37,345 nucleotides of DNA from Gallionellaceae bacterium (GTDB taxonomy: Bacteria; Pseudomonadota; Gammaproteobacteria; Burkholderiales; Gallionellaceae). Below, piece after piece: positions 1 to 37,345 of the stretch (positions within the stretch are counted from its first letter, which is position 1; each line of letters opens with the position of its first letter). The stretch spans positions 1 to 37,345 of the forward strand of contig VFLG01000010.1 of NCBI GenBank assembly GCA_009885195.1. Direction: 5' to 3'. A program made the position numbers and the translations under genes. The notes beneath the pieces are model-generated. The model was not told where the DNA came from, did not search any database, and worked only from the letters and a program-made list of their open reading frames with translations.

Positions 1-191
1 AGGAAGCTCTGAACGATTTTGACAAATCACTCAGCCTGGATGCCAATAACAATCAAGTGCTGTTGAATCGTGGATTAGCTCTGAATATGCTAAATAGAAA
101 AAACGAGGCAATGGAAAGTCTCCGAAGAAGCTGTGAAGCTGGAAACCCGGAAGCTTGCACAATTCTTACTCAAATCGCGCTAGCGCGGTAG
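1..191 (+). CDS. TPR-type repeat protein, C-terminal fragment (partial)
   Basis: An open frame enters from the left edge (first full codon at 3) and ends at TAG 189-191, giving 62 residues. The fragment has the alternating small and aromatic/hydrophobic pattern of tetratricopeptide helices: an LLNRGLALNML helix, then NEAMESLRRSC, then a GNPEACTIL stretch resembling the start of a TPR or Sel1-like unit. TPR proteins are scaffolds for protein contacts; nothing here identifies the partner. It converges on ftsZ, with about 110 bp between the stops. Codon use is more A/T-rich than in the dcw genes. The N-terminus and any signal peptide lie outside the window, so no more specific name is justified. 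Confidence 0.6.
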   Translation, partial: EALNDFDKSLSLDANNNQVLLNRGLALNMLNRKNEAMESLRRSCEAGNPEACTILTQIALAR

Positions 192-235
192 GCCGGAAAA
201 AACAAAGTGGGTTGGTGCGTTAACGATAGAATAGC

Positions 236-253
236 GGCAGGCAAGAGCCTGCC
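236..253. terminator. Stem-loop between convergent TPR gene and ftsZ
   Basis: A perfect 7-bp inverted repeat (GGCAGGC, AAGA loop, GCCTGCC) lies between the two converging stops. Neither strand has a proper T-tract after the stem, so intrinsic termination is uncertain. Read on the minus strand it is preceded by CTAG, close to the GTAG foot of the REP-like hairpins elsewhere in the window, so it may be another repeat of that kind that also ends or protects the ftsZ transcript. Confidence 0.35.
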
Positions 254-300
254 CTAGCCTGTCGAACCATGAAACTGCTAACCCAATCTACAAACGGCTA

Positions 301-1461
301 CTAATCCGCCTGCTTGCGCAGGAATGACGGAATATCCAGTGTCTCCACGCCGGACTGCTTCATCGCTTCGACCGCTTCGCGGTGACGGCCATTGCGCATC
401 ACGGCGGGCATTTCAAGTTCCTTATAATTTACAACGGATGCTGCGGGTTCGTCATGCGTGCCGGTGCGCTGTCCATAAACCAGCTCCGGCTTGGATTGCT
501 TGCGCTCCACCCGCGAACTCAAGCCTGTGGCGACAATCGTCACACGCAGTTCATCACCCATTTCCTCATCAAACACCGACCCGACAATCACCGTGGCATC
601 TTCAACGGCAAATTGCACGCTGTTGGTGACCTCTTTATATTCCCGCAGGGTCAGGCTGCTGCTGGAACTGATATTGACCAACACGCCGCGTGCGCCCGCC
701 ATATTTACATCCTCCAGCAACGGGCTGGACATCGCGTTCTCCGCCGCACGCTTGGCCCGGTCCGGCCCGTTGGCGGTGGCCGAACCCATCATCGCCATGC
801 CGTTTTCCGACATCAAGGTGCGCACGTCGGCAAAGTCCACGTTCACCAGTCCGGGCACGTTGATTACCTCGGCAATGCCTGCCACCGCACCCTGCAACAC
901 GCTGTTGGATGAGCGGAACGCATCCAGCAGGGTCGTGTCTTCGCCCAACACACTCATCAGCTTCTCGTTCGGCACGATGATCAGTGAATCCACAAATTCC
1001 GACAGCGCTTCGATACCCGTCTGCGCCAGGCGCATGCGCTTGCCCTCGTGGGTAAAAGGCTTGGTCACCACGGCCACGGTAAGAATGTCCATTTCTCTGG
1101 CCACCTGGGCGATCACTGGCGCGGCGCCGGTACCGGTGCCCCCTCCCATGCCGGCCGTGATGAAAATCATGTTGGCGCCTTTGATCAACTCGACAATGCG
1201 CTCGCGATCTTCCTCGGCTGCGGCGCGCCCGACATCTGGCATCGCCCCCGCGCCCAACCCCTTGGTAATCGTGGCACCGATTTGCAACTGGGTGCGTGCC
1301 TTGTTGCGCTTGAGTGCTTGGGCATCGGTGTTGATGACGATGAATTCCACGCCCTGCACACCCTGCTCGATCATATGATCCACTGCATTGCCGCCGCAGC
1401 CGCCCACGCCGATAACCTTGATCACTGCATCTTGAAGTTGTGTATCCACGATCTCGAACAT
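301..1461 (-). CDS. ftsZ: Cell division protein FtsZ (tubulin-like GTPase)
   Basis: FtsZ polymerises with GTP into the Z-ring at mid-cell and recruits the divisome. The 386-residue product has the expected length. The N-terminal nucleotide loop GGCGGN is at about 20-25, the tubulin signature GGGTGTG at 106-112, and a linker of about 60 residues leads to the C-terminal peptide (LDIPSFLRKQ) that binds FtsA and ZipA-type partners. The ATG at 1461 follows a good AGGAG site. It is the last gene of the dcw cluster, 74 bp after ftsA. In many proteobacteria lpxC follows ftsZ; here a convergent TPR gene does, and lpxC lies about 34 kb away. Identification is certain. Confidence 0.99.
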   Translation of the reverse strand: MFEIVDTQLQDAVIKVIGVGGCGGNAVDHMIEQGVQGVEFIVINTDAQALKRNKARTQLQIGATITKGLGAGAMPDVGRAAAEEDRERIVELIKGANMIFITAGMGGGTGTGAAPVIAQVAREMDILTVAVVTKPFTHEGKRMRLAQTGIEALSEFVDSLIIVPNEKLMSVLGEDTTLLDAFRSSNSVLQGAVAGIAEVINVPGLVNVDFADVRTLMSENGMAMMGSATANGPDRAKRAAENAMSSPLLEDVNMAGARGVLVNISSSSSLTLREYKEVTNSVQFAVEDATVIVGSVFDEEMGDELRVTIVATGLSSRVERKQSKPELVYGQRTGTHDEPAASVVNYKELEMPAVMRNGRHREAVEAMKQSGVETLDIPSFLRKQAD

Positions 1462-1535
1462 TACTTTCTCCTTAGTAAAATTACAAAATTAAAAACCCAA
1501 ACCCACCCAAGCCAACCTGATACTGATTTTCTTTT

Positions 1536-2771
1536 CTAAAAATTCCCCTGGAACCATGCCTTCATCCTGCCCAGCACATCGCTGAAGGAACTCGATTGCA
1601 GGCGTGCCGCCTGGTGGCGCTGGGCCTGCTCCATCCCGTACAGGAGCAAGCCGACGCCGGTGGAAAAGCGTGGCGTCTTCACCACTTCGGATAATCCCCC
1701 CGCATAGCGCGGCACGCCCAAGCGCACCGGCATGTGGAAAATTTCCTCGCCCAGCTCGACCATACCCTGCATGGCGGCGCTGCCGCCGGTGATAACGACG
1801 CCGGAGGACATCAAATCTTCGAAGCCGCTGCGGCGCAATTCAGTCTGCACCAGCGAATACAACTCTTCTACGCGCGGCTCGATCACTTCCGCCAGCGTCT
1901 GGCGCGACAACATGCGCGTATCGCGCTCCCCGACACCGGGCACTTCGATCGGGCCATCATCGGCGAGTTGGCGCAAAGCGCAGCCGTATCTGATTTTAAT
2001 GTCCTCCGCATCCTTGGTCGGGGTGCGCAGCGCCATCGCAATATCATTGGTAATCTGGTCGCCCGCAATCGGTATGACCGCGGTGTGGCGTATCGCGCCG
2101 CCGGTGAAAATCGCCACATCGGTAGTGCCGCCGCCGATATCCACCAAGCACACGCCCAAATCCCTCTCGTCGTCAGACAGCACGGCCTTGCTCGACGCCA
2201 GCGGTTGCAAAATCATCTCACGCACCTCCAGCCCGCAACGGTGTACGCACTTCAAGATGTTCTGCACCGCCGCCACTGCGCCGCTGACCATGTGCACTTC
2301 GACTTCCAGGCGCTTGCCGCTCATGCCGAGCGGCTTCTTGATCCCTTCCTGACCGTCGATGCTGAATTCCTGCTCAAGAACGTGCAAGGTCTGCTGGTCG
2401 CCCGGCAAGCTGATCGAACTGGCCGTATCCAGCACACGATCGATGTCGGCTTGCGTCACTTCCTTGTCCTTGATCTTGACCATCCCATTAGCGTTAGAAC
2501 TCCTGATATGACTGCCCGCAATACCGGTGTATACCTCGCGTATCTTGCAGTCGGCCATCAGCTCGGCATCACCCAGCGCGCGCTGAATCGCCGCCACCGT
2601 CGCATCGATGTTAACCACCATGCCCTTCTTCATGCCGGAGGATTCGTGCATGCCCACGCCGATCACTTCCAGCGTCCCTTCCGGCTTGATCTCGGCGACG
2701 ATGGTGACAATCTTGGAAGTGCCGATGTCCAGCCCGACAATTAAATTTTTGCTTTCCCTGTTTTTGCTCAT
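1536..2771 (-). CDS. ftsA: Cell division protein FtsA (actin-like membrane tether)
   Basis: FtsA is an actin-fold ATPase that anchors FtsZ filaments to the membrane and links them to later divisome proteins. The 411-residue protein shows the N-terminal phosphate-1 motif GLDIGTSKI (about 14-22), the family-specific 1C/SHS2 region in the first half, the phosphate-2 motif DIGGGTTD (about 211-218) and the adenosine motif GVVITGGSA. The C-terminus MKAWFQGNF is the amphipathic membrane-targeting helix. ATG 2771 overlaps the ftsQ stop as ATGA, and GGAG lies upstream within ftsQ. Length and motifs are complete; no anomaly seen. Confidence 0.99.
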   Translation of the reverse strand: MSKNRESKNLIVGLDIGTSKIVTIVAEIKPEGTLEVIGVGMHESSGMKKGMVVNIDATVAAIQRALGDAELMADCKIREVYTGIAGSHIRSSNANGMVKIKDKEVTQADIDRVLDTASSISLPGDQQTLHVLEQEFSIDGQEGIKKPLGMSGKRLEVEVHMVSGAVAAVQNILKCVHRCGLEVREMILQPLASSKAVLSDDERDLGVCLVDIGGGTTDVAIFTGGAIRHTAVIPIAGDQITNDIAMALRTPTKDAEDIKIRYGCALRQLADDGPIEVPGVGERDTRMLSRQTLAEVIEPRVEELYSLVQTELRRSGFEDLMSSGVVITGGSAAMQGMVELGEEIFHMPVRLGVPRYAGGLSEVVKTPRFSTGVGLLLYGMEQAQRHQAARLQSSSFSDVLGRMKAWFQGNF

Positions 2772-3502
2772 GCCTTAATCTCCATTACCTGTACTTTGCC
2801 GGGCTGGTTATACATGACTGCAAATCCATTGCGATAGCGCAAATCCACATAAGCCACCGCGCCCTCAGTCCTCAGTCCTCGATCCTCAGCACCTTGCGCA
2901 GCAACGAATCTCGCCAGGCGCTGCTGCGCCTGCTCGCGCCCCAACTTCAGCAGCATGCCGTTGCTCAGGCGCAACTGCCATGCGTGACGCGGCGACAGGC
3001 TGATCTGCGAAATTTGCTGTTCGAGTGGCGCCAGATGACTGGAAAATGCCGCATACATCCGCGTCACCTCGCCTGAAGTATCGGGTTGCCCTATAAAACC
3101 CGGTAAAATCTGATTCGTTGTCGCCGTGAATACTTCTCCATGAGTGTTCACCAGCCCCACGCCATTCCAGCTCGCCAACGCCTCATGCTCTTCCATACTT
3201 ACTTCCAGCCGCCACGGGAACAGGCGCCGCACACTCACTTTGCGCACCCAAGGCAGCTTCTCGAATGCTTGCTGCGTTTCTTCCAGATTGACCGTAAAAA
3301 AATTCCCGCGTAATTCATTGCGCACCACTGCCGCAATTTGTTCTGCATCGACTCGCTGTGGCGCAGCGCTTAACTGCACGGCGCGCAGAGCAAATACGGG
3401 CAATCGCAGCACATGATTCAACACGCCATACAACGCCAGCGCAACGCTGATAGCGAACAGTGCGCCGGACAAAGTATTCAGTTCGCGCGGCTTATCCCAC
3501 AT
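2768..3502 (-). CDS. ftsQ: Cell division protein FtsQ
   Basis: FtsQ is a bitopic inner-membrane protein of the FtsQLB subcomplex that gates septal synthesis. The 244 residues show a short cytoplasmic N-terminus, one membrane span (about 12-34), a POTRA domain (about 48-115; [20 protein letters not shown] and the following basic strand are typical) and the beta domain ending [14 protein letters not shown]. It begins 11 bp inside the end of ddlB, with GGGAG upstream, and its stop overlaps ftsA (ATGA). Oddity: residues 205-214 ([11 protein letters not shown] region) are encoded by four tandem 7-bp units, and the same kind of unit is inserted in murE and murF. The insertion sits in a loop before the last conserved strand, so function is probably kept. 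Confidence 0.97.
2863..2890. repeat. Tandem 7-bp array inside ftsQ
   Basis: Four consecutive heptamers on the plus strand (CCTCAGT, CCTCAGT, CCTCGAT, CCTCAGC) lie within the ftsQ reading frame and keep it open. Next to them, 2894-2904 is TTGCGCAGCAA, a small dyad like the core of the murF element. This looks like a one-armed version of the inverted heptamer elements in murF and murE. Confidence 0.7.
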
Positions 3503-4412
3503 GGGTTTCTCCCAATATGCGCAGCACCAGTTGCTCGAAACTCATCCCGGCCTGGCGTGCCGCCATCGGCACCAGACTATGGTCGGTCATGCCGGGCACG
3601 GTATTAACCTCCAGCAGGTAAGGTTTGCCCGCCTCATTCACCAGAAAATCCACGCGACCCCAGCCGCTGCCGCCGATCAGCGCAAAGCCCTGTAGCGCCA
3701 GGCGCTGCATCTCGGCTTCCTGCATTGGCGGTAGTCCGCTCGGACACAGATAGCGTGTGTCATTGCGCAGGTACTTGGCCTCATAGTCGTAAAACTCGTT
3801 GGCCGGTTCGATCTTGATTACCGGCAGCGCTTGTGCGCCAAGAATGGCGACGGTGTATTCGCCACCGCCGATAAATGCTTCCGCCAGCACCAACTGGTCG
3901 TGTTTGACCGCCTCCTGATAGGCGGCGCGCAGATCACCCGCCTTCTTTACCTTGGTGATGCCCACGCTGGAACCTTCGTTGGCCGGCTTGACGAACAACG
4001 GCAAACCCAGTCGTGCCGCCACCGCATCAAAGTCGCTGGCGGCGGTCAGCAAATCATAGTCAGGGATAGTCAACCCTGCCGCCTGCCACACCAGCTTGGT
4101 GCGCCATTTATCCATCGCCAGCGCGCTAGCCAGCACCCCGCTGCCGGTGTAGGGCATGTCCATTAACTCAAGCGCACCTTGCACTGTGCCGTCCTCACCA
4201 AAACGTCCATGCAACGCGATGAAGGCGCGGTCGTATCCTTCTTCACGCAGGGCCTGCAAATTCTGCACGGCGGGGTCGAATGCGTGCGCATCCACACCGC
4301 ATTTTTGCAGCGCAACCAGCACTGCTGCGCCGCTCTTGAGCGATATTTCGCGCTCTGCGGAACGTCCGCCGAGCAGCACGGCCACTTTCCCAAATTTCTG
4401 TACGTTATCCAT
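3492..4412 (-). CDS. ddlB: D-alanine--D-alanine ligase B
   Basis: DdlB joins two D-alanines with ATP in the cytoplasm; MurF then adds the dipeptide to the UDP-MurNAc-tripeptide. The 306-residue length is typical. Visible features are the N-terminal [17 protein letters not shown] substrate loop, [12 protein letters not shown], the ATP-grasp segment with [12 protein letters not shown], and the late [17 protein letters not shown] stretch carrying metal- and dipeptide-binding residues. ATG 4412 has only a modest GGA upstream, and the 86-bp gap after murB is filled by an inverted 9-bp repeat array, the longest spacer inside the dcw cluster, so translation or message stability at this point may be set by that hairpin. 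Its end overlaps ftsQ by 11 bp. Confidence 0.98.
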
Positions 4413-4427
4413 TCAAAAATCCAAACA

Positions 4428-4500
4428 AGCCACAGAGAGCACAGAGGACACAGAGAGAACCCCGGCAAATAACTCTGTGATCTCTGTGTTCTCTGTGGCT
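4428..4500. repeat. Inverted array of 9-bp units (CACAGAG type) between murB and ddlB
   Basis: The left arm runs in 9-bp units ending CACAGAG. The right arm is its inverse in units beginning CTCTGTG. The outer 19 bp (4428-4446 against 4482-4500) pair with one mismatch, and complementarity continues inward with further mismatches to a loop near 4462-4470. The outer end contains part of the murB stop codon. It can form a long hairpin in the mRNA just ahead of ddlB. Confidence 0.75.
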
Positions 4501-5542
4501 AAACAAGTTTTTCTCCGATGATGCGCACTTCCGGGTGCAGTTTGATGCCGGTTTTTTCCAGGACAGTTGTTTGCACTTCTACGATCAAGCTCTCAATATC
4601 CGCTGCCGTGGCCTCGCCCACATTCACGATAAAATTGGCGTGCTGTTCCGACACACGCGCCCCGCCAATTTTCCTGCCCTTCAGCCCGCATTCTTCAATC
4701 AACCGTGCCGCATGATCGCCCGGCGGGTTGCGGAATACCGAGCCGGCATTGGGCAATTGCAAAGGCTGGCTGGCGATGCGCTTGGCCAATAACGCCTTGA
4801 TCTCGCGGCGCGCGACTTCGCCATCACCGGGCGGCAACTTGAGCCATGCACCAACAAAAAATTCATCTTGCTGTAGGAGTGCAGCTTGCTGCGCGATGCT
4901 TTTTCGTCCGAGTGTCAATTTCACATCCAGCTTGCTGGATAGTGAATTGCCTGCCTTTGGTACAAGTCGGGCTCCTACATCCTGCTCATTTCCCGTTTCA
5001 CGTTTCATAACGTGCCTATACCCAATCTCATATTCATCCGGGCCATGTTCCAGCAACTCGCCGCTACGCGTCACCACCTGCACCCGCGCCACCACATTCC
5101 AAGTCTCGCCACCGTAGCAACCGGCGTTCATCGCCAACATGCCGCCGAGCGTGCCGGGAATGCCGGCGAAAAATTCCGCACCACTCAGATTATGCAGCGC
5201 GGCGAAGCGCGCCAGCTTGGCGCCCGGCACACCCGCTTGCGCATAGACCATTCCGTCCGTAGTCATGTGCAATTCATTCAGCGCCGCATGCAGCAACAGC
5301 ACCGTGCCGCGCAGACCACCATCACGCACCAGCAAATTACTGCCCAAGCCGACTGCAAGCAGCAGCTCATCCTTGGGCAAGGTACGCAAAAATTGCAACA
5401 GATCATCCAAGTCAGCCGGTTGATACAAGTGCTGTGCCCGGCCACCTGCGCGCCAACTGGCATAGCGGCTCATGTCCACATCGTGGTGGAGTTTTCCGCG
5501 CAAGCCCTGTGCCATGAACTGTGTTGGCTCTGTCATGTTCAT
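4499..5542 (-). CDS. murB: UDP-N-acetylenolpyruvoylglucosamine reductase MurB, with in-frame repeat insertion
   Basis: MurB is the FAD/NADPH enzyme that reduces UDP-GlcNAc-enolpyruvate to UDP-MurNAc. The FAD loop [10 protein letters not shown] (67-76), [20 protein letters not shown], substrate residues YR at 175-176, the catalytic serine motif NAGSVFRNP (S268) and the C-terminal HPEVR region are all present. The protein is 347 residues, longer than I expect for the family: between YRHV (178) and the conserved DEFFVGAW (about 226) lies extra sequence, most of it encoded by a 108-bp element (residues about 188-224) with GTAGGAG inverted ends. The insertion is in frame and the essential residues flank it, so the enzyme may still work. 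The start overlaps the murC stop (ATGA). Confidence 0.96.
4872..4979. repeat. 108-bp inverted-repeat-bounded element inside murB
   Basis: The ends are TGTAGGAG (4872-4879) and CTCCTACA (4972-4979), continued inward by a CAGCTTGCTG dyad on the left. The length is 36 codons exactly, so the murB frame is kept with no stop. The GTAGGAGC...GCTTGC style resembles REP-type palindromes common in proteobacterial intergenic DNA. It falls in a surface loop between conserved MurB blocks. Confidence 0.65.
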
Positions 5543-6945
5543 GAATTACCCGATGCCATATTTTTCGTCATGCTGGCCACGTTTCCAATTGAGCCCGCGC
5601 CCATGGTTACCACCACATCCCCAGCTTGCGCAGTCTGTAAAATCGCTTGCGGCATGTCCTGTACGTGTTCCACAAACACGGCCTCTTTTTGCCCGGCTGC
5701 GCGCAACGCATGCATCAGGGTGCGACCATCCGCCGCCACGATGGGTTGCTCACCTGCGGCATACACTTCCGCCAGCAGCAACGCATCTACCGTGCCTAAC
5801 ACCTTGACGAAGTCCTCGAACAGATCGCGTGTGCGTGTGTAGCGATGCGGCTGAAATGCCAGCACCAAGCGGCGTCCGGGAAATGCACCACGTACCGCGT
5901 TCACGGTGGCCACCATTTCAGCCGGGTGATGGCCGTAATCGTCAATTAAAGTAAACGTGCCGCCACCCGCTAAGGTGATCTCGCCATAACGCTGGAAACG
6001 CCGCCCCACGCCTTCGAATTCGTTTAATGCACTGACGATGGCCGCATCCGCAACGCCGATTTCGAGCCCGACCGCGATTGCCGCCAGCGCGTTCTGCACA
6101 TTATGCAATCCGGGTAAATTAAGCGTAATGTCCAGATCGCGCGGCGTCCCGTTTTGCCGACACTGCGCGGTGAATCGCATCCGGCCGCCCTGATGGCGCA
6201 CATTCACCGCGCGGATTTGCGCTTCTTCGGCAAATCCGTAAGTGGTGACTGGCTTGGTAATGGCGGGCAGAATGGCGCGCACATTGGCATCATCCACACA
6301 CACCATGGCCATGCCGTAGAACGGCAGATGCTCGACGAAATCCACGAACGCCTGCTTGAGCCGCGCGAAATCGTGACCATAGGTTTCCATATGGTCGGCG
6401 TCTATGTTGGTAATCACCGCCAATATCGGTTGCAGGTGGAGGAAAGAAGCATCCGATTCATCTGCTTCCACCACGATAAATTCTCCGGTACCCAGCTTGG
6501 CGTTGGTGCCGCTGCTGTTCAGCCGGCCGCCAATCACAAAAGTCGGATCGAAGCCGCCCTTGGCCAGCACGCTGGCGGTCAGGCTGGTGGTGGTGGTCTT
6601 GCCGTGCGTCCCGGCCACGGCAATCCCTTGGCGCAGGCGCATCAATTCGGCCAGCATGATGGCGCGCGGCACGACCGGAATTTTGCGCGTGCGCGCCGCC
6701 ACCACTTCCGGATTGTCTTGGCTCACGGCGGTGGAAATCACCACTGCGTCTGCGGCAAGCAGATGCTGTTCGGCATGGCCTTGATACACCGTGGCGCCGA
6801 GTTTTTTCAGGCGCTGCGTGACGGCATTGTCGGCCAGATCAGAGCCGCTCACCTGATAGCCCAGATTAAGCAGCACTTCGGCGATGCCGTTCATACCGGA
6901 ACCGCCGATGCCGACGAAGTGAATGTGTTTGACTTTATGTCTCAT
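5539..6945 (-). CDS. murC: UDP-N-acetylmuramate--L-alanine ligase MurC
   Basis: MurC adds L-alanine to UDP-MurNAc, the first amino acid of the stem peptide. All three Mur ligase domains are present in 468 residues: the N-terminal UDP-binding Rossmann part ([17 protein letters not shown]), the central ATPase domain with P-loop [10 protein letters not shown] (about 113-122), EADESDASF and ITNIDADHM, and the C-terminal domain with DDYGHHPAE and FQPHRYTRT. The ATG at 6945 has a weak upstream site (AAAAG) and lies about 14 bp from a 20-bp palindrome. The stop overlaps murB. No insertion is seen here, unlike murB, murE, murF and murG. Confidence 0.99.
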
Positions 6946-6958
6946 CTTTTATCTATTT

Positions 6959-6982
6959 GGGCGTGATAAATCACGCCCCTAC
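6959..6982. repeat. GGGCGYGATAAATCRCGCCC palindrome, copy A (murG/murC junction)
   Basis: Perfect palindrome of two 9-bp arms around AA (6959-6978) followed by CTAC. On the minus strand this is a GTAG foot plus hairpin. The murG stop codon (6971-6973) lies inside it. A second copy with a C-to-T difference in each arm is at 27777-27800. Confidence 0.75.
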
Positions 6983-8122
6983 ACCGGCTAATTCTGCACA
7001 TACCTGCGCCACGCGCTGCGCCGCTTCCGGTTTGGCCAGCTTGCGCCCCGCTTGCGCCATTTCCAGGGCGCGCGCCCGGGTCATGTCTTTTAATAAATTC
7101 GCCAGTTGCTGCGGTTTCAATTCGGTCTGCGGCAACAGCACCGCCGCACCGTGTTCGCTGAGAAAACGCGCGTTGCCGGTCTGGTGGTCGTCCACCGCAA
7201 ACGGGAACGGGATCAGGATGCTGGCCACACCGGCAGCCGCCAACTCGGCGATGGTAAGAGCGCCAGCCCGACAGATCACAATGTCCGCCCAGGCATAGTG
7301 CTGCGCCATGTCATCCAGAAACGGTTTAATCTCGGCCTCTACGCCCGCTTGGCGGTACATAGCCTGAACCGTCTCGAAATGCTGCTTGCCAGTCTGGTGC
7401 ACCACGTTGAACATACCCTCGCGTAGCGAGTCCTTACCCCCCTCTCGCTCCGGGAGAGGGTAGGGGTGAGGGAAACGGGCCTGCCCGTTGGGACGCGCAG
7501 CCGATGGCAACAAGGCCAGTGCCTGCGGCACACATTCGTTGATGGCCTTGGCACCCAGGCTGCCGCCCAGCACCAGCAGGTTGAACACGCCGCTGCGGGC
7601 CGTGTAGCGTGCCTGTGGTTCGGGCAGCGCGGCGATGCTGTCCCGCACCGGATTGCCGCACCACTCGGCTTGCGGCAACACGTTCGGGAAACCGCTCATC
7701 ACGCGCGCAGCCAGCCGCGCCAACGTCTTGTTGCTCAAGCCGGCGGTGGAATTCTGTTCGTGTATCAACAACGGGCGATTTAATAACGCCGCCATGACGC
7801 CGCCGGGGAAGGTGATGTAGCCGCCCATGCCCAGCACTACATCGGGACGATAATGCAACAATGCAGCCGCGCTCTGCACACACGCGACCAACAGATTCAG
7901 CGGCAACAGCAGTTTGCGCATCAAACCCTTGCCGCGCAGCCCGGAAAAGCGCACCCAGGCCATCTCATAACCATGCTTGGGCACCAGCTCCGCCTCCATG
8001 CTATTTCGCGCACCCAGCCAGATAATTTTCCAGCCTTGTGCGCGCAGGCAATCGGCAACAGCCAGAGCGGGGAAGATGTGGCCACCGGTACCACCAGCCA
8101 TTATCAGAATGCTGCGCGTCAT
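6971..8122 (-). CDS. murG: MurG (lipid II synthase), with in-frame repeat insertion
   Basis: MurG is a peripheral GT-B glycosyltransferase that moves GlcNAc from UDP-GlcNAc onto lipid I. The acceptor loop [12 protein letters not shown] (10-21), second glycine loop [11 protein letters not shown] (98-108), HEQN (121-124), LGGSLGA (185-191) and donor-site region [15 protein letters not shown] are all present. At 383 residues it is longer than the roughly 355-360 I expect. The excess is at 217-237, where [12 protein letters not shown] comes from a palindromic repeat placed between ALALLP and the conserved FNVVHQTGK. This is a linker in the C-terminal domain, so activity is plausible. It starts in an ATGA overlap with ftsW, and its stop lies inside the palindrome at 6959-6978. 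Confidence 0.97.
7418..7477. repeat. Palindromic repeat inserted in frame in murG
   Basis: Two dyads are adjacent: CTCGC-GTA-GCGAG (7418-7430) and CCCTCTC with GAGAGGG (7440-7446, 7454-7460), followed by TAGGGGTGAGGG. The encoded [11 protein letters not shown]-type peptide is one I recognise as recurring in unrelated predicted proteins where such repeats are translated. The boundaries are approximate, set by the conserved MurG flanks. Confidence 0.65.
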
Positions 8123-9282
8123 ATCGGCTGTCCCTTCATCATGCGGCGATTCTCAAAATCTATTCTGAGCAGCATTGCTGCCGCGATGCAGTTCGCCACC
8201 ACGCCGCTGCCACCAAAACTCATGAAGGGCAGCGTCAGTCCCTTGGTCGGCAACACACCCATGTTTACGCCGATGTTGATCATTGCCTGTGCTCCCAGCC
8301 ATACGGCTATACCCTGCGCCACCAGTGCGGCAAACTGCCGGTCGAGTATGGCGGCCTGGCGGCCAATGGCAAAGGCGCGGATGATCAGCCCGGCAAACAA
8401 TATAAGCACCGTGCACACGCCGACGAAGCCAAGTTCCTCGGCGATCACTGCCAGCAGAAAATCGGTGTGAGCTTCCGGCAAATAAAATAATTTTTCCACG
8501 CTGGCGCCCAGTCCCACGCCCAACCATTCGCCACGCCCGAAGGCGATCAACGCGTGACTTAACTGATAACCTGTGTCGTAGGGATCAGACCATGGATCCA
8601 TGAAGCCGGTGACGCGCCGCATGCGGTAAGGCGCCAAATATATCAGCGCTGCAAATGCGGCCGGCAGAGCCAGCAATAGCATGCCAAATACCTTGCCATT
8701 GAATCCACCCAGCCACAATATGCATAGCGCGACCAAGCACACCACGACCAGCGCCCCCATATCCGGCTCCAGCAGCAGCAACCAACCCACCAGCACCATC
8801 ACCAAAAACATCGGCCAAAAAGCCTTGATGAAGGTATGTTTGACGCCGCCCTTGCGCACCGTGTAATCGGCGGCATACAGCACGACAAATAATTTCATCA
8901 GTTCGGATGGTTGCAAATTGACAACCAACAGCGGCAACCAGCGGCGGCTGCCATTCACTTCACGACCGATGCCGGGGATCAGCACCAGCACCAGCAGCGC
9001 GGCTCCCAGCAGGAATAAATAGGGCGCCCACTTCTGCCAGTCTTGCAGCGACACTTGAAATGCCATTACTCCCGCCATGACGCCGACGAAAATATAGACG
9101 CCATGCCGTATCAGATAATACTCGGGCCGGAAGCCGGTGAACTTGCTCGCCTCGGCGGTGGCGATGGAGGCCGAATACACCATCACCAGCCCGATCGCCA
9201 GCAGCGCCAGCACTATCCAGACCAGTATCTCGTCATATTCTGCCAATGCCGGGCGAGCAGCGTTCAGGCTTGCGGCGCGCAT
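8119..9282 (-). CDS. ftsW: FtsW (septal SEDS peptidoglycan polymerase)
   Basis: FtsW is a polytopic SEDS-family glycosyltransferase that polymerises lipid II at the septum together with FtsI. The 387-residue product has about ten hydrophobic spans and the SEDS signatures [25 protein letters not shown] (acidic catalytic region), [41 protein letters not shown] and [20 protein letters not shown] start it at ATG 9282 because GGAGG lies just upstream and this places the start 19 bp inside the end of murD. The longer open frame to 9423 adds arginine-rich sequence that is only murD in another frame. It overlaps murG by 4 bp. Confidence 0.98.
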
Positions 9283-10652
9283 GCGACCTCCCCCTGCAAC
9301 GCGCGCACTGTCGCAGCGAACACCTCGGCGCGATGCGCATAGTTGCGGAACATATCGAAGCTGGCGCAGGCCGGCGACAGCAGCACGGCATCGCCCGGCT
9401 GCGCCAGCACGGCGCTCTGCCACACCGCAGCCGCCATATCATCCGCACGCACTACCGGCACGCCGCACCCTTGCAGCGCTGTCTCGATTTTGCCTGCATC
9501 GCGACCGATCAGAACCACGGCGCGCGCGTGTTGCGCCACGGCCGGATTGAGCGGTGAAAAATCCTGGCCCTTGCCCTCGCCGCCCGCGATCAGCACCGCC
9601 TTGCGTCCCAAGCCCTGCAACGCGGCCACGGTCGCGCCGACATTGGTACCCTTGGAATCATCGTAATAAATCACACCCTTGATTTCTGCCACCGCTTGCA
9701 CGCGATGCGGCAAACCCTTGAAAGCGCGCAAAGCATCCAGCAACGGCGCCAGCGGTATCCCGACCGCCCGGCACAATGCCAGCGCAGCCAGCGCGTTGGA
9801 TACATTGTGCAGCCCGGCCACCTGCAATTCTTTGGCATTCAGCAGCCGCTGCGTTCCCTGCATCAGCCAGATATCGCCTGCCACGCGTGCTATGCCCATA
9901 TCGTCCGGTGCATGCGGTTCATTCAGACCGAATAAAATTTGCCCGCGCCCCGGCAACGCCATTCCCAGACTGCGCGCATCATCACGGTTGAGCACCTGCA
10001 CACCCTCGCCATTAAATATGCGCGCCTTGGCTGCGCTGTAGGCATCCATGTCAGCGTAGCGATCCAGATGATCTTCGCTGACATTCAGCACCGTCGCCGC
10101 ATCGGCATTCAGCGTCGCAGTGGTTTCCATCTGGAAGCTGGACAACTCCAGCACCCAGATGTCCGGCTGATGTCCGCCGCGCTGTAACAACGCATCCAGC
10201 ACCGCCGGCGAAATATTGCCGGCCACCGCGGTATCCAGCCCCGCCGCGCGGCACATGCTGCCGACCATGCTGGTCACGGTGGTCTTGCCATTAGAGCCGG
10301 TGATGGCGATTATTTTGGGGCGATTATTTTGCGGCAGTGCTTGGGCAAATAATTCAATATCGCCCATTACCGGAATCCCGCGCGCCATGGCACGCATCAC
10401 CAACGGTTCATTCAATGGCACACCAGGACTGATGGCAATCAAATCAACCTTGCTGAAAATTTCGTCGCGAAATGCACCGCAGTGAATAGATTCCTGCGGC
10501 AACTGCGCGCGCACTGCTGCCAGCGCGGGCGGCTGCGCGCGGCTATCGGCGGCGCGCACATGCGCACCTTGCGCGACCAACCAGCGCACGAGCGACAACC
10601 CGGTCTCACCGAGACCGAGTACCAGCACTTTTTTGTCAGCCCATTGTTGCAA
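9264..10652 (-). CDS. murD: UDP-N-acetylmuramoylalanine--D-glutamate ligase MurD
   Basis: MurD adds D-glutamate to UDP-MurNAc-L-Ala. The 462 residues contain the N-terminal [16 protein letters not shown] fold, the P-loop [13 protein letters not shown] (about 116-128), [19 protein letters not shown] and the C-terminal [10 protein letters not shown] and [10 protein letters not shown] motifs. The start is TTG at 10652, supported by AAGGA nine bases upstream and by the correct position before the first glycine loop. The 77-bp gap to mraY is filled by an inverted heptamer array. The end overlaps ftsW. Confidence 0.98.
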
Positions 10653-10670
10653 TGTTTTTCCTTAAGTCTC

Positions 10671-10733
10671 TAGCCTGTAGCGGGTAGCTCGTGGCTTGTA
10701 GCTACCCGCTACTTGCTACGAGCTACAAGCTAT
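10671..10733. repeat. Inverted array of 7-bp units between mraY and murD
   Basis: Nine consecutive heptamers: TAGCCTG, TAGCGGG, TAGCTCG, TGGCTTG, then TAGCTAC at the dyad centre, then CCGCTAC, TTGCTAC, GAGCTAC, AAGCTAT. The second half is the inverse of the first, with the two variable bases differing. At least two mutually exclusive perfect stems are possible: 10679-10689 with 10700-10710 (11 bp), and 10695-10704 with 10721-10730 (10 bp). The mraY stop (10730-10732) is at its edge. Confidence 0.75.
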
Positions 10734-11833
10734 CGAAGCTTCAACGTCGCCAATCCGAGCAGCACCAGCATCATGGTGATGATCCAGAAACGGACGACCA
10801 CTTGTGTTTCTTTCCAGCCCTTCTGCTCGAAATGATGGTGCAGCGGCGCCATCAGCAGGATGCGTTTCCCTTGCCCGTAAATTCTTCTGGTGACCTTGAA
10901 GTACGACACTTGCAACATCACCGATACCGCTTCCACCACGAACACGCCGCCCATGATGAATAACACCAGCTCCTGGCGCACAATCACCGCCACCACACCC
11001 AGCGCCGCACCCAATGCCAGCGCACCCACATCACCCATGAACACCTCCGCCGGATAGGCGTTAAACCACAGAAAGGCCAGACCCGCGCCCGCGATTGCGC
11101 CGCAGAACACCGCTAATTCACTCGCACCGGGAATGTATGGGATGCCGAGATACTTGGCGAACACCGCATGGCCCGCGACGTATGCAAAGAGTGCCAGCGC
11201 GCTGCTGATCATCACCGTGGGCATGATCGCCAAACCGTCCAGGCCGTCGGTGAGATTGACCGCATTACTGGTGCCGACAATGACCAGGTAAGCCAGTGTG
11301 ATGAAGGCGACTGCCGACAGCGGAAACACCATAAACTTGAAGAACGGCACTATCAATTCGGTATGCGCCGGCAGGCTGGCGGTGTTCCACAAATAGATAC
11401 CTACAGCCAACGCGATGATGGATTGCCAGAATATCTTGGTCATGGCCGACAGGCCATTTGGGTTGCGATGCACCACTTTGCGGTAATCATCCACCCAGCC
11501 GATGACACCGAAACCGAGCGTGGTGAACAACACCACCCACACATACTTGTTGCCAAGATCGGCCCACAGCAGCGTGGTGATGGCGACCGCGACCAGAATC
11601 AGCGCGCCGCCCATAGTCGGCGTACCGGCCTTGACCAGATGCGTCTGCGGGCCGTCGTCGCGCACCGGCTGACCAATTTTATAGGCGGTCAGTTTGCGTA
11701 TCATCATCGGCCCGACCATGAAGGAAATAAACAACGCCGTCATCGCCGCCAGCACGGCGCGCAGCGTAATGTAATTAAAAACGCTGAACGCCCTGATGTC
11801 CTGAGCCAGCCATTGTGTGAGCGCTAATAACAC
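10730..11833 (-). CDS. mraY: Phospho-N-acetylmuramoyl-pentapeptide-transferase MraY
   Basis: MraY is the integral membrane enzyme that couples UDP-MurNAc-pentapeptide to undecaprenyl phosphate to make lipid I. The 367-residue product has about ten spans and the family motifs: [23 protein letters not shown] (aspartate pair), [21 protein letters not shown] and [11 protein letters not shown]. The start is GTG 11833, preceded by TTAGGAG, whose TAG is also the murF stop. The stop touches the heptamer array ahead of murD. Complete and unremarkable as a protein. Confidence 0.99.
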
Positions 11834-11841
11834 TTTTTCTC

Positions 11842-13392
11842 CTAATCGGCTGTAGGGCGGATGAGCGTAGCGTTATCCGCCGTATGAGCGTTATCCGCCA
11901 CATGGCCGCATGAATCACCAACGTCGGAAGGCGCTACGCTTTTCCGACCTACGCGGTTGTCCTCTGTACAGCACTGCACCACCCGCTCCATATGCATGAA
12001 ACGTGAACCTTTCACCAGCACGGTACTGTCCGCATCCAGATGCTGGTCGAGCGTGGCGAGCAAATCTTCGATCCGCTCAAAGTGCCGCGCACCCGGACCG
12101 AATTCATGCACCGCATAGGGTGTTAATTCTCCCAGCGCCAGCAACTCGGTCACCCCCAGGTGACAGGCTTCCGCCCCGGCTTCGCCATGCAGGCGTACCG
12201 CGTCTTCTCCCAGTTCGCCCATGTCGCCCAGCACCAGGATTTTTTTTCCGCTGCTTTGCGCCAGCACCTTGAGCGCGGCGCGCAGCGAGGTGGGGTTGGC
12301 GTTGTAGCTGTCGTCTATCAGCACCGCGCCATGCAGCGCCCCCTTGCGCTGCATGCGGCCGGCCGTGCCGCAATAATTTTCCAGCCCCGCAGCGATGGCA
12401 GGCAACGTCACGTGCAGCGCCAGCGCCGCCGCAGTCGCGGCCAGCGCATTGCGCACGTTATGCGCGCCCGGCACCTGCAACTGCGCGTTAAAGCTGCCTT
12501 GCGGAGTGCTCACCGCAATATGTGCGCCATAGCCTTTGGTTTGCCATTGCGCATGTACCGCCACATTTTTTTCCAAGCCAAATTCGATGATTGGGTGTTT
12601 GCCCGCCAGCTCCCTCCACAGCGGCGCATACAGATCATCCGCATTGATCACCGCGCAGCCTTGCGGCGACAGTCCGGTAAAAATTTCGCCCTTGGCGTGC
12701 GCCACCGCCTCCACCGATCCGAGCCCCGCCAGATGCGCGCTGCCCGCATTGTTGATGACGGTCACATCCGGGCGCGTTAGCCGGGTCAAGTAATCGATTT
12801 CGCCGGAATGGTTCATGCCCATCTCGATCACCGCGTAGCGATGAAAAGCGCGCAACTTGAGCAAGGTGAGCGGCAAGCCGATATCGTTGTTGAGATTGCC
12901 AACCGTGGCCAGCACTGCGTTGGCGCTGCCCGCTGCCGCGCGCAAGATGCTGGCCAACATCTCCTTCACCGTGGTCTTGCCGTTGCTGCCGGTTACCGCC
13001 ACTATTGGAATAGCGAACTGGGAGCGCCAATGCGCCGCCAGCCGCCCCAGCGCGAGGCGGGTGTCTTCTACTACCAGAAGACTGAGGACTGAGGACTGAG
13101 GACTGAGCGGCTCTGCCGCGCCTTTATTGAAAGATTGCCGCGCAGCGGCAACAAAACCTCTGTCTTCTGTCTTCTGTCTTCTGTCCTCTGATTCACCCAC
13201 CAGCGCCGCGACCGCACCGCCTTGCGCGGCGTCGGCGACAAATGCTGCGCCGTCATAGTTCGGCCCTTGCAGCGCGACAAACAGATCGCCTGCCGTGATC
13301 GCGCGGCTGTCGCTGGACACGGCGCTGAACCTGACATCTTGGCCGATAAGTTTTCCGCCCAATATTTGCGCGGCTTGCGACAACAGCATCAT
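11842..13392 (-). CDS. murF: UDP-MurNAc-tripeptide--D-Ala-D-Ala ligase MurF, with two repeat-derived segments
   Basis: MurF adds D-Ala-D-Ala, finishing the pentapeptide precursor. The N-terminal domain, P-loop TGSNGKTT (134-141), [18 protein letters not shown] and the C-terminal VLGDMGELG and [14 protein letters not shown] motifs are all present. At 516 residues it is clearly longer than usual (about 450-460). Two additions explain this. Residues 68-106 ([11 protein letters not shown] and SPQSSVLSL) come from a 115-bp inverted heptamer element in the linker before the ATPase domain. Residues about 481-514, after the normal end near MERVV, come from two REP-like hairpins read through before the stop. 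The start at ATG 13392 overlaps the murE stop (ATGA); the longer frame to 13539 is murE shadow. Confidence 0.97.
11852..11952. repeat. Pair of REP-like hairpins forming the 3' end of murF
   Basis: Hairpin 1 (11852-11881): GTAG foot, stem GGCGGAT/ATCCGCC, loop GAGCGTAGCGTT. A partial repeat of its right half (GAGCGTTATCCGCC) follows at 11886-11899. Hairpin 2 (11923-11952) is inverted: on the minus strand it has a GTAG foot, stem GTCGGAA/TTCCGAC and loop AAGCGTAGCGCC. The stems differ but both keep GCGTAGCG in the loop and GTAG at the foot. Confidence 0.75.
13077..13191. repeat. Inverted heptamer element inside murF
   Basis: The left array 13077-13107 has units GAAGACT and three GAGGACT. The right array 13157-13191 has CCTCTGT, three CTTCTGT and CCTCTGA. 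Between them lies the dyad TTGCCGC-GCA-GCGGCAA (13135-13151) followed by CAAAAC. The murF frame stays open. Its architecture and the CCTCTGTCTTCTGTC junction match the murE element at 14904-15006. Confidence 0.75.
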
Positions 13393-15014
13393 GCTTCGGC
13401 ACCCCGCATGTCCTGAGCGCGCCACGCTTGCAGCGCGCGCTGCGCGTGTTCGGCATCGCTGAACGGATATTTCACGCCGCCGATTTCCTGATAGGTTTCG
13501 TGGCCTTTGCCCGCTACCAGCACGGTGTCCGCCGCACATGCGCCGCCTACCGCTTGCGCGATGGCTAGCTCCCGGCCTTCAATAATCTGGAACTGCCCGC
13601 CGCTCATACCGGACACAATGTCGTCAATAATGTCGCCCGGCGTTTCGCTGCGCGGATTGTCGCTGGTGACGATGCACAGGTCCGCCCATTTCGCTGCGAT
13701 CGTGCCCATCATCGGGCGTTTGCCGCGGTCGCGGTCGCCGCCGCAGCCGAACACGCAAATCACTTTCCCGCCGCTCGCGCCGGCCACTTCTTGCAAGGCC
13801 TGCAACACTTTATCCAGCGCATCGGGTGTATGCGCATAATCCACCACCACCGACGGGCGTCCGTCACCACCAAAGACCTGCATGCGCCCGGGCACCGCGC
13901 TTACCTGTGACAGTTGGCGCAAGGCATCGCTTAGCGTCACGCCGCTCACCAACAACACCGCCAGCACTCCCAGCAAGTTGGCGGCATTGAAGCGTCCTAG
14001 CAGCGCACTGTGCAATTCGCCACCACCCCAGCTGGAATGCACTTGCAGAGTTAACCCCTGCGCATCCATGCGCAGTGCGCCGCCATACACCATGCGCAAA
14101 CCGAAGCGTTCGGCTAGCTCCAGTGCGGCATCGCTCAGTCCGTAACCTACCACTTCCACATTGCTGTCCTGCTGCGGAAGGGTGGCGGCAGAGCCGCCGG
14201 GACCCCACCGGTGTACCTCTTGCAGGTGCAACCGATCGGCCAGTTCGACTCCGAACATATCGTCCAGATTAAGTACTGCAAATTTAAGTTGTTGCCAGTC
14301 GAACAAGCGCTGCTTGGCCGCCGCATAGCTGCGCATGTCGCCGTGATAGTCGAGATGGTCGCGGCTGAGATTGGTGAGCAGCGCCACGTCGAATTTCATG
14401 CCATTCACCCGCCCCTGTTGCAAGGCATGTGAGGACACTTCCATCACCACCGCCCGCGCGTCCTGCGCCAGATAATCAGCCAGCAAGCCATGCACTTGAA
14501 TCGCATCGGGAGTGGTGTTCAGAGTGGGATGCAGCGCGCCGGGAAAACCGTTGCCCAAGGTCCCGATCAGCGCTGTCTTTCTGCCCAGACCGCCCAGCGC
14601 ATGGGCAACCCAGTGGGCGCACGAGGTCTTGCCGTTGGTGCCGGTGATGCCCACCACCCACAATTTTTTTGAGGGGCTGCCATAGACATAGTCGGCAATT
14701 TCCCCGGCGTGATGGCGCAAATCGGTAACGGCCAGATTGGGTAATTGCCAGGTCTCGTTCCAACTGAAGTTATGCGCTTCCCAGATCACCGCATTGGCGC
14801 CGTTGGCGATGGCCTGGCCAATGAACTGGCGTCCATCCGCCTGGCTGCCGGGATAGGCGACAAAGGTGTCGCCCGGCGCCACCATGCGGCTGTCGGTCTT
14901 GACGGAGGACAGAAGACGGAGGACAGAAGACGGGTCGGGTACGCCAAGAACGCGGCACAGCCGCGACAACGCCTCTGTCTTCTGTCCTCCGTCCTCTGTC
15001 CTCTGACCCCTCAT
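13389..15014 (-). CDS. murE: UDP-MurNAc-L-Ala-D-Glu--meso-diaminopimelate ligase MurE, with N-terminal repeat insertion
   Basis: MurE adds the third stem-peptide residue. The DNPR motif (in SDNPRSETPGDI) marks the meso-diaminopimelate enzyme typical of Gram-negatives. Other motifs: TDSR (40-43), GDTFVAYPG, P-loop TGTNGKT (124-130), EVSSHALQQGRV, LTNLSRDHLDYH and VVDYAHTPDAL. The product is 541 residues. The ATG at 15014 overlaps the ftsI stop (ATGA) and has GGAAG upstream, so the ancestral start seems retained, but residues 3-37 are encoded by a 103-bp inverted heptamer element (QRTEDGGQKTE and SSVLRLLSS). The real fold begins near VKTDSR. Whether any of the original first residues survive in the middle (LSRLCRVLGV) is unclear. 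Confidence 0.97.
   Translation of the reverse strand: MRGQRTEDGGQKTEALSRLCRVLGVPDPSSVLRLLSSVKTDSRMVAPGDTFVAYPGSQADGRQFIGQAIANGANAVIWEAHNFSWNETWQLPNLAVTDLRHHAGEIADYVYGSPSKKLWVVGITGTNGKTSCAHWVAHALGGLGRKTALIGTLGNGFPGALHPTLNTTPDAIQVHGLLADYLAQDARAVVMEVSSHALQQGRVNGMKFDVALLTNLSRDHLDYHGDMRSYAAAKQRLFDWQQLKFAVLNLDDMFGVELADRLHLQEVHRWGPGGSAATLPQQDSNVEVVGYGLSDAALELAERFGLRMVYGGALRMDAQGLTLQVHSSWGGGELHSALLGRFNAANLLGVLAVLLVSGVTLSDALRQLSQVSAVPGRMQVFGGDGRPSVVVDYAHTPDALDKVLQALQEVAGASGGKVICVFGCGGDRDRGKRPMMGTIAAKWADLCIVTSDNPRSETPGDIIDDIVSGMSGGQFQIIEGRELAIAQAVGGACAADTVLVAGKGHETYQEIGGVKYPFSDAEHAQRALQAWRAQDMRGAEA
14904..15006. repeat. Inverted heptamer element at the start of murE
   Basis: The left array 14904-14931 alternates GGAGGAC and AGAAGAC; the right array 14972-15006 is CCTCTGT, CTTCTGT, CCTCCGT, CCTCTGT, CCTCTGA. 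The arms pair over about 27 bp with one mismatch. The centre carries the dyad CGCGG-CACAG-CCGCG (14951-14965) followed by ACAACG. It begins only a few bases after the murE ATG and keeps the frame. Confidence 0.8.
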
Positions 15015-16744
15015 ACTTCTTCCCTCACAATCCCGGCTTGCGATGGCATAACTTCATGGTCGAGCGGCGCATCGTTGGGTACGTTGCGCAGGTGCAACGC
15101 AGCGCCCATCACATTACTGAACACCGGTGCCGCGACCAAGCCGCCGTAATATTCCTTGCCACCGGGTTCGTTAATCATCACCGCCACGATCAGGCGCGGA
15201 TTGGATGCGGGCGCCAGGCCAACAAATGAGGATACATAGCGATCGACGTAGCGCCCCCCCTCCAGCTTATGTGCCGTGCCGGTTTTGCCCGCCACGCGAT
15301 AGCCGTTGATCCGCGCCAGCGGTGCGGTGCCGGTCGGCTGCACCGCCAGCTCCAGCATGTCGCGCACCTGGCGCGCAGTGGTATCGGAATATACTTTCTG
15401 CCCGCTCACGGCAGAGTCCAACTTTAAAAGTGATACTGGCATCAACCTGCCATCGTTCGCGAAAATGGTATAGGCTCGAGCCAATTGCAGCAGGCTGACA
15501 GAAATGCCATGCCCATAAGACATGGTGGCCTGCTCGATCGGACGCCAAGTTTTGTAATCGCGCAGCTTGCCGCCAGCCTCACCCGGAAATTCGCTGCCGG
15601 TGGAGGCCCCGAAACCGCTGGCCCCAAGGCTGCTCCAGAGAGTTTCCGGCTCAAGCAACAAGGCGATTTTGGCAGTGCCAACATTGCTGGATTTTTGAAT
15701 CACCTGCGCCACAGTTAGTGCAGCCTCGGGATGCGTGTCGTGGATCATTTTGCCGCTGACCATCATTTTTCCGTGTTCGGTGTTAATGACCGTTTTCGGC
15801 GTTACCTTGCCCGCATTCAGCGCCGCCGCCACGGCAAACGGTTTCATCGTCGAACCCGGCTCGAACAAATCCGTTACGGCGCGGTTGCGCAGCACATCGA
15901 GGCCGGGTTTGTCGCGATTATTGGGGTTGAAGCTCGGCCAGTTGGCCAGCGCCAGCACCTCGCCGCTGTGCGCATCCAGCACCACGATGGAACCGGACTT
16001 GGCGCGATGTTGCTCGACCGCCAGCTTGATTTCGCGAAAGGCGAGATACTGCATCTTGCTGTCTATACTCAGCGCCAGGTTGCTGCCAGGTTTGGGTGCG
16101 CGGATGCTGGCGACGTCTTCTACAATACGCCCCTTGCGATCCTTGATTACGCGCTGGCTGCCTGCCTTGCCGCCGAGCTCTTCCTGAAATGCCAGCTCCA
16201 GACCCTCCTGCCCGTTGTCATCCAGATCGGTGAAACCGAGCAGATGCGCCGTCACATCCCCATCGGGATAGTAGCGGCGGTATTCGCGTTGCAGCGACAC
16301 CCCGGGGATTTCCAGCCGCATAATTTTTGCCGCCTGCTCCGGCGGCAGCAGGCGCTTGAGATAAACAAAATCGCGCCCGGTATCCGATAGTCGGCTTTTG
16401 ACTGCCTTAGCATCCATGCCCATGATCTGCGCCAACTGCATTATTTGCTGCGGCGTGGCCTCCACGTCCGGCGGGCTGGCCCACACCGACTCCACCGGCG
16501 TGCTGATAGCAAGCGGTTCGCCATGGCGATCGGTAATCATGCCGCGGTGCGCATGGATATTGATGACGCGACCATAACGCGCCTCACCTTGCTGCTGCAA
16601 AAAGTCATTGTGTATCCCTTGCAGATACCCCGCACGCGCAATCAGCGCACACAGTCCCAGCAACAGAAACACAAACAACAGCCGCGAACGCCACGGTGGC
16701 AATGCTGCCAGCCCCGGGGTCTGTATGCTGCTGGCGTAATTCAC
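15011..16744 (-). CDS. ftsI: FtsI (PBP3), septal peptidoglycan transpeptidase
   Basis: FtsI is the class B penicillin-binding protein that crosslinks new septal peptidoglycan; FtsW is its partner polymerase. The 577 residues show a cytoplasmic tail, one membrane span (about 20-40), the pedestal/dimerisation domain with RGMITDRHGEPLA (67-79), then the transpeptidase domain with the active serine motif STMK (298-301), SSN (352-354) and KTG (486-488). It starts in an ATGA overlap with ftsL and ends in an ATGA overlap with murE. All catalytic motifs are intact and no insertion is seen. Confidence 0.99.
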   Translation of the reverse strand: MNYASSIQTPGLAALPPWRSRLLFVFLLLGLCALIARAGYLQGIHNDFLQQQGEARYGRVINIHAHRGMITDRHGEPLAISTPVESVWASPPDVEATPQQIMQLAQIMGMDAKAVKSRLSDTGRDFVYLKRLLPPEQAAKIMRLEIPGVSLQREYRRYYPDGDVTAHLLGFTDLDDNGQEGLELAFQEELGGKAGSQRVIKDRKGRIVEDVASIRAPKPGSNLALSIDSKMQYLAFREIKLAVEQHRAKSGSIVVLDAHSGEVLALANWPSFNPNNRDKPGLDVLRNRAVTDLFEPGSTMKPFAVAAALNAGKVTPKTVINTEHGKMMVSGKMIHDTHPEAALTVAQVIQKSSNVGTAKIALLLEPETLWSSLGASGFGASTGSEFPGEAGGKLRDYKTWRPIEQATMSYGHGISVSLLQLARAYTIFANDGRLMPVSLLKLDSAVSGQKVYSDTTARQVRDMLELAVQPTGTAPLARINGYRVAGKTGTAHKLEGGRYVDRYVSSFVGLAPASNPRLIVAVMINEPGGKEYYGGLVAAPVFSNVMGAALHLRNVPNDAPLDHEVMPSQAGIVREEV

Positions 16745-17049
16745 TGTCCGTTCCCGCTCAATTTGTTGTTGCGAATAAATTGGATTTGTCCGCTCTGCGG
16801 CATCTGCATCTGCAACTTGGCGGCAGCAATTTTCTCCACCCGCGCCGGCATGGCCCAGGTGCTTTGCTCAAGCTGCAACTGCCCCCATTCCACTTCCATT
16901 TGCTGCGCCCGATCTTTTTCCTTTTGCAATTCGATAAATAATTTACGTGCCTTGTGCTGTGAGGAGACAACACCCAACGCACAAACAATGACCACCAGCA
17001 ACAGAAGCGGCGGCGTCATCGTCGGGCTCATTGCGCGTATCCTAGCCAT
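16741..17049 (-). CDS. ftsL: Cell division protein FtsL
   Basis: FtsL is a small bitopic coiled-coil protein that pairs with FtsB and FtsQ to activate FtsWI. The 102-residue product has one hydrophobic span (about 13-28, [18 protein letters not shown]), then a helical, heptad-like periplasmic part ([33 protein letters not shown]) typical of FtsL. I start at ATG 17049 because GGAGAGG lies just upstream and it overlaps the end of rsmH by 8 bp; M7 at 17031 is an alternative. Sequence conservation in this family is weak, so position between rsmH and ftsI is strong supporting evidence. Confidence 0.93.
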
Positions 17050-17983
17050 TCACCTCTCCAACATATTCCGCCACACGCATCACCGCACTGCGCGCGCGCG
17101 GGTTGATCGCCACTTCCTGCGGCGCGGCGCGTACCGCACGTCCGACCAGGCGCAGCCTGCCCTTGGGAATATCCGCGGCGCGGATCGGCAGGTTGCGCGG
17201 CAATTTATCGCCCCGTGCCATGTCGCGCAGAAAGCGCTTCACCATACGGTCTTCCAGCGAGTGGAAACTGATGGCCACGATACGTCCCCCTGCCATCAGG
17301 CAATCCACGCACTGCGGCAAAATTCGCGCAATCTCTTCGAGTTCCTGGTTGAGGTAAATCCGTATAGCCTGAAAGGTGCGTGTCGCCGGATTTTTCCCGG
17401 GCTCGCGCGTGCGCACGGCCTGGGCGACGATTTCGCTGAGTCGGCGCGTGGTGGTGACAGGCTGCTCCTGGCGTGCAGCAACAAGCGCTCTTGCAATCTG
17501 TGCAGCAAACCGTTCCTCGCCATAGTCACGTATCACCTCCCCCAATAAACCTTCATCCACATTAGCCAGCCACTGTGCGGCAGTCTGTCCGCTGCTGGTA
17601 TCCATGCGCATATCCAGCGGTGCGTCGAAACGAAAACTGAAGCCGCGCTGCTCATCATCCAGCTGCGGCGATGACACCCCCAGATCGAGCAGCACGCCAT
17701 CCACTTTTGCTATCCCCAGTTCACGCAACACCTCGGTCATGCGCGCAAACCCGCTGTGCATCATGACAAAACGCAGATCGGTGATGGCCTGCCCCGCCGC
17801 CACTGCCGCCGGATCTTTGTCCAGCGCAATCAAGCGGCCGGTCGCGCCCAACTTTTGCAGGATCAACCGACTGTGTCCGCCGCGCCCAAACGTGCCGTCC
17901 ACGTAAATGCCCTCCGGTTTGATGGCGAGTGCGTCAACGGCTTCGTGCAACAGAACGGTAGCGTGGGTCAAACCCTCGCTCAC
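17042..17983 (-). CDS. rsmH: 16S rRNA m4C1402 methyltransferase RsmH (MraW)
   Basis: RsmH uses S-adenosylmethionine to N4-methylate C1402 in the decoding centre of 16S rRNA. The 313-residue protein has [13 protein letters not shown], the SAM-binding strand and loop [16 protein letters not shown] (about 27-42), [22 protein letters not shown], and the C-terminal [17 protein letters not shown] and [13 protein letters not shown] motifs. It overlaps mraZ by 4 bp (ATGA). Complete and typical. Confidence 0.99.
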
Positions 17984-18426
17984 AAAGAAAATCCCTCCAA
18001 CTCGGGAGGTAACTCGCCATTAATGAATGACAAACCGGCCTCTTGCTGCGCCTGCCATTTCGCTTCATCCCACAATTCGAATTTATTGCCTTGACCGACC
18101 AGCATTACGCGCTTGTCCAGCACCGCATAGCTGCGCAAAGTCGGAGAGATCAACACACGCCCGGCACCATCCATCACCACATCTTCGGCATAACCGATCA
18201 GGCGGCGTTGCAAGGCGCGGATTTTGGGATTGAGGGAGGAAAGTTTAAGCAGCTTGTCGCGTATCGGTTGCCACTCGGGTTGCGGATAAACCAGCAGACA
18301 ACCATCGGTATCAGCGGTCAGCACCAGATTGCCTGCGCAATGCGCGAGCAGCATGTCACGATACCGCGCCGGTATCGCGAGCCTGCCTTTGTTATCCAGA
18401 TTAAGTTGCGCCGCTCCCTGAAACAT
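17980..18426 (-). CDS. mraZ: Transcriptional regulator MraZ
   Basis: MraZ is a ring-forming DNA-binding protein that in E. coli represses its own dcw operon. The 148-residue protein holds two AbrB-like half-domains, each with the DxxGR signature: [14 protein letters not shown] (about 11-24) and [16 protein letters not shown] (about 86-101). It is the first gene of the cluster. Three TGGGN-type repeats lie 10-34 bp upstream of its ATG, just after a sigma70-like promoter, so autoregulation is a strong prediction. Confidence 0.98.
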
Positions 18427-18435
18427 TCTCTAGAC

Positions 18436-18460
18436 CCCCACTTTTACCCACTTTTTACCA
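18436..18460 (-). promoter_or_regulatory. MraZ box: three direct repeats upstream of mraZ
   Basis: On the minus strand TGGTA, TGGGT and TGGGG follow each other at exactly 10-bp spacing with AAAAG as both 5-bp spacers. This matches the known MraZ operator design (TGGGN repeats separated by 5 bp). The distal unit is degenerate (TGGTA). The proximal box is about 10 bp from the ATG and overlaps the likely ribosome-binding region, so bound MraZ would sit just downstream of the predicted transcription start. Confidence 0.88.
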
Positions 18461-18469
18461 CTTGTTCGC

Positions 18470-18498
18470 ACTATATTGAATAAATATCCAGCGGTCAA
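18470..18498 (-). promoter_or_regulatory. Sigma70-type promoter of the dcw cluster
   Basis: Minus-strand -35 TTGACC (18493-18498) and -10 TATAGT (18470-18475) are separated by 17 bp, close to consensus. A start near 18463 would give a short leader containing the MraZ boxes. No other clear promoter was seen inside the 18-kb cluster, so this is probably the main one. Confidence 0.8.
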
Positions 18499-18787
18499 GC
18501 GAAAAATCAGGGTTTTTCTTTACGGGACAAGGGGTTAGCGCGAGAAGCTAATGAAAAACAAATATGCTTAAAAAATAATGGATTACATAAACAAGCTAAG
18601 GTTATTTGTAATGGAAGACTTGGCAACCTGTCTGGCTGCCTGTTAAATCTACCAACAATTCGCCCCTTCCATGTCGATCACCACGCCTCGCATCATGGCC
18701 GGTTCAGAACCTCAATTGCTCAGACTCATTCCTCGCTGGAAATATGCAACTCCTTCAGACTCATTTAATATTGGAAGAGGCTCACAG
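18499..18787. other. Non-coding gap between divergent promoters
   Basis: No convincing gene. The 18540-18620 part is A/T-rich. An 11-bp direct repeat TCAGACTCATT occurs at 18720-18730 and 18755-18765. A short minus-strand frame ending GANCW near 18650 and a short plus-strand frame MEDLATCLAAC at about 18611 are too short to support. It may hold regulator sites or a decayed gene. Confidence 0.4.
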
Positions 18788-18816
18788 TTGACACCCCCGG
18801 CTGCCTCCCCGATACT
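18788..18816 (+). promoter_or_regulatory. Sigma70-type promoter of the CNNM/CorC-type gene
   Basis: TTGACA (18788-18793) and GATACT (18811-18816) are separated by 17 bp, with a predicted start near 18823, about 25 bp before the TTG start codon at 18848. Confidence 0.65.
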
Positions 18817-18847
18817 TCGCGCATCGCATTAGTTAAGGCTTCCCGCT

Positions 18848-20131
18848 TTGGACGACATCTCATTGGGCACGCTGTTCCTCGCCCTGATTTTGATACTGGC
18901 CTGTTCCGGTTTTTTCTCCGCTTCCGAAACCAGCATGATGGCGCTGAACCGTCATCGGTTGAGCCACCTGGTGCGCAAGGGCAACAAGAGCGCCAAGCTT
19001 ACCGCCAAGCTGCTGGCACAGACGGACAAGTTGCTCGGCTCCGTTCTGCTAGGCAATACCCTGCTTAATGTAGTAGCGGCAGCACTGACCCAGATTATCA
19101 TCCTGCGGTTGTTCGGCCAAAGTGAATGGGCAATCGTGTCCGGCACACTGTTAATCACTTTTGTAATTCTGGTGTTCAGCGAGATCATGCCCAAGGTAAT
19201 CGCTGCCAGTTATCCGGAACGCATTGCGCTACCCTCAAGTTATATCCTGGCGCCGCTCAATAAGCTGTTTTATCCGGTGGTATATGTCGCCATGACAATG
19301 GTGCATGGTTTTTTGTGGCTGCTGCGCATAAAGGTACATGCCGACCAGAGCAAGCAAAAAGTAAACTTGGAAGAGTTGCGTGCCCTGGTGCTGGAATCGG
19401 AACAATTCCTGCCACGCAAACACCAGAAGATGTTGCTCAATCTGGTGGATATAGAACGCATCGCGGTGAACGACGTGATGATACCGCGCAACCAGATTGA
19501 AGCGCTCGACCTGAACGCGACACCGGAAATTTTGCGCGAACAATTGGCGACCTGCCATCACACGCTATTGCCGGTATATGAAGGGGCGCTCGATAACATC
19601 GTGGGTATCCTGCATGTGCGCCGCGCGCTGAGTCTGGTGCAGCGCGCCAGTTTCGACGCCGGCGAGTTGCGCGAATTGCTGCATGAACCTTACTTCATTC
19701 CGTCCGATACCGCGCTGTTGTCGCAGTTGCAGCATTTTCAAGAGCGGCACACCCGGCTGGGGTTGGTGGTGGACGAATATGGCGAGCTGCTGGGCCTGGT
19801 GACGCTGGAAAACATCCTTGAAGAAATTGTCGGGGACTTCACCACTCAATCCCCGGCGCAGACCGGCAAATTCCTGCGTTATGAGGACGGCAGCATGCTG
19901 GTGGAAGGCAACACCCCTTTGCGCGACCTGAACCGCAAGCTGGGCATGCACTTTCCGCTGGACGGGGCGAAAACACTCAACGGCCTGATTCTGGAACGCC
20001 TGCAAGACATACCGGAAGCGGGCACCAGCCTCAAGATTGCCGACTACCCGATCGAGATCATCCAAACCCAGGACCGCGTAGTGAAAGTGGTGAAGATTTT
20101 TCCCGCGCTGCCGCGCAAAGCGGAGGAATAA
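18848..20131 (+). CDS. CNNM-domain / CorC-HlyC family membrane protein with CBS domains
   Basis: The 427-residue protein has an N-terminal CNNM (DUF21) membrane domain: four hydrophobic stretches within about 1-170, opening with GFFSASETSMMALNRHRL. Two CBS domains (about 200-320; MIPRNQIEALDL and VVDEYGELLGLVTLENILEEIVGD) and a CorC_HlyC C-terminal domain (about 335-420) follow. Relatives are linked to magnesium/cobalt efflux or resistance; the substrate here is inferred only. The start is TTG, chosen because it gives the family's usual MDDI-type N-terminus; TAAGG lies 11-15 bases upstream. It is divergent from mraZ and followed by a REP pair before pilC. Confidence 0.9.
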   Translation: MDDISLGTLFLALILILACSGFFSASETSMMALNRHRLSHLVRKGNKSAKLTAKLLAQTDKLLGSVLLGNTLLNVVAAALTQIIILRLFGQSEWAIVSGTLLITFVILVFSEIMPKVIAASYPERIALPSSYILAPLNKLFYPVVYVAMTMVHGFLWLLRIKVHADQSKQKVNLEELRALVLESEQFLPRKHQKMLLNLVDIERIAVNDVMIPRNQIEALDLNATPEILREQLATCHHTLLPVYEGALDNIVGILHVRRALSLVQRASFDAGELRELLHEPYFIPSDTALLSQLQHFQERHTRLGLVVDEYGELLGLVTLENILEEIVGDFTTQSPAQTGKFLRYEDGSMLVEGNTPLRDLNRKLGMHFPLDGAKTLNGLILERLQDIPEAGTSLKIADYPIEIIQTQDRVVKVVKIFPALPRKAEE

Positions 20132-20157
20132 CTCCGGTTCCTGCAAGCAGCGGTGAC

Positions 20158-20240
20158 GTAGCCCGGATGGAGCGTAGCGGAATCCAGGGTTGGTGGGCGT
20201 GGCCGAAGCCCCGGATTCCATTGCATTCCATCCGGGCTAC
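20158..20240. repeat. Inverted pair of REP-like hairpins between the CNNM gene and pilC
   Basis: Left unit 20158-20189: GTAG foot, CCCGGAT stem, loop with GAGCGTAGCGG, then AATCCAGGG. Right unit 20209-20240 is inverted and reads from the minus strand as GTAG, CCCGGATGGAATGCAATGG, AATCCGGGG. The pair is flanked by an 11-bp direct repeat CTGCAAGCAGC (20141-20151 and 20246-20256). This type (GTAGCCCGGATG...) is one I recognise as common in proteobacterial genomes. Confidence 0.75.
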
Positions 20241-20368
20241 GCTCGCTGCAAGCAGCAGAATATCGGAGTAAACGCCGATTTACAAAGCCCGCAAAGCACG
20301 GCATGATGCATGCGGGCAAAGTGAACCAGGGTGGTCGCCAGCAACGAATCGTCAATAAGGGGCATACA

Positions 20369-21592
20369 ATGGCAGTGGAAAGCAAAGTCAAAAAGCCAGA
20401 TGAACCCCGGTTTCTCTGGGAAGGCAAGGACAAAACCGGCAAGCTGGCAAAAGGCGAGATACGCGCCGCCAGCGAAGCCATCGCTTCCACCCTGTTGCGT
20501 CGCCAGGGCATCAGCATTACCAAGATCAAGAAGGTCAGCACCAGCGGCGGCAAAAAAATTACCGACAAGGATCTCGCCCTATTTACGCGCCAGCTCGCGG
20601 TCATGATGAAATCCGGCGTGCCGCTTCTGCAAGCATTCGACATCGTCGGCAAGGGGCACAACAACCCTTCTGTTTCCAAACTGCTGAACGACATCAAGAC
20701 CGACGTGGAAACCGGCAGCAGCCTGGAGCAGGCATTCCGGAAATTCCCGCTGTACTTTGACAATTTGTTTTGCAACCTGGTCGGCGCCGGAGAAGCAGCC
20801 GGTATCCTGGATAGCCTGTTGGAGCGCCTGGCATCCTATCAGGAAAAAACGCTGGCCATCAAGAGCAAGATAAAGGGGGCGTTGATGTACCCGGTTTCCA
20901 TCATCGCCGTTGCCTTCATCATCACCGCCGTCATCATGATTTTCGTGGTTCCCGCGTTCAAGGAGTTGTTCTCCAGTTTTGGCGCCGACTTACCCGGACC
21001 CACTCTCGTTTTGATGAGCATCTCCGATTTCTTTGTCGCGTATTGGTGGGCCATTTTCAGTGCAATAGGCGGCGGGCTTTACGCCTTTTTCTATTTCTGG
21101 AAACGCAACAAAAAGGTGCAGGATGTCATGGACAGAGTGATGCTCAAACTGCCGATTTTCGGCTCCGTCATTCGCAAGGCCTCCATCGCGCGCTGGGCCC
21201 GCACTTTGTCCACGATGTTTGCCGCCGGTGTGCCGCTGGTGGATGCGCTTACCTCGGTAGCGGGCGCGGCCGGAAATGTGGTGTATTTTGATGCGACCAA
21301 GGCCATCCAGAGGGAGGTCACTCAAGGCGGCACACTGACCTCAGCCATGGAAAATACCAAGGTATTCCCCAGCATGGTGCTGCAAATGGTCGCGATTGGC
21401 GAAGAGGCAGGTTCACTGGATGGGATGTTAAACAAGGTTGCGGATTTTTTCGAGGGCGAGGTGGATGACGCAGTGGCCGCATTGGCCAGCCTGATGGAAC
21501 CTATCATCATGGTGGTGCTGGGCACGCTCATCGGCAGCATGGTGGTAGCGATGTACTTGCCTATTTTCAAGATGGGGGCAGTTGTTAGCTAA
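20369..21592 (+). CDS. pilC: Type IV pilus inner-membrane platform protein PilC
   Basis: PilC is the polytopic base of the type IV pilus machine and couples the PilB/PilT ATPases to pilin assembly and retraction. From ATG 20369 (AAGGGG upstream) the protein has 407 residues, the usual length. It contains the two T2SSF domains (about 70-195 and 275-398), with hallmark FTRQLAVMMKSGVPLLQAFDIV, the GAGEAAGILDSLLERLA block and its second-domain echo AIGEEAGSLDGMLNKVADFFE, and three membrane spans. The longer frame from 20303 lacks homology character. pilB, its usual upstream neighbour, is not in the window. An element inserted directly after the stop separates it from pilD. Confidence 0.97.
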   Translation: MAVESKVKKPDEPRFLWEGKDKTGKLAKGEIRAASEAIASTLLRRQGISITKIKKVSTSGGKKITDKDLALFTRQLAVMMKSGVPLLQAFDIVGKGHNNPSVSKLLNDIKTDVETGSSLEQAFRKFPLYFDNLFCNLVGAGEAAGILDSLLERLASYQEKTLAIKSKIKGALMYPVSIIAVAFIITAVIMIFVVPAFKELFSSFGADLPGPTLVLMSISDFFVAYWWAIFSAIGGGLYAFFYFWKRNKKVQDVMDRVMLKLPIFGSVIRKASIARWARTLSTMFAAGVPLVDALTSVAGAAGNVVYFDATKAIQREVTQGGTLTSAMENTKVFPSMVLQMVAIGEEAGSLDGMLNKVADFFEGEVDDAVAALASLMEPIIMVVLGTLIGSMVVAMYLPIFKMGAVVS

Positions 21593-21779
21593 GGGCATCT
21601 CTAAAAATCCAGATTTCATCCCAACTGCCGCGTTGCGTAAAAAATTTCTTGCTTACATATCATCACATATGCGGCGCTGCAAAACGAAGTTTCAGAGTAG
21701 GCTTACCTTTAGGTTAGCCGGAACTAAAATTTTTTCCGCGCCTTGCATTTGGGCGAACTCTGAATTTTTAGAAACGCCC
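21593..21779. mobile_element. MITE-like element, copy 1 (pilC/pilD gap)
   Basis: The ends are 21-bp inverted repeats (21593-21613 and 21759-21779, 18 of 21 matching), starting GGGCATCTCTAAAAATCC. A 4-bp direct repeat CTAA lies immediately outside both ends (21589-21592, including the pilC stop, and 21780-21783). Read on the minus strand it has the family core: CAAGGCGCGG, A-tract, GCATATG...TATGTAAGCA, T-tract, CAACGCGGCAG. It carries about 46 bp more than copy 6, including a small palindrome around GGCTAACCTAAAGGTAAGCC. Confidence 0.75.
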
Positions 21780-21832
21780 CTAATAAGATGCCGCTTCAAT
21801 TTTGTGCCACATTATTTACATAACGGACAACC

Positions 21833-22705
21833 GTGACCTCACTCGCCCAATTACTGCAAAGCGAACCGACTTTTTTCATTGTGCTGTGCGGCATCATCGG
21901 CTTGATGGTCGGTAGCTTTTTGAATGTTGTGATTCATCGTCTACCCAAGATGATGGAAATCGAGTGGCAAGCGCAATGCGCTGAACTGAACGGGCAGACA
22001 CCCAAAGATACCCCACGCTACAACCTGCTCGCTCCCCGTTCTGCCTGCCCGCACTGCGGCCACCTTATAAGCGCAGCGGAAAACATCCCTATCCTCAGCT
22101 ACCTGTTACTGCGCGGCAAGTGCAAGGATTGCCGCGCAGCTATCTCCGCCCGCTATCCCGTCGTGGAAGGAGTGTGCGGGCTGTTGAGCGCTTATGCCGC
22201 ATGGCACTTCGGCTTCGGCCTCGCCGCATTCGCCGCGCTGCTGCTGGTCTGGGCGCTGCTGGCGCTGACCTGCATAGATTTTGACACACAATTACTGCCG
22301 GATGACATCACTCTGCCGCTGCTGTGGCTGGGCCTGCTGTTCAACCTGTCCGGCACCTTCGTTGATCTGTACAGCGCTGTCCTTGGCGTCGTCGTGGGAT
22401 ATTTGACGCTGTGGAGCATCTATTGGCTGTTCAAGCTCACTACCGGCAAAGAGGGCATGGGCTTTGGCGACTTCAAACTGCTGGCGGCCATCGGCGCATG
22501 GCTGGGCTGGCAAATGCTGCCGCTGGTTATCCTGCTTTCCTCGCTGGTGGGTGCTGTAGTCGGCCTCACCTTGATCGTGGCACTCAAGCATGGCCGCAAT
22601 ATTCCCATCCCGTTCGGCCCGTATCTGGCAGGGGGCGGCCTGATTGCGCTATTCTGGGGACAAGCGCTGACCCAAAGTTATCTGCAACTGCTTGCCGCAC
22701 CATGA
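21833..22705 (+). CDS. pilD: Prepilin peptidase / N-methyltransferase PilD
   Basis: PilD cleaves the leader from type IV prepilins and type II pseudopilins and N-methylates the new first residue. The 290-residue polytopic protein has GSFLNVVIHRLP (27-38), the cytoplasmic zinc loop with C72-x2-C75 and C97-x2-C100, the first catalytic aspartate region CIDFDTQLLPD (about 147-157) and the second GMGFGDFKLLAAIGAWLG. The start is GTG 21833 with a weak upstream site. Its stop overlaps coaE (ATGA), a common proteobacterial arrangement. Confidence 0.97.
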   Translation: MTSLAQLLQSEPTFFIVLCGIIGLMVGSFLNVVIHRLPKMMEIEWQAQCAELNGQTPKDTPRYNLLAPRSACPHCGHLISAAENIPILSYLLLRGKCKDCRAAISARYPVVEGVCGLLSAYAAWHFGFGLAAFAALLLVWALLALTCIDFDTQLLPDDITLPLLWLGLLFNLSGTFVDLYSAVLGVVVGYLTLWSIYWLFKLTTGKEGMGFGDFKLLAAIGAWLGWQMLPLVILLSSLVGAVVGLTLIVALKHGRNIPIPFGPYLAGGGLIALFWGQALTQSYLQLLAAP

Positions 22706-23298
22706 CCTATCGGGTTGGGCTCACCGGCGGCATCGGATGCGGCAAGAGCACCGTCTCTGCGCTGTTCGCACAATGCGGCGCGGCCATCATCGACAGTGAC
22801 ACCCTCTCGCACCAGTTGACCCAGCCAGGCGGCGCGGCCATCGCGGCGATCCGCAGCGCATTCGGTGATGACTACATCGACGCCAGCGGCGCCCTTGACC
22901 GGGTGCGCATGCGGCAACGGGTATTTTCTGATCCTGCAGCCAGATTGCGGCTGGAATCCATTCTGCATCCGCTGATCCGGGCGCAGATGCTGGCACTGGC
23001 AACCGCTGCCAGCCCGGCTCCCTACCTGCTGCTGGTCATTCCACTGCTGTTCGAGATACCCGGTTACCAGGAGCTGGTGCAGCGCACCTTGGTGGTAGAT
23101 TGCGCCGAAGCCACCCAGCTTGCGCGCGCCACGCGGCGTAGCGGGCTGGACGAGCAAACCGTGCGCGCCATCATGGCCACGCAAATATCGCGTGCCGAGC
23201 GGCTACAGCGCGCCGACGAAGTCATTCATAACGACAGCGATCTGGATAGTTTACGGGGGCAGGTGCAGCAGCTGCATCAGCGCTATTCCAATTTCTGA
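22702..23298 (+). CDS. coaE: Dephospho-CoA kinase
   Basis: CoaE phosphorylates dephospho-CoA, the last step of coenzyme A synthesis. The 198-residue product starts at ATG 22702 in a 4-bp overlap with pilD; longer upstream frames are pilD shadow. Motifs are the P-loop GGIGCGKST (9-17), DSDTLSHQL (the DAD-like substrate site), HPLIRAQM, LLVIPLLFE and the lid region with RATRRSGLDEQ. The last codons and the TGA lie inside the left inverted repeat of MITE copy 2, so the final three or so residues may have been set by the element. Confidence 0.97.
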   Translation: MTYRVGLTGGIGCGKSTVSALFAQCGAAIIDSDTLSHQLTQPGGAAIAAIRSAFGDDYIDASGALDRVRMRQRVFSDPAARLRLESILHPLIRAQMLALATAASPAPYLLLVIPLLFEIPGYQELVQRTLVVDCAEATQLARATRRSGLDEQTVRAIMATQISRAERLQRADEVIHNDSDLDSLRGQVQQLHQRYSNF

Positions 23299-23409
23299 TA
23301 GGAAGGAGCACAAGGCGGCGAGGATGAGGCGACGAAGACAGTACATGTAGTACGGCTAGGAGCCGAAGACGAAGCCAACGCAGTGATCGTTTCTATCAGG
23401 AATTGGAAT
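23285..23409. mobile_element. MITE-like element, copy 2 (coaE 3' end/zapD gap)
   Basis: 17-bp inverted ends (23285-23301 and 23393-23409, one mismatch; ATTCCAATTTCTGATAG). The core keeps CAAGGCGGCG, a central GTACATGTAGTAC palindrome and CCAACGCAG as in the other copies, but the terminal sequence differs from copies 1, 4, 5 and 6. The coaE stop codon is inside the left arm. Confidence 0.65.
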
Positions 23410-23501
23410 TATCTGACCATTTCCGCAGGAAATGATTGACGGTACATAGCCATTCGCAATATATTGCTTACAGTTTGCAACTCACCCTCGGGCCTGGCAT
23501 C

Positions 23502-24263
23502 GTGATTGATTATGAGTTCCCCCTCAATGAACGGGTGCGCACGCTGTTGCGCCTGGAGGGACTCCACGCCAAAATGGCCTATTTCATGGATCAATCGGGT
23601 GTCGCCGAACATCAAGCAGCATTGTGTACCCTGTTCGAAACCCTCGAAGTCGCCAGCCGTGCCGACCTGAAGCCTGACCTGATGCAGGAACTGGAGCGTC
23701 AGAAACGTCTGCTCACGGCCTTACGTAACAATCCGGAAATTTCTGAAGACGTATTGGATGCGATACTGGATAAAATTGAAAACACCAGCACCCGTTTGTT
23801 CGATATGAGCGGCAAGGTTGGTCAATACCTGCGCGAGAACGAATGGCTGATGGGCATCAAGCAGCGTGCCGGCATCCCCGGTGGGACATGTGAATTCGAC
23901 TTGCCGTCCTATCACTATTGGTTGCACCAGGATGCCACGATACGGCGCGACCACCTGAAATCCTGGCTGGCATCCCTGCTGCCCATACTCGACGGCATGG
24001 CTATCCTGCTCAAACTGCTGCGCGGAAGCGGCAAGGTGCATCGTTTCACCGCGCACCAAGGCAACCTCCAGCAAATGCAGGGTGGTCGCGTGGCACAAAT
24101 GCTGCGCATCAGGCTGGACGACGCCCTACCCTGCGTCCCGGAAGTCAGCGCCAACAAATACGTGCTTAATATCCGCTTCGTTGCAGCCGATTATGCGGCC
24201 AAGAGCGCCTTGTACGATCACGATGTTGAGTTCGATCTTACGTTCTGCACCTTGTGGTCATGA
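23502..24263 (+). CDS. zapD: Cell division protein ZapD
   Basis: ZapD (YacF, DUF1342) binds the FtsZ C-terminal tail and bundles protofilaments. From GTG 23502 the protein has 253 residues, the family's usual size, and begins [20 protein letters not shown], the classic N-terminus. Later blocks are [36 protein letters not shown] and [11 protein letters not shown]-like RFV. A longer reading from TTG 23436, which has AGGA five bases upstream, would add 22 unconserved residues; I prefer the GTG by homology although its own ribosome site is poor. It sits downstream of MITE copy 2 and overlaps yacG (ATGA). Confidence 0.93.
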
Positions 24264-24445
24264 AAAAACAAGCCGTAGTCGTCTGCCCGCAATGCAGCAA
24301 AGAAGTGGTATGGACCAGCGACAACCTCTACCGTCCCTTTTGCAGCGAGCGCTGCAAATTGATAGACCTGGGAAAATGGGCCTCGGAAGGCTACCGCATC
24401 CCGCAGGACGAAAGCAGCACCGAAGAACCCTCCGGCCAAGCCTGA
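24260..24445 (+). CDS. yacG: DNA gyrase inhibitor YacG (zinc-binding)
   Basis: YacG is a small zinc protein that in E. coli binds GyrB and blocks DNA binding by gyrase. The 61-residue product shows the full C4 zinc motif: C9-PQ-C12 and C28-SER-C32, followed by [15 protein letters not shown], the family signature. ATG 24260 overlaps the zapD stop. Its 3' end runs 55 bp into the convergent Nudix-ThiE gene, so the two transcripts share complementary ends. Confidence 0.95.
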
Positions 24446-25389
24446 CGCAACAAGGCAATACCGTGCGCCCCATGCTGCCACGCAATTTGCATGTCAGTAT
24501 GTACCAACCCACCCAAGGCATACACCGGAATGGATGACCCCTCCGCGATGGCCGCAAAATTTTCCCAGCCCAGATGCGGCGCACCTGGATGCGACTTCGT
24601 CGGCAACACCGGACTCAGCAACGCAAAATCACAGCCCAGTGTTTCGGCGCGGCGCAACTCAGCCACGTTGTGACAGGAGGCCGCACACCATTCCACCGCA
24701 GGACGTACACTTAACTCGGCCATCTGTGCGCCGGTGAGCTGCACCCCACCCGCCCCTACTTCCTGCGCCAATTCGATATCCGCGTTGATGATCAAATGTG
24801 CACCGTGCTGCTTCATCAGCGGCAAAATATTCAGTGCCAGCGCCCGCAACGCCTCGCGCGAATAATCTTTCTCACGCAACTGCACCAGCCGCAAACCATT
24901 CTGCAATGCAAATTCCAGCCTCCGCATGAACTCCTGCTCGCCCAGCTCCTGCACATTGCTGATGGCATACAGATTCGGCAATTCCAGCGCGTGTAGGATG
25001 GGTGCGTTGGCAGGTAGCATGGGGGACACCGTTGCCGAATCATCCCCGTTCGCCCTGAGGTATCGAAGGGCAGCAGGTGGCTGCCAAGAAAACGCCTGCC
25101 CCTCATGCGGATGCAACTCGCCGCTCCACTCTGTCACGCGAAAAAAATTCAGCCGCACCATCGCATGCGGATAAGCGAACACGCGCGTCACCCACGGATA
25201 AGCGGTTGTAACCGTGATACCCAACTCCTCACTCAACTCGCGCACCAGCGCATGGTAAGGCGTTTCGCCGGGTTCGATCTTGCCGCCGGGGAATTCCCAA
25301 TAGCCTGCCCATATTTTATCTGCGGGGCGTTGGGCTAGCAGGAAGGAACCGTCCGGGCGTTGCAGCACGGCGGCGGCAACCTCAATCAC
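24391..25389 (-). CDS. Nudix hydrolase (MutT-type) fused to thiamine-phosphate-synthase-like (ThiE/TenI) domain
   Basis: The first half carries a Nudix box ([23 protein letters not shown] pattern, GX5EX7REUXEEXGU) after [18 protein letters not shown], typical of MutT-type oxidised-nucleotide hydrolases. The second half has TIM-barrel ThiE/TenI features: [39 protein letters not shown] and PVYALGGL. This fusion is common in beta- and gammaproteobacteria; true thiamine-phosphate synthase activity is doubtful. The start is uncertain. GTG 25389 (332 residues) fits the family length. An ATT six codons into a plausible ancestral N-terminus (IPEKVIEV) and an ATG at 25530 that overlaps the RAYT stop are alternatives; the last would translate the REP pair at 25407-25485. 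The 3' end overlaps yacG by 55 bp. Confidence 0.9.
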
Positions 25390-25406
25390 CTTTTCGGGAA
25401 TGCCCT

Positions 25407-25485
25407 GTAGGGTGCAATGAGCATAGCGAATTGCACCGGGTTGCCCGGATTGATTGGTGCAATTCGCAAGCTCATTGCACCCTAC
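25407..25485. repeat. Inverted REP pair on the 3' side of the RAYT gene
   Basis: Left unit 25407-25437: GTAG foot, stem GGTGCAAT/ATTGCACC, loop GAGCATAGCGA. Right unit 25456-25485 is inverted with the same stem and foot and loop TCGCAAGCTC. It lies just upstream of the preferred Nudix start and 35 bp from the RAYT stop. Confidence 0.85.
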
Positions 25486-25519
25486 GTTAATTACGTTGTC
25501 GGCATTGTTGCCACCCGAT

Positions 25520-26053
25520 TCAATCGGCATAACCCAACCCCTCCGCCAATCCATCCCCCGCCCAATCAGCCGGATAAACACCGCCCGCCACCATCCGATG
25601 AAAACTCGAATAAGGCCAATCCGCCAAGCGCCGCACCAAGCCATGCTTCAGCGGATTGATATGGATGTAATCTACATGCGCCGCATAATCCCGCTCGTCG
25701 CGCACGGTATGCTCCCAATACCGCCGCTGCCAAATGCCGCGCTCCCCGCGTTTCAGCCTTGATGCGGAAAGTGGCTCAGTGCCCGGAATAGCGCGCGAAA
25801 AACGCATCTTGATCAACCGCCAGCGGTTCACGTAATTAACATCACCCGGCGGCAACGTCCAGATGCAATGCATATGCTCGGGCAGCACCACCCATGCGGC
25901 GATATAGAAAGGATGGGATTGCCGCGTAACCCGCACCGCCTCGCGCAAAACATCAATATGCCTGACCAGCAAATCATTGTTACGGCGTTCCAACAGATTC
26001 ACCGTGAAAAAATACGTTCCTCCCGGAACAAAATTGCGGCGATATTCAGGCAT
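25520..26053 (-). CDS. REP-associated tyrosine transposase (RAYT, Y1/HUH family)
   Basis: TnpA_REP-type enzymes are single-strand-specific HUH nucleases related to IS200/IS605 transposases; they bind the GTAG foot of REP hairpins. The 177-residue protein shows the N-terminal RRNFVPGGTYFFTVNL, the HUH metal motif H60-M-H62 (LPEHMHCIW), GERGIWQRRYWEHTVRDERDY and the catalytic-tyrosine helix HVDYIHINPLKHGLV (Y129). It ends WPYSSFHR...YPADW, usual for the family, so it looks intact. REP pairs with a shared GGTGCAAT/ATTGCACC stem lie on both sides, suggesting a self-contained REP-plus-transposase unit between the EAL and Nudix genes. Confidence 0.93.
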   Translation of the reverse strand: MPEYRRNFVPGGTYFFTVNLLERRNNDLLVRHIDVLREAVRVTRQSHPFYIAAWVVLPEHMHCIWTLPPGDVNYVNRWRLIKMRFSRAIPGTEPLSASRLKRGERGIWQRRYWEHTVRDERDYAAHVDYIHINPLKHGLVRRLADWPYSSFHRMVAGGVYPADWAGDGLAEGLGYAD

Positions 26054-26110
26054 GGTCAGAGCAATGAATTGGAATGAAGGCGAGCATTAATCGGTAGGGT
26101 GGTTAGGGTG

Positions 26111-26184
26111 GTAAGGTGTCAATGAGCGCAGCGAATTGCACCAGACGTATGATAAACAATTGGTGCAATTTCATTGCACCCTAC
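26111..26184. repeat. REP units on the 5' side of the RAYT gene
   Basis: A unit at 26111-26142 (GTAA foot, GGTGTCAAT, loop GAGCGCAGCGA, ATTGCACC) is paired with an inverted unit at 26162-26184 (GGTGCAATT, CATTGCACC, CTAC). A degenerate GTAGGGTGG tandem precedes it at 26094-26110. It begins 3 bp beyond the stop of the EAL gene and shares its stem with 25407-25485. Confidence 0.8.
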
Positions 26185-26187
26185 AGA

Positions 26188-27654
26188 TCACCCCGCCAAA
26201 GGTCGCGGTCGCGAGATGCCAAAACCCTGCGCAAAATCGATACCTATTTCTCTCAGCTTGGCAATGCTCTCTTCGCTCTCCACCATTTCCGCGATGGTTT
26301 TGACGCCGATCTTTTTTGCGACCTGGTTGATGGCTGTTACCTTGGCGAGTTTCGCCGGATCGCGAAGAATGCCGAGAATAGTGCTGCCGTCAATTTTCAG
26401 GAATTCCACCTGGAAGCCGCGAATCAGGTCGAATGAAACCAGCTCCCGTCCGAAACCGCTGAGCGCGACACGGCAGCCGCACTGTCTGACCTGCCGCGCA
26501 AATTCGGCCACCTCCGCAGTTTTTGCGGCGAGTTCAGATTCCGGTATCTCAAAACACAGGGCGGCGCCGGGCACGCCGTATTCCAACAGCGTCAGCCGCA
26601 GAAATTCCGGGAAGCCGGGATCGGCTATCGTGGCCTCCGACACGTTGATGAAGAACATCGAACTTTCCCGCTGCCCCTCCTGTGATTTTTGAAGCGCAAC
26701 CCATTCCGCAACATGCTGCACCACCCACCGGTCCAGATGCGGCATGAGGCCATGTTTTTCGGCCAGCGGAAAAAACATCCCCGGCGGCATCATTCCTTCC
26801 TCTTCCTCCATCAACCGGATCAGAATTTCGTAGTGCCCGGCCTCGCCGGAATTAACTGCCAAGGGAGCAATCAGATGGCAAAATAGACTGAATTCGCCTT
26901 TCTCGATGGCCATCCTGATCCGGTCTGCATCTTGCTGCGCGGTAATTTGTTCCGGGTGGGAGTCGGCCAACATGTTTTGATCAGCCGATGATTCAGGCTG
27001 GGCTGGCACGCGCACATCGCCGGGTTCGGTGATGTCGTTAATCAGCATGTAGAACCCGGTAACTTTGCCATCCTCTCCAAACTGCGGGAGATGTTCAATG
27101 GACAAGCTGTAGACCGCGCCATCCGGCATTTTCTGCGTCCGTTTATAATGCACAGCTTGCCCACTCAAAGACTGGCGGATCACGGCTGCTGTTTCCTGGT
27201 AGACCTTGACGCCCAGCACATCGCGCATATGCCGGCCCTTGACCTGTTCCGGTTGCAGGCGCGACCAGTCCAGAAATGCCCGGTTGTGGTATAGGCAACG
27301 CCCCTCTATATCTACCAGCACAACCATGGTCGGCAATACCTCGTCGATCAAATGCAGTCTCGGTTTTGCGGCGGCAACTTCTTTTTCGGTTGTTTTACGA
27401 AGTTGTGTTTCGCGTTCGAGTTTGTCCTTTACCGACGATAATTGCGCCGTGCGGCGCGTGACAACCCACTCCGCGCGCGACCTGCGTGTTGCCTCGGCAA
27501 GTATCGCGGCCACCAGAACCCCGGTCAGAAAGGTAATCCATTGCGGGCCGAGTTGGGTAAAGTAGATTGCAAAAACGAGAACGGTGGCAGTAGCAATGGC
27601 AGCTAAAGCCGAGATGAATGGTCGAACGGCATGAAATAATTTGCGGCTTTGCAT
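26188..27654 (-). CDS. Membrane PAS-EAL protein with degenerate catalytic motifs
   Basis: 488 residues: two membrane spans (about 14-31 and 38-54), a charged helical linker (60-98), a PAS domain (about 103-212, ending MLINDITE) and an EAL domain (about 240-485). The c-di-GMP phosphodiesterase motifs are only partly kept. EAL is E276-I-L, N337 and E369 survive, K420 (LKID) and E456 (IAEMVE) survive, but the metal-binding DDFG pair is replaced by S399-G400-F-G. Loss of both aspartates predicts no hydrolysis, so it is more likely a c-di-GMP receptor or protein-interaction module, as known for FimX- or YdiV-type proteins. GAGGAG precedes ATG 27654. Confidence 0.9.
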   Translation of the reverse strand: MQSRKLFHAVRPFISALAAIATATVLVFAIYFTQLGPQWITFLTGVLVAAILAEATRRSRAEWVVTRRTAQLSSVKDKLERETQLRKTTEKEVAAAKPRLHLIDEVLPTMVVLVDIEGRCLYHNRAFLDWSRLQPEQVKGRHMRDVLGVKVYQETAAVIRQSLSGQAVHYKRTQKMPDGAVYSLSIEHLPQFGEDGKVTGFYMLINDITEPGDVRVPAQPESSADQNMLADSHPEQITAQQDADRIRMAIEKGEFSLFCHLIAPLAVNSGEAGHYEILIRLMEEEEGMMPPGMFFPLAEKHGLMPHLDRWVVQHVAEWVALQKSQEGQRESSMFFINVSEATIADPGFPEFLRLTLLEYGVPGAALCFEIPESELAAKTAEVAEFARQVRQCGCRVALSGFGRELVSFDLIRGFQVEFLKIDGSTILGILRDPAKLAKVTAINQVAKKIGVKTIAEMVESEESIAKLREIGIDFAQGFGISRPRPLAG

Positions 27655-27776
27655 TTTCGCTCCTCTCTGCTCCGCGCACAGACCCGCTTCGGGAACCGGC
27701 TTGACAAGATAGGCCTTGGGCGTGTGACTATAACTTCTTTTTGAGGAACATGCATTGCCGTGATGCCGGATGAGAG

Positions 27777-27800
27777 GTAGGGGCGCGATTTATCGCGCCC
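27777..27800. repeat. GGGCGYGATAAATCRCGCCC palindrome, copy B (argJ/EAL gap)
   Basis: GTAG (27777-27780) followed by a perfect 9-bp-arm palindrome (27781-27800), 6 bp from the argJ stop. It is the same element as 6959-6982 in the other orientation. It could form a hairpin at the argJ mRNA end but has no T-tract after it on the minus strand. The rest of the gap up to 27654 shows no clear promoter. Confidence 0.75.
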
Positions 27801-27806
27801 AAAAAC

Positions 27807-29036
27807 CTAACTCCGGTAGCTGGCGTTAATCTTGACATAGTCATAAGAAAAATCGCACGTCCACAACGTCGCGGCAGCATTGCCGCGATCCAGCACCACG
27901 CGTATCGTGATGTCGCTCTGCTGCATCACGCGCTGACCGTCCTCCTCGCGGTAGCTGGCAGCGCGACCGCCGTGTTCGGCGACCAGCACCTCATCGAGAT
28001 ACAGTTTGAGCGCGGCCACATCCAGATCATCCACCCCCGCATAGCCGATCGCGGCGAGGATACGCCCAAGGTTGGGATCGGAGGCGAAAAAGGCGGTTTT
28101 CACCAGCGGGGAACGGGCGATGGCGTAGCCGATTTTTTTGCACTCGGCTTCGTTCTTGCCGCCCTCAACTTTAACGGTAATGAACTTGGTCGCACCTTCG
28201 CCATCGCGCACGATGGCTTGCGCCAGCAGTGTGGCAACTTCAGTAATGGCTGTTTGTAATTGTGCGAACCCCGCGCCGTGGAAATCGGTGATGGCGGGTG
28301 CGTCACTCGTGCCGGTGGCGATCAGCATCAAGGCGTCGTTGGTAGAGGTATCGCCATCTACGGTGATGCAGTTGAACGAAACATCGCTGGCATGGGCGAC
28401 CATTTTTTGCAACTGCGCATGCGCCACCGCCGCATCGGTGGCGATGTAACCGAGCATGGTAGCCATGTTGGGGTGAATCATGCCGGAGCCTTTGGCGATG
28501 CCGGTGACGGTGACCTTCACGCCATCGAGCATGATTTGTTTGGACACGGCCTTGGCCACGATGTCGGTGGTCATGATGGCGTGCGCGGCGTTGAACCAGT
28601 TATCCTCGCGCAGATCGGCCATACAGCCCGGCAACCCGGCAACCAGCTTGGCCAGCGGCAACGCTTCCATGATCACGCCGGTGGAGAATGGCAGCACCTG
28701 CTCTGCCTCGCAGTCCAGCAGATTGGCGACTTCGGCGCAGGTGGCACGCGCCGCAGCCAAGCCCTGCTCTCCAGTACCCGCATTGGCATTGCCGGTGTTG
28801 ACCACCAGCGCACGCACGCCCTTGCCTGCCGCCAGATGTTCCCGCGCCACAATGACCGGCGCGGCGCAGAAACGGTTTTGCGTGAATACCCCCGCCACCG
28901 TGGCTTGTGCGGACAGGTGCATGACCAGTAAATCCTTGCGGTCGGGCTTTTTGATGTGCGCCTCCGCTGTACCCAGCAGCACGCCTTTGATGGGCAGCAG
29001 GGAGTTTGCGGCAGGGGCTTGCAGATTGACTGGCAT
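27807..29036 (-). CDS. argJ: Bifunctional ornithine acetyltransferase / N-acetylglutamate synthase ArgJ
   Basis: ArgJ transfers acetyl from N-acetylornithine to glutamate in the cyclic arginine pathway, and in bifunctional forms also uses acetyl-CoA. The 409-residue precursor has the autocleavage site [14 protein letters not shown] with the nucleophile T193, splitting it into alpha and beta chains; upstream are NTGNANAGTG and FSTGVIME. Whether this enzyme is mono- or bifunctional cannot be told from sequence alone. ATG 29036 has AGGA upstream. The gene belongs to the conserved secA-argJ-Nudix neighbourhood of betaproteobacteria. Confidence 0.97.
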
Positions 29037-29098
29037 AAAAAATCCTATTCAGTTTAATGAATGACGCAGCGATAGCAGAAGCATTCTACAACTGCCAC

Positions 29099-29239
29099 GA
29101 ACCTGTTCAAGATGTCGATCAAGGGATGCAGCGCAAGGCAAAAGTGGCCGAAAAAGCGCAGCATACAAATAGTATGTGAGCATTTTGAGGCCACTTTTAA
29201 CGCCGCGATGCGCCCTTCAGCGACATCTGGAACTGGTTC
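29099..29239. mobile_element. MITE-like element, copy 3 (cNMP-fold gene/argJ gap)
   Basis: Inverted 19-bp ends (29099-29117 and 29221-29239; 17 of 19 match). The core has GCAAGGC, GTGGCC...GGCCAC arms, CATACAAATAGTATGTGAGCA and AACGCCGCG, matching copies 4 and 6. The right end touches the stop codon of the neighbouring gene. It is 141 bp long, as is copy 6. Confidence 0.65.
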
Positions 29240-29736
29240 TAGTAGCGTCCGCCTTGCTGGAATATATAGTTGCTCATTTCCACCGATTGCATATTCATGC
29301 GCCGCACGATGCCATGTACATGGCGCACTACGCCGCGCATCACGTAGTACACGATGGCGGGGTTGGTGCTGAGGAAAGATTCGAGACGCGAGCGCTCCAG
29401 CAGCAACACCTTGCAGTTGGTCTTGGCGACCACGGTGGCGCTGATCTGCGCGGCAGTCCCGCCAACAAAGGTGATGATACCAGCCAGATCACCGGGCTGC
29501 AGAAGATGCAAGGTGGCTTTCTCGCCGCCCAGGGTGGCAGTCGCCTCCACCTTGCCCGAGGCAAGTATCATCAACGAGTTTATGAGCCTGCTGTCACCGG
29601 GCTGGAGCAGGAATTCCCCTTTCTTGTATTCATGCACCGTGATGATACCGGCCAATGCCTCAATCTCCGCGTCACGCAACTCCTCGGTCAATGTGGAATT
29701 GCGCAGGGTCTGCAAAATCAGGTCGTCTGTCGTCAT
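29239..29736 (-). CDS. Cyclic-nucleotide-binding-fold (Crp/Fnr sensor-type) protein without HTH
   Basis: The 165-residue product is essentially one cNMP-binding beta-barrel (about 25-140), with KKGEFLLQPGDSRLINSLMILASGKVEAT and LHLLQPGDLAGIITFVGG as barrel strands, then a helical tail. No DNA-binding helix-turn-helix follows. The phosphate-binding cassette lacks the Arg-Ser/Thr-Ala core that binds cyclic nucleotide (here GGTAAQISATV), so ligand binding is doubtful. I start at ATG 29736 (MTTDDLI), which has GGGAGAGGG upstream; the longer frame to 29787 enters MITE copy 4. It lies between MITE copies 3 and 4. Function unknown. Confidence 0.8.
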   Translation of the reverse strand: MTTDDLILQTLRNSTLTEELRDAEIEALAGIITVHEYKKGEFLLQPGDSRLINSLMILASGKVEATATLGGEKATLHLLQPGDLAGIITFVGGTAAQISATVVAKTNCKVLLLERSRLESFLSTNPAIVYYVMRGVVRHVHGIVRRMNMQSVEMSNYIFQQGGRY

Positions 29737-29770
29737 AGCCCTCTCCCAAAAAAGTTTTTCTAATGATACC

Positions 29771-29897
29771 TCTAAAAATCCGATCAAGCCGATGATGGCA
29801 AGGCGAAGGTGGGCGAAAAACCGGAATGTACACAGAAGTACATGAGGATTTTGAGTCCAGCTTCAACACCGCCAGCGCGGCTTTAGCGGATTTTTAA
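29771..29897. mobile_element. MITE-like element, copy 4 (secA 3' end)
   Basis: Inverted ends TCTAAAAATCCG...AAGCCG (29771-29791) and CGGCTTTAGCGGATTTTTAA (29878-29897), 17 of 20 matching. The core has GGCAAGGCGAAGG, GTACACAGAAGTACATGAGGATTTT and TTCAACACCGCC. The secA stop codon (29894-29896) lies in the right arm. The outermost GGGC seen in copies 1, 5 and 6 is not preserved. Confidence 0.7.
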
Positions 29898-32605
29898 TTC
29901 AGTTTGCCGTGGCACTGCTTGTATTTCTTTCCCGACCCGCATGGGCAGGGGTCGTTGCGCCCAACCTTGGCATCCGGACGCACAAATGGCTTGTGCTCTT
30001 CTTCACCACCGGTCGAAGCCAACGCCTCGTCGTAATCGGCGTGATGGTACTGCACGTTTTCCGGTGCCGCAGGAGCTTCCGCAGCTTTAACATCCTCTTC
30101 GCTGCGGATCTGCACGTTCATCAGTATGCGCGTGACATCGAGCTTGATTGATTCCAGCATGCCGGAAAACAGCTCGAATGCCTCGCGCTTATATTCCTGC
30201 TTGGGATTTTTCTGCGCATAGCCGCGCAGGTGGATGCCCTGGCGCAAATGATCGAGTGCCGCCAGATGTTCGCGCCAGTGGGTATCCAGGCTTTGCAGCA
30301 TGATGATGCGCTCGTATCCATGCACCACCTCACCACCGACTTGATCCACCTTGGCCTGGTACTGTTGCTGCGCGGCTTGCACCACGCGTTCACGCAAACC
30401 AACTTCATCCAGCTTTTTATCCTGCTCCAGCCATTGCGCAAGCGGCAGGGTTAGCTGGAATTCGGCAATCAGCGCGTTTTCCAGCGCCGCAACATTCCAC
30501 TGTTCTTCCATGCTTTCCGGCACAATATATTCGCTGATCATGGTGTTCATCACCGCATCGCGCATGGCCGCGATCGTTTCCGAAATATCCACGCTCTCCA
30601 GCAATTCATTGCGTTGCTGATAGATGACCTTGCGCTGCTCGTTGGCCACGTCGTCGTACTCGAGTATCTGTTTGCGCATGTCGAAGTTGCGCGCTTCGAC
30701 CTTGCGCTGCGCGTTCTCGATGGCGCGCGTCACCCAGGGATGCTCGATGGCCTCCCCTTCCGGCAACTTGAATTTATTCATGATTGCCGCCACGCGATCA
30801 GACGCAAAAATGCGCAGCAACGGGTCTTCCAGCGACAGGTAAAAGCGGCTGGAACCCGGATCGCCCTGACGGCCCGCACGTCCGCGCAACTGGTTATCTA
30901 CACGGCGCGATTCGTGGCGCTCGGTGCCGATGATGTGCAGGCCGCCGCTGGCCACGACCTGATCGTGTATCGGTTGCCATTCGGCGCGCAATTTGGCGAT
31001 GCGCTGATTGCGCGTTTCAACGTCCAGGCTTTCGTCCATGCGCAAAATTTCAATAGGCTTTTCCACATTGCCGCCGAGCACGATGTCGGTGCCGCGACCC
31101 GCCATGTTGGTGGCGATGGTGACCATTTTGGGGCTGCCCGCCTGCGCTATGATCTCCGCCTCGCGCGCATGCTGTTTGGCATTCAACACCTGGTGCGGCA
31201 GCTTTTCTTTTTCCAGCAGTTGCGACAACAGCTCTGACGTTTCAATCGAGGTGGTGCCGACCAGCACCGGCTGCCCGCGCTGGTAACAATCCTGAATGTC
31301 TATGATCGCCGCCTGATACTTCTCGCGCATGGTGAGATAGACCCTGTCCATCATATCCTTGCGTATCGTGGGCAGGTGCGGCGGGATGATCACGGTTTCC
31401 AGGCTGTAAATTTGCTGGAACTCGAAGGCTTCGGTATCCGCCGTGCCGGTCATGCCGGCCAGCTTGCCGTACAGGCGGAAGTAGTTCTGAAAAGTGATGG
31501 AGGCGAGCGTCTGGTTTTCTTTCTGGATGGGCACCCCTTCCTTGGCCTCCACTGCCTGGTGCAGGCCATCGGACCAGCGCCGCCCAGCCATCATGCGGCC
31601 GGTAAATTCGTCCACAATCACCACCTCGCCGTCCTGCACCACGTAATGCTGGTCGCGGAAATACAAGGTATGCGCACGCAACGCGGCATACAAATGATGG
31701 ATCAGCATAATATTGGAAGGGTCGTACAAGCTGCCCCCGGCAGACAACAGCCCGGCCTGGGCCAGCAACTGTTCGGCGTGTTCGTGGCCTTCTTCGGTCA
31801 GCAAAATCTGCCGGCTTTTCTCGTCCACGCTGTAATCGCCGGGACCTTCCTCTTCCTGCTGGCGAACCAATTTTGGCGCCAGCTTGTCCATGCGCACATA
31901 AATATCCACGTTGTCTTCGGCCTGGCCGGAGATGATCAACGGGGTGCGCGCCTCGTCTATCAGGATGGAGTCCACCTCGTCCACGATGGCGTAATTCAGC
32001 TTGCGCTGGAAACGCTCGCCAGCATGGGTGGCCATGTTGTCGCGCAAGTAGTCAAAACCGAATTCGTTGTTGGTGCCGTAGGTAATGTCGGCAGCATAGG
32101 CAACCTGTTTATCGGCATGTTCCATTTGCGACAGGATCACACCGACTGACAAGCCGAGGAAGCGGTACAGGCGCCCCATCCATTCGGCGTCACGGGCGGC
32201 CAGGTAATCGTTGACCGTGACCACATGCACACCCGATCCGGACAGCGCATTCAGATAAGCGGGCAGGGTCGCCATCAGGGTCTTGCCCTCGCCGGTGCGC
32301 ATCTCCGCGATCTTGCCGTAATGCAGAGCCATGCCGCCGATCAGTTGCTCGTCGAAGTGACGCATCTGCAACACGCGCCGCCCGGCTTCACGCACCACGG
32401 CAAACGCCTCCGGCAACAGGGCATCAAGCGGCTCGCCCTGGCCAACACGCTGTTTGAAAACCCCGGTCTTGCCGCGTAAATCTTCATCCGACAACTGCGC
32501 CAACCCGGCCTCAAGGGCATTAATCGCCAACACGGACTGACGATATTGTTTGAGTAACCGGTCATTGCGGCTGCCAAAAATTCTGCTTAGTAAATTGGAA
32601 ATCAT
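29894..32605 (-). CDS. secA: Protein translocase ATPase SecA
   Basis: SecA drives preproteins through SecYEG. The 903 residues cover the full domain set: NBD1 with Walker A RTGEGKT (103-109), [19 protein letters not shown], preprotein crosslinking domain, NBD2 ([54 protein letters not shown]), helical wing and scaffold domains, and the C-terminal zinc site [17 protein letters not shown] (887-903), which binds SecB and phospholipid. ATG 32605 has only a weak upstream site (AGAAAA). It is separated from the upstream M23 gene by an intrinsic terminator, so it probably has its own promoter, which I could not place with confidence. Confidence 0.99.
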
Positions 32606-32673
32606 AGTGATATTTTCTGGGTATTAATTCTGAATTTCTATATCATTGCGCGGAGGATGGCGCCGCCCTAAAT

Positions 32674-32704
32674 AAAAAGGGTGAGGCAACCACACCTCAC
32701 CCTT
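32674..32704 (-). terminator. Rho-independent terminator of the M23 peptidase gene
   Basis: Minus-strand stem AAGGGTGAGG / CCTCACCCTT (10 bp) with an 8-nt loop, followed by TTTATTT. It lies 23 bp after the M23 stop and before secA. This is the clearest intrinsic terminator in the window. Confidence 0.85.
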
Positions 32705-32726
32705 ACATGAAATCCCCGCCGATCAA

Positions 32727-33656
32727 CTAACTCTCGGCACTTGGCAGGAAGCGCTTGGGGTTTTGGGCGACACCCTTGAATCTCACTTCAAAGTGCAGGT
32801 GGCTACCGGTAGAGCGTCCGGTGTTACCCACCCTGGCAATCTCCTGTCCGCGCCGCACCACCTGTCCGACTTTAACCAGCAGCCCGGAAGCATGCGCATA
32901 GCGCGTAACAACATCACGCCCGTGATCAATTTCGACCATATTACCATACTGCACATGGTAATCGGAATACACCACTATGCCACCAGCCGCAGCATGAATG
33001 GATGAACCTTCCGGCATCACAAAGTCCACCCCCTCATGCATCGCGTTCTGGCCGGTAAAGGGGTCGATACGCCAACCAAAGTTGGAGGAATACCAGCCGC
33101 CATTAATCGGGGCTGCGGAAATAAACTGTTTCTTGCTGAGCATATCCTGCTTCAACAGGGTTTCCAGCGCCACCAGTTTGTCATTGCGGTCGTTAAGCAA
33201 CACCGACAGGCTGGACAATTGCTGGTTCATGCCGGATAGGGAAATATTTTGCTGCGTGGCCGGTATAACCGGAATAAAGGGACCGCCCTGAGCCGGAGGT
33301 TTAGTAAAGTCGAACTCCTGTGGCTTCATTCCACTCAACTTGGCCAGGCGCACACCGAGCGCGTCCAAACGCAACAACTCGGCCTGCATCTGGCCGAGCC
33401 GCATGGCCATGGTATCCATGCCTTCGCGCATATAGGTTTGCCGCTTCAGATCGCCCTCGGCTTGCACCGTGGCCAGCCAGGCACGCATCTCACCGCTCAA
33501 CGCTCCCGGCTGGAAGCGGACAATAGCGTACTGCGCCGCAAATACGGCTGTCAAAAACAGGCCCGAAACCAATATCGCAATCATCAACACCTGTTGACCG
33601 CCGATGGTAATACTACGAGCTTTTGCAAAACGATGGGAAACTAGAATAATATTCAT
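32727..33656 (-). CDS. M23-family (LytM) peptidoglycan metallopeptidase
   Basis: 309 residues: short basic cytoplasmic start, one membrane span (about 21-42), a coiled-coil-like region (about 60-175), then an M23 domain. Zinc ligands are all present: H207-x3-D211 (MHEGVDF) and H288 in HLHFE, with the assisting H255 (TRYAH). It is therefore predicted to be an active endopeptidase anchored in the periplasm, probably cutting crosslink peptides; a purely regulatory EnvC/NlpD-like role is less likely because the ligands are intact. ATG 33656 has AGAGGA upstream. It is divergent from the DciA-like gene and upstream of secA. Confidence 0.95.
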   Translation of the reverse strand: MNIILVSHRFAKARSITIGGQQVLMIAILVSGLFLTAVFAAQYAIVRFQPGALSGEMRAWLATVQAEGDLKRQTYMREGMDTMAMRLGQMQAELLRLDALGVRLAKLSGMKPQEFDFTKPPAQGGPFIPVIPATQQNISLSGMNQQLSSLSVLLNDRNDKLVALETLLKQDMLSKKQFISAAPINGGWYSSNFGWRIDPFTGQNAMHEGVDFVMPEGSSIHAAAGGIVVYSDYHVQYGNMVEIDHGRDVVTRYAHASGLLVKVGQVVRRGQEIARVGNTGRSTGSHLHFEVRFKGVAQNPKRFLPSAES

Positions 33657-33684
33657 ATTCCTCTTTCTGTATTAAGCTGATGCA

Positions 33685-34116
33685 GTGTCACAACGATTAA
33701 ACTCATACTTCGACGCCAGTCAGGAATTGCGCCAACTATCGCACAAGATAGCGCAGTTACTCGCGTTGCAGCGGCATTATGAACAAGTCGCCCCGCCCTC
33801 CCTGGCACGCACCAGCCATGTGATGCAACTTGACCAACAAACCCTGACGCTCGTTGCGGACAATGGCGCAGTGGCTGCCAAATTACGCCAACTTGCCCCA
33901 AGACTGGCTCAACTGTTTCAACAGGGGGGGCACGAGGTTACTGCAATTCAAGTCAAGGTGCAAGTTGTCTTGCCGCCCATCGCCCCCGCCACCTCCCCCG
34001 CTGCGCTGAGCTCTACAGGGCAAGAACGGCTGATGGCCTCGGCTGAAAAATTACCGGATTCGTCGTTGAAAAGCGCGTTGCAACGGTTGGCCAAGAAAAA
34101 TAAGGGGCGGGGATGA
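33685..34116 (+). CDS. DUF721 / DciA-like protein
   Basis: 143 residues with the DUF721 layout: an N-terminal helical part (LRQLSHKIAQLLALQRHYEQVAPPSLARTSHVMQLD), then strands TLTLVADNGAVAAKLRQLAPRLAQLF and VTAIQVKVQV, then a low-complexity basic tail. DUF721 includes DciA, the replicative helicase operator of many bacteria; this short form next to M23-secA is common in betaproteobacteria. Function here is inferred. The start is GTG 33685 with a weak upstream site, 28 bp from the divergent M23 start, so the promoters must overlap the genes or be very compact. Confidence 0.8.
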   Translation: MSQRLNSYFDASQELRQLSHKIAQLLALQRHYEQVAPPSLARTSHVMQLDQQTLTLVADNGAVAAKLRQLAPRLAQLFQQGGHEVTAIQVKVQVVLPPIAPATSPAALSSTGQERLMASAEKLPDSSLKSALQRLAKKNKGRG

Positions 34117-34130
34117 AAGTGCGTCATCCC
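34110..34130. terminator. Stem-loop between the DciA-like gene and the 58-residue gene
   Basis: GGGATGA / TCATCCC with a 7-nt loop, overlapping the DciA-like stop codon. On the minus strand a CGCCCC stretch and then TTATTTTT follow, so it may end the minus-strand transcript weakly. No T-tract follows on the plus strand. Confidence 0.35.
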
Positions 34131-34146
34131 AAAATGCGCCAGACTA

Positions 34147-34323
34147 TCAATACATAGAGCCCAGCAAAAACAACAACCCGAACACCAACAGCACGAAAAT
34201 AACGAAATATACAATCTGCCAGGCTATCCTGAGATAGCGGCGATTCCGGGTAAATAGATACATCCCGCCGCACAACAGGATGGAGAGGCCAGCCAGCATG
34301 AGTATCAAACGCAAGATGAGCAT
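34147..34323 (-). CDS. 58-residue two-span membrane protein
   Basis: A small gene below the usual ORF length cut-off. ATG 34323 is preceded by AGAGGA at proper spacing, and the frame runs to TGA 34147-34149. The product starts MLILRLILMLAGLSILLCGG (first span), has a basic turn TRNRRYLRIAW, then a second span VYFVIFVLLVFGLLFLLGS. The positive loop between the spans predicts both ends outside. It lies just downstream of lpxC in the opposite-facing gap with the DciA-like gene. I do not recognise the family. The ribosome site, clean two-span pattern and placement make it a likely real gene. Confidence 0.7.
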   Translation of the reverse strand: MLILRLILMLAGLSILLCGGMYLFTRNRRYLRIAWQIVYFVIFVLLVFGLLFLLGSMY

Positions 34324-34363
34324 AATATTCCTCTTGTTACTCGCGCTTGCCGGGGGTGCGTAA

Positions 34364-35275
34364 TCAAGCGGCCTGCAACTGCAAGCGCAAGAACGCCGGT
34401 GCTTCCTCAGGCTTGCTGAAAGTCACGAATTCCCACGCCTGGTCATCGGCCAGCAAGGCGCGCAGCAGGGCATTGTTGAGGGCATGCCCGGATTTGTAAC
34501 CGGAGAATGCGCCGATCAACGGATGCCCGAGCAGGTACAGGTCGCCGATGGCATCCAGCACTTTGTGTTTGACGAATTCATCCTCGAAGCGCAGGCCGTC
34601 GGGGTTGATAATGCGGTATTCGTCCATCACGATGGCGTTGTCCAGATTGCCCCCCAGCGCCAGTCCCTGGGCGCGCATGTTTTCGACATCCTGCATGAAA
34701 CCGAAGGTGCGGGCCCGGCTGACTTCCTTAATATAGGAGTGTTCACCCAGATCTATCGTCACACTTTGCCGGGTGGCGGCAAACACCGGATGAGTGAAGT
34801 TAATGGTGAACCCCAACTTGTAACCGTTAAAGGGCTCGAAGCGTACCCACTTGTCGCCATCCTTGACCTCCACCATTTTTTTGATGCGGATAAATTTCTT
34901 GGTCGCGGATTGTTCGACCATGCCCGCGGATTGCAGCAAGAAAATAAACGTCCCGGCACTGCCGTCCATAATGGGAATTTCAGCACTGTTCAGATCAACG
35001 AAAGCATTGTCCACGCCCAGCCCGGCGCAGGCAGACATCAGGTGCTCGATGGTGGCCACACGCACGCCATTCGCTTCCAGGCAGGTGGATAAACGGGTGT
35101 CATGCACGGCATGCGCCTCGGCACGTATCTCCACTGCCGGGGACAGATCCACGCGACGGAACACGATGCCGCTATCGGCGGGCGCAGGGCGCAAGGTCAG
35201 GTCAACCCGCTCGCCGGTATGCAACCCCACCCCGGTCGCCTGCACCGCTTTTTTTAGTGTGCGTTGCTTAACCAT
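34364..35275 (-). CDS. lpxC: UDP-3-O-acyl-N-acetylglucosamine deacetylase LpxC
   Basis: LpxC is the zinc amidase that commits to lipid A synthesis. From ATG 35275 the protein is 303 residues ([22 protein letters not shown]), the standard size; the longer frame to 35323 lacks conservation. Zinc ligands H78 (TIEHLMSA), H237 and D241 ([10 protein letters not shown]) and the catalytic E77 and H264 (KSGHALNN) are present. In E. coli and many relatives lpxC follows ftsZ; here it is about 34 kb from ftsZ, next to the secA block. A possible promoter lies at 35308-35337. Confidence 0.98.
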
Positions 35276-35307
35276 GTCTCGATCAATCCCAATAAAATCA
35301 TGCGCGT

Positions 35308-35337
35308 ACTTTACCACAGCCATGCCATTTAGCTCAA
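35308..35337 (-). promoter_or_regulatory. Possible lpxC promoter
   Basis: Minus-strand TTGAGC (35332-35337) and TAAAGT (35308-35313) are 18 bp apart, giving a start about 26 bp before the ATG. A moderate match only. Confidence 0.35.
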
Positions 35338-35355
35338 ACGGGCGTAGTGGCTTTA

Positions 35356-35426
35356 GGGCATCTCTATAAATCCAAACTCCGTCGCGATACTGCGTTGCTC
35401 AAGATTTTGAATTTATAGAAACGCCC
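35356..35426. mobile_element. MITE-like element, copy 5 (algR/lpxC gap, short form)
   Basis: 21-bp inverted ends (35356-35376 and 35406-35426; 18 of 21 match), GGGCATCTCTATAAATCC type. Only part of the core remains: on the minus strand GAGCAACGCAGTATCGCGAC, nearly identical to copy 6 (GTATGGCGAC there). The flanks are TTTA and TTTG, a possible eroded 4-bp duplication. At 71 bp it looks like an internal deletion form. Confidence 0.7.
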
Positions 35427-35440
35427 TTTGCAACACCCCG

Positions 35441-36205
35441 CTAAGCAAATTCCTTCACTATGAATTGCTGCCTGCGGCTGATCGCCAGTTTCTCCTCCAA
35501 ACCCTTGAGCCTGACCGCCCAGTGCGTCTCACCGCCTTCATCATCGGCGACTTTTTCAAAACCCGCAATCTGCTCTTTTGCCACCAGGCAATTGCGGTGG
35601 ATGCGCACGAAGCGTGACGCGAACTCTTTTTCCAGCGCCGCCAGCGCTTCTTCAATCAGATACTCACGCTGAGCGGTGCGCACCGTGATGTATTTCAATT
35701 CGGCGCGCAGGTAAAGCACCTCCTCAATCGGGATCAGGTAAATCTTGCCGCGTTCATGCACAGATAAATTCTTGCGTGGTTCGGTGAGAATGCTCTGCAA
35801 CTCTTCGGTGCGCATCGGCACGGCAGTGCGCGCGCGCACCAGCGCATCAAACAAGCGCCTGAGGCGGATGGGTTTAAGCAAGTAGTCAACGGCATGCAGT
35901 TCAAAGGCCTTGATGGCATAAGCGTCAAAGGCGGTGGTGAAGATAATGATCGGTGGATGGGGCAGTTTGTTGAGGTGTTGCGCCAGCTCGATGCCGTCCA
36001 TTTGCGGCATACGAATATCTACCAGCACCACATCGGCGCGGGTTGCTGATAATTTATCCAGCGCCTCCCGCCCGTTGCCCGCTTCGCCCACCATTTCCAG
36101 CGGCAATTGTCCGGCGCAATCGGTGAGCAGATCCTTCAGGCGATTGCGGGCGGGCGGCTCGTCGTCCACCACGAACACGGCCAGGGGGAGTTCAACAACG
36201 CTCAT
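35441..36205 (-). CDS. LytTR-family response regulator (AlgR-type)
   Basis: 254 residues: receiver domain (about 10-125) with acidic pair D14-D15, phospho-acceptor D63 (LVDIRMPQMDG) and K111 (LLKP), then a LytTR DNA-binding domain (about 150-250; IPIEEVLYLRAELKYITVRT, FVRIHRNCLVAKEQIAGFEK). Such regulators act with LytS/AlgZ-type kinases; in Pseudomonas AlgR controls alginate and type IV pili, but targets here are unknown. I start at ATG 36205. Its ribosome site (AGAGG) comes from the inverted end of MITE copy 6, which fills the whole gap to the kinase gene. Confidence 0.92.
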   Translation of the reverse strand: MSVVELPLAVFVVDDEPPARNRLKDLLTDCAGQLPLEMVGEAGNGREALDKLSATRADVVLVDIRMPQMDGIELAQHLNKLPHPPIIIFTTAFDAYAIKAFELHAVDYLLKPIRLRRLFDALVRARTAVPMRTEELQSILTEPRKNLSVHERGKIYLIPIEEVLYLRAELKYITVRTAQREYLIEEALAALEKEFASRFVRIHRNCLVAKEQIAGFEKVADDEGGETHWAVRLKGLEEKLAISRRQQFIVKEFA

Positions 36206-36346
36206 GGGCACCTCTAAAAATTCAAGTTTCTAAGCCAGACAAGGCGCGAGCAAAAAATTGCGACGCGGCATATGCTTTATATGTAAGGAGTAATTTTTTG
36301 TGAGCAACGCAGTATGGCGACGAAAATTGGATTTTTAGAGATGCCC
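36206..36346. mobile_element. MITE-like element, copy 6 (kinase/regulator junction)
   Basis: 20-bp inverted ends (36206-36225 and 36327-36346; 18 of 20 match; GGGCACCTCTAAAAATTC type) with the full core: CAAGGCGCGAG, A-tract, GCATATGCTTTATATGTAAGGAG, T-tract, GAGCAACGCAGTATGG. TCAT lies directly outside both ends (36202-36205 and 36347-36350). The element is exactly the intergenic space between the kinase TGA and the regulator ATG. Confidence 0.8.
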
Positions 36347-37345
36347 TCATTTCTTTTCCTCCCGCATATAAGGCAACGTGATGTGCACGTGATAAAAATC
36401 CTTGCCGGTTTCCACGGTGTACTGCGCTTCCACATCAAATTGCAGAGCCAGGCGTTGGCGGATATTGCTCAGTGCCATTTTGTTGCCGTCATGCCGGTCG
36501 TTTTGTGCCTGGCGCGGATTGCGCACGTCAAGATGAATTTCATTGGTATTGCGATACAGCTTTATGTCTATTTCTCCGCCTGCGGTGAGCGGCTCGATGC
36601 CGTGGTACACGGCATTCTCCAGCAGCGGCTGCAAGATCAGCGGCGGCATCAGCGCATCATCCGGCAAGTCCTGCACTTGCCAGTTCACCTTGAGGCGCTC
36701 GCCCAGACGCAATTGTTCCAGCGCGAGATATTGGCGCGCAAATTCTACCTCTTTAAGCACAGCAACCTGATCCCCGTTCTGCGCCATCGCCATGCGGAAC
36801 AGGTCGGCCATGTCCTCCAGCGCGGTTTCGGCGCGCTTGGGATCGGCGCGCACAATACCAAGCACGGCATTAATGGTATTGAACAAGAAGTGCGGGCGGA
36901 TGCGCGCCTGCAAAGCCTGCAAGCGCGCCTCATGCAGGGATGGGGAAAGCACTTGGGCGCGCAGCCTGAAATAAGCCAGCAGCACGGCAGCAATAACACC
37001 GGCTACCAGAGCCGTGCGCAACGAGTGGAAATACCCGTGCTCCGCCGTTGAACCATACAGCTCGCCACCAAATTGGTAAACCACCAGCGTATTGACCATG
37101 ACCAATAACAGCACTGCGCCGCCACCCTGCCCATAGCTCAACCGCGCTAACCACGGATTAAACAGGTACAGCAGCAACAAATTTAGCAACAAGGACGGCT
37201 GCAGCAGAGCCGACAGGTCGATCATGTTCTGTGCCAAATCCTGCCAGGACACCGCCTTTGCAGCGACAGCCAGCAACACCATGCCATTGACCAGCAGCAG
37301 GCTGCGCAAAGCCACGCCCAGGTTGCGAAAATTGGGTAACGCATC
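36347..37345 (-). CDS. LytS/AlgZ-type sensor histidine kinase (5' end outside window)
   Basis: The frame is open to the right edge (333 codons visible, DALPNFRNLGVALRS at the edge), so the true start is beyond 37345 and the GTG at 37315 is probably internal. Four to five hydrophobic spans occupy the first part. The His_kinase domain follows with RPHFLFNTINAVL (phospho-acceptor histidine), and a HATPase with the N-box QPLLENAVYHGIEP. The usual GxGxGL loop is reduced (GNKMALSNIRQRL). It precedes the AlgR-type gene; the partnership is clear from order, the signal is unknown. Confidence 0.9.
   Translation of the reverse strand, partial: DALPNFRNLGVALRSLLLVNGMVLLAVAAKAVSWQDLAQNMIDLSALLQPSLLLNLLLLYLFNPWLARLSYGQGGGAVLLLVMVNTLVVYQFGGELYGSTAEHGYFHSLRTALVAGVIAAVLLAYFRLRAQVLSPSLHEARLQALQARIRPHFLFNTINAVLGIVRADPKRAETALEDMADLFRMAMAQNGDQVAVLKEVEFARQYLALEQLRLGERLKVNWQVQDLPDDALMPPLILQPLLENAVYHGIEPLTAGGEIDIKLYRNTNEIHLDVRNPRQAQNDRHDGNKMALSNIRQRLALQFDVEAQYTVETGKDFYHVHITLPYMREEKK

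Follow-up and report, generated by a model that had tools for sequence, protein, structure and literature searches.

In the 37,345-nucleotide stretch of Gallionellaceae DNA analysed here (the window), a histidine kinase gene and the response regulator gene downstream of it are separated by a 141-bp inverted-repeat element, and the best explanation of this arrangement, to which we give a probability of about 85%, is that an IS5-family-derived MITE inserted in the ATGA overlap of the two genes and left both intact. This history, read from sequence, is strongly supported. A non-autonomous element would have entered the 4-bp ATGA overlap of the kinase-regulator pair, and the 4-bp target duplication would have copied the overlap; since the overlap was duplicated, one copy would now serve as the kinase stop and the other as the regulator start. 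That stop, start and both reading frames are preserved is seen directly in the sequence and in comparison with relatives.

Table 1. Features at and around the kinase-regulator junction.
Feature	Position	Strand	Basis
72-bp internally deleted copy of the 141-bp element, between regulator and lpxC	35356..35427		part matched by BLAST, rest read by eye
LytTR response regulator gene, 254 aa	35441..36205	-	frame and domain matches
TCAT, left copy of the 4-bp target duplication; minus-strand ATGA is the regulator start	36202..36205		sequence
MITE-like element, 141 bp, inverted-repeat ends GGGCACCTCTAAAAATT / GATTTTTAGAGATGCCC	36206..36346		direct sequence reading; 42 own-genome matches
AGAGG, Shine-Dalgarno-like, 5 nt before regulator ATG, within the element's terminal repeat	36211..36215	-	sequence; putative role; predicted paired
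TCAT, right copy of the 4-bp target duplication; minus-strand ATGA is the kinase stop	36347..36350		sequence
GGAGGAA at kinase 3' end, probable pre-insertion regulator Shine-Dalgarno	36355..36361	-	sequence; putative role
His_kinase gene, 332 codons up to window edge	36347..37345	-	frame and PF06580

Anatomy of the junction

The product of the upstream gene, which we take to be AlgZ-like, matches His_kinase (PF06580, 4.8e-22), and that of the downstream gene matches Response_reg (1.4e-25) and LytTR (1.6e-18). An earlier note on this DNA had claimed that the element fills the space between the kinase TGA and the regulator ATG with TCAT outside both ends, and this can be read directly (Table 1). 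Read on the minus strand, the kinase frame has ...AAATGA (...GGGAGGAAAAGAAATGA) at its end and the regulator begins ATGAGC; removal of the element and one TCAT, as the same note proposed, restores the junction AAATGAGC, a 4-bp ATGA overlap, which in the rebuilt sequence GGGAGGAAAAGAAATGAGC is preceded by a good ribosome site. The GGAGGAA motif now lies about 141-150 nt upstream of the regulator ATG, and the regulator start instead reads AGAGG-TGCCC-ATG. The further statement that ATGA is the commonest junction in the window holds for the six 4-bp overlaps of its open reading frame list (four ATGA, two GTGA), to which the tally is limited. With the 72-bp deleted copy beyond its other end, the regulator gene lies between two elements.

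A multicopy family with 4-bp target duplications

The element has 42 BLAST matches in its own genome (a 1.37-Mb draft, 72% complete), partial ones counted and three of them in the window, and matches occur in 116 of 150 family genomes, its own included; the relatives concerned are Gallionellaceae, Gallionella, Candidatus Nitrotoga and the like. From 165 BLAST hits, 142 full-length copies remained after removal of hits in which both ends could not be recognised or whose flanks were duplicates, a set in which the closest matches to the window element and five same-genus genomes are over-represented. Exactly 141 bp was the length of 111 of these copies. Perfect flanking direct repeats were 4 bp long in 97 of the 142, 3 bp in 3 and 5 bp in 2, and repeats of 6-9 bp were found in none. 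The many own-genome matches and the 4-bp repeats across the family argue that the element at the junction is not a chance occurrence. Among the 97 duplications TTTA (22), TTAA (13), TTAT (10), TAAA (8), TTGA (7) and TCAT (5) are represented, and the target logo is C (0.49) before the duplicated bases, T (0.91), T (0.66), A/T and A (0.71) within them, and G (0.42) after them (hereafter C-TTWA-G). TCAT flanks, whose absence from other copies the earlier note named as contrary evidence, are present at a few copies, but the duplicated 4 bp varies in sequence and TCAT is a minor target.

The element is short, has terminal inverted repeats and target duplications, is multicopy and is AT-richer than its surroundings (43% G+C, against 57% for the window), as MITEs are, and at 141 bp it is too short for a transposase gene. 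Rfam gave 0 matches at gathering score within window positions 35300-36800, and blastn of the element against plasmids and phages gave no match. A partial copy, 76% identical across 90 bases, lies at 21592-21682 in the window. Relatives of about 179-335 bp with the same ends, several of them with 4-bp duplications, were seen at L240, L243-L245, L247, L248, L252, L254, L259, L261 and L264.

A likely parent in the IS5 family

Pairing of terminal repeats in complete genomes identified a 1320-bp element in genome G058 (L269, 305-1624) with terminal repeat GGGCACCTCTAAAAATT and a TTAA duplication, whose 376-codon frame matches the IS5 transposase model NCBIfam NF033581 (4.6e-85) and Pfam DDE_Tnp_1 (9.1e-27). 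A second G058 copy (L270, 341-1661) has TTAA repeats on both sides and a split transposase frame. This insertion sequence resembles the MITE in its terminal repeat and in its 4-bp duplications, TTAA at both copies, but differs in being 1.3 kb long, in carrying a transposase frame and in its interior; as printed, the ends of the two agree over only about 17-20 terminal bases. From the same ends and the same duplication length, a G058-type IS5-family insertion sequence is the likely source of the MITE's transposase. IS5 elements target YTAR-like sequences of 4 bp; the MITE logo overlaps TTAA, yet many of its duplications are TTTA, TTAT, TTGA or TCAT. A parent was also sought among longer relatives with the same left end, and these comprised only 179-335-bp variants and contig-edge fragments, without a transposase.

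State of the junction before insertion

The earlier note predicted that relatives without the element would have a plain ATGA junction. The kinase-regulator junction was examined in 58 relatives and measured in 55 (L043, L059 and L086, with no kinase match, were excluded), giving 4-bp overlaps in 38, of which 37 are ATGA, gaps of 0-30 nt in 6, longer gaps in 9 and unplaced starts in 2, with the qualification that automatic calls misplace some starts (L069, tallied as a gap, is ATGA by eye; L053 and L076 were unplaced; L290, counted as unplaced, is ATGA by eye). Where regulator identity is at least 70%, ATGA is found in 22 of 27 relatives. The ortholog is present in 16 other genomes of the window's genus: the best match, G073, has the plain ATGA junction, 13 of the 16 have gaps of 42-87 nt, and two starts were unplaced by the script, one of which is ATGA by eye. 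A FastTree tree built from the two proteins (support values not printed) groups the window with G073 and puts most of the genus's spaced junctions in one neighbouring clade, with G061 and G070 apart.

Since ATGA is found in the sister G073 and in the outgroups, an ATGA overlap is the best reading of the pre-insertion state, with the spacing seen in the Nitrotoga-like clade best read as a separate change. The prediction is thus borne out by 37 of 55 measured relatives and by the sister, and the observation that the note named as contrary to it, a non-overlapping junction in element-free relatives, was made in 13 of 16 congeners but not in the sister or the outgroups. The loci with the 42-87-nt kinase-regulator spacer of the Nitrotoga-like clade are L277-L289.

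Recurrence at other stop/start overlaps

A second copy in the same genome (L002) lies in the ATGA between RNase H and exonuclease genes (Pfam RNase_H, 4.8e-47; RNase_T, 5.3e-37), read as rnhA-dnaQ, a pair with a plain ATGA overlap in 22 of 28 measured relatives (L308, which has no RNase H, was excluded). A search across 158 genomes for copies flanked by ATGA at each end returned seven places in six genomes. Four of these are stop/start overlaps under a rule that asks for two frames of at least 80 codons each, namely the window copy (L001), L002, L338 and L339; the other three have no such overlap. Neither frame at L339 matched a Pfam family, so this overlap is called from frame length alone. 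L338, in genome G063 of another genus, is again at rnhA-dnaQ (families checked) and in the same four bases as L002. Among 17 other genomes of the G063 genus, this junction is a plain ATGA in nine, an 8-nt overlap in five Because L002 and L338 have only 73% identity in their dnaQ DNA, the two insertions are independent, neither shared nor recently transferred, although as choices of junction they are not independent, since they share one site. For background, the same rule was applied to the ATGA sites of the flanks, and it classed 31 of 2755 as overlaps, or 12 of 586 when sites within coding interiors were set aside; against these two rates, three overlaps in six places (the window copy excluded) have binomial probabilities of 2.8e-5 and 1.6e-4, respectively.

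Two further copies were observed near such junctions. L333 (G032, yet another genus) is a third rnhA-dnaQ insertion; it shares 82% identity with the window element and lies about 16 nt ahead of the dnaQ ATG, with the RNase H frame ending just before the insertion. In G016, copy L136 lies between a winged-helix-response-regulator-like frame that ends ATGA and a histidine-kinase-like frame that begins TTGA; it may be a further case of insertion in the overlap of a two-component pair, the start codon having changed.

Insertions at gene edges

Edge tests covered the 93 of 142 copies with a perfect duplication and flanks of at least 400 bp, with frames rather than curated genes standing for genes. 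The stop codon of a long frame lies in the duplication in 20 of the 93, compared with 6.7 expected from matched 6-mers at all sites and 5.6 from matched 6-mers at intergenic or edge sites (0 of 5000 draws in each case). For start codons the figures are 9 against 5.9 at all sites (532 of 5000 draws reach the observed count) and 8 of 92 against 3.1 at intergenic or edge sites (26 of 5000). A null matched on the 4-mer alone gives 3.6 or 1.8 for the 9 starts and 8.7 or 6.1 for the 20 stops; matching the flanking bases therefore leaves a weaker start-codon enrichment. The enrichment at stop codons is firm, and that at start codons is mostly the target motif. By mask, 18 of the 93 copies are inside coding frames, and 79% of the flank sequence is coding. 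The family appears to prefer C-TTWA-G-like targets, a motif similar to stop codons and to the surroundings of ATG, and copies inserted at the edges of genes may survive because nothing is broken.

Putative ribosome site and predicted hairpin

Upon insertion, the inverted end next to the regulator would have brought AGAGG to working distance, displacing the native GGAGGAA, and pairing of the two ends in the mRNA would place a long hairpin between the two cistrons, AGAGG lying in its base. Translation of the regulator would then probably be lower and may depend on a ribosome finishing the kinase. The hairpin envisaged in the earlier note is indeed predicted, the ends of the window copy pairing as a 16-bp stem. 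Its assignment of the element's end as the regulator's ribosome site agrees with the position of AGAGG, which may be the working site, but folding predictions bury it in the terminal stem: the unpaired probability of GAGG is 0.00 in all four overlap copies. With ribosome footprints modelled as simple folding constraints of our choosing, a footprint reaching 12 nt past the stop raises the predicted value to 0.34 in the window copy, 0.07 in L002, 0.02 in L338 and 0.21 in L339, and the same footprint moved 30 nt upstream leaves it at 0.00. Since a ribosome at the stop codon would raise GAGG exposure, the uncoupling suggested in the note is not the only reading, and hairpin-gated coupling is possible, the prediction being uneven among copies.

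In 44 diverse copies the full-length element folds into a single long hairpin, and some paired changes occur, both in the terminal repeats and in the interior; upkeep of the inverted repeat could explain this conservation without an RNA role. Preferential retention of GAGG at start-facing ends found no support (17 of 21, against 186 of 263 other ends; Fisher 0.45), which speaks against an adapted ribosome site. Promoter and terminator scans across the junction found none.

Discussion

Two questions are open to rival answers, the history of the junction and the role of the element in it. Regarding the first, it is highly improbable that the genes never overlapped, the spacer being ancestral and the TCAT repeats chance. 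The 42-87-nt spacers in 13 of 16 other congeners are what such a history would lead one to expect, but the element query does not match them except for a weak partial hit in L285 (E 4e-5), away from a full copy; moreover, the nearest and the outer relatives have ATGA, 4-bp duplications are general to the element family, and at rnhA-dnaQ the empty site is seen directly.

Given insertion in an ATGA overlap, we lean slightly toward the element being a passive passenger, whose motif happens to fit stop codons and ATG contexts, whose insertions are harmless and whose AGAGG and hairpin have no selected role. The C-TTWA-G logo, the absence of preferential GAGG retention at start-facing ends and the large part of the start enrichment explained by the motif are all consistent with passive carriage, and the excess of stops over 6-mer-matched sites and of overlaps over tolerated ATGA sites counts against it, although survival could explain both; GAGG is also kept on the start side in four of four overlap copies, too few to test. 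Rather unlikely, in our judgement, is a module of stop, hairpin, Shine-Dalgarno and start, in which the ribosome terminating on the kinase would melt the 5' arm and free AGAGG, so that coupling is kept in a new form. The geometry suits it, with the 5' arm abutting the stop codon and AGAGG directly preceding the start, as does the predicted opening in the window copy upon a footprint at the stop and not upstream; however, the rise is small in L002 and absent in L338. Somewhat more doubtful still is the proposal that the terminal repeat is a portable stop/start kit, in which target choice would capture stop codons and ATGA overlaps, the duplication would copy them and each end would bring AGAGG with its complement CCTCT in the other arm, such that insertion would self-repair an overlapping junction into a hairpin-gated one and the family would have spread partly by this means.

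ATGA overlaps provide translational coupling, and overlapping stop/start junctions are regarded as fixed coupling devices of operons. This is the ancestral junction type of both the kinase-regulator and rnhA-dnaQ operons, in which the element parts stop from start by 141 nt and, unlike in a plain ATGA overlap, the native ribosome site is replaced. One mobile family has opened stop/start overlaps repeatedly without breaking either protein, and G063 compared with G016 and G031 gives exact before and after pairs in nature. These amount to a natural experiment on the role of the overlap, with the same proteins in the same order and the overlap swapped for a hairpin that carries a putative ribosome site supplied by the element. 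Should that site prove functional, selfish DNA would retune stoichiometry within an operon, here a two-component system and a replication/repair pair, without a coding change.

The nearest parallels in the literature are partial. MITEAba12 is 111-114 bp long, has 9-bp duplications, carries promoters and shares only its ends with its insertion sequence, according to the relevant passages of its source (PMC6382973). On those passages it and the present element are alike in being short and non-autonomous, with terminal repeats shared with an insertion sequence, target duplications and many copies across a family (PMC6382973); the present element differs in that it is 141 bp long, makes 4-bp duplications, has a long hairpin and recurs at stop/start overlaps. 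The same passages describe gene disruption and fusion, not overlap-sparing insertion (PMC6382973). The pneumococcal BOX, RUP and SPRITE sequences are small interspersed repeats that give neighbouring genes stop codons; the stop is part of the repeat, and adducts result (PMC3049150). In the present case the target duplication leaves both stop and start unchanged. A literature search with mostly non-subscription coverage found no report of the present element or of an overlap-sparing MITE insertion.

Other repeats in the window

An inverted repeat with 33-nt arms (CGTAGCCCGGATGGAGCG...) at 20157-20241 is possibly a second repeat family. Tandem repeats of 7 (or 14) bases of the GAGGACT/GAGGACA type occur at 2863-2889, 13080-13107, 13159-13190, 14901-14933 and 14972-15005, several of them at gene ends inside a cell-wall gene cluster.
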